Source: Afipia felis ATCC 53690 (GTDB lineage Bacteria > Pseudomonadota > Alphaproteobacteria > Rhizobiales > Xanthobacteraceae). From it: a DNA stretch of 64,000 nucleotides. Shown here in pieces: positions 1 to 64,000 of the stretch. The stretch covers positions 2,914,001 to 2,978,000 of the forward strand of contig NZ_KB375270.1 in the NCBI RefSeq assembly GCF_000314735.2, read 5' to 3'. The stretch's first letter is position 1. Each line of letters starts with the position of its first letter. The notes beneath the pieces are model-generated. The model had not been told where the DNA came from and did not search any database. It saw only the letters and a program-made list of their open reading frames with translations. Both the position numbers and the translations under genes were made by a program.

Positions 1-36
1 TTAGCCAAGGCTGCGTTGTCCCTTTGGCTTGGCTAA
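1..36. repeat. 9-bp inverted repeat (hairpin) at window edge
   Basis: TTAGCCAAG at 1-9 is repeated as its exact reverse complement CTTGGCTAA at 28-36, giving a 9-bp stem with an 18-nt loop just upstream of the gene at 68. There is no T run, so it is not a clear terminator. It could be an operator or leader hairpin; only the symmetry is certain. Confidence 0.4.
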
Positions 37-67
37 TGGATGTTTCCTGTGAATTCAGGAGACCATC

Positions 68-484
68 ATGAAGCCCAATAATGTGATTGCTGACGAATGG
101 CCGACATTCCGAGGGCGACGATTGACGGCCAAGGAGCGTGAGTTTGGATTGGTTATTACGCCAATCTCCCCTAAAACCGTGCCAAGACCTGGACGGTTGA
201 TCTCGTCCAATCAGTTATGGATGGGACGCTGCTGCAGGTTGTTCTTTGAACTGCGCTATGGTGGCTATCCTCTTGAAACCGTCGGCAACCGGTCCACACT
301 GACTGCCCAAGGCGTAAGAGAATTAAACGCTCAAGCTTTGCGTATCCATGACTCCATAATGGAAATTGCCGAACAGCAGGAACGCGAAAGGCTCGCAGCT
401 GAAGATGCAGCATTCCGGGTCATTATCGAGAAACGAAAGATCGAGCTTCCAACTTCAGGCCGATCGAAAAATAAAGCCGCTTAA
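68..484 (+). CDS. Hypothetical protein, LRYG-PLE family
   Basis: Protein of 138 residues with no recognised enzymatic domain. An AGGAGA ribosome-binding site lies 7-8 bases before the ATG. The central segment FELRYGGYPLE followed by STLTAQ resembles FQLRYGKQPLE and STLKAT in the gene at 1010, so the two look like diverged members of one small family. The C-terminal third is charged and probably helical (residues ~95-120, EQQERERLAAEDAAF). A diverged copy of that tail is fused to a PilZ fragment at ~10927-11002. The 3' end overlaps a convergent lipoprotein gene by 30 bases. Function unknown; the coding call is fairly safe because of the paralogues and the ribosome-binding site. Confidence 0.7.
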   Translation: MKPNNVIADEWPTFRGRRLTAKEREFGLVITPISPKTVPRPGRLISSNQLWMGRCCRLFFELRYGGYPLETVGNRSTLTAQGVRELNAQALRIHDSIMEIAEQQERERLAAEDAAFRVIIEKRKIELPTSGRSKNKAA

Positions 485-880
485 ATCTTTCAAATGAATG
501 CGAAGATACGCATCGGCGATCCACCGTAGGCTCTCTCTAGGCGAGCCAATTTCGGTCGCAGTTTCTAAGCTGTAATTCTCATAGTCGATAAGAAGCCGTG
601 CAGCGATCGTGTCTGCATCGGGAGGCAGAGTCCAAATCTGCTGCTCGATAGCGTCTATTGCCATCTTGATCTCATCCCATGAAGGTCCAGATTTTACTGC
701 TCGAGCGGGTGTTGAATTGAAATTGCTTCGACCCTCGATGGCGAGACGTTCGCGAAGCAAAGGCATTCGCTGCATCCACAATTCCTCAAGGTGTGAGCAG
801 GCCTTTGGTTGGTTCGAGCAACCGGATGCCATGCCGGACAGCGAAAGCTGCAACAATAATCGTCGGGTGAGATCTGTCAT
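455..880 (-). CDS. Small putative lipoprotein
   Basis: Protein of 141 residues read from the second ATG, which has GAGGA six bases upstream; an ATG four codons earlier is possible. The N-terminus is a typical export signal (two Arg, LLLQLSLSG) ending in a lipobox-like ASGC, which would make Cys the acylated first residue of the mature protein. The rest is soluble and mostly helical, with no domain I recognise. It converges on the gene at 68 with a 30-bp overlap. The periplasmic or membrane-anchored location is inferred from the signal alone. Confidence 0.6.
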   Translation of the reverse strand: MTDLTRRLLLQLSLSGMASGCSNQPKACSHLEELWMQRMPLLRERLAIEGRSNFNSTPARAVKSGPSWDEIKMAIDAIEQQIWTLPPDADTIAARLLIDYENYSLETATEIGSPRESLRWIADAYLRIHLKDLSGFIFRSA

Positions 881-1009
881 GGAAATCCTCATTGGTAGGA
901 TTCCCGCCTCTGTGCGTTAACCGCGTGCGTCAACAGGCGATTTTCAGGCTGTTGTCTTGGGTCTGAATCTGAGTGACGCGGGCTCCGTCAATTAACTGGA
1001 GCAAACGCC

Positions 1010-1393
1010 ATGTCTGCACTTTCACTTGTCTCTGTTCAGAAGCCGACGACCAGCAATCCGATTTTGCAGCGCCGTAACCGCCTTGCCGCCAGCATCGATC
1101 AGCAGATCAATAAGATCGGCCTCTTCCGGGAAGGGAAGCGGATTTCCCGGGAGCAGTTCTGGGTCGATAGCAGTGGGACGATTTATTTCCAGCTTCGGTA
1201 TGGCAAGCAGCCGCTGGAGATGAAGAAGGGTATGTCAACGCTCAAGGCGACGACGTTTGACGATCTGGTCGCGCAGCTGGACGAGGTGAAAGCCGTGGCA
1301 GTCGCCGGAGGTCTGGATGAAGCGCTGACCGCATGTGCGAACGCGGTACGAGCGAACTTCAAGGCAGCCAAGGATAAAAAGGCTAGCCGCTAA
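1010..1393 (+). CDS. Hypothetical protein, LRYG-PLE family
   Basis: Protein of 127 residues. It shares the LRYG..PLE....STL pattern with the gene at 68 but has a different N-terminus and an Ala/Lys-rich C-terminal helix. There is a GGAG-like site upstream (ACTGGAGCAAACGCC before the ATG). It converges on the XRE-type regulator, with only 3 bases between the stop codons. No known function. Conservation of the motif within this window suggests a small folded domain rather than random coding. Confidence 0.7.
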   Translation: MSALSLVSVQKPTTSNPILQRRNRLAASIDQQINKIGLFREGKRISREQFWVDSSGTIYFQLRYGKQPLEMKKGMSTLKATTFDDLVAQLDEVKAVAVAGGLDEALTACANAVRANFKAAKDKKASR

Positions 1394-1396
1394 CGG

Positions 1397-1627
1397 TCAT
1401 TTCCGCTTGGGGACGGGCTTGATCTTCTTCAGGAGGTCAGCCCCTTCCACCCCCAGAACGTCGGCTATTCTGCCCAAAATCTCCAGTCCTACGTGCGTTC
1501 TCGCATTCTCAAGATCGCTTAAATAGGACCGGTTAACCTTGGCTTGGTGAGCCAATTCCTCCTGAGAAATACCCTTCTCGGCTCTCAGCTTAACCACATT
1601 GGCTGCAAAAGTTCGGCGCAAATCCAT
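1397..1627 (-). CDS. XRE/Cro-type HTH transcriptional regulator
   Basis: A 76-residue single-domain DNA-binding protein. The HTH_3 fold is clear: residues 10-35 carry LRAEKGISQEELAHQAKVNR and the recognition helix continues into SYLSDLEN, followed by the usual ILGRIADVLGV helix and a basic tail KKIKPVPKRK. I chose the ATG at 1627 (MDLRRTF) over one 12 codons upstream because it places the palindromes at 1646-1701 outside the gene, in its promoter, as expected for autoregulation. The divergent neighbour is the exported membrane protein at 1728, a likely co-regulated target. Confidence 0.85.
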   Translation of the reverse strand: MDLRRTFAANVVKLRAEKGISQEELAHQAKVNRSYLSDLENARTHVGLEILGRIADVLGVEGADLLKKIKPVPKRK

Positions 1628-1645
1628 GCGCCAAGAAAAATCTGT

Positions 1646-1701
1646 TGTCGGATATAACGACACCGGTTTAAACCGACAAAGATATGTCGCTTTAAACCGT
1701 C
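1646..1701. promoter_or_regulatory. Cluster of palindromic operator-like sites
   Basis: Three related sites lie between the divergent XRE gene and the membrane-protein gene. TGTCG-N7-CGACA spans 1646-1662. A perfect 12-bp palindrome, CGGTTTAAACCG, spans 1664-1675. TGTCGCTTTAAACCG spans 1685-1699. TTTAAACCG recurs at 1667-1675 and 1691-1699, 24 bp apart. That layout fits binding of the adjacent small HTH protein as dimers on the same face of the helix. The assignment to that regulator is inference from position. Confidence 0.55.
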
Positions 1702-1727
1702 ATTCATATTTCATCCTTGGGGGCTCC

Positions 1728-2951
1728 ATGCGCATTGCTGCTGTCGTCGCCGTATTACTGTTTAGTTTCTCTATGTCTGCGGCTGAAGCCCAGCAGGTTT
1801 CTGAACCTGTGGCTGTCGCCAATTTTGCTTGGCACCAGCTATCCCCGGCGACATTTCGCTGCGTCAGCACGCAGCTGGCTCAGCAGAGCTTGAGTATCCG
1901 CTATTTGGTCGAACAGGCGATATTGCCGTCAGATTCTCGCGTTGAATCTCTCGTGTCGCAATGCTCAGAAAGCACCGCGGAGAACGGTCAAGGTACTGTG
2001 AGGCAACGGCGATCTGCGATTGGAAACTATTTCCCAGACAACTCTACCAGAAGCCCCAACGTGCTAGCGCCAGTACCCACCGAGCCAACTGCACCGCCAT
2101 CGCTGGTTTCTCCGGGTAGTGTTGCCTCCCAACCATCCGATAATGAGCTCCAGACCGAGCGATCAGCCCGGGTTCAGCAACAGCAGCAAGAAGTCGAACG
2201 GCAACGCCAAGCGCAAGTCGTTAATCAGCCTCAAAACACCACCACCACCACTACAGCACCACCACCGCCAGCGAACTCAACGATTGCTACTTGGATGTCG
2301 ATCTTGCTTCTTGGTGTAGCGGCGATTGCCTTCTGGATATTCAGGTTAAACAAGCAAGTCGCCCTACAGGTTGCGGGCGGAGCGAACGTCACGTTGCAAG
2401 ATGTAGCGATCAAATCTCTTCATAGTGCCGTACCCCGAAGCGCTGCCGACTGGTCGAGCATTGTAATGCTGTTCGCATTTGTTGCATCTGCACCGTTGGC
2501 TTTTGGAGCGATCGCAACGCCGAATACGCTGGTACGCGCGATCGGCATCCTCATCATCCCGGCTTCGTTCATCGGGTGGATTGTAACAACGGTTCGCGGA
2601 TTGCATGCCGTCGATCTTTACTTTTGGCGGATGTCATCGACTTACGTCGCCCTATCGCTCTGTGCAGGAGCATTGTTGATCTTCATGCTTGGTAGCTTAT
2701 TCGGTCTCAGCACTGTTAATTCTCATGACGACGCAGCCGCCAACGCTGGCGCCTCCGCCACGTTTGCTGCGATGGGGCTGATCTATCTGATAGCTGCCGT
2801 ATGGTGTGCTTGGTTAAACTGGAAAAAGACCAGCAACATCTCACTTACTGTCAGTGTGACGGTGCTCCAGCTCTTCACTGGCAGCGCGATTATTGCCGTT
2901 ATTGGGTATTTACTGTTTGGCCGTAGCGGAGAGGAAAATCGAATCCGATAG
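1728..2951 (+). CDS. Exported multi-pass membrane protein, unknown function
   Basis: Protein of 407 residues starting at the ATG that opens a strong signal peptide (MRIAAVVAVLLFSFSMSAAEA, cleavage about residue 21). The open frame extends further upstream, but that part would cross the operator cluster. After a periplasmic N-terminal portion comes a Q-rich, charged stretch (about residues 145-165) and a Thr/Pro run encoded by an ACC repeat near 2236-2270. About six hydrophobic segments follow in the C-terminal half (for example WMSILLLGVAAIAFWIF and LVRAIGILIIPASFIGWIV). The small membrane protein at 2957 follows 5 bases after the stop. Function not recognised. Confidence 0.7.
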   Translation: MRIAAVVAVLLFSFSMSAAEAQQVSEPVAVANFAWHQLSPATFRCVSTQLAQQSLSIRYLVEQAILPSDSRVESLVSQCSESTAENGQGTVRQRRSAIGNYFPDNSTRSPNVLAPVPTEPTAPPSLVSPGSVASQPSDNELQTERSARVQQQQQEVERQRQAQVVNQPQNTTTTTTAPPPPANSTIATWMSILLLGVAAIAFWIFRLNKQVALQVAGGANVTLQDVAIKSLHSAVPRSAADWSSIVMLFAFVASAPLAFGAIATPNTLVRAIGILIIPASFIGWIVTTVRGLHAVDLYFWRMSSTYVALSLCAGALLIFMLGSLFGLSTVNSHDDAAANAGASATFAAMGLIYLIAAVWCAWLNWKKTSNISLTVSVTVLQLFTGSAIIAVIGYLLFGRSGEENRIR

Positions 2952-2956
2952 TCATC

Positions 2957-3052
2957 GTGATCGAATATATCCTTCAGCTCATGCTCGCGTTTGCCGCTAT
3001 ATCGGCTGGATGGTGTGTTGCGGGCTATATCAAAGATCGGTTTCTTCAATGA
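2957..3052 (+). CDS. 31-residue membrane miniprotein (GTG start)
   Basis: A small frame, GTG start, encoding one hydrophobic helix (IEYILQLMLAFAAISAGW) and a basic end GYIKDRFLQ. It starts 5 bases after the membrane-protein gene, so it is probably co-transcribed and may be a subunit of it. A near-identical frame exists at 12317-12412, where nucleotide changes mostly leave the protein unchanged (one G to A residue change in the helix). That is the best evidence that it is really translated. Missed by ordinary length cut-offs. Confidence 0.55.
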   Translation: MIEYILQLMLAFAAISAGWCVAGYIKDRFLQ

Positions 3053-3122
3053 ATCTCATTCGTCAAGGTGCACTGGAACCAAACCTTCAAACCTCCATTG
3101 ATATCGCTTTGGAGGACAGCAG

Positions 3123-3956
3123 ATGGCACCGCGTGCGTACTGGAAGGGCTACTTGCGCCTGTCGTTGGTGACCTGTCCCATCGCTCTATATCCGGCATCT
3201 ACCTCAGCCGAGAAAACACACTTCCATCAGATCAACAAGAATAACGGCCATCGTCTCCGACAGAAGCTGGTCGATGAAGTCACTGGCAGAGAAGTCGAGA
3301 AGGAAAATCGCGCTCGGGGCTATGAGCTCACGAAAGGAAAGTACGTCGAGATTGAAGAAGACGAGCTGGATGCGGTCAAGCTGGAGAGCACCCACACCAT
3401 CGAGATCGATGAGTTCGTGCCAGCCGGAGACATAGACCTGCGTTATTACGACAAGCCGTACTACCTGATTCCGAATGGAAAGACCGGAGCGGACGCTTTT
3501 GTCGTCATCAGGGACGCCATGAAGCGCAAGGATAAGGTCGCATTAGGTCGCGTCGTTCTTGCGAGCAGGGAACATGTCATTGCACTCCGGCCGCTGGACA
3601 AAGGCTTATTGGGAACAACGCTGCGCTATCCTTACGAATTGCGGGATGAGGGCGATTATTTTGATGCCATTCCGTCTCCTCGTGTCTCCAAGGACATGAT
3701 CGACCTTGCTTCGCATATTCTCGACACTAAGGCCGCGAAATTCAATCCAAAGACTTTCAAGGACAAATATGAGAATGCGCTGAAGGCCCTCGTGAAGCGA
3801 AAGGCTTCAGGCAAAACCATCGAAGCTCCTGAGAGAAACGAGGCAGAAGGCAACGTCATCGATCTAATGGAGGCTTTGAAAGGCAGTCTTAGCCGGAAGT
3901 CAAAAAAGGCAGGTGGCAAAAAAGCCGCCCGGAAAGGGCGACGAAAGGCTGCCTAG
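3123..3956 (+). CDS. ku: Ku protein, non-homologous end joining
   Basis: Protein of 277 residues, the normal length of bacterial Ku. These homodimers ring DNA ends and recruit the ligase LigD for repair of double-strand breaks. The N-terminal WKGYLRLSLVTCPIALYPA and the following HFHQINKNNGHRLRQKLVD are hallmarks of the Ku beta-barrel core. Residues ~100-210 hold the conserved YYDKPYYLIPNGK and LRYPYELRD blocks. The last ~20 residues are Lys/Arg-rich, as in rhizobial Ku proteins that use a basic tail on DNA. A GGAGG site precedes the ATG. No ligD lies in the window, so this is probably one of several ku copies, as is common in rhizobia. Confidence 0.95.
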   Translation: MAPRAYWKGYLRLSLVTCPIALYPASTSAEKTHFHQINKNNGHRLRQKLVDEVTGREVEKENRARGYELTKGKYVEIEEDELDAVKLESTHTIEIDEFVPAGDIDLRYYDKPYYLIPNGKTGADAFVVIRDAMKRKDKVALGRVVLASREHVIALRPLDKGLLGTTLRYPYELRDEGDYFDAIPSPRVSKDMIDLASHILDTKAAKFNPKTFKDKYENALKALVKRKASGKTIEAPERNEAEGNVIDLMEALKGSLSRKSKKAGGKKAARKGRRKAA

Positions 3957-3975
3957 CGGATGCAGAGCGCACATC

Positions 3976-4167
3976 GTGACCCAGGACCGGGAATTATTGG
4001 AGACAGCAGCGCGCAGCCTTAAGGAGGTGACCGACCGGATTGCTGGCATGGAGATGATTCTCAGCGAGCTCTTTCGCTCTCAAGGGAAAAACAGAACTAG
4101 CTCTGGCACGACTTCGGATTCGCACAGATCTCCTCAGGATGAAGGGCACTCCGTCTGCCTACCTTGA
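3976..4167 (+). CDS. Possible small hypothetical protein
   Basis: Weakly supported frame of 63 residues from a GTG, 19 bases after the ku stop. The first 40 residues (TQDRELLETAARSLKEVTDR) would form an amphipathic helix, and the tail is low complexity. The ribosome-binding site is poor. It may be a small partner co-transcribed with ku or a chance frame. Confidence 0.3.
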   Translation: MTQDRELLETAARSLKEVTDRIAGMEMILSELFRSQGKNRTSSGTTSDSHRSPQDEGHSVCLP

Positions 4168-4227
4168 ATCCTTCCTTCAACGCCTTGAGTGAACCATAGC
4201 TTATGCTCGAATGCAGCGATCGTCTCG

Positions 4228-4824
4228 CTAGTATCGTGGTGGCTGTCGAAATGTTTTCTTCCAATGCGGCGGACGTTTCATTCTCGGCAGACTTATCGGT
4301 CGCTCGGGATAGACGAATTCTGGGCCGAACAGCCATCTCCCTTTAAATTCATCCCAAAACATCATTGCGTCGAGCTGGGAGGCGAACTCATGAACGATCC
4401 AGCTCTGAATTCGCTCGCCCGTTTGATCGAACGGAATGCGGTTGTATTTGCAAAGCGTATCGATGCTGTCCCAATTCTCGCGAACGTAGGTGTCTTCAAG
4501 CGCTACGTGATACGGACGTAACGGCGACCACGGCTTCCCGCTCCCTCGAGGATGGAAGTCTTGTCGCTGCATTAAAAATTCCGGCAAGCGCGTGATTGCT
4601 TTTGCGATCCGCCTTGCTTCGTCAGACGTAAGCGAACGATGATGCAAAGGGATATCTTTCAGATCGTCGCGGCACGGTACAATGGCGAGCGGCATATTAT
4701 TCGCGTCGGTTACCATGAACGTATCGGCGTTTGGCCTTTCGAGCTTCCACGGCGGTGGGAAACGTCGTTTCGGTCTACTTGACTGTATGAGAACAAAATA
4801 GGAACATGATCTAAGAGAGGTCAA
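4228..4824 (-). CDS. Hypothetical protein with RRFPPPW N-terminal motif
   Basis: Up to 198 residues; the start is uncertain (a TTG at 4824 is the longest choice). Residues ~20-55 (RRFPPPWKLER, then FMVTDANNMPLAIV) match a short module I know from many Bradyrhizobium hypothetical proteins. The C-terminal half (WDSIDTLCKYNRIPFDQTGE onward) is unlike it and may be a second domain. It runs opposite to its neighbours. No function can be assigned. Confidence 0.55.
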   Translation of the reverse strand: MTSLRSCSYFVLIQSSRPKRRFPPPWKLERPNADTFMVTDANNMPLAIVPCRDDLKDIPLHHRSLTSDEARRIAKAITRLPEFLMQRQDFHPRGSGKPWSPLRPYHVALEDTYVRENWDSIDTLCKYNRIPFDQTGERIQSWIVHEFASQLDAMMFWDEFKGRWLFGPEFVYPERPISLPRMKRPPHWKKTFRQPPRY

Positions 4825-4838
4825 TACGGAACATCATC

Positions 4839-5054
4839 ATGTCGGCACAACCGGAGCCTGATCCCCAGGCGGAATCGGATCGATTAGACGCGGCTGCCGA
4901 TCAGGCGATTGCAGCTTGCGGCGGTGACCTTCGCAGCGCAATACGCGCGCTAATACTTGCAAACGAATATCTTGAATGGGAAATGGAGCAGAGCGTCTCG
5001 CGCGGATTTTTGCGAGGCGTAAAGCATGGGCGCTTTAACTGCTATTCGGGATAA
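4839..5054 (+). CDS. Small hypothetical protein (71 aa)
   Basis: Helical acidic protein. The pattern DAIAACGGDLRSAIRALI-like followed by ANEYLEWEMEQSVSRG..RG is typical of a small family widespread in Bradyrhizobium and relatives, often next to stress or mobile genes. The family has no known function. Divergent from the gene at 4228, with only 14 bases between the two starts. Confidence 0.6.
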   Translation: MSAQPEPDPQAESDRLDAAADQAIAACGGDLRSAIRALILANEYLEWEMEQSVSRGFLRGVKHGRFNCYSG

Positions 5055-5177
5055 ATTATCTCCTCCAAGATGCGGATCAGCCGCAGTTAAGGAGAGCATG
5101 GAAAAGCTTTATGCTGCGGAGAAGCGCTCTATACGATGAGTCTGCTAAAGCCGACTGGTTAAGGTGAGAGGATAGAA

Positions 5178-5462
5178 ATGCAAGATATTCGGCTCTTTAT
5201 CGACAAACTCCACGCCGACGCTCAAGCCTGCGAAACCATTGGTCAAACGGCGCTGAACGAAGGGAAGCGTAAGATCTTCGCTGCGCTTGCCGACACATAT
5301 CGGAAGCTGGCCAACGAAATGGAGCGGATCGCTGCCGCTCACGCGGTCCTGGATGAGGAGCGCGAGAAGAACCTTCTCGGAGTGCTTGGCGGCAATACGA
5401 GCACCGCTGACAGTCTTGCGGAGATAGCAAAAGTGCTGAGTTCGGCAGCGCCGAAGTCCTAG
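5178..5462 (+). CDS. Small hypothetical protein (94 aa)
   Basis: Charged, entirely helical protein (residues 10-70, including HADAQACETIGQTALNEGKR). A GAGAGGA site precedes the ATG. It heads a run of same-strand small genes (5178-6587) with short gaps, possibly one transcript. No recognised domain. Confidence 0.55.
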   Translation: MQDIRLFIDKLHADAQACETIGQTALNEGKRKIFAALADTYRKLANEMERIAAAHAVLDEEREKNLLGVLGGNTSTADSLAEIAKVLSSAAPKS

Positions 5463-5528
5463 CCACCATCGGAACTAGCCGACTATCTCATCGTTATACG
5501 GCAATCTATCGTACCTGCGAGGATTGCT

Positions 5529-5750
5529 GTGAAGAACGGAAGCTGGACTGAAGACGATTTGCGCACCTTGCGTTTGTATGCTGAGCAAGGACGGTCCATT
5601 TATCGCATAGCAGCGGCGCTAAATCGAACTGCGTCTGGGGTTCGATCGATGGCTCAGCGGCATGGCATTTCCATTCGCAGCGGCCAGGAAATGAGCCGAG
5701 CATTTAAAGCGGCGAACGCTGAAGTGAGCAATTCGTCCTCCCCCCGGTAA
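5529..5750 (+). CDS. Small HTH (SANT/Myb-like) protein
   Basis: GTG-started 73-residue protein. Residues 4-50 (SWTEDDLRTLRLYAEQGRSI then YRIAAALNRTASGVRSMAQR) form a helix-turn-helix of the SANT/Myb or GcrA-like type, in which a Trp-led first helix is followed by a recognition helix. It probably binds DNA, but no target is evident. The tail is low complexity. Confidence 0.6.
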   Translation: MKNGSWTEDDLRTLRLYAEQGRSIYRIAAALNRTASGVRSMAQRHGISIRSGQEMSRAFKAANAEVSNSSSPR

Positions 5751-5766
5751 ACCCAAGCAGGTAGCC

Positions 5767-6090
5767 GTGAGCACTATTGACCTACGTGAGGAGCGAGTCT
5801 TCTGGAAAGAAGACTATCATCGGCGGACTTTCGACTTCCGGTCGCAGTTAAATTTCACGCGGTTTGATGGCTGCCTCTTTGTTGATTGCATCTTGCTGCT
5901 AGACGAAGGCACGGAGCAGCTCGCGTTCACAAGTTGCACGTTCAAAGATTGCAACATCGATAAAATCGAAGAAAATGTCGTTCGGGGTATCCGTTCCGAG
6001 AACAACACTTTCGACCGGCCCATTGCCTTGCGCAAAGCGGATCTCGATAAAAGGCTAGCCGAGGCGCTGCAAAATCAGGCGCGTAAGTAA
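5767..6090 (+). CDS. Hypothetical protein, pentapeptide-like Cys/Phe repeats
   Basis: GTG-started 107-residue protein 16 bases after the HTH gene. Residues 28-65 show spaced F-x-x-C units (FDGCLFVDC, FTSCTFKDCNI) that resemble a degenerate pentapeptide or right-handed beta-helix turn. The C-terminus is helical and charged. Function unknown; the repeat reading is tentative. Confidence 0.5.
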   Translation: MSTIDLREERVFWKEDYHRRTFDFRSQLNFTRFDGCLFVDCILLLDEGTEQLAFTSCTFKDCNIDKIEENVVRGIRSENNTFDRPIALRKADLDKRLAEALQNQARK

Positions 6091-6105
6091 GGGTGGGCGG
6101 CTTGA

Positions 6106-6393
6106 ATGTCGAGGCATGAGAAAGAGATTGCTCTGGGGGTCCTCCAAGCTCTCAACGCGGCCCGTCTGATTCCGGGCGACGCCGAATTGGCGAAAGCCAG
6201 CGCGATGGCACTACCAGAGCGCGGCATATCCGGGGATCTCTTCAGAGAGAACACTTTCGTCGCAATTAGAAACCTTAGAATATCGATAGACGAAGGTGAG
6301 AACGAAGAGCGATTGAACGCCCTTTATTCTGCCGCTGTTGACGCAGCCTATGTATGGGTCGAGGCCCGCTCAGACTCTCAAAACGAGACCTGA
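6106..6393 (+). CDS. Small hypothetical protein (95 aa)
   Basis: All-helical 95-residue protein (MSRHEKEIALGVLQALNAAR...). No recognised domain. It follows the previous gene by 15 bases, and its end overlaps the next frame by 40 bases. Confidence 0.5.
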   Translation: MSRHEKEIALGVLQALNAARLIPGDAELAKASAMALPERGISGDLFRENTFVAIRNLRISIDEGENEERLNALYSAAVDAAYVWVEARSDSQNET

Positions 6394-6587
6394 GAAACTT
6401 ACACACCGCTCCCAATTTTTCTGAGCATGAAACTTGCAGATGCTTATCGCGTAACGCTCAGGATTCTCTCTCACTCGCCAGCGATGCCGATGATGATATC
6501 GTAGCCGAACATCATAAGCGGATGGCCGATGCCTGGTATGTGCTCGCGAATGAACAGGACTGGCTAGTGATCGGACTGGCAAGGTGA
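6354..6587 (+). CDS. Small hypothetical protein, possibly 5'-truncated
   Basis: The last ~50 residues (CRCLSRNAQDSLSLASDAD to RMADAWYVLANEQDWL) match a common short rhizobial family in which a CRxLA helix is followed by an AEAWxxLAxEQDW helix. The expected N-terminal helix is absent or replaced by unrelated sequence overlapping the previous gene, so the true start is uncertain and the gene may be a remnant. Confidence 0.4.
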   Translation: MGRGPLRLSKRDLRNLHTAPNFSEHETCRCLSRNAQDSLSLASDADDDIVAEHHKRMADAWYVLANEQDWLVIGLAR

Positions 6588-6690
6588 AAGAGGTACTGAG
6601 CATCCCCGATGGCAATCTGGATTAACACAGATTGGAACTTGCTCCGAAGAGGAAGCTTGTTCGGCGCTATGCCAACTTCGGGAGACTAAA

Positions 6691-7530
6691 ATGGAAACAC
6701 CTATCTCAGAGCGCCCTTATTTTCCGGCGGCCTCTGGAATTTGCTGGGCGTCGGTTATTGCAGGCGCTGTTGTCTCATTAGCGATTACGATTGTTTTGTT
6801 ATGGTTTGGTGCGGCGCTGGGTTTGACCTTGACGTCACCCTGGAACGATTCGGGCGTATCAGCGACTACCTTCAAAATAGGAACGGGTCTGTTCCTTGTC
6901 GTCGTCGCCATGATTTCATCAGCTCTGGGAGGGCATATCGCCGGCCGTCTTCGCAACGGTTGGGACTCGAGCGTCCATGCAAATGAGATATATTTCCGTG
7001 ACACGGCTCATGGCTTTGTCACTTGGGCCACTGCGACATTCGTTGGTGCAGTCCTTCTCGCATCCGCTGCAGCAGGCATCGCCAGAACGACCTCAGGCGG
7101 TCTTGCTGCGGGCGCAGCGAGCGCCACTGCTTCTAGAGCGTCGTCGGGCCCTATGGACATCTACGTCGACCAACTTCTGCGTCCCGGTCCGGGCGCAGCA
7201 GCTTCTAACACCACAAGCCCAAATGACAGCCGGGCCGAACTATCTCGCCTGCTCACCGCCAGCTTCCGCTCCGGAAAAGACATGTCCCTCGACGACAAAA
7301 CCTACGTCGCGCAGGTCGTCGCGAAGAACACGGGGATGTCACAAGACGAAGCCCAGAAGCGAGTTGATCAAACGATCGTCACGGCAAAAAGCAACCTTGA
7401 CGCCGCTCGTAAGGCAGCCATGCAGCTTGCTTATTGGATCGTTGCCTCTCTTCTCATTGGCGCTTTCTCGGCAAGTCTGGCGGCAACGGAAGCCGGGGCC
7501 TTCCTCGACCGCAATTGGTCAACCGTCTAA
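6691..7530 (+). CDS. Membrane protein, unknown function (279 aa)
   Basis: Three or more hydrophobic segments: residues ~17-48 (ICWASVIAGAVVSLAITIVL), ~65-85, ~108-128 and a C-terminal one (~248-270, YWIVASLLIGAFSASLAATE). Between the third and last lies a ~100-residue soluble loop that is Ala/Ser-rich and then charged. This architecture is common among uncharacterised inner-membrane proteins of rhizobia. Twelve bases after its stop comes the 22-residue miniprotein at 7543, which usually accompanies this family. No function known. Confidence 0.7.
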   Translation: METPISERPYFPAASGICWASVIAGAVVSLAITIVLLWFGAALGLTLTSPWNDSGVSATTFKIGTGLFLVVVAMISSALGGHIAGRLRNGWDSSVHANEIYFRDTAHGFVTWATATFVGAVLLASAAAGIARTTSGGLAAGAASATASRASSGPMDIYVDQLLRPGPGAAASNTTSPNDSRAELSRLLTASFRSGKDMSLDDKTYVAQVVAKNTGMSQDEAQKRVDQTIVTAKSNLDAARKAAMQLAYWIVASLLIGAFSASLAATEAGAFLDRNWSTV

Positions 7531-7542
7531 AGGAGGAATCAC

Positions 7543-7611
7543 ATGCCGATTTTGCTCTGGTTGCTGGGTATCCCGCTTCCGCTAATTTTGCTCATCATCC
7601 TACTGCGATGA
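7543..7611 (+). CDS. 22-residue hydrophobic miniprotein
   Basis: ATG frame encoding one Leu/Ile/Pro-rich helix (MPILLWLLGIPLPLILLIIL) with a perfect AAAGGAGGA ribosome-binding site that overlaps the upstream stop region. Very similar miniproteins follow membrane or stress genes in Bradyrhizobium and Methylobacterium. A GC-rich hairpin (AAGGCTCC/GGGGCCTT, about 7616-7637) follows and may end the transcript. Too short for automatic callers. Confidence 0.6.
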   Translation: MPILLWLLGIPLPLILLIILLR

Positions 7612-7864
7612 CATTGAAGGCTCCTTAGAGGGGCCTTCCACTGCTCACAATCTGCTTCAGTCATAACCTATGTTGCTCCGTCAAATGAACTCGCGCAGAG
7701 AAGCTGATTTATCCGGTGCTCGCGCCGGGTGACAACCGGCCACAACGGGGACGATGGACGCAGTCATTTTGCCGGTTTCTGACCGCGACACCAACGCATC
7801 GGTACGCGCTGACATCTGACTTGTTCTCGACGCGAGCGCCTATTCCAAGTGGAGACTGGTACCC

Positions 7865-8362
7865 ATGTCGAAGACTAAAACTCTCAAGGATTTATTCCAT
7901 GATACGCTCAAGGATATCTACTTCGCTGAGAAGAAGATTATGAGCGCATTGCCGAAGATGGCAAAGGCAGCTCAAAGCGACGAACTGCGTGCTGCTTTCG
8001 AAAAGCATCTCGAAGAAACCGAGGGCCAGGTGGAGCGCCTTGAGTCCGTCTTCGAGGAGCTTGGTGAGACAGCTCGCGGCAAAACCTGCGACGCGATCAT
8101 GGGCATCTTAGACGAAGGCAAGGAGATCATGTCGGAGTACAAGGGAGCTCCCGCCCTCGACGCCGGCTTACTCGCCGCGGCCCAAGCAGTCGAGCATTAT
8201 GAGATATCGCGTTACGGAACGCTCATCACTTGGGCAGAGGAGCTCGGTTTAAAGAAAGCCAGCCAGCTTCTCAAAGAGACGTTGGCAGAAGAAAAGAAAA
8301 CCGACCAAACGCTCACCAGCATCGCGAAATCAGTCGTTAACGCTGAAGCCGAAGCCGCGTGA
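7865..8362 (+). CDS. Ferritin-like DUF892 protein (YciE/YciF type)
   Basis: Protein of 165 residues forming the four-helix bundle of the DUF892 family. These proteins are stress-induced and ferritin-like, with a possible di-metal centre. Diagnostic stretches are LFHDTLKDIYFAEKKIMSAL near the N-terminus, KHLEETEGQVERLE at ~55-70, and AVEHYEISRYGTL at ~115-127, which supply the carboxylates and histidines. It lies in a stress-flavoured neighbourhood with DUF3606 and hsp20, as is usual in rhizobia. Start confirmed by a plausible spacing; no odd features. Confidence 0.9.
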   Translation: MSKTKTLKDLFHDTLKDIYFAEKKIMSALPKMAKAAQSDELRAAFEKHLEETEGQVERLESVFEELGETARGKTCDAIMGILDEGKEIMSEYKGAPALDAGLLAAAQAVEHYEISRYGTLITWAEELGLKKASQLLKETLAEEKKTDQTLTSIAKSVVNAEAEAA

Positions 8363-8444
8363 CTTCAATTGACCCGGTATAAAAGCCGGGCCAATTTGGC
8401 AGGAACGGACGATATTCTGGCGGAGCCAACCTAAGTGGAGTGCC

Positions 8445-8621
8445 ATGGCCGACGATCTGTCCAAGAAGGGTCCGCAGGACCGCAGTCACATCAACATGCA
8501 GGAAGATTACGAGGTGAAGTATTGGGCGCATCACCTTGGCGTTAGTCGGGAAGAGCTGAAGCGGGCCGTCGATAAGGTCGGAACCTCCGCAGCGGCGGTG
8601 CGAAAAGAACTCGGGAAATAG
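8445..8621 (+). CDS. DUF3606 small protein (58 aa)
   Basis: Short protein below usual length limits. MADDLSKKGPQDRSHINM followed by EVKYWAHHLGVSREELKRAV is the characteristic DUF3606 pattern (an N-terminal PQDRxxINxxE and a helix-turn-helix-like WxxxLGVSxxEL). A GTGGAG site lies 5 bases before the ATG. The family is common in proteobacteria near stress genes, and its function is unknown. The opposite-strand gene at 8531 overlaps its 3' half. Confidence 0.8.
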   Translation: MADDLSKKGPQDRSHINMQEDYEVKYWAHHLGVSREELKRAVDKVGTSAAAVRKELGK

Positions 8622-8791
8622 TCTCCGTCACTGCTGGTTAACCCCCGTAACGCCCTTTCCTCGGCCGCAAGCCTCGACTCTAAGGTCCCGCGATCTTCGT
8701 CCCGGAGGTTTGGTGAGGCGAGTAAGAAGTGACAATGGCCGATAACCTTTTCATGACCGCGAATGATGAAGCGGCGCAGTTCTTCATCCAT
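8531..8791 (-). CDS. Small hypothetical protein (86 aa)
   Basis: The first ~50 residues (MDEELRRFIIRGHEKVIGHC and LESRLAAEERALRGL) form two helices like those of a short alphaproteobacterial family. The last ~30 residues lie antisense to the DUF3606 gene and are low complexity, so either the gene has lost its original end or the overlap is tolerated. Function unknown. Confidence 0.45.
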   Translation of the reverse strand: MDEELRRFIIRGHEKVIGHCHFLLASPNLRDEDRGTLESRLAAEERALRGLTSSDGDYFPSSFRTAAAEVPTLSTARFSSSRLTPR

Positions 8792-8877
8792 GGGGCTGCC
8801 CCGTTTTTGTCAAAAGGTATTCAGAAAGTCTTCGATATTGCGTAGGCCAGCGGACAACCGCCGACCTACGCTAAAGC

Positions 8878-9078
8878 CTATCTCGTTGGGCGGCTATCAA
8901 TCCGGAGGCTACGCTCAAGGCTGGCAATCCGGGATTCCAAATCCGTCATCCAGTCCTCGGCTGGGATCATTCTCGGTTTCCCAAACTTGATTTCTGAGCC
9001 AAGCATGGCCTCTTTCAGTCTCCGCAGCCGCTGAAGCTCGAAGGCTTGGGGCACGCTCTTAAACATCGCCGCCTCCAT
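8878..9078 (-). CDS. Small hypothetical protein (66 aa)
   Basis: Its ATG overlaps the stop codon of the upstream gene (TGATG), indicating translational coupling with the gene at 9078-9404 and hence co-expression with hsp20. The sequence is helical and basic at its C-terminus. No domain recognised. Confidence 0.6.
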   Translation of the reverse strand: MEAAMFKSVPQAFELQRLRRLKEAMLGSEIKFGKPRMIPAEDWMTDLESRIASLERSLRIDSRPTR

Positions 9079-9404
9079 CAGGCCGCCGCGGGCACGCGGG
9101 ATACGGATCGACGCCGGACAGGCTTTCCTCCGGGCGGTCGAGGGCGATGATCGAGGCTAGAGAGGGCTTCCAAGATTTCGTCGATCGTCACCGGTCTGCG
9201 CTGGCCGGGGATTGCCCTTAGTGCAGGGCAGGAATTTACGGCAGCAGCGTCGGAAGCCCAAGATGCCAGGATGGCTCTCTTTTCTGCGACGGTCAGCCCT
9301 TCCTGGGCCAGAACATCCCGTGGATGGTCATAAACCAATCCAGGATGAAAGATGCCGTTGAGATCGAACACATCGTCTTCGTTAAATCTGCCGTGGATAG
9401 TCAT
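9078..9404 (-). CDS. Hypothetical protein downstream of hsp20
   Basis: Protein of 108 residues. The start at 9404 is fixed by a strong AAGGAGGA site; the open frame extends upstream without such a signal. LAQEGLTVAEKRAILASWAS and PVTIDEILEALSSLD define a family regularly found beside small heat-shock genes in rhizobia. The middle helix is amphipathic and the tail is basic and Pro-rich. It lies 74 bases after the hsp20 stop and overlaps the next gene, so it is probably the second gene of a heat-shock operon. Its role is unknown. Confidence 0.75.
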   Translation of the reverse strand: MTIHGRFNEDDVFDLNGIFHPGLVYDHPRDVLAQEGLTVAEKRAILASWASDAAAVNSCPALRAIPGQRRPVTIDEILEALSSLDHRPRPPGGKPVRRRSVSRVPAAA

Positions 9405-9478
9405 CTCGTCCTCCTTCTTCTCCTTTCGTTGCGGACGCCAGTGGGGGCGGCTCGGTTTTCGAGCCGCCCCGAGGAAGG

Positions 9479-9934
9479 TCAAGCAGCCTTCGATTCAATT
9501 TGGTGGACGTTGGAAGGCGAAGAGCCAGCGTTGATTTCGATTTTACGGGGCTTCATCGCCTCAGGAACTTCGCGAACCAGATCAATACGCAGAATGCCAT
9601 TCTCGAATGAGGCATTCTTCACCTCAACATGATCGGCGAGGCTAAACTGCCGTCGGAACGCTCGCGCGGATATTCCATGATAAAGGAACTCCCGCTTTTC
9701 CTCGTTCTTACGGCCCTCAATGGTAACAACATTCTGCTCGGCAGTGACGCTGACATCGTTCGGCGCGAAGCCAGCCAGCGCCAGAGAAATCTGGTACTGA
9801 TTGTCGCCGACGCGCTCGATGTTGTACGGGGGGTAGCTTTCCTCGCTGTTGCGTTGCGCCGCATCAACGAGGTCGATCAATCGGTCGAAGCCGATCGAAG
9901 AACGCCAGAGAGGCGTAAAGTCAAAGGTCCTCAT
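9479..9934 (-). CDS. hsp20: Small heat-shock protein Hsp20 (IbpA-like)
   Basis: Protein of 151 residues, the normal size of class A rhizobial small heat-shock proteins, which hold unfolded proteins for refolding by DnaK. The N-terminus MRTFDFTPLWRSSIGFDRL is the family signature. The alpha-crystallin domain spans ~35-130 (SYPPYNIERVGDNQYQISLA; GISARAFRRQFSLADHVEV; ASFENGILRIDL), and a C-terminal extension follows. The ATG at 9934 is preceded by GGAGGAT and matches the family start; upstream in-frame codons lie in the leader RNA. The predicted thermometer and RpoH-like promoter imply heat induction. Confidence 0.95.
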   Translation of the reverse strand: MRTFDFTPLWRSSIGFDRLIDLVDAAQRNSEESYPPYNIERVGDNQYQISLALAGFAPNDVSVTAEQNVVTIEGRKNEEKREFLYHGISARAFRRQFSLADHVEVKNASFENGILRIDLVREVPEAMKPRKIEINAGSSPSNVHQIESKAA

Positions 9935-10036
9935 AGCCAAATCCTCCATAGAGCAAGATGGATACGAGCAGACACCGGACACCACCGGCGCCCGCCTCGC
10001 GGAGCCCATCAGGCGCTCCGCACCACTCAGCGTGGC
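9935..10036 (-). promoter_or_regulatory. ROSE-type RNA thermometer in hsp20 leader
   Basis: On the minus strand the ~100-nt leader can fold into successive hairpins: CCAC/GTGG (10035-10023), CGGAGC/GCTCCG (10020-10000), and a final one in which ATCTTGCTC pairs with GGAGGAT across a UAU loop, leaving one bulged G opposite the ribosome-binding site. That bulged-G anti-Shine-Dalgarno hairpin directly before an hsp20 start codon is the defining trait of ROSE elements, which melt at heat-shock temperature. The pairing was read by eye. Confidence 0.75.
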
Positions 10037-10043
10037 GACAAAA

Positions 10044-10072
10044 AAATTAGAAAAGGATCGTTTTTCGTCAAG
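10044..10072 (-). promoter_or_regulatory. Candidate RpoH (sigma-32) promoter for hsp20
   Basis: CTTG at 10072-10069, an 18-base spacer, then CTAATTT at 10050-10044, close to the alphaproteobacterial RpoH pattern CTTG-N17/18-CyTAT. It places transcription start at about 10037, exactly at the start of the predicted ROSE leader. Confidence 0.55.
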
Positions 10073-10440
10073 AGGGCAGAACGATTTTTTTAAGGTTCCC
10101 GGAAACCGGTTCGAGCTAAGGACTTGGCGTCTTTAACGTTTGGAGAACTGATTTTGGAAAAAAAGCCTGTCCCTGACTTTTTATCACTAAACTCGTCGAT
10201 GGCCCGTTCGCCTGAGTGGCGCAAATTGAGTGCTATGGGAGCATTCGGTGTCTGTCAGGTTCATGTAAGCATTGAGAACTAGTTTGAGGGGGCGTTACAG
10301 CAGCGTGTTCCGAGAGCTCCCATCCGAGACGTTAAACGATCAGCATCGCGCGGATAAAATCAAAAAAACGTCTGAGAGGAAAAGGAAGTTTCTCCGCTTA
10401 GACGTGATGGTGATGATTGCAGCTACGCGTAAGGAACACC
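10073..10440. other. Intergenic stretch, nothing recognised
   Basis: Moderate AT-rich sequence between the hsp20 promoter and the PilZ gene. I see no conserved gene, tRNA or clear terminator in it. Confidence 0.5.
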
Positions 10441-10785
10441 GTGCATAAAAATCGTCGTGAGGTTTCTCATCGCGTATCCTTCACTCGAGGCTATCCCGCT
10501 TGGATTATGAGCATTGATGGCACGCGGCGTTTGGATTGCGATCTCGTGGAAATATCGGAGGCTGGTGCTCAACTAATCGTCAAAAAATCGATAGCTGGCC
10601 TTAAGGAATTTTTTCTTGTGCTCTCATCGGTTGGAACGCCCGCTTACAGACGCTGCAATTTGGCCTGGGTTGACGGTGAAAGCGTGGGTGTCAGGTTCAT
10701 TCTCAAATCTTCCAAAAAACAAGACGAGTCGACTGAAGACACCTCAAGCGCATCAAAAGGCGATGCTCGACCTAATTCGCGATAA
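10441..10785 (+). CDS. PilZ-domain protein, possible c-di-GMP receptor
   Basis: Single-domain protein of 114 residues from a GTG with AAGGAA upstream; a TTG eight codons earlier is also possible. The PilZ pattern is visible: basic N-terminal RREVSHR, then DLVEISEAGAQL corresponding to the D/NxSxxG turn, and a beta-barrel ending in WVDGESVGVRF. PilZ proteins bind cyclic di-GMP through the RxxxR and D/NxSxxG motifs; here RREVSHR provides RxxxxR rather than strict RxxxR, so binding is uncertain. The next frame is a second, truncated PilZ. Confidence 0.75.
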   Translation: MHKNRREVSHRVSFTRGYPAWIMSIDGTRRLDCDLVEISEAGAQLIVKKSIAGLKEFFLVLSSVGTPAYRRCNLAWVDGESVGVRFILKSSKKQDESTEDTSSASKGDARPNSR

Positions 10786-10804
10786 TAATTGGCTCAATAG
10801 CAGC

Positions 10805-11005
10805 ATGACTGAGAAACGGATCGCACAACGCCGTCGAATATTGAAGGCCGGGTTCATTGAGACCAGCGGTGGCATTAATTGCTTTGTAAGAAACATCTCC
10901 GAAACCGGTGCCTCAATCGAAGTTTCTATCCATGACTCCATAAGGGAAATTGCCGGACAGCAGGAGCGCGAGCGAGTCGCTGCGGAAGAGACAGCATTCC
11001 GGTGA
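10805..11005 (+). pseudogene. Chimeric remnant: PilZ N-terminus fused to LRYG-family tail
   Basis: The frame begins as a second PilZ protein (MTEKRIAQRRRILKAGFIE then CFVRNISETGASIEV). At about 10927 it switches into a diverged copy of the C-terminal segment of the gene at 68 (IHDSIREIAGQQERERVAAE against IHDSIMEIAEQQERERLAAE). The identical TATCCATGACTCCATAA is the cross-over zone. The frame is then cut by the IS3 element, whose first three bases supply the TGA stop. It is therefore a rearranged remnant, not a natural gene. Confidence 0.8.
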
Positions 11006-11036
11006 CCGGCCCCCACTGAGTGGTCCGATTGGAATG

Positions 11037-11912
11037 TTAGTTTAGCGATTGCATTTTGACTATCTCCTTTGGTGCAGGCCAGACGAGAGCCTCGGGTGCC
11101 GGCGGTCGATATCCCAGTGATGAGTGTGGACGCACCGTGTTGTAGTGGCGGCGCCAGCTTTCAATGACGGTCTGGGCTTCCTTCAATGTGTAGAAGATCT
11201 CGCCGTTGAGCAGTTCATCGCGCAGCTTGCCGTTGAAGCTCTCGCAATAGCCATTCTCCCATGGACTTCCAGGTTCGATGTAAGCGGTCATGGCTCCGAC
11301 GGTGGCGATCCAATCCCGAAGCGCCTCGGCGACGAACTCAGGGCCATTGTCTGAACGTATGTGTGCAGGGATGCCCCGTGAGACGAACAGCTCGCAGAGT
11401 GCCTCGATGACGTCGGTGGCCTTGAGCTTCCGTGCGACACGGATGGCCAGGCTCTCACGACTGAACTCGTCGATGATGCACAACATCCGAAACGCCTTGC
11501 CATCGTGGGTGCGGTCAGCGACGAAGTCATAGGACCAGACATGGTTGGGCCGCTCCGGCCGCAGACGGATGCACGAGCCGTCGGTGAGCCACAGACGCCC
11601 GCGTTTAGGCTGTTTGGCAGGGACCTTCAGCCCCTCGCATCGCCAGATCCGCTCAACACGCTTCTTGTTCACCGTCCAGCCGGCTCTACGAAGCAACGCC
11701 GTAATCCGGCGATATCCGTAGCGGCCATATTGGCGGGCAAGCTCGATGATGTCGGCAGTCAGTGCTGCCTCGTCATCGGGTGTCGTTGGGATCTTGCGCT
11801 GCGTCGATCGGTACTGGCCCAACGCTCGACATGCCCGTCTCTCGGAGATGCAAAGCTCGGTCATCACATGATCGACGCACGCTCGGCGTCGGGAGGGGCT
11901 TAGAAGTTTCCC
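11037..11912 (-). CDS. IS3-family transposase OrfB (integrase core)
   Basis: Made as an OrfAB fusion by -1 frameshifting; the region after the shift is ~290 residues. HTH_21 lies at ~40-75 (RQYGRYGYRRITALLRRAGW). The DDE integrase domain follows with WSYDFVADRTHDGKAF (first Asp), [15 protein letters not shown] (second Asp) and [20 protein letters not shown] (Glu). The C-terminus has the usual [17 protein letters not shown]. The frame is intact, so this copy may still be active. A near-identical interrupted copy lies at 21488-24848. Confidence 0.9.
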   Translation of the reverse strand, partial: GKLLSPSRRRACVDHVMTELCISERRACRALGQYRSTQRKIPTTPDDEAALTADIIELARQYGRYGYRRITALLRRAGWTVNKKRVERIWRCEGLKVPAKQPKRGRLWLTDGSCIRLRPERPNHVWSYDFVADRTHDGKAFRMLCIIDEFSRESLAIRVARKLKATDVIEALCELFVSRGIPAHIRSDNGPEFVAEALRDWIATVGAMTAYIEPGSPWENGYCESFNGKLRDELLNGEIFYTLKEAQTVIESWRRHYNTVRPHSSLGYRPPAPEALVWPAPKEIVKMQSLN

Positions 11913-12178
11913 TTCGCGGCCTCTGCCAGGATCAACTTGTCCAGCGTCAGATCCGACACCGCGCGACGAAGCCGGGTGTTCTCGGTCTCCAGCTCTTTCA
12001 AGCGCTTCACCTGATCGCCCTTCAGGCCACCGTACTCGTTTCGCCACCGATAGTAGGTTACTTCCGTCACACCTATCGCTCGGACTGCGTCTGCCACCTG
12101 CCGGCCCTGCGCCATCAGCACATCAACCTGCCGAAGCTTCGCAACAATCTCTTCAGCCGTATGCCTCTTCCTTGCCAT
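11900..12178 (-). CDS. IS3-family transposase OrfA
   Basis: Protein of 92 residues: an HTH_8-type domain (KRHTAEEIVAKLRQVDVLMA ... GVTEVTYYRWRNEYGG) followed by a leucine-zipper coiled coil (LKELETENTRLRRAVSDLTL). The start at 12178 gives the standard MARKRHTAEE beginning. Near its end the slippery heptamer GGGAAAC (11906-11912, minus strand) is in the correct X XXY YYZ register; a -1 shift turns the ending KGNF into KGKLLSPSRRRA and enters orfB. Confidence 0.9.
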   Translation of the reverse strand: MARKRHTAEEIVAKLRQVDVLMAQGRQVADAVRAIGVTEVTYYRWRNEYGGLKGDQVKRLKELETENTRLRRAVSDLTLDKLILAEAAKGNF

Positions 12179-12240
12179 CGATCTTATCCTCCATCCGAAA
12201 ATCATACTTCAGGGAGGACCACTTCAAAGGGGGCAGATCA

Positions 12241-12412
12241 GAAGCGCAATCGTTGCCGTTATTGGGTATTTGCTCCTTGGTCGGACCGGAGAGGACGACT
12301 GAAGCCGATAGCTATCGTGATGGAATATATCCTTCAGCTGATGCTCGCGTTTGCCGCGATATCTGCTGCGTGGTGTGTGGCGGGCTATATCAAGGATCGG
12401 TTTCTTCAATGA
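12241..12412 (+). pseudogene. Remnant copy of 3' end of the 1728 membrane gene plus miniprotein
   Basis: Bases 12250-12412 match 2890-3052 at high identity. The first part corresponds to the last ~17 codons of the membrane-protein gene (VIGYLLL then GRTGED). An intact 32-codon miniprotein frame follows at 12317-12412 (VMEYILQLMLAFAAIS..., GTG or ATG start), nearly identical to that at 2957. The IS3 element removed everything upstream, so the miniprotein has lost its native promoter here. Confidence 0.75.
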
Positions 12413-12418
12413 AGCTTC

Positions 12419-12942
12419 CTACCTCTCCCCGTCAGAACAAGTTGAGGGACGACCACCACCAGTGATGCAGGCTCGATATTCCCATGGCGGTGCCCACGTC
12501 CCAACCCAGATGCCCTTTTCTCCGTGACGAGCGCGATCTTGAGTCGTGCCGTAACGGCCATGTGAATATCGGGGCCAATCAAGCGCCAGCCCGGTCTCGA
12601 CCAGCCATTCCGCTATGTCGGCTCCATTGACCGAACATCTGGCGACGGTTCTGCCATAGCGGTCACGATCAATGGGCTCGCAGTTCACAATCTTGCCTAA
12701 AGTGAACGCAGACAGCTTGTTGGCTGCTTCGGCTCCGCACCGATACAGGTCGCTATTGTTGTTACGGCAAAGCTGCGAGGATTCCGGAGCGTCGATGCCC
12801 CAGAGGCGAATGCGCTGACCATGAATCTCGATGGTATCGCCGTCGATAACCGAAGCTTGGCCAACAATATTCTTGGCCGCATTTGCCGAAGGCAGTGCTA
12901 GTAAGACGAACGGCGTAACGGTTAAAGCGATTTGCTATTCAT
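12419..12942 (-). pseudogene. Secreted thermonuclease-like (SNase) gene with 5' frameshift
   Basis: Encodes a staphylococcal-nuclease-type endonuclease of ~174 residues. Active-site elements are present: IRLWGIDAPE (first catalytic Arg), CGAEAANKL (Glu region) and DRYGRTVA (second Arg), preceded by VIDGDTIEIHG. The only ATG at 12942 opens MNSKSL and then hits TAA. The nuclease frame has a TAG just upstream and no usable start. One extra A in the AAA run near 12928-12933 would give MNSKIALTVTPFVLLALPSA, a perfect signal peptide. Total length 524 is one short of a multiple of three. Recently broken gene or assembly error. Confidence 0.8.
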
Positions 12943-13649
12943 GATGGTTGTTGATTTTCGCTCACTGTAGTCTTCTCCCATATTCAGCCAAAGCGACAAA
13001 AAGCTCGTAAACTTTCCGAGCGCAAACCCGTTCATGAACTTCGTATTGTTGTCCGCTTTGTGAGCGTAGGGCTACATCTTCGTTTCGACCTCAGGGACAT
13101 CCTCAATTCCTGTTTGCGTTACGGCAAGCCGGACGCTCGGCACCCTAGAAGCTTTGCGCCGTGGAATAAGCTGTAAGGCCAAAACAAAAGGAGCCGACCG
13201 GGAGTTAGGCCGGCCGGCTCAAATGACAACTGCTGGATCGCCCCAGTTCCGCTGCGTAGGTCAATAGATCAGCCCCGCAAACGTTCCTGTCGCTGACTTT
13301 TATAAAAACGCGGCCCGGCGAGCAGGCACTCTCACAAGAGCAGGCAAGCCGAGCCGCGCCCCGGGTCGCCCTAAAGCGCCTCTCGGTTCGCGCACCGTAG
13401 GCTTATCCGTCAACATCACAAGAACTAACAGTGACCCGCCTTGCGAAGGCCCTGGCAAGACAGTGGTGAGCGCAAAGGAAGCCCCGCCGCCTAGCTCGTG
13501 GTCGAGAGCTCTACAACGTCACGCCGTTCGGAATACCAAGGGATAGGGCGGGTCGGATTCTGCCTCATCCTGCGGGTTGTCCAGGCTTCGCATCCGCCTG
13601 GGACGGATCGAATTTCGGATGAGGCGGCTACAAAACGCAGACTGATGGC
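12943..13649. other. Long non-coding stretch with structured DNA
   Basis: About 700 bp without a convincing gene. It holds GC-rich self-complementary segments around 13186-13220 (GAGCCGACCG...CGGCCGGCTC) and 13310-13365, and a nested inverted repeat at 13562-13625. It could contain a small RNA or decayed genes; I cannot name one. Confidence 0.45.
13562..13625. repeat. Nested inverted repeat
   Basis: Outer arms GCCTCATCC (13562-13570) and GGATGAGGC (13617-13625) are exact reverse complements. Inside them GTCCAGGC and GCCTGGGAC form a second stem with one bulge. Such a two-tier hairpin outside genes suggests a structured RNA or protein-binding site. Confidence 0.5.
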
Positions 13650-13859
13650 CTAATTATAGGCTGTCCGAGGCGAGAACCGATCATGCCAACGATCACGAAG
13701 TTTTTCTAGCGCGGCGAGTGCCGGTGACTTGTGTGCCTGAAGGATAGAGTTTCTAGGGGCCGCTCGAATTTCGTCCTCAAGCATCAATGTTAGAATCTGA
13801 TGCTTTATTGCGGCCGTTGAATGCAATCTGATCTTTCGCCCTGAACGGTGATTTCTCAT
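13650..13859 (-). CDS. Small basic hypothetical protein (69 aa)
   Basis: Starts at the ATG 13859 with AAGGTGAG upstream; the stop codon of the preceding gene lies inside that ribosome-binding site. Basic N-terminus (RNHRSGRKIRLH) and two helices. Third gene of a three-gene minus-strand set (14267 to 13650). No recognised function. Confidence 0.5.
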   Translation of the reverse strand: MRNHRSGRKIRLHSTAAIKHQILTLMLEDEIRAAPRNSILQAHKSPALAALEKLRDRWHDRFSPRTAYN

Positions 13860-13866
13860 GGCCTGC

Positions 13867-14070
13867 TCACCTTTGGTCGGAAATCCGGGCTTGGTCCGAC
13901 TTCGATCTGTCCATTTCTTTTTGAATTGCCATCCCACTACGTTCCGTCTCTTTTTCCCAAAGACACGATAGAGCTGCGGTGATGGTTGAATCGGCCTCGC
14001 GCGCCAATCGCGAACGAAGCTGGCCAAGCCGCTTTATGCTGGCTTGCATAAAGAGCGAGTCGGCCATCAT
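13867..14070 (-). CDS. Small hypothetical protein (67 aa)
   Basis: I choose the ATG at 14070 because it overlaps the previous stop (ATGA coupling); a start 11 codons upstream is possible. The protein is helical (FMQASIKRLGQLRSRLAREA) and charged. Unknown function; likely co-translated with its upstream neighbour. Confidence 0.5.
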   Translation of the reverse strand: MMADSLFMQASIKRLGQLRSRLAREADSTITAALSCLWEKETERSGMAIQKEMDRSKSDQARISDQR

Positions 14071-14267
14071 GTCGGAGCCTGTAAGCCGGGAGATGTGATC
14101 CATGCATTGACCTGAAAAGCAGCCTCCACCTGCTGGGCGCGCCTTATGAGCCGTTGGCGCGCTTCCCCCAAAGGGGTTGAACTCGCCGCAGTTCGAAGGC
14201 GCCTAGATTCTAGGATCAGGCGTTGAGCAAGTGGCAGCATGGATTTGGAAGGAAACATTGGATGCAC
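14067..14267 (-). CDS. Small hypothetical protein (66 aa), rhizobial family
   Basis: The C-terminal half (RQRLIRRAQQVEAAFQVNAW followed by SPGLQAPT) is a pattern I know from numerous Bradyrhizobium short proteins ending in W..SPGL.PP/T. First gene of the three-gene set. No function known. Confidence 0.6.
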   Translation of the reverse strand: MHPMFPSKSMLPLAQRLILESRRLRTAASSTPLGEARQRLIRRAQQVEAAFQVNAWITSPGLQAPT

Positions 14268-14414
14268 CTCTGTATGCAGAGGGCGGGAGCACTACACTCT
14301 CAGTCACCGATAGATGCCGGAAGGCCGCGCGGTGATGATCCATAGATGGCTATGAAACCGACTTAAACGAGTCCCTCAAGAAAATAATTCCCTCGAACGA
14401 TGAGTCTGCGCAAC

Positions 14415-14510
14415 TTAAATTAAGTGCCAGATAGCTGTGACCGCTACCAGCAGGGCAAGCAGCAGCGGCACGACAATGGGTGGTACGAACCAGTCGCGAA
14501 ATTTTGTCAT
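14415..14510 (-). CDS. 31-residue membrane miniprotein
   Basis: ATG frame giving MTKFRDWFVPPIVVPLLLAL followed by LVAVTAIWHLI: a short cytoplasmic end with W-F-VPPIV, then one membrane helix. The WFVPPIVxP motif is shared by many tiny Bradyrhizobium membrane proteins. Too short for standard calling. Function unknown. Confidence 0.5.
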   Translation of the reverse strand: MTKFRDWFVPPIVVPLLLALLVAVTAIWHLI

Positions 14511-14525
14511 CGGCTATCTCCGGTA

Positions 14526-14551
14526 TGAAAAAAGCCCGGCAAATGCCGGGC
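14526..14551 (-). terminator. Rho-independent terminator
   Basis: On the minus strand GCCCGGC-ATTT-GCCGGGC is followed by TTTTTT. It lies 26 bases after the 42-residue gene and ends its transcript. Confidence 0.85.
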
Positions 14552-14576
14552 TTCCTCATCGGCCCATTCGGGCAAA

Positions 14577-14705
14577 TTACTTCTGTTCAGCAGGCTTCTG
14601 AGTTGGCTTATTGCCACCATCGTTATCCTGCTTCTGGCCCGGCTTATTGTCGCCCGGAGCGGCGGTCTGGGGCGCTGTGGGTGCATTTTGATTGCTATCG
14701 GTCAT
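14577..14705 (-). CDS. 42-residue low-complexity protein
   Basis: ATG frame with AAAGGAAA upstream and a strong terminator directly downstream, which supports a real monocistronic gene. The product is hydrophilic and disordered, rich in Gln, Asn, Pro, Gly and Lys (TDSNQNAPTAPQTAAPGDNK). It may be a small stress hydrophilin; that is only a guess from composition. Confidence 0.55.
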   Translation of the reverse strand: MTDSNQNAPTAPQTAAPGDNKPGQKQDNDGGNKPTQKPAEQK

Positions 14706-14877
14706 CGTATTTCCTTTCAGGAAATACCTAAAGACATTCTAGGTACCTTACCTAAATGGGATCTCAACCTAGAATTACAACGGACGACTTGAAAACTTTT
14801 AGTTGTGGAGTATTTGTCAGGAGGCTGCCTAACCGCCCCGGCGGGGTTTTTCTATTCCGGCGGTATCATTTCCGCGC

Positions 14878-15189
14878 TCAAAGTTGCTCACGAATTGCGG
14901 CATATAGCATCCCCATCAGTTCGAGGGTCGCGCCGACACCTTTTGCTTCATCCGATACAGCAAACCGCTCTGTCTGAAGGCGCTTCGCTTCCTTCGTAAT
15001 CTTGTCGGTGTAAGCGTCGAAGAGCCGAAGCCGCTCTTCACGATCTGCAACGCCAGCGGCCAGAATTTCGTCTGCTTTGATGACAACAGCAGTTTGGAAT
15101 GCGGCGTGCAGCGCACTAAGCATTGCAACGAGCTGCGCGTTATTCGTGAGAGGCGAGGTAAACGAAAGTTCTGGCGTCTCAATAGACAT
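14878..15189 (-). CDS. Hypothetical protein (103 aa)
   Basis: Start at ATG 15189 with GGAGAACGAAA upstream, 14 codons inside the longest frame. Helical protein with ALHAAFQTAVVIKADEILAA in the middle. No domain recognised. A GC-rich hairpin with a T run (about 14832-14851) lies beyond the stop in the opposite reading sense. Confidence 0.6.
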   Translation of the reverse strand: MSIETPELSFTSPLTNNAQLVAMLSALHAAFQTAVVIKADEILAAGVADREERLRLFDAYTDKITKEAKRLQTERFAVSDEAKGVGATLELMGMLYAAIREQL

Positions 15190-15307
15190 TTTCGTTCTCC
15201 ATTGGTCGGCTGGAGCCTCGTTCAAGGCCACCTAAACTCAACGCGATAGGCTAACCGGCGGGATTTTCTCTATCGCGGACGGGAATTTCATTTGCTAACC
15301 TCTTCGC

Positions 15308-15559
15308 ATGACAACTGACGTAAAAGAGTTCATCGATTTCTGGATGCAGCATAGCATCCATGCCAAACTTGATATGGGTCAAGTCGGAAGTTCTCAGATC
15401 GCCGCCGATCTCGCTGCACGGCTTCTCGTTGCAGCGAAGGAACAAGGCCTTTCCGAGGACGAGGTGTGCGCAGAAATAGGCGATCCCGTCGAGTTTATCA
15501 GGAGCAAGCTGGGCGAGGCGAACGCGATTGAATCCGAGCGACGTCACCCAAATTCCTGA
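15308..15559 (+). CDS. Small hypothetical protein, resembles DUF768
   Basis: Protein of 83 residues. The N-terminal EFIDFWMQHSIHAKL and the following SEDEVCAEIGDPVEFIR resemble the DUF768 family of rhizobial short proteins (an F..W..E/Q N-terminus and a helix around E(I/V)G). Function unknown. Divergent from the gene at 14878-15189. Confidence 0.6.
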   Translation: MTTDVKEFIDFWMQHSIHAKLDMGQVGSSQIAADLAARLLVAAKEQGLSEDEVCAEIGDPVEFIRSKLGEANAIESERRHPNS

Positions 15560-15589
15560 CGCTCTTGCGGCGTTGTTTTTTAGGCAAAG

Positions 15590-15622
15590 TAAAAACCCGC
15601 CCAATCGTTTGATTGAGCGGGT
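15590..15622 (-). terminator. Terminator of the decayed cold-shock gene
   Basis: Minus-strand ACCCGCTCAATC...GATTGGGCGGGT followed by TTTTT. A diverged copy stands after the intact cold-shock gene at 18200-18224, so terminator and gene were duplicated together. Confidence 0.75.
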
Positions 15623-15664
15623 CTAAAATCAACCCAGTACATCCGTGGAATTGATCGTTTTCGG

Positions 15665-15794
15665 TTAGGCGAGCTGCAGATTTTCCGCGCTGGTTTTGCC
15701 GCGCATCCGGTCGATCTTCGACTGGAAAAACCTTCTGCCCCTCACCAAGCCCGTGAAGGCCTGCGCGCTCCACAGCACTGACGTGAACAAGCGC
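15665..15794 (-). pseudogene. Cold-shock protein remnant
   Basis: The fragment reads [20 protein letters not shown], then shifts frame into [14 protein letters not shown], matching the C-terminal two thirds of the intact gene at 18268-18480. The N-terminal [18 protein letters not shown] block with its RNA-binding motifs is absent, and a frameshift follows QKV. About 90 bp of 3' flank, including ATCAACCCAGTACATCCGTG, is also shared. A duplicated, decayed csp gene. Confidence 0.85.
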
Positions 15795-16135
15795 CCGTCA
15801 TTCAATCGCCTCAAGCCGCTCGATCTTACACAACGTTCCTTATCTGGATTGTCCTAGTTATCGGCATCATTCTTGCCAAGACGCTTTTCAGGCGCGGCGC
15901 CGATACCATTTCTTCACATGCATTGCCAACATCTTCTGTTACGCCGCCGATTTCGGCGTCGGCACAGTCGTCTTCGAATTTTGAAGCGCAAGACTTAACG
16001 CCCGCGCTCAACGCACAAACGAAAGCTTTTCTCGATCAGCTAATCCACGCCAAGCCTAGTGGCGGCGAACCCAGCGTCGGCTTTCCTGGCTCACCAAATT
16101 CAATTATGCCATCGCAGTCAGCGGGGGCTAGATAG
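15782..16135 (+). pseudogene. Partial membrane-anchored protein without start codon
   Basis: The open frame has a TGA at 15779 and then reads into a single membrane helix (FLIWIVLVIGIILAKTLF) and a Ser/Pro-rich soluble tail. No ATG, GTG or TTG occurs before the helix; the first ATG-like start (15923) would leave the helix out. The frame begins inside the csp remnant, so the 5' end was probably replaced by a rearrangement. Confidence 0.4.
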
Positions 16136-16189
16136 CGATAGCTTGAGTAGCAACGGCTTCTTATATGAAATCCGATTTTCCTGATATTT

Positions 16190-16465
16190 TCAGAAATCAA
16201 TGCTGCGTAGAATAATCCCCGCAGGCTTGCCTTCGAACTCGGCATCAAGGAATTTCTGTATGGCTCGTTCCTCAATGCGGGAACGTAATCGCATGAACTG
16301 AGCTTCGCGCTGGCTTTGGCTTACTTTTGTCGGCGAATCGAGATCGTCCATCGCGGAAGTGCTAATGGCGCACAACACCTCAGTGTCACCGTTCTTCATG
16401 CTGAACCGTACGACGTCTCGATCTGAATCATAGGTTTTGAACTCGCCTTGAGCGAGTATCATCAT
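16190..16465 (-). CDS. DUF1488-like protein
   Basis: Protein of 91 residues. YDSDRDVVRFSMKNGDTEVL followed by CAISTSAMDDL resembles the DUF1488 fold, in which a short beta-rich N-terminal half recognises or modulates something unknown, with a helical C-terminal half (FMRLRSRIEERAIQKFLDAE). DUF1488 members are common in alphaproteobacteria. Function not established. Confidence 0.65.
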   Translation of the reverse strand: MMILAQGEFKTYDSDRDVVRFSMKNGDTEVLCAISTSAMDDLDSPTKVSQSQREAQFMRLRSRIEERAIQKFLDAEFEGKPAGIILRSIDF

Positions 16466-16588
16466 AACAATCCTTTCCGACGGGCTCCGAATGCCGTCTC
16501 AGAGTTGCGCTTAGGTGATAGTGAAGTCCGCGTGATAAAAGCCCTTTGAGTAGTATTTCCTTTAAATGCTGGGCTTACAAATAGAGTC

Positions 16589-16813
16589 TCAGGAAAACTT
16601 CGCCCGAGTTTGCTTCTCACCATCGTAGATTTCGATGAGTAACATAGGGTATCGGCCCAACAGTTCGGTTGCCGCAATTTTTGCCGCCGCTCCGTCAGGA
16701 TATTCGTTTTTGTAGTGACCATCGACGACGAGAGAAAAGCCATCGACGGGTGCTCGATCAGCGCGCTTAACTTTTCGCGGCTGCTCTTCAGGCAGCAGGA
16801 GAGGTTTTTTCAT
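16589..16813 (-). CDS. Small hypothetical protein (74 aa)
   Basis: Basic N-terminus, then VDGFSLVVDGHYKNEYPDG and a helix AAKIAATELLGRYPML ending in a strand LIEIYDGEKQT. This beta-alpha-beta arrangement is typical of short rhizobial proteins that place a query-like domain after a linker. Ribosome-binding site AAGGAACC upstream. Function unknown. Confidence 0.6.
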   Translation of the reverse strand: MKKPLLLPEEQPRKVKRADRAPVDGFSLVVDGHYKNEYPDGAAAKIAATELLGRYPMLLIEIYDGEKQTRAKFS

Positions 16814-16997
16814 TTTGGGTTCCTTGTACCGGCCAAGTGCTTCTTCACCGAAGATGCAACGCTGGGAAGCGGCCGCGATGGCTACTTTTACTGGAAAGTA
16901 TCCTCACGTCTTAGATATGGGCTCTTTTGATTGAAAAGCCACTCAACGCCTTATCTTATTATGGCATTCGGTGTGGCTTTCGGGCGCGGATAGCCGC

Positions 16998-17198
16998 TTA
17001 TGGCAATGTCGCTAAGTCGTGAAGGCGATAATCCGGAAGATTCAGGTCTACCAGGACGTTGCTCTCGTTAACGGCTTGCAATCTTGCCGCAACATCATGG
17101 GCCTGAGCTTCGACACCTGCCTGAATCAACAGTTGCCGAAGCTGGTCGTTTTCGCCTTCGAGATCACGCAGCGGCGCAAGATGTCCCAAAGCACTCAT
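16998..17198 (-). CDS. Small hypothetical protein with coiled-coil start
   Basis: Protein of 66 residues. LRDLEGENDQLRQLLIQAG forms a short coiled coil. The rest has no known domain. Similar leucine/glutamate-led proteins are common in Bradyrhizobium accessory DNA. Confidence 0.5.
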   Translation of the reverse strand: MSALGHLAPLRDLEGENDQLRQLLIQAGVEAQAHDVAARLQAVNESNVLVDLNLPDYRLHDLATLP

Positions 17199-17225
17199 GA
17201 TTCATCCTGTTGAGCGAAATGCCCC

Positions 17226-17429
17226 TTACGATTTTCGCGTCGCGGTCGGTCGAAGGGGCGGGTTCAATTCAGCGATCTTGAGGCGCGCCTCCTCCTGGCT
17301 AGCGTGGGGGCCGGTGACGAAAGTTCCGCTCATTTTAGTAGTGTACCATCCCGACACGACGCCAAGCCGCCGCGCCTCCTCCAATTTGACGTGCCGTGAC
17401 TGCAATTCTTTCGTGGTCATATCAAGCAT
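17226..17429 (-). CDS. Small hypothetical protein (67 aa)
   Basis: Start at 17429, or at the Met three codons later. A helix (LQSRHVKLEEARRLGVVSGW) is followed by YTTKMSGTFVTGPHASQEEA. Same strand as its neighbours but separated by ~80 bp. No domain recognised. Confidence 0.5.
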   Translation of the reverse strand: MLDMTTKELQSRHVKLEEARRLGVVSGWYTTKMSGTFVTGPHASQEEARLKIAELNPPLRPTATRKS

Positions 17430-17512
17430 TGAAATTCCTCACGCCCCGCCGGACGTCTGAACGAAGTTTCAGAATCAATCGTTTGCGGAAAACGATCGAA
17501 TCTCGAGTGAAA

Positions 17513-17845
17513 TTAACTTTCGCTATCGAGCCGGGCGAAGTCGCGGAGAACAGAGGCCACCAAATCACGGTGGTGCGTGTCCTGCGAACTTAATGACGTG
17601 TAGTAGAGATTGAGAACATAGCGTGCCTTCGCGGCGGCTTCGGACCACGATGCCACAGGTGCGTCGAGCAATTCAGTCTCGATACGCAATTGCCGTTCAC
17701 GCAAACTGGCTGCGTGGGCTTCGGCCTCGGCTACAATCCGGCGGAGGTTCGTCGCCTTTTGCGCGGCCATGCCGCGGTGGAAATCGAGTTCGACCGGATC
17801 ATAAACCATTTGAGGCCACGGCGTCACGTTGCTGTGCATCCGCAA
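17513..17845 (-). CDS. Hypothetical protein (110 aa)
   Basis: Helical protein (ATNLRRIVAEAEAHAASLRE). The start is uncertain: ATG at 17845 overlaps the upstream gene by 47 bases, while the Met at 17809 (MVYDPVELDF) overlaps by 11. It appears coupled to the gene at 17799-18071. Function unknown. Confidence 0.55.
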   Translation of the reverse strand: MRMHSNVTPWPQMVYDPVELDFHRGMAAQKATNLRRIVAEAEAHAASLRERQLRIETELLDAPVASWSEAAAKARYVLNLYYTSLSSQDTHHRDLVASVLRDFARLDSES

Positions 17846-18071
17846 GATCGACCGAGGTGATCGGTAGCATTTCCATCGAATGCTGATGCGGCAGCGCTCC
17901 GGGCACCATGATCATGGTCGCTATGCGCCGGTAGCAGGGAAACGACAATCCCTCGATCATTTCTTCATCGGTAACGACATCGTATGCGCCGGCAGCGAGC
18001 AGCCGATCGATACCTTTGATGCGAAATGGATGATTAAACACGAACTTGTCACGTCGTGATCTGATTGTCAT
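17799..18071 (-). CDS. Hypothetical protein (90 aa), rhizobial family
   Basis: The start at 18071 gives MTIRSRRDKFVFNHPFRIKG followed by DRLLAAGAYDVVTDEEMIEG. This combination is recurrent in Bradyrhizobium genomes as a short conserved protein whose RR...F..PF.I.G..R.LPAG.Y.V.TDEE pattern I recognise; its role is unknown. The frame extends 18 codons upstream without a better start. Confidence 0.7.
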   Translation of the reverse strand: MTIRSRRDKFVFNHPFRIKGIDRLLAAGAYDVVTDEEMIEGLSFPCYRRIATMIMVPGALPHQHSMEMLPITSVDLADAQQRDAVASNGL

Positions 18072-18193
18072 TTGTCTGAAGCCCTCTGCAAGGGAAACCT
18101 GCGTCGTCGCGTCTGACCGAAACATTGGTGGAAGTGCCGCCTACGCCTGAGATCGAAATTTTCGCGATTCGATCGAAGCGACATCACGGCAAT

Positions 18194-18224
18194 ATAAAAC
18201 CCGCCCAACCCTTGATTGAGCGGG
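18194..18224 (-). terminator. Terminator of cspA-type gene
   Basis: On the minus strand CCCGCTCAATCAAGGGTTGG pairs as CCCGC/GCGGG around the loop and runs into TTTTA. It follows the cold-shock gene by ~45 bases and is duplicated at 15590-15622. Confidence 0.7.
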
Positions 18225-18267
18225 CTTTAGATCAACCCAGTACATCCGTGGAATTGATCCTTATCGA

Positions 18268-18480
18268 TTAGACGATTTGGAGATTTTCTGCGCTCGTCTT
18301 GCCGCGCATTTTGTCCACCTTCTCCTCGAAGGAAACCTTCTGGCCTTCATTTAGCCCGTGTAGGCCAGCGCGTTCGACGGCGCTAACGTGAACAAACACG
18401 TCATTGCCACCGTCATCCGGCTGAATAAATCCGAAACCCTTTTGTCCGTTGAACCATTTAACCGTGCCGACTGGCATCGT
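18268..18480 (-). CDS. cspA: Cold-shock protein (CspA family)
   Basis: Single cold-shock domain of 70 residues, a five-strand OB-fold RNA chaperone. RNP1 GQKGFGFIQ and RNP2 DVFVHVSAV are intact, as is the C-terminal [10 protein letters not shown]. The ATG at 18480 begins the usual [10 protein letters not shown], with GGAGAAGAGACG upstream; the longer frame to 18540 runs through the leader. The long untranslated leader is typical of csp genes. The partial paralogue at 15665 shares its 3' half. Confidence 0.95.
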
Positions 18481-18820
18481 CTCTTCTCCAAAAGCGCGAC
18501 ATTGCGCTGCGCCTGCACAAAGGATGCGCAGGACTTTCAAATGTCAGCAATGTCGAGAGAAAGAGCCGTCAGGCGCCTTAGCAAGATCAAGGCAGCATCG
18601 AACGCTCAATACATATAGATTTCCCGCGCGATAGCAAGGAAGCAATCAAGGCTTTTATACGACCGCAAACTTTCTATTCGAACTCACCCTGGTCGAGAGA
18701 CCAAACTCCTAGCTATTTGATTCAAGAAAGCGCACAAAAAAAGCGTCGCCGCACGGCAATTGGCATCTATCGGTGATGAGGGCGTCGAGACGTTCCCGTC
18801 AATTTCGAATGGGGACGCCG

Positions 18821-19006
18821 ATGTGCGAGAAGTGCCTTCGAATAGACGGCCAGATTGAACACTACGCAGCACTATCAAGAACAGCGGACGATCGCTTTAC
18901 CGAAATGGGCGTCGCGTTTCTGGTCGTAGACCTTCAGGCCGAAAAGGCGAGATTGCACCCTATAGTTTTGACCGGGCGAATTGTTGCTTCAGAACGCGGG
19001 CCTTGA
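18821..19006 (+). CDS. Small hypothetical protein (61 aa)
   Basis: MCEKCLRIDGQIEHYAALSR followed by FTEMGVAFLVVDLQAEKA: a CxxC near the N-terminus and two helices. Such short CEKC..ID..I.HYR proteins are common in Bradyrhizobium. Starts upstream (18773) are possible but lack conservation. Function unknown. Confidence 0.55.
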   Translation: MCEKCLRIDGQIEHYAALSRTADDRFTEMGVAFLVVDLQAEKARLHPIVLTGRIVASERGP

Positions 19007-19076
19007 GTGTCAGGGCCATCGCTAGCGTAGCTGTAGCAAGAACCGTTCAGTCTCTCCAATAAGCAGATCACCTTAC

Positions 19077-19883
19077 ATGAAGCAGATTGATCCTGCAGCG
19101 CGGGTTGAAGATGGCGCGGTGGTCGGCGAAGGCACGACGATCGGACCCTATTGTCTAATTGGACCGAACGTCGTCATCGGCACCAATTGCAAGCTTCTCA
19201 GCCATGTCACCGTGACGGGGCATACCTCAATTGGAAATGATTGCGTAGTCTCGCCGTTTTCTTCACTTGGCGGAGCACCCCAAGATTTGAGCTATCGGGA
19301 CGAGCTAACCCGGCTTGAAATCGGCTCCGGCTGTGTCATTCGCGAGGGCGTCACAATGAATCGAGGCACGATTAACGGTGGCGGCGTGACGCACATCGGA
19401 GATCGCGGGTTTTTCATGAATAACAGCCATGTGGCTCATGATTGCATCGTTGGGGACGACGTCGTTTTTGCAACCGCGGCCGTGATCGGCGGCCATTGCG
19501 AGGTGGGCAATCTAACCTTTCTCGGTGGTTTGTCCGCCGTTCACCAATTTTCCCGAATTGGACCACAAGTGATGGTTGGCGGCCTCTGCGGGGTTCGTGG
19601 TGACATTATCCCCTATGGCTTAGCAAACGGACAATATGCCGCGCTCGAAGGCCTTAACATCGTCGGCATGAAGCGCCGCAAATTCACGCGTGAACGACTT
19701 ACTATTGTAAGGGGGTTTTATCAAAAACTCTTCCACGGCTCGGGTGGCTTTGCCGAGCGGCTGGCTCGGCTCCAGCATCTGGCGAATGAAGACCACGCAA
19801 TAGCCGAGATTCTTGCATTTATCGGCACCCCCCGACGTCGCGCTTTATGTATTCCGCGAACTAGAATCAACGGCGGTCTATGA
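19077..19883 (+). CDS. lpxA: LpxA-like UDP-GlcNAc acyltransferase
   Basis: Protein of 268 residues, the usual LpxA size. It transfers a 3-hydroxyacyl chain from ACP to UDP-GlcNAc, the first step of lipid A synthesis. Left-handed beta-helix hexapeptide repeats cover residues ~5-190 (IGPYCLIGPNVVIGTN, HVAHDCIVGDDVVFATAAV). The catalytic His is present in NNSHVAHDC and the HQFSRIG/GVRGD turn is intact. A helical C-terminal domain follows but ends in an atypical RRRALCIPRTRINGGL. It stands alone, without lpxD, fabZ or lpxB, so it is probably an accessory second copy linked to the glycan cluster. Confidence 0.88.
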   Translation: MKQIDPAARVEDGAVVGEGTTIGPYCLIGPNVVIGTNCKLLSHVTVTGHTSIGNDCVVSPFSSLGGAPQDLSYRDELTRLEIGSGCVIREGVTMNRGTINGGGVTHIGDRGFFMNNSHVAHDCIVGDDVVFATAAVIGGHCEVGNLTFLGGLSAVHQFSRIGPQVMVGGLCGVRGDIIPYGLANGQYAALEGLNIVGMKRRKFTRERLTIVRGFYQKLFHGSGGFAERLARLQHLANEDHAIAEILAFIGTPRRRALCIPRTRINGGL

Positions 19884-20631
19884 AAGTAGACCCAACCAAT
19901 TTCCTGGCATGCCAGCGAGGAAAAAGTTGGTCTTGATCTCAAGGGCTCGGTCCGGCAGTGGCTGGCTCCAACAACGTCGCGAGCCCTAGAGCTTGTTCGT
20001 CGGCGAGCTATGCGCCGTCAAGACCAAGCAGCGCTAATCGTGCAACATTGGGCGGTCAGCCGACTCGTAAAACATAAACGCTGGTTTATGTTTTACGACT
20101 TCAAAGGCTTTAGGCTAGATGTCTGCTTATGACCCAAAGCGGGCATCTCACATCCACGTCCTCAAGGCCTCGCTGTCATCTCGAGGATCGCGTCATCCTC
20201 AATGACCGCAAGCCGATGGTGTTCGAGAATTGAGCGTCAGTTTTGAGGAAAGCTAACCGTCCGCTTGCGGATGGAACGACTGAGCTTGCGGAAAAGCCAT
20301 GGATGCGGCGCTGAACGAAGCAGGCTCGTGATCGTAGCCGCCAAAGCCTTTGCCCTGAAGGTATTGAAAGCCGCATCTCCGCGTTCAAGCAATCATGTCA
20401 ACGACATTGATGCTCCTCAGCCAGGATAGAGGAATTTACGCGGATTAAGTCTTGCTTGGCGGCGGCCTTCGGGTCTTTCCACATCAGTCTTCGACTTAGA
20501 TCAGGAGCACCAATAAAGTGATGCCGTGTCGACCCGGCTCCTCCGTTATAATGGTTTCTGGATGCTATCAAACTGACGTCTAGGCACTTGGCACTGTTGC
20601 GAATTAGGCGCGGCATTTTTAGAATGATAAT
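19884..20631. other. Gene-poor stretch, probably decayed
   Basis: About 750 bp with only short frames broken by stops on both strands. I recognise no protein. A perfect 15-bp inverted repeat lies at 20065-20098. Confidence 0.45.
20065..20098. repeat. Perfect 15-bp inverted repeat, 4-nt loop
   Basis: TCGTAAAACATAAAC (20065-20079) and GTTTATGTTTTACGA (20084-20098) are exact reverse complements around GCTG. AT-rich in a GC-rich region. It might be an operator, a hairpin RNA or a mobile-element trace. Confidence 0.6.
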
Positions 20632-21159
20632 ATGTCAGCGGAAAAATACTTCCTTGAGGTGAAGGGCTTTTGTCCTATTTGCCATCAAGATACGGCTTTT
20701 CATGCATATGGGCCGTGGTTGCGCGGCACATTCTATTGTCAGACCTGTGAGAAAGGGTCAGTTCCTCGGGAGCGGGCACTTGCTCTAGTTCTGTCGGAAG
20801 TGGCTCCCAACTGGCGTTATCTTAAAATTCACGAATCCTCGCCAGCGCCTCGCGGAATTTCAATTGCTCTGAAGCGAGATTGCCCGCAATACATTGGTAG
20901 CCATTACTATCCAGACAAGCCTTTTGGCTCATTGGTTGATGGGTGGCGCAACGAAGATTTGCGTAAACAAACCTTCGAGGATGGGGGATTTGATCTCGTC
21001 ATCTCGCTCGACGTGATGGAGCATGTTTTCCATCCTGACGAGGTTTTCAAAGAGATACATAGAACACTGAAGCCAGGAGGGATGTATGTCAGCACCTTTC
21101 CAATCCATAAGCACCAGGTTGGTGCAGCCATTAATCGCGCAGTGTTGGATGAGGATGGC
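20632..21159 (+). pseudogene. SAM methyltransferase, 5' part (split by IS)
   Basis: The first 176 residues of a class I methyltransferase. An N-terminal zinc-ribbon-like part (FCPICHQ...FYCQTCEKG) precedes the Rossmann fold, with GGFDLVISLDVMEHVFHPDE (motif II) and LKPGGMYVSTFPI (motif III/IV). The SAM-binding GxG strand is unusual (LKIHESSPAPRG). The reading frame ends at TGA, the first bases of the IS3 element. The remainder of the gene is at 24883-25219. It starts the glycan region and would modify a sugar or lipid-linked intermediate if intact. Confidence 0.85.
21114..21159 (+). repeat. 46-bp direct repeat, left of IS3 copy 2
   Basis: CCAGGTTG(G)TGCAGCC...GAGGATGGC recurs at 24883-24928 with a single mismatch (G to A at position 9). 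Codes QVGAAINRAVLDEDG on the left and QVDAAINRAVLDEDG on the right. Much longer than an IS3 target duplication. Confidence 0.9.
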
Positions 21160-21221
21160 TGATCTGCCCCCTTTGAAGTGGTCCTCCCTGAAGTATGATT
21201 TTCGGATGGAGGATAAGATCG

Positions 21222-21500
21222 ATGGCAAGGAAGAGGCATACGGCTGAAGAGATTGTTGCGAAGCTTCGGCAGGTTGATGTGCTGATGGCGCAGGGCCGGC
21301 AGGTGGCAGACGCAGTCCGAGCGATAGGTGTGACGGAAGTAACCTACTATCGGTGGCGAAACGAGTACGGTGGCCTGAAGGGCGATCAGGTGAAGCGCTT
21401 GAAAGAGCTGGAGACCGAGAACACCCGGCTTCGTCGCGCGGTGTCGGATCTGACGCTGGACAAGTTGATCCTGGCAGAGGCCGCGAAGGGAAACTTCTAA
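21222..21500 (+). CDS. IS3-family transposase OrfA (copy 2)
   Basis: 92 residues, same product as the OrfA at 11900-12178: HTH domain, then the leucine-zipper region. The frameshift heptamer GGGAAAC lies at 21488-21494 in the proper register. Because orfB is disrupted, this OrfA could act only as an inhibitor or helper of copy 1. Confidence 0.9.
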   Translation: MARKRHTAEEIVAKLRQVDVLMAQGRQVADAVRAIGVTEVTYYRWRNEYGGLKGDQVKRLKELETENTRLRRAVSDLTLDKLILAEAAKGNF

Positions 21501-21917
21501 GCCCCTCCCGACGCCGAGCGTGCGTCGATCATGTGATGACCGAGCTTTGCATCTCCGAGAGACGGGCATGTCGAGCGTTGGGCCAGTACCGATCGACGCA
21601 GCGCAAGATCCCAACGACACCCGATGACGAGGCAGCACTGACTGCCGACATCATCGAGCTTGCCCGCCAATATGGCCGCTACGGATATCGCCGGATTACG
21701 GCGTTGCTTCGTAGAGCCGGCTGGACGGTGAACAAGAAGCGTGTTGAGCGGATCTGGCGATGCGAGGGGCTGAAGGTCCCTGCCAAACAGCCTAAACGCG
21801 GGCGTCTGTGGCTCACCGACGGCTCGTGCATCCGTCTGCGGCCGGAGCGGCCCAACCATGTCTGGTCCTATGACTTCGTCGCTGACCGCACCCACGATGG
21901 CAAGGCGTTTCGGATGT
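21488..21917 (+). pseudogene. OrfB 5' part, interrupted by IS21
   Basis: Frame entered by the -1 shift, coding the HTH_21 part and the first catalytic Asp region up to GKAFRML. The IS21 element then interrupts it at TTTCGGATGT. The rest, including the other two catalytic residues, is at 24396-24848. Confidence 0.88.
21911..21917 (+). repeat. 7-bp target duplication of IS21 (left)
   Basis: CGGATGT, repeated at 24396-24402 directly after the other element end. Copy 1 of the IS3 element has a single CGGATGT at this place, which proves the insertion. Confidence 0.9.
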
Positions 21918-21919
21918 TG

Positions 21920-22783
21920 TCAATCGGCGTTCAAATTTGACCCCGGATCGGCGTCCAATTTTGACCCCTTTGATCGGGCTGGTTTGGCGGTAGCGCTCGT
22001 GTCGTCGGAGCCGGCCGGGGTTGCGGAGACGAGACGAGCGCGAGTGGCTTGATCGTCGTCGCGGCTTTTGAAGCGCCAGCTGTCGTTACCGGTCTCGACG
22101 ATGTCGCAATGGTGAGTCAGACGGTCGAGCAACGCGGTCGTCATCTTCGCGTCGCCGAACACGCTGGGCCATTCGCCAAATGCCAGATTGGTGGTGACGA
22201 CGACGGAAGTGCGCTCGTAGAGCCGGCTGATGAGGTGGAACAGCAATTGGCCACCGGATTGTGCGAACGGCAGGTAGCCCAGTTCGTCGAGGACGATGAA
22301 GTCCATCCGGGTCAAATGCTCGGCGACCCGACCCTGCCGTCCGCTTCGGGTCTCGATCTCCAGGCGGTTCACGAGGTCGACCACATTATAGAAGCGCCCG
22401 CGGGCACCGGATCGGATGCAGCTTCTGGCGATGGCGATGGCCAGATGAGTTTTGCCGGTGCCGGTGCCGCCGATCAGGACGGCATTGCGCTGCTGGGCGA
22501 TGAAGCCGCCGCTGGCAAGGTCATTGACCAGCGTCTGGTTGATGGGAGTGCCCGTGAACTGGAAGTCCTCAAGGTCCTTCGCAAGGGGAAGTTTGGCGAT
22601 GGTGAGTTGGTACTTGATCGAGCGGGCCTGCTTCTCGTTGATCTCGGCATTGAGCAGGTCGCCGACAATGCGCTGGGGTTCATGCTGACGCTTGATCGCA
22701 GTCGTCATGATCTCGTCGAAGGCGGCCTTCATGCCATAGAGCTTGAGCTCACCCATGAGGTCGAAGAGTTGAGTACGTTCCAT
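21920..22783 (-). CDS. istB: IstB, IS21 helper AAA+ ATPase
   Basis: Protein of 287 residues. AAA+ ATPases of this type assemble on target DNA and recruit the IstA transposase. Walker A is [12 protein letters not shown], Walker B is [12 protein letters not shown], and [20 protein letters not shown] follows. The ATG overlaps the istA stop (TGATG) with GAGGAGAA upstream, as in all IS21 elements. The stop codon lies inside the terminal inverted repeat. The last ~25 residues are low complexity. Confidence 0.95.
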
Positions 22784-24282
22784 CAGATGGTTCTCCTCAG
22801 ATTGTCGTAGCGGGCACAGTCGGCGATCGGGGCATGGCACAACGTCAGCGCAGCCGGCGTCATGATGTTGGCGGGTGGAGTGGGCTCTCGTTGCCGAGCC
22901 AGGATATTGAGCACGACATCGGCGGAATGGACGCCTTGGACGATCGCCTCGGCACAGGCCACCTCGACAGCGGGCAGACCGTCGGTCAGAACTGCGTTGA
23001 GGATGTCGACCATCTGCCGGTTGCCATCATCGGCACCGGCAAGCTTGCGCCGTATGCGCTCGATCGCAGCCGGCAGCACCCAGTCCTTGAAGGGAGCGCC
23101 GTTGCGCAAGGCGCCGGGTTTGCGAGCCAGCACCGGCACGTAATGCCAAGGATCATAGGTCGTCTCGCCACGACTGAAGGCGCGCGGATGCTCGGCAACG
23201 ATACGTCCGTCCTGGCGGATAACGATGCGGTCAGCGTAAGCATGAACCTCGACCGGCCGCCCGACGGCGCTGGCCGCGACCGAGTACTTGTTGTTGTCGA
23301 AGCGGACCAGGCAGGTCTTCGAGACCGATGCCGGAACCGCATGGAATCCGTCGAACCGGCCCGCATAGGGAACCAGCTTTGGGCGTTCGGCTTCGAACAC
23401 CTCCCAGATCGTCTGCTCGGTCAGTTCCGGATGACGGTGTGCCTTCGTGTAGGCGATGCACTTGTCCAGCAGCCAGGCGTTCAACTCGTCGAGAGTTTTG
23501 AACCGAAGCCGCGGTGTGAAGAAGCGCTCGCGGACAAGGCCGACCTGGTTCTCGACCTGGCCCTTCTCCCAGCCTGATGCCGGCGTGCAGGCCACCGGGT
23601 CGACGAGGTAATGGCTGCACATCTGCATGAAGCGGCGGTTGTAGAGACGACCTTTGCCGACGAAGATCGTCTCGACCGCGGTCTTCATGTTATCGTAGAT
23701 GCCGCGCCCGCAGGTGCCTTTGAACAGCGCGAACGCCCGATCGTGAGCGTCGAACACCATCTCCTGCGTCTCACGCGGATAGCACCGCACAAACAACATA
23801 CGGCTATGGCACAGCCGGACGTGGGCGGCCTTCACCATCACCGTCACGCCATTAAGCAGAACTACCTCGTGGCTCCAGTCGAACTGATAAGCTTCCCCAG
23901 GCGCAAAGCTCAGCGGGACATAGGCCGCAGCCGTCGATTGTCCACGGTCCGTACTCCATCGTCTGGCGTAACGCCGCACGGCATCGTAGCCACCGTCGTA
24001 TCCACGCCCGCGCAGCTCTTCGAAGATCCGGATCAGCGTCAGTCGCTCGCGAGCGGCCTTGGTCGCATTTGCCGCCAGCAACACGTCGAGCTCCGTTGCC
24101 CATCTTCCGAGCTTGGGCCTCGGCTGGACAACACGCTCGTACTCAAATGAGGTCTCTCCCGACCTCAGCACCTTCCGCACCGTGTTCCGTGACACCTTCA
24201 GGTCCCGGGCAATCTCCTTGATCGTCTTGCCCTTGATGAAGTGCTCACGCCGTATCCGCGCAATCGTCTCCACGATCAGCAT
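22783..24282 (-). CDS. istA: IstA, IS21 transposase
   Basis: Protein of 499 residues. N-terminal HTH ([20 protein letters not shown]), then a DDE/RNase-H domain with [10 protein letters not shown] (first Asp), [14 protein letters not shown] (second Asp) and [16 protein letters not shown] (Glu), and a C-terminal beta-barrel region. Full length and uninterrupted. Coupled to istB. Confidence 0.95.
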
Positions 24283-24395
24283 CTCCGACCACCTGCTTTG
24301 TTACGAAGCAGGCAGCGCAACAGGCTAATGGTAGGGGGTCAATTTTGGACGCCGATCCCCCGGCTTACGGGGTCAATATTGCAGGCCGAATGACA

Positions 24396-24848
24396 CGGAT
24401 GTTGTGCATCATCGACGAGTTCAGTCGTGAGAGCCTGGCCATCCGTGTCGCACGGAAGCTCAAGGCCACCGACGTCATCGAGGCACTCTGCGAGCTGTTC
24501 GTCTCACGGGGCATCCCTGCACACATACGTTCAGACAATGGCCCTGAGTTCGTCGCCGAGGCGCTTCGGGATTGGATCGCCACCGTCGGAGCCATGACCG
24601 CTTACATCGAACCTGGAAGTCCATGGGAGAATGGCTATTGCGAGAGCTTCAACGGCAAGCTGCGCGATGAACTGCTCAACGGCGAGATCTTCTACACATT
24701 GAAGGAAGCCCAGACCGTCATTGAAAGCTGGCGCCGCCACTACAACACGGTGCGTCCACACTCATCACTGGGATATCGACCGCCGGCACCCGAGGCCCTC
24801 GTCTGGCCCGCACCAAAGGAGATAGTCAAAATGCAATCTCTAAACTAA
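24396..24848 (+). pseudogene. OrfB 3' part (copy 2)
   Basis: Continues from [20 protein letters not shown] through [15 protein letters not shown] and [15 protein letters not shown] to the C-terminal [12 protein letters not shown]. It is the second half of the interrupted IS3 transposase at 21488, and the residues match the intact OrfB. Confidence 0.88.
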
Positions 24849-24882
24849 CATTCCAATCGGACCACTCCGCAGGGGCCGGTCA

Positions 24883-25219
24883 CCAGGTTGATGCAGCCAT
24901 TAATCGCGCAGTGTTGGATGAGGATGGCGAAGTAAAGTATCTGTTGGAGCCTGAATACCATGGCAACCCGATCAGCAATGACGGCTCGTTAGTCACTGTC
25001 GATTACGGCTACGAGATCTATCGTAAGATCTCCGAATGGGCTGACTTCGACGTTCGGATCACCAGACTGTGCGATAAAACTCACGGTATTTTAGGCGAAT
25101 ACACCGAAGTGATCGTCTGCAAGAAGCGCAGTTACGTCCGTCCGTCGGCAAAAGCAGAAACTGACTCAGGATCAGTGAGCTTGTTTCAAAAGATGCGCGC
25201 GCTGATGGGGCGCATCTAG
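24883..25219 (+). pseudogene. SAM methyltransferase, 3' part (split by IS)
   Basis: Begins with the 46-bp repeat coding QVDAAINRAVLDEDG and continues EVKYLLEPEYHGNPISNDGS to the end GSVSLFQKMRALMGRI. Joined to 20632-21159 through the repeat it restores one gene of roughly 273 codons. EYTEVIVCKKR near the end is the last beta strand of the methyltransferase fold. Confidence 0.82.
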
Positions 25220-25354
25220 TCACCCCTGAAATCAGGACACCCCAATGCCCAACCCGGCATCCTGCCGGTTACTCCGTGCGGCTGCTGGCTCACAATCGGC
25301 TTGATATCCTTGGCGTGGCCGTCCGCAATAGCATCGCTAGCCAGTCACGAAATC

Positions 25355-26077
25355 CTAACCGCCAAATAGGCGTTCCCAAATTGATGGTTGCTTAGAGGCT
25401 GATAATAGGTCGCCATCGTGAGCGAGCTTTCGATATATCTTGTTCTCCAGAATAGTTTCGTAGCGTGGGCTGGTCTTCACCAGCAGATCGACAACGCGCT
25501 TAACTTGTTGATCGTCTATCTGCTCGCTAGTGTAAAACTCTGCAGTTTTTGGGAAAAGATGAGGTGCTAAGGTGGGAGACTTTCCAAGGCACCAATCATA
25601 ATCGTCGAAGTCGATTAAGCCGCCGACAGCAAGAAGGCGATCAACTAAGAAAAAGGTGAGGGCATCTACGTTCCAAGTATGGGCCCCGTCGATAAAACAA
25701 TAGTCAAAAATATCGTCAGCTTTTCGCTCTAGCAAATGCGAAAGGGGCCAGTTGTAGCTATCCAGCAGCTTGGCACTCGATCCAAATGGATGGACATTTT
25801 TAAATCCGTTAGACTTTAGGAGGCTGGCAACGTAATCGACGTTGTACTGATAGTCGAAGAGATAAATCTCACCATCACCGTTCAAGTGTCGAGCGATTTC
25901 CAATGTTGTCGAACCAAGATTCACTCCAAATTCAGCATAACGCTTGCAGTTGAACCGAACGAATGTATCCACAGTCTCGGTATTCACATTCGTTATTAGC
26001 TGAGATGGATAACTGTCATTCTCTGTCGCGCGTTTTTCGAAAACCTCTTCGAGGCTTGCTGCTGTAGTTTCTTGCAT
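25355..26077 (-). CDS. Class I SAM-dependent methyltransferase
   Basis: Protein of 240 residues. Motif I is recognisable as YAEFGVNLGSTTLEIARHL, motif II as GEIYLFDYQYNVDYV, and the acidic post-motif as DYCFIDGAHTWNVDALTF, which matches the Methyltransf_24 type (FIDG-H-Y pattern) often found in glycan clusters. A C-terminal helical end follows. Substrate not deducible; the neighbouring ATP-grasp and glycosyltransferase genes suggest a sugar or modified lipid-linked glycan. Same strand as the next three genes but separated by 45-110 bp, so co-transcription is possible. Confidence 0.8.
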   Translation of the reverse strand: MQETTAASLEEVFEKRATENDSYPSQLITNVNTETVDTFVRFNCKRYAEFGVNLGSTTLEIARHLNGDGEIYLFDYQYNVDYVASLLKSNGFKNVHPFGSSAKLLDSYNWPLSHLLERKADDIFDYCFIDGAHTWNVDALTFFLVDRLLAVGGLIDFDDYDWCLGKSPTLAPHLFPKTAEFYTSEQIDDQQVKRVVDLLVKTSPRYETILENKIYRKLAHDGDLLSASKQPSIWERLFGG

Positions 26078-26121
26078 CTGGAGAATTCCTGACTAATTTC
26101 CGCTCGCTTCGTAATCGAGAA

Positions 26122-27078
26122 TTACTTGCATAGCGCGCCAAACACTATCTCCCAATCGGGAGGATCAAACGTCGCCAGTCCCGAGTGAGGGTGTAGTCCA
26201 ATTTCTCCCATGATCGGCCTTTCGCCATCATACATGTCAATGCGGATAAAGGGTTCATCCTTTGAAAGAACCTCCGAGATCTTTATCATATGATCGAAGT
26301 TCTTCGGTTTTTCAGCTTGTTCTGTGTACGGCTGAAAGAGATTGCGGTGGCCTATATATAGTGGGAGGCGATTGAAGTTGGTGTCGTAGAACGCCTGCTT
26401 GTGACCGCTGTAGCGCGAGAAATCGACCTGCACAAAATGGACCTTGCCATTAAAGCAGAAGAATTTGTAATCGAGCGGTACTTCACCATTAGAGTCCTCG
26501 AGCAGTTCTTCGATAAAGAGCTGAGGTTTGATCCAGCGGCAAACCCAATCGCCTACGCTTAATGAAAAATCAGAAGCTAACCAAGCTTTCGATTTTTCAA
26601 TTGCACCATCCCAGTCGAAGGTGGTGACGTCTCTAACGAATATGAGATCGCCGGAAGTGTGATTCGGCTTTATCACGAACTTGTTGGGGAGCTCAGCGGT
26701 CCTAGCGAGACTCAAATCATACCCGGTCCAGTAAAGTTTAGGGATATGCACGAAATCACCGCAGCGCGACCTTACGAAATCACGCGCAGCAAGTTTATCG
26801 GAATAGAGTGTGTGTTTGTCCTTTCGACTGAATAATTTCCATACCTGGATTTTGTCGCTGAACGTTTTTGGTTTGAATAGTTTCGGTTCGCGTTTGTGAA
26901 AGTGGACGAACCAGCGATAAACTAAGCGCACGTCTGTTGGGAACAGAAGGGCATCAATAAAGAGGCGGCCCAATTTGGTCCGACCCACACCTCTAGCTTT
27001 CAGCCAAATTGCCCGCTTTTTTAGGCTATTGGCGTGCTTGTCCAGTTTGTGGGTCTTCACCCCAGTGAACGGCCACAT
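26122..27078 (-). CDS. TupA-like ATP-grasp protein
   Basis: Protein of 318 residues. Features of the TupA-like ATP-grasp family are visible: PKTFSDKIQVWKLF near the N-terminus, KFVIKPNHTSGDLIFVRD (ATP-grasp Lys region), QLFIEELLEDSNGEVPLDYK in the nucleotide-binding strand, and FIRIDMYDGERPIMGEIGLH as the metal-binding acidic residues. Relatives synthesise teichuronopeptide or add amino-acid-type substituents to surface glycans. It probably ligates an amino acid or similar group to a polysaccharide precursor in the cytoplasm. Confidence 0.85.
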   Translation of the reverse strand: MWPFTGVKTHKLDKHANSLKKRAIWLKARGVGRTKLGRLFIDALLFPTDVRLVYRWFVHFHKREPKLFKPKTFSDKIQVWKLFSRKDKHTLYSDKLAARDFVRSRCGDFVHIPKLYWTGYDLSLARTAELPNKFVIKPNHTSGDLIFVRDVTTFDWDGAIEKSKAWLASDFSLSVGDWVCRWIKPQLFIEELLEDSNGEVPLDYKFFCFNGKVHFVQVDFSRYSGHKQAFYDTNFNRLPLYIGHRNLFQPYTEQAEKPKNFDHMIKISEVLSKDEPFIRIDMYDGERPIMGEIGLHPHSGLATFDPPDWEIVFGALCK

Positions 27079-27192
27079 GTCTATATCCGAAGTGATCTTT
27101 TAAGAATTTCACCCGCTAGATCGGGTGGTCGAAGTTAAGCAATCCCAACGACAAAATCCAATGTGCCACGCAGCCAGGAAAGGTTGACTGAG

Positions 27193-28011
27193 TCAGTCGA
27201 CGCGTCGGCGTAGGTCCAAAATCCGGCCCCCGTTAACGAGACTATCGAGATCAAGACGTTCGCCGTGCTTAAGGGCTGTTCCGCGTGTTATTGCGATCAA
27301 GCTTCCGTTAAATATTTCTATCTTTGCAATAACACCTCCCTGTGCGCATTGAGCCAAAACGATCTCTAAAATCAGTTGCGAAAGCGGGGTCGTTTCTTCG
27401 GAAAATAACTTGTGGCCTTTGAGAAAATCGCCTTTGTTCCAATGTGACCAGCCCCAATCTTCGATGATGTAGCGCCCGCCGGGCTTCAAATAGGAGAAAC
27501 ACGTCTCGAAGCTGCGTTTTGTTGGCTCGTAAAGGTGCGAAGCGTCGTCCGCGATCAGGTCAATCGACTTCTCCTTAAACTCATCCTGAATGATCGCGGT
27601 TACCCGCTCAACGTCAGATTGATTGACGCCGCCATGCATACTGACCCGATGCTGCAATCCTTTGGCAGAAATGATTCCGGAAATTGGTTCGGGTACATGG
27701 CTTAGATCGATAGCGACGATCTTTTCGGCGGTGCTCATATCCGAGATATAGAGAGGCATGCCGCCTTGGAAAAAGCCGATCTCTAAAACGTACCTCGCAT
27801 CTGCAATGTAGGAGTCATAGAGCTCCAAAAACGACTTCGGCTTCAAAAGCTGAATAACATCAGCAGTTGTCTTCTTTGTGTAGTCCGAAATCTGCGTTTC
27901 GAAGTGAAAGTTTGGCGTCGCAAATGCAGTTTCACTCGTCCATTTAGGCCAACCGGCAGCGGTTTTTGAAGGTTCCGGTAAGCGTTTAAAGCGCGAAAAT
28001 AATGAGTTCAT
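27193..28011 (-). CDS. SAM-dependent methyltransferase
   Basis: Protein of 272 residues from the ATG at 28011 (MNSLFSRFKRLP), a better start than upstream ones. Motif I is YVLEIGFFQGGMPLYISDM, motif II is KIVAIDLSHVPEP, and KSIDLIADDASHLYEPTKRS plus YLKPGGRYIIEDWGWSHWNK resemble the CmcI/rhamnosyl O-methyltransferase type (acidic DDASH and IIEDW). Members methylate sugars or antibiotics. Likely methylates a surface-glycan sugar, by inference from its location. Confidence 0.82.
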   Translation of the reverse strand: MNSLFSRFKRLPEPSKTAAGWPKWTSETAFATPNFHFETQISDYTKKTTADVIQLLKPKSFLELYDSYIADARYVLEIGFFQGGMPLYISDMSTAEKIVAIDLSHVPEPISGIISAKGLQHRVSMHGGVNQSDVERVTAIIQDEFKEKSIDLIADDASHLYEPTKRSFETCFSYLKPGGRYIIEDWGWSHWNKGDFLKGHKLFSEETTPLSQLILEIVLAQCAQGGVIAKIEIFNGSLIAITRGTALKHGERLDLDSLVNGGRILDLRRRVD

Positions 28012-28859
28012 AGGTCTCGCCTTCCGGTGGAGCAGCATGGACACTAACATGCCGCAAGCCTGAACAACCATTGGCACTAGTTGATTCCGTGCGGCAACGC
28101 ACAATCGCGATCCCTCCTGAAAGGGCAATCCAATGCCTTACGTGGCGCCAGAAGCGCCGCGCCGTTCCCTGCCTAATCAGCAACTGGAAGACTGAAATCC
28201 TGCGGCTTCGGGGCCATACGGGTTGCGATTTTCTGGCTGGTGATCGCGGGGCTGACTCTGGTGTGGCCGGGTCTGGCAGAGAAAATCCACCGGCTGCTGT
28301 ACGTCATCGGCGACGCTCTGATGGTCGTCTCGTTCGGGATGCACGGATGTCGACCGCGAACTAATCCTCAGCCACTTAAGGGATCTGTAATGCTGAAATC
28401 CATCCTTGCCGCGGCGCTGGCGCTTATGTGCCTGCTGAAGCTCGCCCGCGCCACGTCGCGCACCAGAGGTATGATCTGGCCTGCAATGTGTCGACGCCTT
28501 GTGAAGGCGCCATGGATAGACTGATCGACGTAGGATCCGGCTGAAGCCGCGCTCGGCCGCAGTTGCGTGAGCGGGCTTTTGATGAGCTTGGTTGCCGCGG
28601 ATGAACTCAAGCTGCGCGTCCGATAGATTGTTCAGGTTTCCAGATTGCTCGCATAGGTGAGCTTGTCGAGATTGATGACAGGTGAGGACTCATTCATGAT
28701 CCACGCGAAAATGAAGTTCGAACTAATAAAGCCGGTGCTGTCCGTGATGAGAACAGAAGCTTGGTAACTGGCGGTGCGGGGCATTGCGTAACTTTTGATG
28801 AGGACCGGTAGTTGGTGTCGGAAATGTATGAGTGTAGCTTCGTCAATTTCCCGGAATCA
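28012..28859. other. Non-coding or decayed stretch
   Basis: About 850 bp without a convincing intact gene. Plus-strand bases 28215-28380 encode a membrane-like piece (VAIFWLVIAGLTLVWPGLAE) and a GTG frame 28240-28524 (94 codons) that soon becomes low quality. Further frames carry weak remnants. It may be a junction between transferred blocks. Confidence 0.4.
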
Positions 28860-29777
28860 TCATATGGCTTTCTGCTTTGCAATGACGATGGCCTGGCCGG
28901 CCATCTGGCGGTTGTCGATGTATTCTTCGATCTCAAAATAGGGGTGCCACTTTTCGCGAAGCCACTCGACAGGCATAATAGCGTCTCCATAGACAGATTT
29001 ATCCCGATAGGCACCTCCACCTGATGCAAGATAAACGAATTCGCCACGGTCGAATTGCTGCAACCGAGCTTCGGTGTCGCCAGCGGCTTTCTTGAGTGAT
29101 GCATGCCACGATGTCTGCGGATCGGTGATGCTGGCGATGAATTCGATAAAGCGTCTGGGCTGTGTCGTGCAGATCAGGATGCAGCCGTTCTTGGCGACGC
29201 GATGCAGTTCGCGAATCCAGTGGAGATGAACATGCTCCGGCAGATGCGTGAACACAGAATAAGCCATTATATGGCTAAATGAATTGTCTCCGAAGGGAAG
29301 GTTGCCGATATTGTCGATGCGATGAAGCTGCGCCTCGATGCCGGAGGCCCTGCAAAGCTCGATCATGTCAGGATCGACGTCGACGCCGGCAAGTCGCTTC
29401 TCGTCGAACTCGCGCCAGAAGAAGCGCAGAAAGCGTCCCCACCCGCATCCGAAGTCCAGAAACGTGCTTTCAGCATTGATCGGCTCGTCAAGCTCCTCCG
29501 ATTTATTTTTAAAAAGCGAATAGAACGTCAATGCCTCTCCGAGAGCGGAGCTGTTTGCGGAGCCGACAAAGCGAGCTTGAAGATCGGGCGGAGGAAAGCG
29601 GGGAAATGATACGCCGTCGATGATGGGTTCGTCGACACTCCGGATCAGGACCTGTTTCCAGTCTTCATCGGAAACGCGCTTCCAATTTCTTTCTACAGGA
29701 CGCTCCGCGAGTAGTGGAGCAGGAAGGTCCGCTTTTTGGGAGAAGCGAGACTTTAGTTTTTGAGTCCAGAAACTCAT
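28860..29777 (-). CDS. SAM-dependent methyltransferase, paralogue of giant protein C-terminus
   Basis: Protein of 305 residues from the ATG at 29777. Motif I is FLDFGCGWGRFLRFFWREF, then AGVDVDPDMIELC, FGDNSFSHIMAYSVFTHL and VAKNGCILICTTQPRRFIEF. Residues ~35-100 (DWKQVLIRSVDEPIIDGVSF, FPRFPPPDLQ, SANSSALGEALTFYSLF) also match the corresponding part of the giant glycosyltransferase protein ending at 35481. The two therefore share a two-part module, a conserved pre-domain plus methyltransferase. It probably modifies the same glycan product. Confidence 0.85.
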   Translation of the reverse strand: MSFWTQKLKSRFSQKADLPAPLLAERPVERNWKRVSDEDWKQVLIRSVDEPIIDGVSFPRFPPPDLQARFVGSANSSALGEALTFYSLFKNKSEELDEPINAESTFLDFGCGWGRFLRFFWREFDEKRLAGVDVDPDMIELCRASGIEAQLHRIDNIGNLPFGDNSFSHIMAYSVFTHLPEHVHLHWIRELHRVAKNGCILICTTQPRRFIEFIASITDPQTSWHASLKKAAGDTEARLQQFDRGEFVYLASGGGAYRDKSVYGDAIMPVEWLREKWHPYFEIEEYIDNRQMAGQAIVIAKQKAI

Positions 29778-29993
29778 GAGGATTCTCTGCTGCAGATGTT
29801 GCCGGAGCGTATTCAAAGCTGCCAAAGGTCGCCTTGCCATTATGGGCGATTCCGACAATAGTTGCGATGCTGCACAAGGGGCAAATGAAGCTGAAAAGCA
29901 TAGATTTTTCGAGCCTCACAAGGGATGAAGCGCGTTTAATTGTCGCGTCGGTTTTATTTTAAAATCGACGAAAGTGGAGGCTGTGAAGGCATC

Positions 29994-31097
29994 GTGTCGT
30001 CAAGGAATTCAAAGAATTCGTCGTCTAGCAATCAATCCCTTCGGTTTTTGAAATTGCGGGCGGTCTGGCGATATCCTCTGTCCTCGCAACGAAGGAAGCA
30101 GTGGCGCGAATTCAAAATACGAAGCATTATCGACTTCGTCGAATCCAAGGAAGTTGCTGAGGCATATCGGCACTCTTGCGCATATGCACGACTCTACGAC
30201 GAGTTTGTGAAAAATTCGACAGGGCAATATCCAGCCTCAGATTACCTTGAATGCCGAACATATCCAGCTCGTCCGAAGTCTGGAGTGGCAAAAGTGGTCG
30301 CTTACTATCTTCCGCAATTCCATCCTATTGCCGAAAATGATTTCGCATGGGGCAAGGGTTTTACGGAATGGCGGAATGTGACGCGCGCGTTTCCGCATTT
30401 CGAGGGCCATTACCAGCCGCGCGTGCCGGGTGAGCTTGGCTATTACGACCTGCGCGTTCCCTCCGTGATGGCGCGGCAGGTTGAGTTGGCGAAGCTTCAC
30501 GGAATCTCGGCTTTCTGCTTTCATTTCTATTGGTTCGCGGGCGAGCGGCTGCTCGAACTGCCGATTGATCATTTCCTCAATAACAAGGATCTCGATATTG
30601 AATTCTCGTTGTGCTGGGCCAACGAGAACTGGACGCGGCGATGGGATGGCGGCAAGAATGAGCTTATTCGTGCTCAAGCGCATTCGCCAGAGGATGATGT
30701 CGAGTTCATTCGCTATCTCGGGAAGTATTTTGCCGACCCCCGATACATGAAGGTCGACGGCAGGCCCGTGCTGACGATCTATCGCCCCTCGATCTTTCCA
30801 GACATGGCAGCTACGGTGCTTCGTTGGCGCCATGAAATTAAGAAAATGGGTTTCCCGGGCATCTATCTCATTGCCACCAACTCGTTTGGATTTGCTGACT
30901 ATGAGAAGTTCGGCTTCGATGCGCTTTCGGAATTTCCGCCGCACAATACGAAAATAACCCAACCTCAGACCTTGCAGGTCACCCCGAAGAGGCACGGCGG
31001 ACTTCTCCTTCCATACCCAGCGTTGGTTGAGTATGAGGAACAGAAAGTCTTGCCGGGGGGGTATCATTCACCCTGGCATCATGCCGGGCTGGGATAA
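29994..31097 (+). pseudogene. WbsX-type domain, N-terminal part cut by frameshift
   Basis: GTG start at 29994 with GGAGG upstream; a TTG at 29940 is the alternative. The WbsX (glycosyltransferase, GH99-like) domain begins at VVAYYLPQFHPIAENDFAW and continues through GFTEWRNVTRAFPHFEGHY, FCFHFYWFAGERLLELPID and SLCWANENWTRRWDGG. Just before the end the G7 run at 31055-31061 throws the frame, giving a wrong tail YHSPWHHAGLG. Removing one G continues GGIIHPGIMPGWDNSARRP in the frame of the next entry. WbsX proteins act in O-antigen synthesis. Confidence 0.85.
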
Positions 31098-34000
31098 CAG
31101 CGCACGAAGGCCGCACGACGGGACTATTTTTTACGATGCCAGCCCAAGTCTATTTCGGAAATGGCTGGATGTTTGTTTCGCGCGCGCCAGCGAGAATCCT
31201 CCTGATGAGAGACTTGTATTCATCAATGCGTGGAACGAATGGGCCGAGGGCGCATATCTCGAGCCCGATCGCAGGTATGGGTATGCTTATCTCACGGCCG
31301 TAGCAGATGCTGTAGAAGGGCGGTCGAGCTTTGGCGGCAAGCGGTTCCTAGGTATTGAGGCTTTACAGTCTCTCGAAGCGGAACTGTTCGAGGAGTATGT
31401 GCAGAACGCGCTAAGCGAACAAAAGGCACCAGAATATACAGATGTTGCGGATGAGGAGGCTGAGACCGGCGACGTTCAGTTGATCGCGTATTACCTTCCT
31501 CAGTTTCATCCAATTCCGGAGAATGATCGGTGGTGGGGCAAGGGGTTTACCGAATGGCGAAATGTCGCTCGTGCGTTTCCGCTTTTCGAAGGTCACTATC
31601 AGCCCCGTAAGCCCGGCGAGCTTGGCTATTACGACTTACGCGTGCCTGATGTCATGCGTCGGCAGGTTGAACTGGCGAAATTGTATGGGATCTCGGCGTT
31701 CTGTTTTCATTTCTATTGGTTTGGCGGGAAGCGCCTGCTCGAAACGCCGATAGAAAATTTCCTGAACGACAAGAATCTCGATTTGTCGTTCTGCCTATGC
31801 TGGGCAAACGAAAACTGGTCGCGACGCTGGGATGGAAGCGAGAATGAGATCCTGATGGCGCAAAACCATTCGGACGAGGACGATGAAGCGTTCTTGCGTT
31901 ACCTCGACAAGTATTTCAGGGATGAGCGCTATCTGAAGATTGACGGTAAGCCGGTCCTCACGGTCTATCGTCCCGCGATTCTCAAGGATGCCGCGGCAAC
32001 GACGGCGCGCTGGAGACGGATTGCCAAGGAGCTTGGCTATCCCGACCTGTATCTGATCGCGACGAATGCCTTCAGTTTCAATGACTATGAAAAATATGGC
32101 TTCGATGCGCTGTCGGAATTTCCTCCTCACGTCATACGTGCATCTAATGTTCAGGATGAGATTGCGATGTCTCCGCGGCGCACCGGGTGGCGTGTCAGAC
32201 AGTACGCGGAGATCGTCGAGTCGGAGAAAGAGCGGCTTGGTGATGAAGGGAGAAAGATACACCCTGGCGTCATGCCGTCATGGGATAATTCTGCGCGCAG
32301 ACCTACGAATGGCGAAATCATTCATGGCTCTACGCCAGAGCTTTTCGGGGATTGGCTGCGGCATGCATTTTCGCGTGCCATCAAAAACCCGGAGAATGAG
32401 CGTCTAATTTTTGTTAACGCCTGGAATGAATGGGCCGAAGGTGCCTATCTGGAGCCCGACCAGAGATTTGGCTACGCTTATCTCGAGGCTTGCGCCTCGG
32501 TCGCCCTGGAGTACGTCAACCGGGACGATGAGATTGTTCTCCGTGGTAAAAACAGTCTCTCTTGGGAAATAATCAAGGGCGCTCGAACAAAGCAACAAGG
32601 TGCGAAGACGATTTTGCTGTGTTCTCATTATTCGGGAGCGCAGGTTTTTGGCGCGGAAAGGAGCCTGCTTGACGTTGCCACAGCTCTGAACAGCGCTGGA
32701 TTCGATGTCGTCGCGACGCTGCCGAACAGTTCAAATGCCGATTATATCGAGCAGTTGAAAAAATCCGTCAGTGAAATTCATGCGATTCCATATGGCCAAT
32801 GGGAGTCGAGTCGCTGGAGCGACTATGAAGCGATCGAATCCGTTCAATCATTTGTTTCGGTGATCGATCGCGTTCACCCCGACTTGATATATGCCAACAC
32901 TGTGGTCCTCCGCGCCCCTTTGGTGGCGGCGCGATTCCGGAATGTGCCTGCAATCGTCCATGCGCGAGAGATTGTGGTTCACGATCCGGATATTCGAGCG
33001 CTCATCGGGCTCGAAGCAGAACAGATCGCCGGACAGATCGCCCGTTCAAGTGATTGTATCATTGCGAATTCGAAGACGACGGCCGAAAGCTTCGCTGCTT
33101 GTCACGATCTTGTCGTGATCCCGAACATCATCGACCCCGAACCCTTCGATATGTCGAACGATGTCGTGGACGGCTTGGTGAAATTCGGATTGATCAGCAG
33201 CAATGAGCCGAAAAAGGGGGTGGAAGACTTCATCGAGCTCGCTCGCCTAAGCAAACAGATCGCCTCAAATGCACGATTTCTTGTTATCGGGCAGCAGCAC
33301 TTGGACGGAATCCAGGATTATTTGTCTGGAAAAAAACAATATCCCGACAATCTCAGTTTTGTTGATTATCAGTCATCCGCGATGGACGCGATAAGGCTGG
33401 TCAATGTTGTTGTCAGCACCTCATCTTTCCAAGAATCCTTCGGGCGGACAGTGCTTGAAGGCATGGCTGCGAGCCGCCCCACGCTCGCTTATGATTGGGG
33501 CGCGGTGAGCGAACTCGTCGATCCTAACGTCACCGGCTTCCTGGTGCCATTCAAGAACATCGACGCGGCCGCGCAATGCGTCAAAGTTTTTTGCGAGGAC
33601 ATCGCTCGATTGAAGCGGATGGGAGAAGCGGCAAGACTTCAGGCTCGCGAGAAATGCCGCCTTGACGTATTCCGAGACAAGCTGGCCGAGATTTGCAATC
33701 GCGTTATCGACAATCATCGATGCGATAATCGTGCCTATAAGGATGTGAGTGCCGAGCGACTAGCTCATGTGAACGACAAGACCATTGATGTCGTAGTGTG
33801 CGTTCACAACGCGCTGCAGGACGTCGAGGCGTGCTTGGAGTCAGTCCGTCGTTATCTCGGCGACAAGCATCGGCTGTTGATCGTCGACGATTGTTCTGAC
33901 GAACCGACCCGGTCTTATTTGGCGACGTTCGCGAAACAGCATCCGTCAATCCTGTTGCTGAGGAACGACGAACGCGCAGGATATACAAGGAGCGCCAACA

Positions 34001-35481
34001 AGGGCCTTCAGGCCTCAACAGCAGATCTTGTGATCTTGCTGAACAGTGACACGATCGTGAGCGAACGTTGGGCTGAAAAGATGGCCGATGCCGTTTTTTC
34101 AACCCGGGGGGCCGGCATTGTCAGTCCGATGTCGAACGCTGCGAGCTATCAGTCTCTCCCGGATGTGGAGTCCTCCGGCCCGCAGACGGCGACCAATGAA
34201 CTTCCGGCAAATTGTGGTTCGGGCGACGTTGATCGTTTCTGTGAGGTTACCTCGTATGCCCGTTTCCCAGTAGTTCCCATGGTGCATGGGTTCTGTTTCG
34301 GGATCACGCGCGAGGCTGTGAATTCTTTGGGCTATTTCGATGAAGTAGCTTTCAAGGATGGCTATGGCGAGGAAAACGATTATTGCTTGCGTGCGTTCCG
34401 GGCCGGAATATGGTCCGTCATCGCGACTAATACATTTGTCTACCACGCGAAGTCGAAAAGCTATTCGGCGGCGCGCAGGGCGCCGCTGGCCCGTAAGGGG
34501 CAGGCCCAACTCTATAAGACTCACGGACGATGGTTCTTCAATGCGAACGTAGAGATATTGAAGGAGCATCCCGATTTGGAGCGAATGAGAATCATGTTCC
34601 GCAGGATGTGGCCGAAGGGCCAAAAGCCACAGGACAACTTTGCGGAGCCAATTTGGGGTTCGCCGAAGAACTTATCTCGTCTAGACGACGCCGAATGGCT
34701 GTCGATGCTGAAGAGAAGCGCCAAGTCGAACGTGGTCGACGGGGTCACGTTGCCGAGCTTCCCAGAGGACAGCATCCAGATCGAATCCGTCGGATCGGCG
34801 GGGGAAACGACGGTTGGAGAAGCATTCAACTTCTATTCGCTGATCAGGGATCAGGCAGAAAAGATTGAGCGACCGATCCAGTCCGAGACGAAGATTCTGG
34901 ATTTCGGCGCAGGTTGGGGTCGAATGATCCGGTGTTTCTGGCGCGATGCGGATCCATCGAACATTCACGGCGTCGATGTTTCGGAACGATATTTGACGGC
35001 TGCACGCAAAACCGGAATCGGGAATCTCCGCACCATTTCGCCGACGGGAACGCTGCCCTATCCGGATCATTCATTCGATATCGTCTATGCGTATTCTGTG
35101 TTCACGCATCTGCCGAAGCATGTGCAGGACATCTGGCTTCCCGAGATCGCCCGTGTGTTACGGCCGGGCGGATTGCTTGTGGCGACGGTAGAGCCGCGCC
35201 GGTTCTATGATTTCGTCAAGGATCTGAATGATGAGACCAAGGCGAAACATGTCTGGTACCAGATGCTGTCGGATGCTCTTGCAAGGGTCCCGGATGCAGA
35301 GGATCAACTGGAAAAAACAGGTTTCCTGTTCCTGCCGACGAACAACATAGATACCTATGGTGATACCGTCATGACCCCTGAATATGTTGAGGCGAAGTGG
35401 ACGAGGTATTTCCGTATCCTCGACTATCTCGACGATTCCGAACGGTTCTTTCAGGCCGTCGTTTCTGCGCAGAAGGTCTAG
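31027..35481 (+). CDS. Giant glycan enzyme: WbsX-GT4-GT2-methyltransferase
   Basis: Frame of 1484 codons, in truth the continuation of the entry at 29994 (1828 residues if one G is removed). Residues 1-95 complete WbsX domain 1 ([17 protein letters not shown]). Residues ~148-500 are a second WbsX domain ([20 protein letters not shown]). Residues ~525-870 are a GT-B glycosyltransferase of family 4 ([37 protein letters not shown]). Residues ~918-1165 are a GT-A family 2 transferase ([32 protein letters not shown]). Residues ~1218-1484 are a methyltransferase ([18 protein letters not shown]). It would assemble and cap a repeating glycan. The next gene starts 7 bases downstream. Confidence 0.9.
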   Translation: [1484 protein letters not shown]

Positions 35482-35487
35482 TGCAAG

Positions 35488-36294
35488 GTGGTGCGTGCGT
35501 TTTTGCGAGACATGTCTCAAAGGTTTGCCGCGTCACTTCGGACGCAGGATGACGACGTCTATGCCGTCACAACAGGCGGCTCGCATATCTATGTAAACCC
35601 CAGCGATGCGCGCGGGAAAAAGCTGCTTGAAACAAACGGAAATTTTAATCCTCCAGCGCTCAGTATCTGGCAGGAATTGCTACGAAGTGCAGACTGGACC
35701 TTCGTTCTAGATGTCGGTGCGAACTATGGCGAGATGCTTGCCAATGGTGGAGTGCCAGAGCGTGCGAAGATCATTGCAATCGAACCCAACAGAGAAATTC
35801 TGCCCTATCTGAAGAAGACGTTGCGCAGAATCGGCAGGATCAAAATCTATGAAACCGCGATTTCCGACCAAGAAGGTGTATCGCAGCTTCTCGTCACCAA
35901 AGATTGGTCCGGAACGGTTCGTCTTGTCGAAGGTGAGGGAGATGTCGCCGTCAAAACGACTACCCTCGAAAAGATTATCAGTGCCGAGTGCCGCAATATC
36001 GATGCAACAAAAATTGTTTTGAAGATCGACGTGGAAGGATACGAAGCGAAAGCGCTATCGGGTCTGATGCCGCTGCTGAACCGTTTTCAGGAATTTGCTG
36101 CTTTTATTGAGGTGGCGCATCTTTCCCCGGACGACAAAAATTGGATTTCAGATCATTTCGCAATCGAGGCTTTCGACGTTGAGAAAGGTGCCCTCGTCAG
36201 CGTACCGAATCTGAATTGGACGGAGGATTCTGGCCTTTACCCGTATGACGTGGTTATTCGCCGATCTCCCGTTCCAGCAGCGGTAGCTAAATAG
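35488..36294 (+). CDS. FkbM-family methyltransferase
   Basis: GTG-started protein of 268 residues, 6 bases after the giant gene, hence in the same operon. FkbM-type fold: FVLDVGANYGEMLANGG (SAM motif I), KIIAIEPNREILPYLKKTL (motif II), AISDQEGVSQLLV, and VLKIDVEGYEAKALSGL, the diagnostic KIDVEG signature. FkbM enzymes O-methylate sugars or polyketides. In this setting it probably methylates the glycan built by the upstream polypeptide. No unusual features. Confidence 0.9.
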   Translation: MVRAFLRDMSQRFAASLRTQDDDVYAVTTGGSHIYVNPSDARGKKLLETNGNFNPPALSIWQELLRSADWTFVLDVGANYGEMLANGGVPERAKIIAIEPNREILPYLKKTLRRIGRIKIYETAISDQEGVSQLLVTKDWSGTVRLVEGEGDVAVKTTTLEKIISAECRNIDATKIVLKIDVEGYEAKALSGLMPLLNRFQEFAAFIEVAHLSPDDKNWISDHFAIEAFDVEKGALVSVPNLNWTEDSGLYPYDVVIRRSPVPAAVAK

Positions 36295-36310
36295 GTTCTA
36301 GCCCAATCAT

Positions 36311-36336
36311 CAAAATCCTTTGGGTAGAGGATTTTG
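36311..36336. repeat. 9-bp inverted repeat after fkbM-type gene
   Basis: CAAAATCCT (36311-36319) and AGGATTTTG (36328-36336) form a perfect stem with an 8-nt loop. No good T run follows. It may end the operon or be a recombinase site, as the serine recombinase starts ~200 bp on. Confidence 0.45.
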
Positions 36337-36542
36337 GGATCGTACAGTAAGTTTCCCGCGCAAGTTCTGCTGCCATCATTCGCGAATCGCGGTCACAGGC
36401 GATCAGATTTCTACAGGTGCCACCTTAGCAACAAGGTAGATGATTGGGTGTGCCCGTTTTTGGCGCTAGTCAGACATTTTTTTACGCGCAATCGTTGCCA
36501 TAAGATCTCGGAAATGGGATCGGGCTGTCTGTAGGGGCAGCT

Positions 36543-37229
36543 ATGACAAAATTTATTGCCTACTATCGCGTGTCTACTGAACGTCAGGGCAAATCGGGAC
36601 TTGGTCTTGCCGCGCAACGCACTAAAGTTGCCAATTATGCTGCTGGCATTGGTCAGATAATCGCTGAATTTTGTGACGTTCAATCTGGTCGGGACGACGA
36701 CCGTTCCGAGCTACAGAAGGCGCTCGCTCTGGCAAAACGCAAGCAGGCTAAGCTGATCATCGCTCGCCTAGACCGATTCTCACGCAGGGTCAGCTTCATT
36801 GCTCAAATAATGGAGCAAGGGATCGGACTGGTCTGCGCCGAGATGCCGAACGCATCAGACTTTCAGTTGCATATTTTTGCCGCACTTGCGCAGGAAGAGC
36901 GTCGGCTGATTTCTGAGCGCACCAAGGCCGCGTTGGCTGAGGCCAGACGACGAGGTAAAGTTCTTGGCTCAAATGGGAAGTATTTGGCAGCGAAGAACCG
37001 TGCCTCCGCGGATGAATTTGCGGTGTCATTCAAGTCAAAATTGAACGCAGAATTATTGGGGCAGTCTTATAGCAAGATAGCGAACCATCTAAACAATAAC
37101 GGCGCGGTCACAGTGACTGGCCGTAAATTCTATGCGCAGACCGTCAAGAATTATTTGAAGCGTCTCGGCTATGATCCAACTGAACCAGCACAACCACCCG
37201 TTACATCACGCGTATTCTGTAACGATTAG
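36543..37229 (+). CDS. Small serine recombinase (resolvase/invertase)
   Basis: Protein of 228 residues. The catalytic N-terminal domain has YYRVSTERQGKSGLG (active Ser in VST), GRDDDRSELQKALALAK, LIIARLDRFSRRV and EERRLISERTKAALAEARRRG (long E helix). The C-terminal ~70 residues contain a Recombinase-type region with HLNNNGAVTVTGRKFY...VKNYLKRLG (DNA-binding HTH), so it is a compact member of the same superfamily as the large recombinase at 40388. Probably a mobile-element enzyme, or invertase for the cluster. Confidence 0.9.
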   Translation: MTKFIAYYRVSTERQGKSGLGLAAQRTKVANYAAGIGQIIAEFCDVQSGRDDDRSELQKALALAKRKQAKLIIARLDRFSRRVSFIAQIMEQGIGLVCAEMPNASDFQLHIFAALAQEERRLISERTKAALAEARRRGKVLGSNGKYLAAKNRASADEFAVSFKSKLNAELLGQSYSKIANHLNNNGAVTVTGRKFYAQTVKNYLKRLGYDPTEPAQPPVTSRVFCND

Positions 37230-37380
37230 ACAGATCATGGCCGCGCACGAACGATCTTTCGAGTGGGCTTGACTCCAAATGTCATCGGCTCGTTGGTGAA
37301 AGAGTTTGTACCTTTCTTAGCCTTCGTCACTGGCTTTTGCGATCATCACAAACTGGACGAGGCTCGCCCCATCACCTAAT

Positions 37381-39900
37381 TCAGATGGCGTCCTTGAAGA
37401 ACTCCAGCACATCCTGATCTAATGGCTCGTGGCTGGACTCGAGAACTGCTAGAGATTTCTTCTTCGAGATATTCCACGTACTCAGATCAAAGACGCCTGA
37501 AAACTTATCCAGTTCGCCAAGGTGATGCAGCGTCGCTATCGTTCTGATGCATTTCGAACACCTGCCGCAATTGATCGGCATATTTGCGTCTTTTCCGGCC
37601 TGATACGGTTGATTTGTACAGACATCGAGATGTTTGTCGGCGAGGTAGCTAATGGCGATATGTTTTGTCTTTTCAGACCGGCTCGCGTCGTAACCAAGTT
37701 CAATGGCGCGAATACCTGGTGGTAAGATGTTGGCTATCGCTGCATGGTCAATGAAATGTATTCCGTGCTCTCGAGCCGTTTTGAACGATATATCCTCGTA
37801 GGCGATTGCCGACGAATAATAGAAGGTGGAGATTGTTGGCGCTAACGCTAAGCATGCTGCTATATTTCTTATTGTCGCGCAATGTACATGCGCCTTCGGA
37901 TAGTGAATGTGGAAATTCGTATCAATTTCAATGATTGGAATGTTTAGTTGCTCGCTGATAGCGGTGATATTTTCAAGCCTGAATTTCCAAGCCGCTCGGT
38001 TATCGTCATGAGCACCGGCATGAATATTTATCAAAAAGTCCGGCTGAAGTTCCCGGCCCAACTTCTCCAGTGAGTAGAATGAATCGACTCCCGCACTAAA
38101 CAAAAGGCCGCTGGCTCCAACCGGAACGGACGTAATTTGCTTGCTGCCATTTCTGATAATTGTCGGTGGCCTCGTTCCATATAAAGAACAAATAAATGGA
38201 GCGAAGCCATACTTGAGGCTCGCGAAGTAAGCATCGTCGAGAGCGGCATTTATTTCCAATGCTACATCGCGTTCGGATGCGATAAGCATAAGCATCGGCA
38301 AAAATGTTTCGATGTTCGGAGAGAGGTTAAGTTTCTCGCCGCCCCGAATTTTTGCTTCTACCCACAATTCTCCATCGCCAGAACTAATAGAAGACCTGCC
38401 GCCCTCGCTGCGAACAGAACCCAATCTCATGTTTGGCTTACGCGCGTACCACGCATCCATATTCTGTTTCGGATCTTCAACGTCTTTCTTCGGCCATCTT
38501 GGTAATTTTGAAGACGATTCGTGAACTTCTGCCGAGTTGTGCTCCAAAACGGGTGCTTCGCAGGTGGAGCACGGCCCCTTTTTCGACACGGGTTGCCGAC
38601 CCTCGGATTTTCCAAACTTAATGTAATGGACAAGGGGGTTCATGCCTGAAGCAAGCACATCCAAGTTTTCACTGAGGTAGAAACCAGTATCAAAATTAGC
38701 GCTCGGATTTCTGCCTTCAAAGCGCCCGAAGTGCACATAGTGCTTTATCGTATCAAGAGATTTGTCCTTGATGTCTGCGTAGGTCTTTCGATACCAGGCT
38801 TCATCGAACAGACCTGATTTCTCGATCAAATTCCGATCGCGTTTGCTTTTTCGGTAAAACTGAGCTTTTTGTATCCTTCCATTTTGAAAGCGATCTCGAC
38901 TGTTAAATGTGGTGACGATACGATCAATTGCCTGAGAGAGATAAGTTCGCTGTGCTTCAACATCTTCCTGCTTTTTACTCTCCTCTCTAAACCACGTTTC
39001 AGACGTAGCGATCTTTGCCAAGTTCTCTGAAAGGTCACTCGACAATTCTTTGGCAGAAACCTCGTCAGCGTCTTCCTTGCCCTCATCGTATGCCAATAGC
39101 TTTAAATAGGCACTAGGCTGGACAGCAAATGGTGCATGTTTAGCGAGAGGAGCAATCTTCGGAAGCCGAATATGCGGCCGTATTGATTGATCGTAAGTGT
39201 ACTGTCCTTCGGTTATGTTTTTCGAAAAACTCCCCTCGAAATTGGCCGAAGCAGCAAAATCATCCCACTTCAAAGGAAGGTCTGTGGGAATGCCAGCATC
39301 CCAAAAACAGAAGGGCGTGCCGTAGGCCGCGGCAGCGATAGCTCCGTGAAGCGATGAAGACAGAACAAACTTCGCGGACGCGATGATATCAATCAATCGA
39401 TAAATGTCAGCTAGTTCAGGTCCGATATTCGGTCGCGCAATGAGATCACATCCGCTGCGGGAAAGGATCTCTTGATCCGAGCGATCATCATTGAAGTGTG
39501 GAATGCAGATCGATTTGTTGCGATATTCTGAAAGCATTATGGGGCGATAAATCGCTGGCAAGACCAGCGCAGAATCTCCGATCGGAACGCGGCCCTCCAA
39601 GCCCAACATTTTGGCGGAGATCGGTCCGCGGACAGCGTAGATTTTGATCTGCTCGCGATTACTAGATTTAAGACCATCAAGCGTGCGAACGCCGCACCCC
39701 CAGAACGACGGCTTCACACCGGCGAAAGCGGCGAGACCTGGTTCAACCCACATATCGTCGATACAGCTGCCGACCAAGTGGATGATCCCGCAGCTTTCGC
39801 TGATGGGGAGAAATAGTCGGTCAAGAAAAACGCGAGTAAGAGAATCACCAAAATTCTGAATATTCTCGCCTTTCAACCAGAACTGTACGCGCTGAAACAT
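37381..39900 (-). CDS. Pyruvyl-transferase-like / PP-loop fusion protein
   Basis: Protein of 839 residues from the ATG at 39900 (MFQRVQFWLKGENIQNFGDS); longer in-frame starts lack support. Residues ~1-235 match polysaccharide pyruvyltransferase (PS_pyruv_trans: ENIQNFGDSLTRVFLDRLF, FVLSSSLHGAIAAAAYGTPF). Residues ~335-445 carry two copies of a repeat (LFDEAWYRKTYADIKDKSLD with HYVHFGRFEGRNPS; then FYLSENLDVLASGMNPL with HYIKFGKSEGR). Residues ~525-830 form a PP-loop-like ATPase: GLLFSAGVDSFYSLEKLGRE in place of SGGxDS, and a QueC-like cysteine cluster NCGRCSKCIRTIATL. The combination is unusual. It may modify a glycan; substrate unknown. Confidence 0.8.
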   Translation of the reverse strand: MFQRVQFWLKGENIQNFGDSLTRVFLDRLFLPISESCGIIHLVGSCIDDMWVEPGLAAFAGVKPSFWGCGVRTLDGLKSSNREQIKIYAVRGPISAKMLGLEGRVPIGDSALVLPAIYRPIMLSEYRNKSICIPHFNDDRSDQEILSRSGCDLIARPNIGPELADIYRLIDIIASAKFVLSSSLHGAIAAAAYGTPFCFWDAGIPTDLPLKWDDFAASANFEGSFSKNITEGQYTYDQSIRPHIRLPKIAPLAKHAPFAVQPSAYLKLLAYDEGKEDADEVSAKELSSDLSENLAKIATSETWFREESKKQEDVEAQRTYLSQAIDRIVTTFNSRDRFQNGRIQKAQFYRKSKRDRNLIEKSGLFDEAWYRKTYADIKDKSLDTIKHYVHFGRFEGRNPSANFDTGFYLSENLDVLASGMNPLVHYIKFGKSEGRQPVSKKGPCSTCEAPVLEHNSAEVHESSSKLPRWPKKDVEDPKQNMDAWYARKPNMRLGSVRSEGGRSSISSGDGELWVEAKIRGGEKLNLSPNIETFLPMLMLIASERDVALEINAALDDAYFASLKYGFAPFICSLYGTRPPTIIRNGSKQITSVPVGASGLLFSAGVDSFYSLEKLGRELQPDFLINIHAGAHDDNRAAWKFRLENITAISEQLNIPIIEIDTNFHIHYPKAHVHCATIRNIAACLALAPTISTFYYSSAIAYEDISFKTAREHGIHFIDHAAIANILPPGIRAIELGYDASRSEKTKHIAISYLADKHLDVCTNQPYQAGKDANMPINCGRCSKCIRTIATLHHLGELDKFSGVFDLSTWNISKKKSLAVLESSHEPLDQDVLEFFKDAI

Positions 39901-39943
39901 GCTGATGCGCCCCAAAAGGTATTCTACTAATGCGTCATGATGA

Positions 39944-40282
39944 TCAGCATTTTTGGATAGGGCGGTCAATTGTTCTGCATCCGGTGTCGATGCGATTACA
40001 TGACCCGGCAGATAGTGATGATGGAGGTTTCCTCCCTGATAGGACGTCTTTGTAAATGCCGAGGCAGTCCTCGATCTCCGCGGGAGATAGAGGTTCGAAT
40101 TCGGTCGAGCTTTCGGTCGTAAAGGTGTGGCAGGTAACCCGTGTAGTTCGATTATGCTTGCGACAGATCGTGCAAACCCACGCCTCAAACTGAACGCCGG
40201 TCTTCTCGTTGATGCACGTCGCTTGCACAGTTTTGCTATTGAAACTGCCATCGCGACCAAAGCAGACTTTGCAATACATCAT
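39944..40282 (-). CDS. Zinc-ribbon-like hypothetical protein
   Basis: Protein of 112 residues with paired CxxC motifs: YCKVC near the N-terminus and CTIC about 35 residues on, probably binding one zinc ion. The rest is Thr-rich with an acidic helix (SPAEIEDCLGIYKDVL). ATG at 40282 follows GAGG; a GTG five codons upstream is possible. It lies 43 bases upstream of the fusion gene on the same strand and may be co-transcribed with it. Function unknown. Confidence 0.6.
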   Translation of the reverse strand: MMYCKVCFGRDGSFNSKTVQATCINEKTGVQFEAWVCTICRKHNRTTRVTCHTFTTESSTEFEPLSPAEIEDCLGIYKDVLSGRKPPSSLSAGSCNRIDTGCRTIDRPIQKC

Positions 40283-40387
40283 CTGACCCGGCCTCACGAT
40301 TTAGCCGCTGGAAAATAAAAGATCGAAAAATGACGCGTTGAAGTCGTGGATATTTCCCTACGTGGCAGCACTATTCGATTAGTGCTC

Positions 40388-42112
40388 TTAATAGCCCTCG
40401 ACTTCGCTTTCTTCGTCCATCGTATAGCGATCTAGCTCATTTCCGTCAGGATCCGTCAGAATGAACAGGTCGTCCTTCTTGCGGATGATCTTAAGAATTT
40501 CCGCTGGCTTTTTGGGATTAACGAAAACCATCAAGTGAGCACCGTCGCAAAAGTTCACCTCGAACTGCTGCTCGCTCTCATCATTCTCGATCAGCAATTC
40601 TAAGCTTTTAAGTAAAGATTGTAAGCGGGATGCGATCTGGGACCGAATTCTGTAAACGCTCTCGCCTTTCGTTGACCGAACCTTTTCGACCAAATCCGCA
40701 ATCTGATTTTTATCGCCGTAATAGAGCAGGGCATTGCTATCGAGCTGAGCAATCTCGGCACGAATTTCATTGATGTCTGTTTTTACTTTTTCGATTGCGG
40801 GCTCGATCTCCTCAATCTTTCTTGCCAGAAACTCGCTTGATCTGCCCAGCTGAACGCCGGTCTCGAACAAAACTTCAAGCTCCCTTTCAAGGTATTTCTG
40901 CTTCCCTTCCGTGGCCTCAAGTTTGGCGACCGTATCGGCTCGCTTTCCTGCATGCGTCGCTGATGAGACAAGCGATGCGAGGTCCAGCTTCTCTACAAGG
41001 GACAGAAAGGCTTTTTCAAAGTCGTCGTAGCGCCACCATGTTTTATGATCGCATCCAGAACGGCGCATCGCGCTCGAGCACGCCAAATATGAATTGGTTT
41101 TGGGTGGCTTTCCCTTCTGCACATAGGACATCGGATTTTTGCAATATGCACAGACCGCAAGCTTAGAAAACAAATTAGGGTAGTTAAGACCCTTGCGGCC
41201 GCCACTTCCTTTCTTTTCCGCCGTTGGCATAGTCTTGCGCGAAAGTCGTGCGAGCTGAACCGCGTCGAATGTCTCATCCGGGATAATAGCGGGGAAGTAA
41301 TCCTTGATCGGTGCTCCTTCCGGAAGACGCTTGCCGTTCAATCTCTTGTGGGGTTGAAATTCGCCCACCACGGCCTTGTTGCTCAGCAGTTTGTTGACGG
41401 TCGACGGCTGCCAACCACCTTTGCCAAGAAAAGTCGATACGCCTTCCTGATTCAGATGCTGGACGATAGAGTAGGCGCCCAAGCCAGCTAAGGCATCGGC
41501 ATAGATACGACGCACTTTGCCAGCCTGTTCCTCTACGACCGTGAAAGTCGATCGATCGGCCGAAAGCTTCAGCCAGTTAGGGCATTGCGCGGTTAGCTTT
41601 CGTTCGCTGCCATGCCGTCGTTTATTCAGCCACGCCTGGCTAAGCCGGTCGCTCTTTCGGGCGGATTCTTCGTTCGCCCGACTCATCTTGGCAATGGAGA
41701 TGATCAGGTCTTCGAAGGAGATGTTGCCGCTGAATACGCGCTCGTCGTCCAGGGTGACGAGGTTGATTCCAGCCTTCACAAGCTCCAGGAATGGTCCGAG
41801 AGCCACTATCGGCTCCTGACGGCTCAGCCGATCGAACGATTCGACGAGCAGATAGGACCCCTGAGGTATCTCACCCCGTCGAACGGCCTCCAGGAAGCGT
41901 CCAAAGTTGCCTGAGGCGATATTCTGGCCGGTAAAGCCCGACTTGCCGATGTCGTGGAGATCGAACTCCTGATCCAGCTGGAGGTCATGGGCGAGGGCGT
42001 ACTTCTGGGACCGCTCCTGCTGGCGACGGAGGCTGTCGCCCTTCAGCTGGATGTCCGTCGACATGCGGACGTACGAGAAGGCTTTGGGGCGATCTGGCGG
42101 GCTCCTATCCAT
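40388..42112 (-). CDS. Large serine recombinase (integrase)
   Basis: Protein of 574 residues with all parts of the large serine recombinase family. Catalytic domain: FSYVRMSTDIQLKGDSLRRQ (Ser in VRMST), LLVESFDRLSRQEPI and SIAKMSRANEESARKSDRL. A Recombinase domain follows (IVQHLNQEGVSTFLGKGGW). A zinc ribbon is present: CAYCKNPMSYVQKGK ... YLACSSAMRRSGC. The C-terminus is a long coiled coil (LEATEGKQKYLERELEVLFE). Such enzymes integrate and, with a directionality factor, excise islands at one att site. Its start is only ~20 bases from a nuclease-gene remnant, so it marks the island end. Confidence 0.92.
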   Translation of the reverse strand: MDRSPPDRPKAFSYVRMSTDIQLKGDSLRRQQERSQKYALAHDLQLDQEFDLHDIGKSGFTGQNIASGNFGRFLEAVRRGEIPQGSYLLVESFDRLSRQEPIVALGPFLELVKAGINLVTLDDERVFSGNISFEDLIISIAKMSRANEESARKSDRLSQAWLNKRRHGSERKLTAQCPNWLKLSADRSTFTVVEEQAGKVRRIYADALAGLGAYSIVQHLNQEGVSTFLGKGGWQPSTVNKLLSNKAVVGEFQPHKRLNGKRLPEGAPIKDYFPAIIPDETFDAVQLARLSRKTMPTAEKKGSGGRKGLNYPNLFSKLAVCAYCKNPMSYVQKGKPPKTNSYLACSSAMRRSGCDHKTWWRYDDFEKAFLSLVEKLDLASLVSSATHAGKRADTVAKLEATEGKQKYLERELEVLFETGVQLGRSSEFLARKIEEIEPAIEKVKTDINEIRAEIAQLDSNALLYYGDKNQIADLVEKVRSTKGESVYRIRSQIASRLQSLLKSLELLIENDESEQQFEVNFCDGAHLMVFVNPKKPAEILKIIRKKDDLFILTDPDGNELDRYTMDEESEVEGY

Positions 42113-42129
42113 CCGAAAACATTAAAGAA

Positions 42130-42301
42130 ATTGTTGGTAATTGTCCACAATATCTTCAATGTCGGGCCGGATAAGTATAACGGCCGGGTGGTCGCCGATG
42201 TCGCAACGCGAACCACGCCAAATATTTCCGCTGCGCTGATCGCAGCAGGCCACGGCCGGCCTTATAGCGGCGGCCGCCGCGCCGGCTGGTGTCCGAACTA
42301 A
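42130..42301 (+). pseudogene. 3' remnant of a thermonuclease (SNase) gene
   Basis: Reads IVHNIFNVGPDKYNGRVVAD followed by ISAALIAAGHGRPYSGGRRA and ends WCPN. This is the C-terminal third of secreted SNase-type nucleases (DKYGGRVxADV ... ALIAAGxARPYxGGRRxxWC). The 5' part is missing and the sequence changes abruptly to the recombinase gene upstream, so the island is inserted inside this gene. The other half should lie at the far end of the island, outside the window. Confidence 0.85.
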
Positions 42302-42309
42302 CTGGAGTG

Positions 42310-42337
42310 AAAAAACCCCGTGATTCCGGGGTTTTTT
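42310..42337. terminator. Bidirectional terminator
   Basis: AAAAAACCCCG-TGATT-CCGGGGTTTTTT: 5 GC pairs extended by A/T tracts on both strands. It serves the nuclease remnant (plus strand) and the transpeptidase gene (minus strand) that stops at 42340. Confidence 0.92.
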
Positions 42338-42339
42338 GA

Positions 42340-42864
42340 TCAGCGGTGGGTCACGACCACCGGCGTGCCGACCGATACGCGCTCGAACAGGTCGGTGATG
42401 TCGGGATTGTACATCCGTACGCAGCCATAGGAGACGTAGCCGCCGACCGACTTCGGCACGTTGGTGCCGTGGATCGCATATTCTCCGCCCGCAAGCGTCA
42501 TTGCCGCGACTCCCATCGGGTTGCGCGGCGAGCCGCCTTCGATCACGTCGGGAATGTTCGGGTGATCGCGCTTCACGTCTTCTGGCGGCGACCATGCGGG
42601 ATTGCGGTACTTGCCGCTGATGCGCGTTTCACCGGCCCACTCCTTGCCGCGCTTGCCGACGCCGACCGGATAGCGGATAGCGTGCTGCTCGTCGAGGATC
42701 AGATAGAGCCGGCGCTCGTTTGTCTTCACCACGATGGTGCCGGGCGAATAACCCGCAGGCGCGCGAACCATGTCGGGATGCGCGAGGGCGGGCGCGGCGC
42801 TTGCAGCGAGGGCAAGCGAGCCGGCGGCAATGGCAGCTGCAACGGTTGAAATGAACGGGCGCAT
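42340..42864 (-). CDS. L,D-transpeptidase (YkuD domain)
   Basis: Protein of 174 residues starting MRPFISTVAAAIAAGSLALA, a cleavable signal peptide ending near ALAHPD. The YkuD catalytic domain covers ~45-172: TIVVKTNERRLYLILDEQHA at the start, EYAIHGTN (conserved His) and VSYGCVRMYNPDITDLFERV with the catalytic Cys in SxGCxR. These periplasmic enzymes form 3-3 peptidoglycan crosslinks or attach proteins to peptidoglycan. First core gene after the island. Confidence 0.93.
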   Translation of the reverse strand: MRPFISTVAAAIAAGSLALAASAAPALAHPDMVRAPAGYSPGTIVVKTNERRLYLILDEQHAIRYPVGVGKRGKEWAGETRISGKYRNPAWSPPEDVKRDHPNIPDVIEGGSPRNPMGVAAMTLAGGEYAIHGTNVPKSVGGYVSYGCVRMYNPDITDLFERVSVGTPVVVTHR

Positions 42865-43094
42865 GGCAATCAGTCTCCGCAAAATCCTGTCAGGCCGCGC
42901 AGCTTTTCAAGCGCTTGCAGCCTACGCCGCACAGGTGAGCGAACCGTTTCTGCCCGCGCCGTGCGGCTGCGCGCCATAAAGGAAAAATCGGCGGAGGTGT
43001 AAATGTCCGCAAAACAACAGTTGCGGGGAAACCGCCGCGAGAGTGCCGCGACGTCCTAACAATGCCGTGATGGGCCTCACCCGCGGTCAAGAAA

Positions 43095-43120
43095 AAGCCT
43101 CTCCCGGAAGGGAGAGGCTT
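43095..43120. terminator. Terminator hairpin downstream of acs
   Basis: AAGCCTCTCCC-GGAA-GGGAGAGGCTT, an 11-bp perfect stem with a stable GNRA-like loop. On the minus strand it is followed by TTTTCTT and lies 26 bases after the acs stop. The rest of 42865-43145 holds no gene I can support. Confidence 0.9.
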
Positions 43121-43145
43121 GAATGCGAGAAAACTTGAAACCGGA

Positions 43146-45098
<1,953 letters not shown>

Positions 45099-45307
45099 CG
45101 TCTTCTCCCGGATCGCCCATGAATTGGGCGGCTGATCTTATTGACCGGGATTATGCGCCCCCCGAGGGGAGCGGGACAAGTTGGAAGATTTAGGACTTTT
45201 GTCGAGACACGATCGAATTTTCTCAATCGGTTGAGCAAACGGTCGCGCGCGTGAGGGGCGAAACGCCGCAGGCGAAAATATCGATAGAAGGGGCGCGCTT
45301 GAGTGCG

Positions 45308-45721
45308 TCAGATTCCGCCCATTTTGCATACGATCGCCCACTGCTGAGGAGTCACAGCCTGCACTGACAATCGTGACAACCGCAGCAGCTCCATGTCGGC
45401 GAGCTTGGCCTCGCTCTTCACAGCCACCAGGGTTACCGGCTTTTTTAAAGGCTTTTTCGCAGCGATATCGACGCAGACGAACTTGCCGGATTCATCGGTC
45501 GGGTCGGGATAATGCTCGCGCACGATCTCGGCGATGCCGACGACCTCCTTGCCTTCGTTGGAATGATAAAAGAAGGCGAGGTCGCCCTTCTTCATCTTCA
45601 TCATGTTGAGCTTGGCGGAATGGTTGCGCACGCCGGTCCACGCCTCGCCCTTCGCGCCCTTGGCGACCTGTTGATCCCATGACCAGACCGAAGGTTCGGA
45701 TTTGACGAGCCAGTAATTCAT
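45308..45721 (-). CDS. EVE-domain protein
   Basis: Protein of 137 residues, one EVE (PUA-like) domain that binds modified bases in RNA or DNA. Diagnostic stretches are MNYWLVKSEPSVWSWDQQ, GVRNHSAKLNMMKMKKGDLA, FFYHSNEGKEVVGIAEIV and YPDPTD. It follows gpsA by 58 bases on the same strand, an arrangement conserved in related genomes, and so probably shares its transcript. The substrate is not established; EVE/YTH folds commonly recognise methylated bases. Confidence 0.93.
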   Translation of the reverse strand: MNYWLVKSEPSVWSWDQQVAKGAKGEAWTGVRNHSAKLNMMKMKKGDLAFFYHSNEGKEVVGIAEIVREHYPDPTDESGKFVCVDIAAKKPLKKPVTLVAVKSEAKLADMELLRLSRLSVQAVTPQQWAIVCKMGGI

Positions 45722-45779
45722 CGATCATTCCCTATGCGGATCGCCGATTGGTAAAAACGATGGCGACAATCGCTATTCT

Positions 45780-46760
45780 CTATCCTTCCGCCCTGAAGGG
45801 GCGGGTCAGCAGCATTTCGATCGCCTCGTTGACGGTGATTGCGCCGCCAAGCACATGCGCGACCGCCTCTGCGACCGGCATTTCGATTTTTTTCTCGCTT
45901 GCGATCTCGAGCAGCACCGGCGCGGTGAACTGTCCTTCGCTCAACACGTCGGGAGAGAATTTTTCGCCGCGGCCGAGCGCCATGCCGAAAGCGAAGTTGC
46001 GCGACTGCGGGCTCGAGCAGGTCAGGATCAGATCGCCGAGGCCGGACAGGCCCGCGATGGTCTCGTTGCGCGCGCCGCAGGCAAGACCAAAACGCATCAA
46101 CTCGGCGAAGCTGCGCGTGGTGAGAGCGGCGAGCGCCGATGCGCCGAGTTGCTTTCCGGCGGCGATACCGGCCGCGATCGCCAGCACGTTCTTCACCGCG
46201 CCGCCGATCTCGACGCCGCGCACGTCCGTCGTGTGATAGGGCCGCAGCGAAGCAGACCCGAGCGCGTGCGTCAGCGCGACAGCAAGTTTTTCTTCCGAAG
46301 CGGCAAGCGTCACGGCCGTCGGCAGTCCGCGCGCGACGTCGCTTGCGAAACTCGGCCCCGACAGAATCGCGGGCCGCGCTTGCGGCAGAATTTCGGCGGC
46401 GATCTCGGTCATGAATTTGTGGGTGCCGCGCTCGATCCCCTTGGCGCAGATCACGACGGGCGTTCCATCAGCGACATGAGGCGCAAGCGCCGTCATCGCA
46501 TCGCGCAGGCTTTGCGCCGGCGTCACCAGCAAGAGGATGCCCGCCTTCGCGCTGTCAGCGAGACTGCCAGTCACCTTGATTGTGCGATCGAGCTTGATGC
46601 CGGGCAGGCGCGGATTCTCACCGCTTCTTTTCATCGCGTCGAGAGTTGCCGCGTCGCGACCGATCAGCGTCACCGTCCGGCCTGCACGTGCGCTGGCATT
46701 GGCGAGCGCCGTTCCCCATGCGCCTGCGCCGATGACCGAAATGGTGTCGAAGGATGTCAT
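45780..46760 (-). CDS. gpsA: Glycerol-3-phosphate dehydrogenase [NAD(P)+]
   Basis: Protein of 326 residues beginning [20 protein letters not shown], which is the NAD(P)-binding GxGxxG motif at the N-terminus; the longer open frame upstream overlaps the tsaD end and is not used. It makes sn-glycerol-3-phosphate for phospholipid synthesis. Other family blocks: [32 protein letters not shown] and [20 protein letters not shown] with the catalytic Lys, then [11 protein letters not shown]. It lies between tsaD and the EVE gene, all on the minus strand. Confidence 0.97.
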
Positions 46761-46815
46761 GAGCCTGCTTTGACGTTGCGTGGAGTACGGTTGAGGACTC
46801 TTTTCGCGGTGCGCG

Positions 46816-47889
46816 TCAATGCCGCGCTCGGGTGTTGATGAATTTTGTCGGCGTCTCGGCGGCCTCGTCGAGTTTCCAGCGTGCGCGTGGCGGCGCCGCC
46901 ATGGCATCGGTGAGGCCGAGCGCGAGCCGTTCGGCACCGGCCCAGGCGATCATCGCGCCGTTGTCGGTGCAAAGCTGCGGTGGCGGCACGATCATGGTGA
47001 TCTGGTCGTTGGCCGCGATTTCCTGCAAGGCGTTGCGGATCGCGACATTGGCGGCGACGCCACCGGCCGCGACCAGCGCGCGGGGAGCACCGAATTGCTC
47101 GCGAAACAACCTCAGGCCGGAACGAATGCGGTCGGCGGTGGATTCAAGCACGGCGGCCTGAAAGCCGGCGCACAGATCGGCGATGTCCTGCGGCTCCAGC
47201 GGATCGATCCGCGACGCTTCGTTACGCACCGCGGTCTTTAGGCCGGATAGCGAGAAGTTTGCGTCTTTTCGTCCAAGCATCGGTCGCGGGAAGGAAAACC
47301 GCTCCGGGTCGCCATCGCGCGCGGCGCGCTCCACCTGCGGACCGCCGGGGTAGGGCAGGTCGAGCATCTTGGCGACCTTGTCGAAGGCTTCGCCCATCGC
47401 GTCGTCAACCGTGGTGCCGAGCCGGACATAGTCGCCAACGCCGAGCACGGCGACGATCTGGGTGTGGCCGCCGGAGGCGAGAAACAGGCAATAGGGAAAC
47501 GCCAGCGGCACGGTGAGGCGCGGCGTCAGCGCATGTGCCTCGAGATGATTGACTGCGATCAGCGGTGTGTTGTGCACGAGCGCGATGGCTTTCGCAGTCG
47601 TGAGCCCGACGATGACGCCGCCGATCAGTCCGGGGCCCGCCGCCGCTGCCACGCCGTCGAGTTGCGAGAATTCGACGCCCGCTTCGGTCATGGCTTTTTC
47701 CACCAGTACGTCGAGCATTTCGACATGGGCGCGCGCAGCGATCTCCGGCACCACGCCGCCAAACGGCGCGTGCTCGGCGATCTGCGAGCGCACAATATTG
47801 GAGAGAATCCGCCCGCTGCCGTCCGCGTGCCGCTCGATCACGGCGGCGGCGGTTTCGTCGCAGGTCGTTTCTATTCCCAAAACGAGCAT
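46816..47889 (-). CDS. tsaD: tRNA t6A transferase subunit TsaD
   Basis: Protein of 357 residues, starting [17 protein letters not shown] at ATG 47889. With TsaB/TsaE it adds threonylcarbamoyl to A37 of ANN-decoding tRNAs. Metal-binding HxxxH is in [13 protein letters not shown], with [11 protein letters not shown] and [19 protein letters not shown] following, then ATP-binding [14 protein letters not shown]. It is divergent from hemD with ~150 bp between starts, and gpsA follows 56 bases after its stop. Confidence 0.97.
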
Positions 47890-48042
47890 TGTCGAATCTT
47901 GCGCCAAATCAACCTTCAGGCGGGATTGCCGAATGAGATCGGCTGGGCCACTTGTGTTTGCCGCCAAAGCGGCGTTTTGCTTGGTTCTCGGGTAGCATTA
48001 GCGGGCGTCCGGTAAAAGTGGGTTCCGCAGATTGAGGTACGA

Positions 48043-48795
48043 ATGGCGATATTGGTGATGCGGCCTTTTCCGGACAATGAAGCGACCGCGAGCGCCCTGC
48101 GCGCGGCCGGGTACGGCGTTTTGCTGTCGCCCGCGCTGCGGTTCGAGCCGGTTGCCGTGCGCGACGAGCTGGATGCACATTATAACGCGGTCATCGTCAC
48201 CAGTGCGAATGCCTTGCGCGGCATTGAGGGGCAGGCGCTGCCGGAGCGGCTGCGCGACACGAAAGTGTTCGCCGTCGGCGATGCCACCGCGCAGGCGGCC
48301 CGTGCTTTCGGTTTTGCCGATGTGGAAAGTGCGTCGGGTGACGCGGTCGCGCTCTGCGAACTGGTGGAGAAGCGGCTGCGCGGCTCTGGTCAAATCTGCT
48401 ACCTCGCGGGCGCCGATCTCAGCCGCGATCTGGGAACGGACCTGAATGCTCGCGGGTATCACGTCACCACGCTCACGACCTATCGGATGATCCCGCTGCC
48501 GCGTTTCTCCGAAAGCGTGGAGGCGGCGTTCGCCGCCGGTGATGTCGAGGCTATATTGCACTACTCCAGGCGCAGCGCGCGCTCGTTTGTCGGCGCGGTT
48601 CAGGCGGCGGGGCTCGAGATTTCCGCGCTGGCTCTACCGCAATGCTGTATTTCCGACGTAGTGGCGGCAGTCTTGCGCGATGCTGGCGCCTCACGGGTGC
48701 TGGCCGCGTCGTCGCCTGACGAAAGTGGGATATTCGAGGTGCTTCATCGTGCAATTCCGCTGGAGCGGCGCAGGGCCAAATCTGATAGCGTGTAG
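48043..48795 (+). CDS. hemD: Uroporphyrinogen-III synthase
   Basis: Protein of 250 residues of the HEM4 family, which cyclises hydroxymethylbilane and inverts ring D in haem synthesis. The sequence is poorly conserved in general, but MAILVMRPFPDNEATASALR, VIVTSANALRGIEG, FAVGDATAQAARAFGF and ILHYSRRSARSFV are typical. It begins a plus-strand operon with the Mic60-like gene and hemY, the order known in many alphaproteobacteria. The expected partner hemC is not in the window; tsaD is divergent instead. Confidence 0.92.
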   Translation: MAILVMRPFPDNEATASALRAAGYGVLLSPALRFEPVAVRDELDAHYNAVIVTSANALRGIEGQALPERLRDTKVFAVGDATAQAARAFGFADVESASGDAVALCELVEKRLRGSGQICYLAGADLSRDLGTDLNARGYHVTTLTTYRMIPLPRFSESVEAAFAAGDVEAILHYSRRSARSFVGAVQAAGLEISALALPQCCISDVVAAVLRDAGASRVLAASSPDESGIFEVLHRAIPLERRRAKSDSV

Positions 48796-48810
48796 GAAAC
48801 CGGGCAGGCT

Positions 48811-50019
48811 ATGGGCACAGACGACGACCAGCGTGAGACCAGCGAGGCTGCCGCTCCCAAGCGGGCCGGGCCGACCATTGATCTCGATCCCTCCGAAGTG
48901 ACCGACACCACGCCCGGTGCCGAGGACAAGGCAGCGGCGGGCGAATCTTCTTCGGACAAGCCGCGAACGGGCTGGCGTGCCCGTTTTGGCGGCAAGTCCT
49001 CGTCGAAAGACAAAGAGACCTCGAGCGATTCGGCATCGGCGCCAGCCGTGGTACCGTCGCGGATCATTCTGGCTGCGGTGTTCAGCGCGGCTGTCGTCGC
49101 GCTGCTGGTGAGTGGGCTTTGGAGCGTCCTGTCGCCGAACAATTCCGACCCGGACATTCCGCCCGCACAGACCTCAACCATCGAGGATCTGACGACGCGT
49201 GTGACCAATCTCGAAGACAAGCCGGCAACGCCTGCGGACACCAGCGCACTGGCAAAACGTCTCGATGCGCTCGATGCTTCGCTTGCCGCGATTCGCAATG
49301 ATGTCACCGCGCTGCGCGACCAGATGAAGGACGCGTCCGCCAAGATCGCGGCGCTGGAAAAATTTGCCGCGCTGGAATCGTCTGCCGCCCGAAGTGCAGC
49401 CGCGCCGGATTTGTCCGGCATCGAAGGACGATTGTCGAAGATCGAACAGCAAATCGTGAGCGCGGAGGCCGCGAAGCCGACCGCTCCGCCGCCGGACGAC
49501 ACCGCGCTGCGCCGCGCGCTCGCAGCGTCCGCGCTCGATCAAGCCGTGCAGCAGGGTCTTCCTTATGCGACCGCGCTCGCCACGGCCACGCGGCTTGGTG
49601 GCGGAACAGTCGACGCGCTGAAGCCGCTCGAGCCCTTTGCCACAACCGGCGTGCCGAGCGCTGATGCACTTAGCCGCGATCTGGTTTCGCAATTGCCGCG
49701 CCTCCAGGTCAAACGCGAGGATACGCAGGCAGCGAACGGATGGATCGACCGGCTGCGTAACAGCGCCTCGCGCCTCGTGCGTGTGACGCGGATCGACGAC
49801 GCAGGCTCGGATCGCGCGGCTTTGCTCGCGCAGGCAAAAACAGCGGCGGCGCGCAGCGATCTGCAACAGGCCGAGCGTATCGTCGCACAACTGCCGGAGA
49901 GCGATCGCAACGCGTTGCAAGGATGGATCGACAAGGTTCATGCACGCGCGGCGGCGCTTGCCGCTTCGCGTGCTTTCAATCAGGCCGCCACGGCGGCGCT
50001 GCCTTCGCCGTCTCACTGA
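48811..50019 (+). CDS. Mic60/mitofilin-like inner-membrane protein
   Basis: Protein of 402 residues. An acidic, disordered N-terminus (1-80) is followed by one membrane helix (~83-105, IILAAVFSAAVVALLVSGLW). A long coiled coil covers ~120-230 (DLTTRVTNLEDKPATPADTS, LDALDASLAAIRNDVTALRD), and the mitofilin-type helical C-terminus lies at ~245-400. This matches alphaproteobacterial Mic60, the ancestor of the mitochondrial crista-junction protein, always beside hemY. It probably shapes intracytoplasmic or inner membranes. Starts 15 bases after hemD. Confidence 0.85.
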   Translation: MGTDDDQRETSEAAAPKRAGPTIDLDPSEVTDTTPGAEDKAAAGESSSDKPRTGWRARFGGKSSSKDKETSSDSASAPAVVPSRIILAAVFSAAVVALLVSGLWSVLSPNNSDPDIPPAQTSTIEDLTTRVTNLEDKPATPADTSALAKRLDALDASLAAIRNDVTALRDQMKDASAKIAALEKFAALESSAARSAAAPDLSGIEGRLSKIEQQIVSAEAAKPTAPPPDDTALRRALAASALDQAVQQGLPYATALATATRLGGGTVDALKPLEPFATTGVPSADALSRDLVSQLPRLQVKREDTQAANGWIDRLRNSASRLVRVTRIDDAGSDRAALLAQAKTAAARSDLQQAERIVAQLPESDRNALQGWIDKVHARAAALAASRAFNQAATAALPSPSH

Positions 50020-50048
50020 TGTTCTGAAGCCTCGCGATCGGAATCCGC

Positions 50049-51698
50049 ATGGTTCGCATCTTCTCCTTCCTGATCCTGCTGGCGGTGGTGGCGCTCGGTG
50101 CGGCATGGGTCGCCGATCAGAACGGCGGCGTCGTGCTGTCGTGGAACGGATGGCGCGCCGAGACCTCGCTGCCGGTTCTGGTGCTCGTCATCTTGATCCT
50201 CGCGATTGCCGCGATGCTTGTGTGGACGATCGTCCGCGCGTTCTGGAAGACGCCCGCGCGGTTGCGCCGTCGCCGTCACGAGAAACGCCAGGCGAAAGCG
50301 CGGCATGCTATCACGCAGGGCCTGATCGCCGTCGGCACCGGGGACGCATTGATTGCGCATCGTCATGCGGGGACGGCAAAGCGACTGGCGGAGCACGATC
50401 CGCTGACGTTGTTGTTGCAGGCGCAGACCGCGCAGCTCGAAGGCGACCGCGCCGGCGCGCAGCATGCCTTCCATGCCATGGCCGAACGGAAGGACATGCG
50501 CCTTCTCGGCCTGCGTGGTCTTTTCATCGAGGCGCAACGCAACGACGATCTCCACACCGCGGTCGCGACAGCGGAAGAAGCCCTGAAGATCGCGCCGAAT
50601 TCGCCGTGGGCTTCGCACGCGGTGCTTGGCTTTCGCTGCGCGCAAAGCGACTGGGACGGCGCGCTCGCGCTGCTCGACGCCAACAAGGCGGCAGGCCTGA
50701 TCGAGAATGCGCCATATCGGCGTCAGCGTGGCGTACTTCTCACCGCGCGCGCGCTCGAACTGGAGGAGCGCGACCGCGATCTCGCACGCAAGAGCGCGAT
50801 GGAGGCGATCAAGTTCGCGCCGCAACTGGTGCCGGCAGCCGTGCTGGCCGCGAAATTCTACAGCGAGGACAATCAGGTTCGCCGCGCCATGCGCACGATC
50901 GAGGTGGCGTGGAATGCCAATCCGCATCCCGACCTGGCCGATGCCTATGCGCATGTTCGGCTCGGCGATTCGGCGCGCGAGCGATTGGCGCGCGTCGAGC
51001 TTCTCGCGCAGAAGATGCCGGATCATCGCGAGAGTCGCCTGGCGGTGGCGCGCGCCGCCATCGAGGCGAGTGAATTCGATCGGGCTCGCGAAGCGCTCGC
51101 GCCGCTGCTGGCTACACCTACCCAGCGCGTGGCGTTGTTGATGGCGGAGCTGGAGCGGGCCGGCAATCATGACGAGGGCCGTGCTCGTGAATGGACCGCG
51201 CGCGCGGTGCGTGCCGCGCCCGATCCCGCATGGACGGCGGATGGCTATGTGTCGGATCGCTGGCGGCCGGTGTCCCCGGTCACCGGACGGCTCGATGCTT
51301 TCCAGTGGGTAACGCCGGTGGCGGCGCTGACGTCCGAGCGCACGGAGATTGAGGCCGGCGCCCCCCAACTTGCAGAGGCAAGATTGCCGGAGCCCGCGGT
51401 TCCACCGGCGATTGAATCGAAGGCCGTGGTTGTCGAGGCTGACGAACCTGCCGCCGAGGAGGCTGGCCTCATGGAGGCGACTCCCGAACCAGTGAAGCCT
51501 GAGAATGTGGCTCCGCCGGTGTTCCGGACCCGCCCGGCAGGTGAATCGCGCCCTCCTGCGGCATCTGCCATTATTCCGCTGGTGCGCGCGCCCGACGATC
51601 CGGGCGTTCCGGAGGACAATTTTTCTGACGATCTAGAGGGCGGCCATGAGCGGCAGCCCGGCGGCTGGCGGGGGTTCGTGTCGCGGCTGGGCGGCTGA
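50049..51698 (+). CDS. hemY: HemY-like membrane protein
   Basis: Protein of 549 residues, longer than E. coli HemY (~400) because of a ~110-residue Pro/Ala/Glu-rich C-terminal extension. Two N-terminal membrane helices are at 1-20 and 38-62. The HemY_N motif is LRRRRHEKRQAKARHAITQG. TPR-like repeats follow (~75-370, AVATAEEALKIAPNSPWASH; VPAAVLAAKFYSEDNQVRRA). HemY of this type is linked to haem or membrane organisation with Mic60; a catalytic role is not shown. The tRNA-Thr gene follows 88 bases after the stop. Confidence 0.9.
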   Translation: MVRIFSFLILLAVVALGAAWVADQNGGVVLSWNGWRAETSLPVLVLVILILAIAAMLVWTIVRAFWKTPARLRRRRHEKRQAKARHAITQGLIAVGTGDALIAHRHAGTAKRLAEHDPLTLLLQAQTAQLEGDRAGAQHAFHAMAERKDMRLLGLRGLFIEAQRNDDLHTAVATAEEALKIAPNSPWASHAVLGFRCAQSDWDGALALLDANKAAGLIENAPYRRQRGVLLTARALELEERDRDLARKSAMEAIKFAPQLVPAAVLAAKFYSEDNQVRRAMRTIEVAWNANPHPDLADAYAHVRLGDSARERLARVELLAQKMPDHRESRLAVARAAIEASEFDRAREALAPLLATPTQRVALLMAELERAGNHDEGRAREWTARAVRAAPDPAWTADGYVSDRWRPVSPVTGRLDAFQWVTPVAALTSERTEIEAGAPQLAEARLPEPAVPPAIESKAVVVEADEPAAEEAGLMEATPEPVKPENVAPPVFRTRPAGESRPPAASAIIPLVRAPDDPGVPEDNFSDDLEGGHERQPGGWRGFVSRLGG

Positions 51699-51785
51699 AA
51701 TGACCCCGAGAATCTTGCAAAACCGGGCCGCGACCGATAAACACGCGCCTGTTCAAGCCGGTTGTCGAACCGGCGCTCACGGTTC

Positions 51786-51861
51786 GCCGCAATAGCTCAG
51801 TTGGTAGAGCACGTCATTCGTAATGACGGGGTCGGGGGTTCGAGTCCCTCTTGCGGCACCA
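51786..51861 (+). tRNA. tRNA-Thr (CGT anticodon), CCA encoded
   Basis: Complete cloverleaf of 76 bases. Acceptor stem GCCGCAA/TTGCGGC, D arm GCTC...GAGC, anticodon stem CGTCA/TGACG with loop TTCGTAA (anticodon CGT, reading ACG), T arm with GGTTCGAGTCC, discriminator A and an encoded CCA. Its 3' 34 bases recur at 57682-57715, so the gene is the integration site of the adjacent island. Confidence 0.97.
51828..51861 (+). repeat. attL-type repeat in tRNA-Thr 3' end
   Basis: The segment GGGGTCGGGGGTTCGAG... to CACCA of the tRNA matches 57682-57715 at 33 of 34 positions (GGGGTT against GGGTTT). It is the left border of the 51.9-57.7 kb island; the tRNA stays complete on this side. Confidence 0.88.
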
Positions 51862-51918
51862 CCTCTTTTACAATCGAAAGTTGGTCAGGACGGTAACGGC
51901 GCGCATTCCCGTACAATC

Positions 51919-52056
51919 CGGAATTGCAGTCATGCCGTGGCCGTGATGTTTGTGGCGCTGGGCGTCTGGGGCACGGCGACGGCGTGGCCAGATTTGATCG
52001 TCGCTGCGATCATGGCGGGAATATTCTTGACCTCGGCCTTCCAGATCTTGCGGCTC
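51919..52056 (+). pseudogene. Truncated cation-diffusion-facilitator fragment
   Basis: Codes CSHAVAVMFVALGVWGTATA followed by WPDLIVAAIMAGIFLTSAFQ and ILR, which is a transmembrane segment of CDF (CzcD/DmeF-like) exporters near their end. No upstream half and no proper start or stop, so it is a broken metal-transport gene left just inside the island border. Confidence 0.7.
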
Positions 52057-52124
52057 TGGCTACCTTGCCGGAATCGTGATGTTTTACCATTTGCGAGACC
52101 ATGCCGGTCATGCGAAAACAGGGC

Positions 52125-52484
52125 ATGCGCTTGAAGCGGTTAACCAATTTCTGGATCATGCTTTTTGTCGGGGTGGGGCTCTTGCTCGCCCCGCTGACGA
52201 TTCCGGTGTTGGGCACACCAGCGATGGCTGCGGTCAGCCAGATGCAGGCTATGTCGATGGCCGACGATATGCCTTGCTGCCCTGATCAAACTCAAAATAA
52301 GAACTGCGATGGATGCCCCTTCGTCGCGTTGTGCATGTTGACGATTTCCTTTCCTGCACCGTCCAGCGCGGCCTCGCTTATTGAACGCCACTCAGTGCGT
52401 GAAGCCCTGCTTCCTGCCGACGACCTTCTGATCGACGGACTTGGCGCCAAGCCTCCCGATTATCCCCCTCGAGTACACGTCTGA
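52125..52484 (+). CDS. Cys-rich exported protein of metal-efflux cluster
   Basis: Protein of 119 residues from MRLKRLTNFWIMLFVGVGL; an earlier ATG at 52101 is possible. One signal or membrane helix ends near AMAAVSQM. A cysteine cluster CCPDQTQNKNCDGCPFVALC follows with Met residues (QAMSMADDM), suited to copper or other soft-metal binding. The layout resembles DUF2946/CzcI-type proteins that precede heavy-metal RND operons. It probably binds metal in the periplasm. Transcribed in the same direction as the efflux genes. Confidence 0.65.
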   Translation: MRLKRLTNFWIMLFVGVGLLLAPLTIPVLGTPAMAAVSQMQAMSMADDMPCCPDQTQNKNCDGCPFVALCMLTISFPAPSSAASLIERHSVREALLPADDLLIDGLGAKPPDYPPRVHV

Positions 52485-52569
52485 CCTGCGTGAGTTCGCG
52501 TGCCGGATGGCGCGCGCATTGTTGTATGCCGCTATGGCGGCACGTCAGACATATCGAGGATCTAAAATC

Positions 52570-52977
52570 ATGAAGGGTCTCTATCGCGCGCGCGCCGCAA
52601 CGGTCGCGCTATTCGGTGCTGCATTAGTAGGCATGACGTTGCCCGCGCATGCCGACATCAAGGACTACGAGTTTCAACTCATGCAGCCGACGGTCCAGGC
52701 TGGGTCGGATCGCATCGTCGCCGTACGCCTCGTCAACAAAACCACCGGCAAAGCCGTGCCTGATGCTGTGATCTTTGCAACCCGGCTCGACATGGAGCCG
52801 GATGGCATGCAGGAGATGGCAACAAAGGTCACCGCGATGCCAGGTACGGAGCCAGGAACCTATCGGTTCAAGGCAAACTTCAGCATGGCGGGACGGTGGC
52901 AGCTTTCACTTGGCGCCAAGGTGCAGGGTGAGACCGGCACTGTTGAGACCAAGTTAGTCGTCACGGCCGAAAAATGA
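52570..52977 (+). CDS. Periplasmic YtkA/FixH-like domain protein
   Basis: Protein of 135 residues starting at the ATG 52570 that opens a signal peptide (ARAATVALFGAALVGMTLPA, cut near HAD). The mature part is a single beta-sandwich of the YtkA-like type (VQAGSDRIVAVRLVNKTTGK; MEPDGMQEMATKVTAMPGTE; YRFKANFSMAGRWQLSL). Its Met-containing DMEPDGMQEM loop suggests copper binding. The stop overlaps the start of the adaptor gene (ATGA), giving translational coupling and implying a role in metal delivery to the exporter. Confidence 0.8.
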   Translation: MKGLYRARAATVALFGAALVGMTLPAHADIKDYEFQLMQPTVQAGSDRIVAVRLVNKTTGKAVPDAVIFATRLDMEPDGMQEMATKVTAMPGTEPGTYRFKANFSMAGRWQLSLGAKVQGETGTVETKLVVTAEK

Positions 52978-54422
52978 CTCCGCGCCGTCTCTCCGCGACT
53001 GCCGCTGCAATCATTGCAGCGGCAGGTATCGCTTTGATGTCCAGCCGCGAACTGGGGCTGCGGCATCCTGAATATTCAATCGTATCCGCCGCTATGGCGG
53101 CGGGTGCGCCTATCTACTTTCAAGATCCGGACGGCAGACCGTTCTACTCCTTGACGCCGAAGAAAACCCCGGATGGCCGAGACTATCGCGTGGTGCCCGC
53201 TGGTGCCGACGTGAGTTTCGACGACCCTGCGCACGAGGACGCCGATTCACAATCACACGTCGAAGCAGACGCCAAAGAACGCCGTAAGATCAAATATTAT
53301 CGCAACCCCATGGGATTGCCGGACACGTCGCCGACGCCAAAGAAAGATTCGATGGGGATGGACTACATTCCTGTCTATGAAGACGAGGATACGAATGACG
53401 GATCGGTCAAGCTCTCGCCGGGAAAGATTCAACGCACAGGCGTGAAATCTGAGCTCGTCGTCAAGAAGACAGTGACGTCGCTGATCCGCGCGCCAGGAAC
53501 CGTTCAGGAGGATGAGAGACGCGTTTCGGTTGTCGCGTTGCGATTCGAGGGATTCGTGGAGAGCGTCGCCAATGTCACAACCGGCGACCACGTTCATAGG
53601 GGGCAATTGCTTATGAACGTTTACAGTCCGGCGCTATCGAGCGCGGCTGCGGAATATCTCTCCGCCATTAATGCTGGAGCCACGGGCAGGGATCTGAAGG
53701 GCGCACGGCGCCGATTGGAGAACCTGGCCACACCGGATTTAGCCATCAAGGAGCTTGAGCGCAGCCGGGAAATCTCACTCTCGGTTCCTTGGGTTGCTCC
53801 GCAGGACGGAGAGATTCTTGAACGCAATGCCGTGAATGGCATGCGTGCGGCGCCTGGCGAAGTGTTGTTCAGGATCGCCGACCACCGCCTTGTCTGGGTG
53901 CTCATCGATGTGGCGGAGCGCGATCTGGCGCAAATCTCTGTCGGAGCCAAGGTGACTATCCGGCCGCGTGCGCTCGTCGGCCAAACGTTCGATGGCACCG
54001 TCGCGCTCATTTATCCGCATCTCAATGCAGCAACGCGCACTGCGCGGATTCGAGTCGAGGTGCCTAATCCCGACGAACTATTGCGACCCGAGATGTATGT
54101 CGATGCTGAGATCAAGGCTGGTACGACCGATCCGGTACTCGCGGCACCTGAAAGTGCGGTATTGGATAGCGGAAGCCGTCAGGTCGTTCTGATCGACAAA
54201 GGCGAAGGACGCTTCGAGCCGCGTGAAGTGAAGCTTGGTCGTCATGGCAGCGGTTTCGTCGAAGTCACTCAAGGCGTGTCAGAGGGCGAGGCTGTCGTCA
54301 CCTCAGCAAACTTCCTGATTGATGCCGAAAGCAATCTTAAAGCCGCGCTGAAAGGACTTGCTGCCGCGAACGACGAAAAGCCGACGCCCCTGAGACCTGA
54401 TAGCACGGGAACACGGCCATGA
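52974..54422 (+). CDS. cusB: Heavy-metal efflux adaptor (CusB/CzcB-like)
   Basis: Membrane fusion protein of 482 residues bridging the inner-membrane pump and an outer-membrane channel. After an N-terminal anchor come two heavy-metal-binding HMBD-type segments: IYFQDPDGRPFYSLTPKKTP (~42-75), and RNPMGLPDTSPTPKKDSMGM with YIPVYEDE (~105-135). The barrel-sandwich (IRAPGTVQEDERRVSVVALR) and beta-barrel (LVWVLIDVAERDLAQISVGA) domains follow. ATGA overlaps on both sides couple it to its neighbours. No outer-membrane partner (CusC) lies in the island. The substrate is probably Cu/Ag, from pump similarity; gene name tentative. Confidence 0.9.
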   Translation: MTPRRLSATAAAIIAAAGIALMSSRELGLRHPEYSIVSAAMAAGAPIYFQDPDGRPFYSLTPKKTPDGRDYRVVPAGADVSFDDPAHEDADSQSHVEADAKERRKIKYYRNPMGLPDTSPTPKKDSMGMDYIPVYEDEDTNDGSVKLSPGKIQRTGVKSELVVKKTVTSLIRAPGTVQEDERRVSVVALRFEGFVESVANVTTGDHVHRGQLLMNVYSPALSSAAAEYLSAINAGATGRDLKGARRRLENLATPDLAIKELERSREISLSVPWVAPQDGEILERNAVNGMRAAPGEVLFRIADHRLVWVLIDVAERDLAQISVGAKVTIRPRALVGQTFDGTVALIYPHLNAATRTARIRVEVPNPDELLRPEMYVDAEIKAGTTDPVLAAPESAVLDSGSRQVVLIDKGEGRFEPREVKLGRHGSGFVEVTQGVSEGEAVVTSANFLIDAESNLKAALKGLAAANDEKPTPLRPDSTGTRP

Positions 54423-57400
54423 TTGCCCGTGTCATCGCGTGGTCGGCGCGCAATCTGCTGTTGGTTCTGTTCGGTGCCGGTTTTGCGGCTGCCGCAGGCA
54501 TCTACGCGCTGGCTCATCTGCCGCTCGATGCCATTCCAGACCTCTCGGATACGCAAGTTATCGTCTACACCGAATATTCCGGACAGGCGCCGCAGGTGAT
54601 CGAAGATCAGGTCACCTATCCGCTCGCCACCGCGATGTTAACGGTCCCAAAATCGAAAGTGGTGCGTGGGTTCTCGTTCTTCGGCGTTTCCTTCGTCTAC
54701 GTCATTTTCGACGACGGCACCGATATCTATTGGGCGCGTTCGCGCGTGCTTGAATCCCTCAACAGCGCGGCTTCGCGGTTACCTTCAGGCGTCACGCCAA
54801 CCATTGGGCCGGATGCGACCGGCGTAGGCTGGGTCTACCAGTATGCAGTGGTATCCAAGGAATTGAACCTCGCAGACACACGAACAATCCAGGATTGGAA
54901 TCTGAAGTTTGCTCTTGCAAGGGCGGAGGGCGTCTCGGAAGTGGCGAGCGTCGGCGGCTTCGTCAAACAATACAACGTGGTTCTCGATCCGCAGCGAATG
55001 CGCGATCTCGGCATCACCATGCAGAAGATGCGCGATGCAATCCGCGCCAGCAATGCAGACGTTGGCGGGCGCACTGTCGAACTGTCCGAGTTCGAATACG
55101 TCATTCGGGGGAAAGGCTACCTCAAAAGCATCAATGATCTCGGAAACATCGTTCTGAAGGCCGACAAAGGCACGCCGGTGCTCTTGCGCGACGTGGCGCG
55201 TGTTGAGCTTGGACCCGACGAGCGGAGGGGGATTGCCGAACTGAATGGTGAAGGCGAGGTGGCGAGCGGTATCGTTCTGCAACGCTTCGGCATCAACGCG
55301 CTCGACGTCATCAACAACGTTAAGAAGCGCTTCAAGGAGATCGCAACAAGTCTACCAAAGTCAGTTGAGATTGTGCCGGTCTATGACCGCTCGAACTTGA
55401 TCAACGCGGCTATCACGACGCTCAAACACACGCTGGTCGAAGAAAGCATCATCGTTGCTCTGGTGTGCATCGTGTTTCTGCTACATGTCCGGAGTGCGCT
55501 TGTTGCCATCCTGATGTTGCCGGTCGGCGTGCTAATGGCATTCGGAGCGATGAAATTATTAAATATCGGCTCCAACATCATGAGCCTCGGCGGCATTGCG
55601 ATTGCGATCGGCGCCATGATCGACGCCGCAATCGTCATGATCGAAAACGCGCACAAACATCTCGAACGGTCCAAAGACGGCCAGTCGCGCATCTCCGTCC
55701 TGATCGATGCAGCGTCGGAGGTGGGCCCAGCACTATTCTTCAGCCTTCTGATCATTACCGTCTCGTTCATGCCGATCTTCACGCTGGAATCGCAAGAGGG
55801 CCGGCTGTTCAGCCCGCTTGCCTTTACCAAGACCTTTGCGATGGCAGCTGCGGCATTGCTGTCAGTCACTTTGGTGCCAGCGCTGATGGTGATCTTCGTT
55901 CGTGGCCGGATCATCCCGGAACACCGGAATCCGATCAACCGATTCCTGATCTGGATTTACAAGCCGGTGATCAAATGCGTGTTGCAGGCCAAAGTATTGG
56001 TGATCCTTCTTGCCGTCGGAGTTCTCGCAATTTCGGTCTGGCCCGCGCGGCAACTCGGGACAGAGTTCATGCCGAACCTGAACGAAGGCACGCTGCTGTA
56101 TATGCCGACGACGCTGCCCGGTATCTCGGTGACCTCGGCCGCCGAACTGATGCAAACTCAGGATCGGACCATTCGTTCTTTTCCAGAGGTGGCCTCTGTC
56201 TTTGGCAAAGCGGGACGTGCGTCGACGGCCACAGACCCAGCGCCCATGGAAATGTTTGAGACCATCATCAATCTCAAGCCAAAGGAGCAGTGGCGCCGCG
56301 GCGTGACGATCGACGGCCTCATCGCAGAATTGGACAAGGCGCTACAGTTCCCCGGCGTCTCCAATGCCTGGACCATGCCAATCAAGGCTCGCATCGACAT
56401 GCTTTCGACTGGCATTCGCACGCCGGTTGGCGTGAAGGTGATTGGTCCTGATCTCGCCGGGATCGACACACTCGCGCGACAGATCGAGCAGGTACTTAAG
56501 GCTGTTCCGGGGACATCGTCGGCATATGCGGAGCGTGCGCTCGGCGGCTACTATCTTGAGATCACACCCAATCGTGAGGAATTGGCGAGGTACGGCATCT
56601 TAGTGCAGGACGTGCAGGACACGATCGCAACTGCACTTGGTGGCCAAAGCATAACGACCACTGTTGAAGGCCGAGAACGATTCACTGTCAACATGCGCTA
56701 TCCTCGGGATCTTCGCGACAGTCCGAAGGCAATCGCGAGCGATATTCTCGTGCCGATGCCCGGGGGCGGGGCTGTGCCATTGGGAGAAGTCGCCAGCGTG
56801 ACACCTGCACGCGGGCCAACCTCGATCAGGACAGAAAACGGCCAACTCGCAACTTACATTTATGTCGATATCCGGGATCGCGATCTCGGAGGATACGTCG
56901 CCGACGCCCAGTATGCCGTGCAGTCCGGGATTCAGTTTCCGCCAGGCTATTACGTGATTTGGAGCGGTCAGTATGAATATCTCGAACGTGCGACTGCCCG
57001 GTTGAAGGTCGTTGTACCTGTCACGCTCCTGATAATTTTCCTCCTGCTTTATCTCAATTTCCGCTCGATCACCGAGACCCTGATCGTCATGCTCTCGTTG
57101 CCATTCGCGCTGATAGGCGGACTCTGGCTGATGTGGTGGCTTGGTTTCAATCTTTCTGTCGCAGTTGCCGTTGGCTTTATTGCTCTGGCCGGTGTCGCGG
57201 CGGAAACGGGCGTCGTTATGCTGATCTACCTCAACCACGCGTGGGCTGAAGTACAGGCCTTGTGTCAAGCGCAAGGTCGACCGGTCTCGCGGCGTGACCT
57301 CGCCGACGCGATCATGGTGGGCGCTGTGGATCGTGTGCGGCCCAAAATAATGACCGTGGTGGCAATCATGGCAGGCCTCCTGCCGATCATGTGGAGTACA

Positions 57401-57544
57401 GGTACTGGTTCCGAAATCATGCAACGGATCGCAGTGCCGATGATTGGCGGCATGGTCTCATCGACGCTGCTAACGTTGGTCGTGATCCCAGCCATTTTCG
57501 GACTGGTGAAGGGTGCTCGCTTGCGAGATGAACGCCGCGCCTAA
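54419..57544 (+). CDS. cusA: Heavy-metal RND efflux pump (CusA/CzcA family)
   Basis: Protein of 1041 residues, the normal size for HME-RND pumps with 12 membrane helices and two periplasmic loops. Diagnostic: IPDLSDTQVIVYTEYSGQAP, GAMIDAAIVMIENAHKHLER (TM4), and PIKARIDMLSTGIRTPVGVK, which resembles the monovalent-cation CusA branch more than CzcA, and GVAAETGVVMLIYLNHAWAE (TM11). Proton-driven export of Cu(I)/Ag(I) from the cytoplasm or periplasm is likely, together with the CusB-like adaptor it overlaps by 4 bases. Regulators such as CusRS are not in the window. The island ends ~140 bp after its stop. Confidence 0.93.
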   Translation: MIARVIAWSARNLLLVLFGAGFAAAAGIYALAHLPLDAIPDLSDTQVIVYTEYSGQAPQVIEDQVTYPLATAMLTVPKSKVVRGFSFFGVSFVYVIFDDGTDIYWARSRVLESLNSAASRLPSGVTPTIGPDATGVGWVYQYAVVSKELNLADTRTIQDWNLKFALARAEGVSEVASVGGFVKQYNVVLDPQRMRDLGITMQKMRDAIRASNADVGGRTVELSEFEYVIRGKGYLKSINDLGNIVLKADKGTPVLLRDVARVELGPDERRGIAELNGEGEVASGIVLQRFGINALDVINNVKKRFKEIATSLPKSVEIVPVYDRSNLINAAITTLKHTLVEESIIVALVCIVFLLHVRSALVAILMLPVGVLMAFGAMKLLNIGSNIMSLGGIAIAIGAMIDAAIVMIENAHKHLERSKDGQSRISVLIDAASEVGPALFFSLLIITVSFMPIFTLESQEGRLFSPLAFTKTFAMAAAALLSVTLVPALMVIFVRGRIIPEHRNPINRFLIWIYKPVIKCVLQAKVLVILLAVGVLAISVWPARQLGTEFMPNLNEGTLLYMPTTLPGISVTSAAELMQTQDRTIRSFPEVASVFGKAGRASTATDPAPMEMFETIINLKPKEQWRRGVTIDGLIAELDKALQFPGVSNAWTMPIKARIDMLSTGIRTPVGVKVIGPDLAGIDTLARQIEQVLKAVPGTSSAYAERALGGYYLEITPNREELARYGILVQDVQDTIATALGGQSITTTVEGRERFTVNMRYPRDLRDSPKAIASDILVPMPGGGAVPLGEVASVTPARGPTSIRTENGQLATYIYVDIRDRDLGGYVADAQYAVQSGIQFPPGYYVIWSGQYEYLERATARLKVVVPVTLLIIFLLLYLNFRSITETLIVMLSLPFALIGGLWLMWWLGFNLSVAVAVGFIALAGVAAETGVVMLIYLNHAWAEVQALCQAQGRPVSRRDLADAIMVGAVDRVRPKIMTVVAIMAGLLPIMWSTGTGSEIMQRIAVPMIGGMVSSTLLTLVVIPAIFGLVKGARLRDERRA

Positions 57545-57681
57545 TTATAGAAAATGAATTCACTCCAGATGATTCTGGAGTCGATGAATTTCAAACCTCA
57601 GTTCGGGTTCATACCAAGACCGTGTCGCTTTTACGATCTTTACAACCGACAGCATCATGGGCACTTCCACCAGAACGCCCG

Positions 57682-57715
57682 GGGGTCGGGGTTTCGAGTC
57701 CCTCTTGCGGCACCA
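57682..57715 (+). repeat. attR-type copy of tRNA-Thr 3' end
   Basis: GGGGTCGGGGTTTCGAG... to CACCA, 33 of 34 positions identical to 51828-51861. No 5' tRNA half precedes it, so it is not a functional tRNA. It is the right border of the island and the FGE gene stops 11 bp further on. Confidence 0.9.
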
Positions 57716-57725
57716 GTCTTTTAGC

Positions 57726-58688
57726 TCAGTCGGCTCGAATCACGCACCTGAATCCGACGTGACTCGTAGACGTGTCGATGGGCTGTGCTTGACGAGCGGC
57801 GGGTCTGTATCGTCGGCAATAATTCGGCGCACATAGGTGCGAGCCACCCTTTACAACCCTCCTTGGAATACGAGTGTTGCGGTCTCCAGCATCGAAGCTG
57901 TCTTCTTCTCGCGCTCCCCGCGGGTTTTCAGGTATGCAGCAGGCTTTTTGCGCATCCGCTTGATGGCGTGAACCGTACCAATCCTTTGTCCACTCCCAAA
58001 CATTTCCGATCATGTCGTGAATGCCGTAACCGTTCGGCGGAAAGGCGGTCACAGGCGAGGTGCGGGCATAGCCATCGAGAGCCAGGTTCTCGTGAGGAAA
58101 TTCTCCTTGCCAGGTATTCGCGAGATACGTGCCTCCGGGTGCGAGCTCGTTGCCCCATGCGAAGTCGGCATTCTCCAGCCCGCCGCGCGCGGCAAACTCC
58201 CATTCAGCTTCGGTCGGCAAATCCTTTCCGGCCCATTGAGCGTATGCAAGGGCATCAGCGAAAGTGATGTGAACGACAGGGTGGCTATCGAGCGTATTGA
58301 TATTGCTCTTGGGGCCGTATGGCCTGCGCCAATTGGCTCCCTTCATAAGGGTCCACCATTGCGCCCAGCTGTGCCGATGAGAGGACGACGCCGGAGGCGT
58401 GAAGACCAGCGAACCGGCAAACATCATATCTGGAAGTATTCCCGGATAATCTTTTGGGTCTGGCATCCTCTCCGCGAAGGTGATGTATCCGGTTTGTCTG
58501 ACAAAGTTTTTGAACTGACGATTTGTCACCGGTGTCCGGTCGATCAGGAAGCTGCCGACTTTAACCCGATGTTCGGGTGCTTCTTCAGGATAGTGCCTGT
58601 CAGAACCCATCACATAGACGCCGCCAGTAAGCCGGATCATGTCCGGCACATCGGTCATGTTCTTCATGTTTGAAATCTGATGGTTCAT
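57726..58688 (-). CDS. Formylglycine-generating enzyme-like protein
   Basis: Protein of 320 residues of the SUMF1/FGE family, which oxidises the CxPSR cysteine of sulfatases to formylglycine using copper and oxygen. Family features: MIRLTGGVYVMGSDRHYPEE (N-terminus), IDRTPVTNRQFKNFVRQTGY, DLPTEAEWEFAARGGLENAD, MIGNVWEWTKDWY. Near the C-terminus GGSHLCAPNYCRRYR has the two catalytic copper-binding Cys (286 and 291). The sulfatase gene lies upstream on the same strand across a terminator, so this enzyme very likely matures it. Confidence 0.95.
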   Translation of the reverse strand: MNHQISNMKNMTDVPDMIRLTGGVYVMGSDRHYPEEAPEHRVKVGSFLIDRTPVTNRQFKNFVRQTGYITFAERMPDPKDYPGILPDMMFAGSLVFTPPASSSHRHSWAQWWTLMKGANWRRPYGPKSNINTLDSHPVVHITFADALAYAQWAGKDLPTEAEWEFAARGGLENADFAWGNELAPGGTYLANTWQGEFPHENLALDGYARTSPVTAFPPNGYGIHDMIGNVWEWTKDWYGSRHQADAQKACCIPENPRGAREEDSFDAGDRNTRIPRRVVKGGSHLCAPNYCRRYRPAARQAQPIDTSTSHVGFRCVIRAD

Positions 58689-58775
58689 GTTCCGATCCGA
58701 ATCGCGGCGGGCGTATGACCCGTTCGATCTTGCTTGAACTCACGAACGATAAAACCAGCCGAGCGATACCGCATC

Positions 58776-58812
58776 AAAAAAGCCTTCGGAGCAGGCAGTC
58801 CGCTCCGAAGGC
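58776..58812 (-). terminator. Terminator between sulfatase and FGE genes
   Basis: GCCTTCGGAGC (58782-58792) pairs with GCTCCGAAGGC (58802-58812), an 11-bp perfect stem, and the minus strand continues TTTTTTGATGC. It follows the sulfatase stop and precedes the FGE start, so FGE needs its own promoter or read-through. Confidence 0.9.
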
Positions 58813-58862
58813 CTTGAAACCGCTCCGATGAGCCGGTTCGCTTCGTTTTGCGTTCTCCTGAC

Positions 58863-60326
58863 TTAACCGAGTTCAGCCGCCACGCCTGGCGGAGGCGAGA
58901 AGCCGAGATCGCCGCGTGCAATCACAGCGTCTCGACCACCATTCTTTTCAAGCAGCGAATTCTGCCGAACCCGCGCGCGCGCATCGGCCTCTTTTGGGTC
59001 GCAAATTTCTTCAAGCCGGCGACGCATGTCGGCCTCGACATCCGCGTATTTCGGGTTGCCAGCAAGGTCATTCAGCTCTTCCGGGTCGTTTTCAAGATCG
59101 AAGAGTTGCGGCGGGTAATCGAGATAATTGACGTACTTCCAGCGGCGGCTCCGCACCATGAAAGCGGGTCTGGTCGTTCCCATTCCGTGGTATTCGGAAA
59201 ATGCGACGCGGTCTTTTGGCTGCTCTTCGATGATATCGAACAGCGAGGCCCCTGGAAGGTTTTGCTCCTCGTCGGCCGTCAAGGCTTCACCGGCCGACGC
59301 CAGGATTGTCGGATATAAATCGACCAGCGAGATGGGAGTTTCACATGTCTGTCCGCGCGGGATGTCGGGACCGGACATGATGAAAGGCACGGCTGCGGTT
59401 TCTTCGTACATGGTGGACTTACCCCACAATCCACGGGCTCCCATGTTGTCGCCGTGGTCACTGGTGTAGATCACCCGTGTGGTGTCGGAGAGATTGGTGT
59501 CCGTCAGGCAGGCAAGCAATTTTCCCACGTTTTCATCCAGGAAACTGCAGAGCCCGAGATATCCCGCCAGCCCCCGGCGCAGCTTGTCCGGAGTATCGAA
59601 AAACTCGTCATAGACGAAGCTGCCTGCATAATCCTGCAGATAGGGATGGTTGGGGCGGTGCATGTCTTCGTAAAGCTTTGGCGACGCCAATCGTGGATCA
59701 TTGTAATAGCGGTAGAAATGCTCAGGCGGCGCTGTAAGCGGAAAATGCGGACAGACGAGTGATACAAAAAGCACCCACGGCTTGTCGGCGTACTTCGGGG
59801 CTTCTTCCTGAAGCCAGGTCTGCGCGCGCGCAGTGATATCGCGATCATAAAATGTGTACGGAGACTCGCCCGGCCCGGCGAGTTTGGCCATCTTCCAGGA
59901 CATTCCCCGCCGTGGGAGGTTTTCTCGAACCAGCCCCATGAGGTCGCCCTTGCCCTCGATGACATGCATCGGGACGATTTCTTCGCTGAATCCGTTGTCG
60001 TCTTCACTCGAGCGGAAATGCAGCTTTCCAATGGAGACAACGCGGTGTCCTGTTGACCGCAGCCGATGGTGCCAGCTGGTTACAGACCCATCGTAAGGAT
60101 CGGCATTATCCCAGAAGCCAACCTGATTAATGTATCGTCCTGTCGCAAGAGATGCGCGAGAGGGGATGCATACCGGAGAGTTGCAATACGCCGCGTCAAA
60201 TCGAACGCCGGAAGCGGCAAGTCGATCAAGATTGGGCGTATGGACGAGCGGATGTCCGTAACATCCGAGCGCCTTGGCGGAATGTTCGTCGGAAAGTATC
60301 ACGACCAGATTTTTCGGGCTGGGCAT
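58863..60326 (-). CDS. Sulfatase (choline-sulfatase/arylsulfatase type)
   Basis: Protein of 487 residues from ATG 60326 (MPSPKNLVVILSDEHSAKAL). The alkaline-phosphatase-fold sulfatase domain includes the catalytic motif C53-I-P-S-R57 in VCIPSRASLATGRY, with Cys to be converted to formylglycine, and VIYTSDHGDNMGARGLWGKS (metal Asp/His) near residue 290. PQLFDLENDPEELNDLAGNP completes it. No signal peptide is visible, so it acts in the cytoplasm on imported sulfate esters. It is divergent from the MFS gene and shares the operator region with it. Confidence 0.93.
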   Translation of the reverse strand: MPSPKNLVVILSDEHSAKALGCYGHPLVHTPNLDRLAASGVRFDAAYCNSPVCIPSRASLATGRYINQVGFWDNADPYDGSVTSWHHRLRSTGHRVVSIGKLHFRSSEDDNGFSEEIVPMHVIEGKGDLMGLVRENLPRRGMSWKMAKLAGPGESPYTFYDRDITARAQTWLQEEAPKYADKPWVLFVSLVCPHFPLTAPPEHFYRYYNDPRLASPKLYEDMHRPNHPYLQDYAGSFVYDEFFDTPDKLRRGLAGYLGLCSFLDENVGKLLACLTDTNLSDTTRVIYTSDHGDNMGARGLWGKSTMYEETAAVPFIMSGPDIPRGQTCETPISLVDLYPTILASAGEALTADEEQNLPGASLFDIIEEQPKDRVAFSEYHGMGTTRPAFMVRSRRWKYVNYLDYPPQLFDLENDPEELNDLAGNPKYADVEADMRRRLEEICDPKEADARARVRQNSLLEKNGGRDAVIARGDLGFSPPPGVAAELG

Positions 60327-60347
60327 TGCAGTGACCAATCTTTTAAT

Positions 60348-60411
60348 TGACAGCGCTGCCATTTTGATCTGACAATGACAGCGCTGTCAATAATAAATGA
60401 TTGCGCTGTCA
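60348..60411. promoter_or_regulatory. Three LacI-type operators between divergent genes
   Basis: Perfect palindrome TGACAGCGCTGTCA at 60376-60389, with near copies TGACAGCGCTGCCA at 60348-60361 and TGATTGCGCTGTCA at 60398-60411. The centres are 28 and 22 bp apart and carry the central CG typical of LacI/GalR operators. They lie between the sulfatase start (60326) and the MFS start (60458), so the LacI protein at 61760 probably controls both. Confidence 0.82.
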
Positions 60412-60457
60412 TTTTGGCGCAAGCTTATGGGAAGCGCTACTAATCGGGAGGGACCTT

Positions 60458-61753
60458 ATGAGCGCATCAGTGCCGATATCGCAAAACCGCTGGTTTCGAA
60501 TACTTGGCGTATCATTCGTCATGTACGTTCTGTCGTTCATCGATCGAACCAACATTGCGATGGCCATTCCCGGCATCCGGGCCGACCTGGGCCTTACAGC
60601 TTCCCAAATCGGGTTTGCGACCGGCGTTTTCTTCTGGGGGTACGTCGTCCTTCAGGTCCCGGCAGGGCGTCTCGCGTCGACCTGGAGTCCCAAGAAAGTC
60701 ATCCTGGGTCTGCTTGTCCTCTGGAGCTTTATGTCGATGACGACGGCGTTCGTGCATACGACCACCGAACTCGTCGCTAATAGATTTCTGCTTGGCGTGA
60801 CGGAAGGTGGCGTTCTCACGTCCGTTATCGTCCTGATTAGCCGATGGTTTACCCGCGCCGAACGGGCGCGCGCAAATGTGCTTTTCCTGATGGCAATCGC
60901 CGTCGGGCCGATGATTGCAAACCCGATTACGGGATTTGTTCTCACATTCATGAACTGGCGGTGGATGTTTGTGTTTGAAGCGGTGCCAGCTCTTCTGTGG
61001 GGCATCGTCTGGTGGTTCGCCATCGATGACACGCCGGCCGAAGCCGAGTGGCTTCCGAAGGCCGAGCGGGAGATGTTGGTCAGCGAACTGTCCAACGAGC
61101 GAAAGCTTGCTAGCGAGCCAACCGGTCATTGGGCAAAAACACTGATGCACCCAGCCGTGTTGCTGCTCGCGCTCTATAATTTTCTAGCGCTGATGGCTGA
61201 ATGGGGCGTGATTTTTTGGCTGCCAAGTGTGATCAGGGATAGTTCGCACGGCATGCCTATCTACATTGTTGGCCTTCTGGCTTCTCTGCCCTATCTTGCC
61301 GGCGTCGTCGTGATGTATTTCGTGGCCGTAAGCTCGGATAAGCGGCAAGAGCGGAAATGGCACATGCTGATCATGTCGTCGCTCTCGGGTATTTTTCTCA
61401 TCTGCGCGCAGTTCGCCGTAGGCTGGAATATCTGGGTCGTCCTGGGCTTCTTGGTCCTCTCCACCGCATCGTTCTTCGGCCGCTACGGTCCGTTCTGGAC
61501 AATGCCAACCGAAATCCTCCCACCGTCGGTTTCGGGCGTCGGCATCGGACTCATCAATGGCGCAGGGAATATCGGTGGAGTCTTCGGGCCGCTTATGTTC
61601 GGATACTTCCGCGAGGTCACCGGCAATTTCTCGACCGCGCTGGTTCTGGCTGGTGTGTCGCTGATCCTGAGTTCGATCGTGGCGCTGCCAATCTCGAACA
61701 AGCCTCCGGCGAAAAGTGGCAATCGACAGATGGCCACTGCGTCAGCTAAATGA
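60458..61753 (+). CDS. MFS transporter (anion:cation symporter type)
   Basis: Protein of 431 residues with 12 membrane helices. The ATG at 60458 has GGGAGGGA upstream. N-terminal SFVMYVLSFIDRTNIAMAIP and the following QIGFATGVFFWGYVVLQVPA are the signature of the ACS family (phthalate, tartrate or glucarate carriers). Its substrate is probably a sulfated organic anion, inferred from its divergent pairing with the sulfatase. The LacI-type regulator follows 6 bases downstream in the same direction, so the two are co-transcribed. Confidence 0.92.
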   Translation: MSASVPISQNRWFRILGVSFVMYVLSFIDRTNIAMAIPGIRADLGLTASQIGFATGVFFWGYVVLQVPAGRLASTWSPKKVILGLLVLWSFMSMTTAFVHTTTELVANRFLLGVTEGGVLTSVIVLISRWFTRAERARANVLFLMAIAVGPMIANPITGFVLTFMNWRWMFVFEAVPALLWGIVWWFAIDDTPAEAEWLPKAEREMLVSELSNERKLASEPTGHWAKTLMHPAVLLLALYNFLALMAEWGVIFWLPSVIRDSSHGMPIYIVGLLASLPYLAGVVVMYFVAVSSDKRQERKWHMLIMSSLSGIFLICAQFAVGWNIWVVLGFLVLSTASFFGRYGPFWTMPTEILPPSVSGVGIGLINGAGNIGGVFGPLMFGYFREVTGNFSTALVLAGVSLILSSIVALPISNKPPAKSGNRQMATASAK

Positions 61754-61759
61754 TGGTTC

Positions 61760-62782
61760 ATGAGCACTGAGAAATCCAACATCACTTTAGACGATGTTGC
61801 CGCCAAGGCGGGCGTGTCACCGATAACGGTGTCACGCACGCTGCGGAAACCAAATCTGGTTGCGGAGAAGACCCGCAAACAGGTCGAGCTGGCGATCTCG
61901 AAACTTGGTTATGTGCCCGATTTGATCGCGGGCAGTTTAGCCTCGCGGCAGACTCGGCAGATAGCCGTCGTTATTCCGTCCCTTAACACGCCCGCATTCA
62001 TGCGCATGGTGCGGGGCATTTCGGAATATCTATCCCCGCGCGGCTACCAATTCGTGCTCGGCGACAACAATCTTTCCGGTGATGACGAAACAAAGCTAAT
62101 AGCCTCACTGCTCGGCCGCCGATCGGACGGCATCATATTGGCTGACATTGTCCAGACACCGGAAGCACGTAGAATTTTGGAGCGAAGCGGCGTTCCTGTC
62201 GTTGAAACCTGGAGCCTGACACGCCGCCCGGTCGATATGAACGTTGGCTTCAATAACCAGGCGGCGGCGCGAGAAGCTGTCCGCCATCTGGTTGATATTG
62301 GCCGCCGTCGTATCGGCATGATTTGCGGTCCACTGCGAGCCAACGAGCGGGGGCGGCAGCGAGCGCTGGGTTTTCGACGCGCGATGGAAGAAGCCAATCT
62401 GAATGCCGATCTGTTCGTTGAGCTCCCGCTGCCAATTAGTTTCAGCGATACCTCCGTAGCGCTGCGTACTCTTTATGACCGCGATAAAGGGCTTGATGCA
62501 GTATTTTGTAGCGGCGATAGCTTTGCCGTCGGTGCGCTTTTTGAGGCGCAACGACAAGGTCGCGCCGTGCCCGATGATTTAGCAATTGTCGGTCTCGGCG
62601 ACTTGGACCTGGCCAGTTATGTCGTTCCGGCGCTCACGCGCGCTGAAGTGCCCGGCTACGAAATGGGACGCTTGGCCGCAGAGATGATTGTCAGCCGGCT
62701 GTCCGGCAACACGATTTCGAAGAAGGTAATCGACGTAGGCTTCAAGCTGGTTGTCAAAGGAAGCACGGTGAAACCTGCCTAG
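61760..62782 (+). CDS. LacI-family transcriptional regulator
   Basis: Protein of 340 residues. The HTH_LacI domain is ITLDDVAAKAGVSPITVSRT with LRKPNLVAEKTRKQVELAIS (residues 8-50), ending in the hinge helix GSLASRQTRQIAVVIPSL. A periplasmic-binding-like effector domain follows (RRIGMICGPLRANERGRQRA, DAVFCSGDSFAVGALFEA). It probably represses the sulfatase and MFS genes through the operators at 60348-60411, released by an import product. Autogenous as part of the MFS transcript. Confidence 0.93.
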   Translation: MSTEKSNITLDDVAAKAGVSPITVSRTLRKPNLVAEKTRKQVELAISKLGYVPDLIAGSLASRQTRQIAVVIPSLNTPAFMRMVRGISEYLSPRGYQFVLGDNNLSGDDETKLIASLLGRRSDGIILADIVQTPEARRILERSGVPVVETWSLTRRPVDMNVGFNNQAAAREAVRHLVDIGRRRIGMICGPLRANERGRQRALGFRRAMEEANLNADLFVELPLPISFSDTSVALRTLYDRDKGLDAVFCSGDSFAVGALFEAQRQGRAVPDDLAIVGLGDLDLASYVVPALTRAEVPGYEMGRLAAEMIVSRLSGNTISKKVIDVGFKLVVKGSTVKPA

Positions 62783-63158
62783 CGTGGCAGAGCCCCCCAA
62801 CCGAGTGCTGTCGCGCTCACGCGACGCCGCCTTATGCCATTGTTGATAATGTAGGAATCTGCGTCCCGTAATACGGGGCGGGGGCAAATCGCCTCTGGCG
62901 AGACCGCTTAATCTCCCCGCTTGGATAGCCGTCCTCCCGCGCAGTTAGCATGTCGGCGATTGGCGCCTGCTGGCGTTGGTGATCTTACTTCCGCCCCTGT
63001 TTAACCTTCGGCAAGCGTCCAAAGCCGTATGGCTTGACGAAAGCACTTGGTCATCGGCTGTCTCAGCCTTATGAGTTCGAACGGAAAGTCGGACTGATGA
63101 CCGTATGCCGTTCGAAACTGGCTCGAGTTGTTCGCCGATTGCGGCCGAAGGGAAGGCA
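62783..63158. other. Intergenic stretch, nothing recognised
   Basis: About 375 bp between the LacI gene and the cupin gene, with short frames only. TGACAGCGCTGTCA-like sites were not found here; I see no other signal apart from a fair ribosome-binding site at its end. Confidence 0.5.
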
Positions 63159-63665
63159 ATGGAACAAGGCAAGAAGGATCCTCAGACTGTCACCGCGACG
63201 GGTGCGCGTGCTCAGTCCTTTAACATCCAAGGTGTTCGTACCATTGCTTTGAACAACGTGCTCACGCGCAGCGGCGCTGTCACGGAGCTGTTCCGCACGG
63301 ACTGGCCTGAGATTTCCATCGAACCGCGTCACATGATTCTGGCCACGATGAATCCCGGAGCGGTCACGGATTGGCATCGCCATACACGACAGACGGATCA
63401 CCTGATTGCCATCAGTGGGAATATCAAGCTGGTGTTGTGGGACGGACGCGAGAATTCCAAAACCAAGGGACAGCATGACATCATTCGTTTCGGTGTTTTG
63501 CGGCCGCTCATTGCGGTTGTGCCTCCGGGCGTGTGGCACGGGTTGCGCAATGAGAGCGGATCGATTGCTCAATATGTCAATGTCAACGATGTACCCTATG
63601 ATCATGCCGACCCGGACAATTTCAGGCTGTCGTCGGAGCACGGCAAAGTGCCGATTGATCTGTAG
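63159..63665 (+). CDS. Cupin-fold protein (RmlC-like)
   Basis: Protein of 168 residues from ATG 63159 with AAGGGAAGG upstream; a frame start at 63105 is unlikely. A single cupin barrel: PGAVTDWHRHTRQTDHLIAI holds the His-x-His metal or acid site, and RPLIAVVPPGVWHGLRNESG the second motif, ending NVNDVPYDHADPDNFRL, which is the dTDP-4-dehydrorhamnose 3,5-epimerase-like ending. It could be an epimerase or an isomerase of the sulfatase pathway. Starts a plus-strand unit with the next gene. Confidence 0.8.
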   Translation: MEQGKKDPQTVTATGARAQSFNIQGVRTIALNNVLTRSGAVTELFRTDWPEISIEPRHMILATMNPGAVTDWHRHTRQTDHLIAISGNIKLVLWDGRENSKTKGQHDIIRFGVLRPLIAVVPPGVWHGLRNESGSIAQYVNVNDVPYDHADPDNFRLSSEHGKVPIDL

Positions 63666-63674
63666 AGTGGATCG

Positions 63675-64000
63675 ATGCTCAGCGACACGGAGTCATTCGG
63701 GCAGGACTTTCTTCTGACGCTGCTCACGGCGGACCCCGCTGTTGCTGTCGAGGGAGAACAAGCTGGCGTTCAGCGAATTGGGATAGATATCGAGCGGCTG
63801 GGAAAGGCCGCTCGCCAGGCTGGGCACGATACCCGGCTATCCGAGCATACGTGGGATAATCTTTCGGAGATCGCGCGCGCCCTGCGCTCCAGCGATGTTT
63901 TTGTCCGGTTGAATCCGCCGCATCCAGGAACGGCCGAAGAAGTCGGGGTAGCGATAAAGTGCGGGGCAACCGTTTTGATGTTGCCCTACTTTCACACGGA
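63675..64000 (+). CDS. HpcH/HpaI aldolase/citrate-lyase-like protein (partial)
   Basis: The first 108 codons of a gene that runs off the window. ATG at 63675, 10 bases after the cupin stop. LTADPAVAVEGEQAGVQRIG matches the start of the HpcH/HpaI TIM barrel, and VFVRLNPPHPGTAEEVGVAI with CGATVLMLPYFHT the strand with the conserved RxNP and the following LMLP. The family cleaves 3-hydroxy-acid CoA esters or hydroxy-ketoacids, in line with carbon-skeleton breakdown after desulfation. Confidence 0.75.
   Translation, partial: MLSDTESFGQDFLLTLLTADPAVAVEGEQAGVQRIGIDIERLGKAARQAGHDTRLSEHTWDNLSEIARALRSSDVFVRLNPPHPGTAEEVGVAIKCGATVLMLPYFHT

Follow-up and report, generated by a model that had tools for sequence, protein, structure and literature searches.

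Ketal-pyruvyltransferases use phosphoenolpyruvate (PEP) as the pyruvyl donor, and their product leaves a free carboxylate on the sugar. Enzymes of the PP-loop superfamily use ATP to activate a carboxyl or carbonyl group, which they then transfer to a nitrogen or sulfur nucleophile. Examples of such activation are found in the part of PMC13329287 used here, which also describes the WbpG-type N-acetyl sugar amidotransferases as PP-loop ATP enzymes of surface-glycan synthesis. According to the part of PMC13279940 used here, QatC and Cap9 both act with a protein partner, QatC has lost the nucleobase-recognition residues of QueC, and its reaction could not be reconstituted in vitro. Among the papers listed in our full-text searches of openly licensed articles, none, judged by title and abstract opening, tied a PP-loop or QueC-like protein to a pyruvyl transferase.

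The window analysed here, a stretch of 64,000 nucleotides from Afipia felis ATCC 53690, exhibits an ORF in which two such enzyme types are joined. Its features are as follows.

37381..39900, minus strand: fusion gene, 839 aa, with a PS_pyruv_trans domain, a linker helix, EGR repeats and a QatC-like PP-loop domain
39061..39900, minus strand: PS_pyruv_trans (ketal-pyruvyltransferase-like) domain, residues 1-280
39628..39630, minus strand: Arg91 of VRGP, invariant in the aligned pyruvyltransferase (PSPT) set; probable role by analogy with the CsaB arginines
39346..39348, minus strand: His185 of SLHG, probable (inferred) counterpart of CsaB H308 and Pvg1p H339
39268..39270, minus strand: Lys211, probable (inferred) counterpart of CsaB K328
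38596..38796, minus strand: two WYxxxYxDI..HYxxxGxxEGR repeats, residues 369-435, no confident model
37384..38400, minus strand: QatC-like PP-loop domain, residues 501-839
38080..38097, minus strand: PP-loop SAGVDS, residues 602-607
37549..37620, minus strand: four-cysteine site C761, C778, C781, C784 (C-x16-CxxCxxC), probable zinc site

The ORF starts with an ATG at 39900 and its frame stays open to 40260; an alternative TTG start at 39969 would give a protein of 862 aa. An earlier note, made from the DNA letters alone, had divided this protein into a pyruvyltransferase-like domain, a pair of repeats and a PP-loop domain, and all three parts proved to be real. Both enzymatic domains yielded high-confidence predicted models; the full-length model has a pTM of 0.50, and the relative placement of its domains is uncertain. 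PDB sequence searches with the full protein, the PSPT profile and the PP-loop profile returned no significant match. The note knew of no other such triple combination, and it is indeed rare: a fusion-length search found only the window's own protein cluster (four member sequences, two contigs) among 2771 candidates, and in 60 other genomes no match among those listed spans both ends of the fusion. The fusion is a known kind of sugar enzyme joined to an undescribed QatC-like family.

The N-terminal part matches PF04230 (PS_pyruv_trans) at residues 55-198, with E = 6.6e-10 and 39.8 bits against a gathering cut-off of 25.3. R91, H185 and K211 are invariant in two PSPT alignments (26 and 22 rows), and would correspond to R148, H308 and K328 of CsaB, which was not among the aligned rows. 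The fold comparison is not specific, as UDP-sugar 2-epimerases reach scores similar to that of Pvg1p. Family, predicted fold and conserved residues suggest that this domain transfers pyruvyl groups. The same genome also encodes a PSPT paralogue (G000 C1:773638-774456; L103:9527-10630, plus strand), 60% identical to the N-terminus of the fusion. This paralogue is located downstream of phage head-protease, major-head and tape-measure genes, with two unassigned ORFs between, and no PP-loop gene was found among the ORFs of its 20 kb.

The repeats (WY..Y.DI..HY...G..EGR) occupy residues 369-397 and 407-435; the model falls below a pLDDT of 50 over residues 378-475. Units of this type are also found in other large proteins from the genus, family and order. 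Six other EGR-repeat ORFs were scanned: three contain GT2 domains, one of them with a methyltransferase domain as well, and three gave no match at all. The repeats resemble a module common to glycan enzymes rather than one part of a catalytic triple, and would act as a connector or anchor that is also present in other glycan enzymes of related bacteria.

The C-terminal region had been read as a PP-loop enzyme with a SAGVDS loop and a QueC-like cysteine cluster. Both motifs are present (SAGVDSF at residues 602-608, NCGRCSKC at 777-784), and structure prediction gave a PP-loop fold (pLDDT 91.6 for the domain). PP-loop enzymes dominate the structural matches listed, the closest solved fold among them being QatC (PDB 9Y01, 9Y02), N- and C-terminal extensions included. 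The proposed link to QueC holds for the superfamily fold and the zinc cysteines, but the nearest solved structure is that of QatC. The four cysteines are 98-100% conserved across a 114-row family alignment and align with those of QueC and QatC (hhalign). In the phosphate loop of the same alignment, S, G, D and S are kept in 112, 114, 114 and 108 rows, respectively. At the second loop position, 83 rows have G and 31 have A, so that SAG is a normal loop variant and the idea of a degenerate loop was rejected. Since the genome loci were recruited by the peptide FS[AG]GVDSF[YA], the conservation of the loop is partly by construction; that of the cysteines is independent of this. A protein search with the domain alone (E up to 0.001) found 17 relatives of 356-432 aa, and all 17 protein-database homologues keep both motifs. 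The C-terminal 339 aa have no Pfam family above cut-off and no match in NCBIfam, and none of our Pfam, NCBIfam and PADLOC scans supplied a family name. As modelled, the C-terminal region adopts a PP-loop fold, in which the phosphate loop is intact and the cysteine site resembles that of QueC.

Relatives of this domain occur in other settings. A second, distant one (414 aa) is encoded in the same genome (G000 C1:1272023-1272271; L104:9747-10991, minus strand); the surrounding 20 kb contain no PSPT-like ORF. Several loci, including L049, L033 and L035, carry two to four tandem diverged PP-loop gene copies, which could encode hetero-oligomer subunits. On a viral contig (L152:4737-7283), the domain belongs to an 848-aa fusion protein that also has an Asp/Arg hydroxylase domain and an additional C-terminal portion. 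One peptide pattern yielded 138 confirmed loci in genome contigs, 80 of which were kept for analysis, and two patterns yielded 16 loci in viral contigs. In the window's order, the family is present in 8 of 397 genomes (own included) at E 1e-10, and its patchy occurrence is consistent with horizontal transfer. Two Paracoccus plasmid records contain a PP-loop match (27% identity); in the one inspected, no PSPT is annotated near it.

We examined the neighbours of the PP-loop genes. Five of the 80 loci had no PP-loop gene in the gene caller and were dropped before the counts; the scan covered 66 of 71 upstream and 65 of 70 downstream neighbours and left out ten. PSPT is the commonest Pfam family both immediately upstream (4/66, the next families having three each) and immediately downstream (11/65); family-2 glycosyltransferases account for 5 of the 131 immediate neighbours. 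Three genes away (111 ORFs shorter than 900 aa that lie off the locus start), family-2 glycosyltransferases lead with 10/111 and PSPT has at most 1/111, as it is absent among the families listed there. With this third position taken as 1/111, the adjacent and third-neighbour PSPT frequencies differ at a Fisher p of 0.001. With ORFs called from the first possible start, the PP-loop and PSPT ORFs overlap by 1-17 bases in L008, L074, L064 and L028, and abut in L061 and L055. A second clear fusion (L045, 724 aa) has the opposite order, PP-loop then PSPT, the latter scoring 30.7 bits against the cut-off of 25.3. Among viral contigs, a sub-threshold PSPT match (20.1 bits) lies ahead of the PP-loop domain in L154, and a PSPT-like ORF follows two PP-loop copies in L156. 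A later order-level sample covered six of the seven other genomes with a match (G303 being left out); a PSPT-like ORF is adjacent in two of the six loci, overlapping in L177. None was found in L175, where the gene caller drew no layout.

By our own PSPT profile at E 1e-2, an adjacent or fused PSPT is present in 18 of 92 labelled family members (window included), with records from 11 phyla; the weakest three assignments (L028, L038, L055) have profile E-values of 8e-4 to 4e-3. No immediate PSPT neighbour is seen in the other 74, and PSPT is therefore not an obligate partner. On a tree of the 114 rows built by a quick method, 17 protein rows are unlabelled and 5 of the 97 others have no usable label. 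The adjacency label requires 16 changes on this tree (shuffled mean 16.7), at least nine of them forced by starred branches. Being no more clustered than when shuffled, and with repeated forced changes, the label indicates that the pairing is not one inherited arrangement; this fits repeated pairing, and also a loose association within glycan loci. The neighbourhoods of the window's nearest clade (14 other rows, P0002-P0015) are unreadable, so the PSPT link there rests on the window's fusion. Flippases, too, are frequently encoded next to the PP-loop genes; Asn_synthase proteins and glycosyltransferases occur there as well, and L033 has a GATase_7 protein. We consider it likely that the PP-loop and PSPT domains are functionally coupled, and the occurrence of such gene pairs across distant bacteria points to a hitherto unknown two-step decoration of surface sugars.

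The fusion gene lies at the edge of a glycan-gene region, with a G+C content of 48-52% at 36-42 kb versus 58-66% at 42-54 kb, and is accompanied by the following features.

40388..42112, minus strand: large serine recombinase on one side of the fusion gene (mobile element)
36543..37229, plus strand: small serine recombinase (resolvase/invertase) on the other side of the fusion gene
39944..40297, minus strand: small two-CxxC putative ORF, travelling with the recombinase element, unusual codon-position G+C

The small ORF had been proposed in the earlier note as a zinc-ribbon partner of the fusion protein, a candidate that we rejected: of 150 other genomes, two have relatives of it, and these two belong to the same genus but lack the fusion. 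The ORF tracks with serine recombinases. One of these relatives lies beside a recombinase in G021, in an element that presents in the same order a large recombinase (52% identical), the small CxxC ORF and a resolvase piece (by eye), with a different 296-aa ORF as cargo in place of the fusion. We hypothesize that the element carries a surface-conversion cargo, which fits the recombinase flanks and the phage-side PSPT paralogue. In L169, L170 and L171, relatives of the window's large recombinase stand beside gene pieces that, judged by eye from a motif, resemble ComM/YifB, a likely insertion site. In the window itself, a staphylococcal-nuclease-like gene-end remnant (by eye, about 42140-42300, plus strand) lies beside the large recombinase and is perhaps an insertion edge. 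Elsewhere in the window (29940-31097 and 31027-35481, plus strand), a split interrupts the first WbsX domain: its final portion is read in another frame, at the start of the next ORF. This ORF (31027-35481) encodes a 1484-aa WbsX-GT1-GT2-methyltransferase protein.

We propose that the fusion gene is mobile cargo encoding a bifunctional glycan-decorating enzyme. The N-terminal domain would use PEP to attach pyruvate to a sugar in ketal linkage. On the same glycan unit, the C-terminal domain, with ATP at SAGVDS, would adenylate a carboxyl or carbonyl group, in the simplest case the carboxylate of the newly added pyruvate; attack on the adenylated group by an amine or ammonia would then give an amide-type modification. 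We propose the amide step because of the chemistry of PP-loop/QueC enzymes and the coupling to PSPT genes. The earlier suggestion was that the protein activates a pyruvyl or acyl group and transfers it to a glycan. Joint action on a pyruvylated glycan is supported by the recurrent PSPT adjacency and the second fusion, but ATP activation for the pyruvyl transfer is not, PEP being the donor. Since ketal-pyruvyltransferases use PEP and should need no ATP, it is more likely that the PP-loop step comes after pyruvylation or alongside it. We infer that both domains are active, on one common substrate and with an amide-type product. It is reasonably likely that the PP-loop domain acts on a glycan or glycan precursor; the whole model of a bifunctional enzyme, with a pyruvate ketal followed by ATP-driven amide-type modification of the same glycan unit, we give slightly less than an even chance. 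Amidation of the ketal carboxylate itself is rather unlikely, and one narrow literature search found no report of amidated pyruvate ketals. Ammonia could be supplied by the GATase_7 protein or the Asn_synthase neighbours, which are perhaps merely common in glycan loci.

More doubtful again is the most specific form of this proposal, in which a widespread unnamed QatC/QueC branch and a ketal-pyruvyltransferase couple an ATP-activated ketal carboxylate to an amine, here within one recombinase-cargo gene. If true, this would be a glycan modification not yet described, by a branch working on sugars, not bases, and one transfer event could alter the cell surface, for instance against phages. A widespread QatC relative tied to a sugar enzyme also provides an independent handle on the activities of QatC-type active sites besides deazaguanylation. 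From the proposal follows a glycan modification that can be tested, for a family left unnamed by our scans, and annotators have grounds for handling PSPT/PP-loop gene pairs as a single unit.

The two domains may instead serve separate steps of one surface-glycan pathway and be joined for co-expression, the PP-loop domain making an activated or amidated sugar precursor in a WbpG-like manner, unrelated to the ketal. The many members without an immediate PSPT agree with this, as do the flippases and Asn_synthase/GATase proteins among the neighbours. However, it is precisely in the directly neighbouring gene that PSPT is favoured over glycosyltransferases, and the second clear fusion joins the same domains in the opposite order, and we regard such separate steps as unlikely. 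It is improbable that the PP-loop domain modifies a protein, as Cap9 and probably QatC do, for example by switching on its partner PSPT. The closest solved fold is QatC, N-terminal extension included, and QatC and Cap9 work with a protein partner (PMC13279940, in the part used here). Yet only 2 of the 25 PSPT-like ORFs listed (L022, L024) begin with Met-Gly or GTG-then-Gly by mechanical start calls, both domains form one chain in the window, and ten genomes are without QueC and PTPS.

Still less probable is a phage-defence protein with a QatC-like enzyme on a mobile element. The fold and the position between recombinases would suit it, but PADLOC gave no match in nine of ten family members (E = 0.023 in the other), and the fused partner is a sugar enzyme. 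Neither KAP NTPase nor TatD (the qatA and qatD products) is among the neighbour families listed (first 25). None of qatA, qatB and qatD appears among the window genes scanned or these families, qatB having no Pfam model. Sulfur transfer to a sugar by a ThiI/TtuA/LarE-like PP-loop enzyme has a marginally smaller chance, as such folds score far below QatC and C-x16-CxxCxxC aligns with the four zinc cysteines of QueC/QatC, not with a three-cysteine Fe-S set.

The least probable alternative, conjugation of a 7-deazaguanine base as by QueC or Cap9, agrees with the QueC superfamily fold and with the QueC (E = 5.5e-70) and PTPS/QueD of the window genome, but is already largely refuted for members in genomes without QueC and PTPS. 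Among 26 hand-chosen family-bearing genomes, in which the markers searched were QueC and PTPS/QueD (salvage being possible), a true QueC (match better than 1e-50) is present in 12; PF06508 matches 18 at 0.001, the remaining matches being weak. Of the other 14, ten are also without PTPS/QueD, and three of these ten pair the PP-loop gene with PSPT (L012, L021, L177), which makes a deazaguanine substrate unlikely there. G365, G104, G218 and G381 are 98-100% complete; genomes reached through loci carry no completeness value. PF06508 occurs in 2 of 65 downstream neighbours, the one in L056 being a QueC by motifs. This gene (L056:8867-9586, plus strand) directly adjoins the PP-loop family gene in an Acidobacteria MAG and is a possible exception. 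Because of it, and of the QueC/PTPS of the window genome, the point is not closed for every member.

Compared with the PF04230 ketal-pyruvyltransferases CsaB, Pvg1p and WcfO, the window protein differs by its fused PP-loop domain, and it scores 14.2 bits with the CsaB equivalog model, below the cut-off of 213.1. PSPT-glycosyltransferase fusions of the same genus (G012, G017, G026) have a PSPT domain 41-42% identical to the window's; the sole one scanned (G017, L105) ends in a GT1-type glycosyltransferase where the window protein has its PP-loop domain. NCBIfam, whose library presumably holds a WbpG-type model, gave no such match for the full fusion protein (E up to 0.05) or for 18 domain rows (0.001), of which 17 had no match and one matched an argininosuccinate-synthase-related model (4.8e-4). 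WbpG-type enzymes are likewise PP-loop ATP enzymes, but their cysteine pattern, CxxC(x)6CxC in the part of PMC13329287 used here, differs from the window's.

QueC (PF06508) and Cap9 of type IV CBASS have the PP-loop core and the zinc cysteines in common with the window family, with a structural match restricted to model residues 95-296. The profile probability of QueC (from 7 of 12 fetched proteins) against the family is a weak 12% (hhalign). For the window domain and for five relatives, PF06508 is not among the matches listed at E up to 10, a range in which HMMER filters drop most matches above 0.1. The zinc site of QueC is C(x)8CxxCxxC, whereas the window protein keeps the four cysteines as C-x16-CxxCxxC. 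The family also occurs in genomes without QueC/QueD genes, and across the 26 genomes its presence was not tied to the preQ0 pathway. QatC shares the fold of the window PP-loop domain, including both extensions, but has another cysteine spacing, and the PADLOC QatC model misses the family. By profile (from 9 of 11 fetched rows), QatC is closer to QueC (97%) than to the window family. The partners of QatC are those of the qatABCD anti-phage defence; in the window protein and some of its relatives the partner is instead a pyruvyltransferase.
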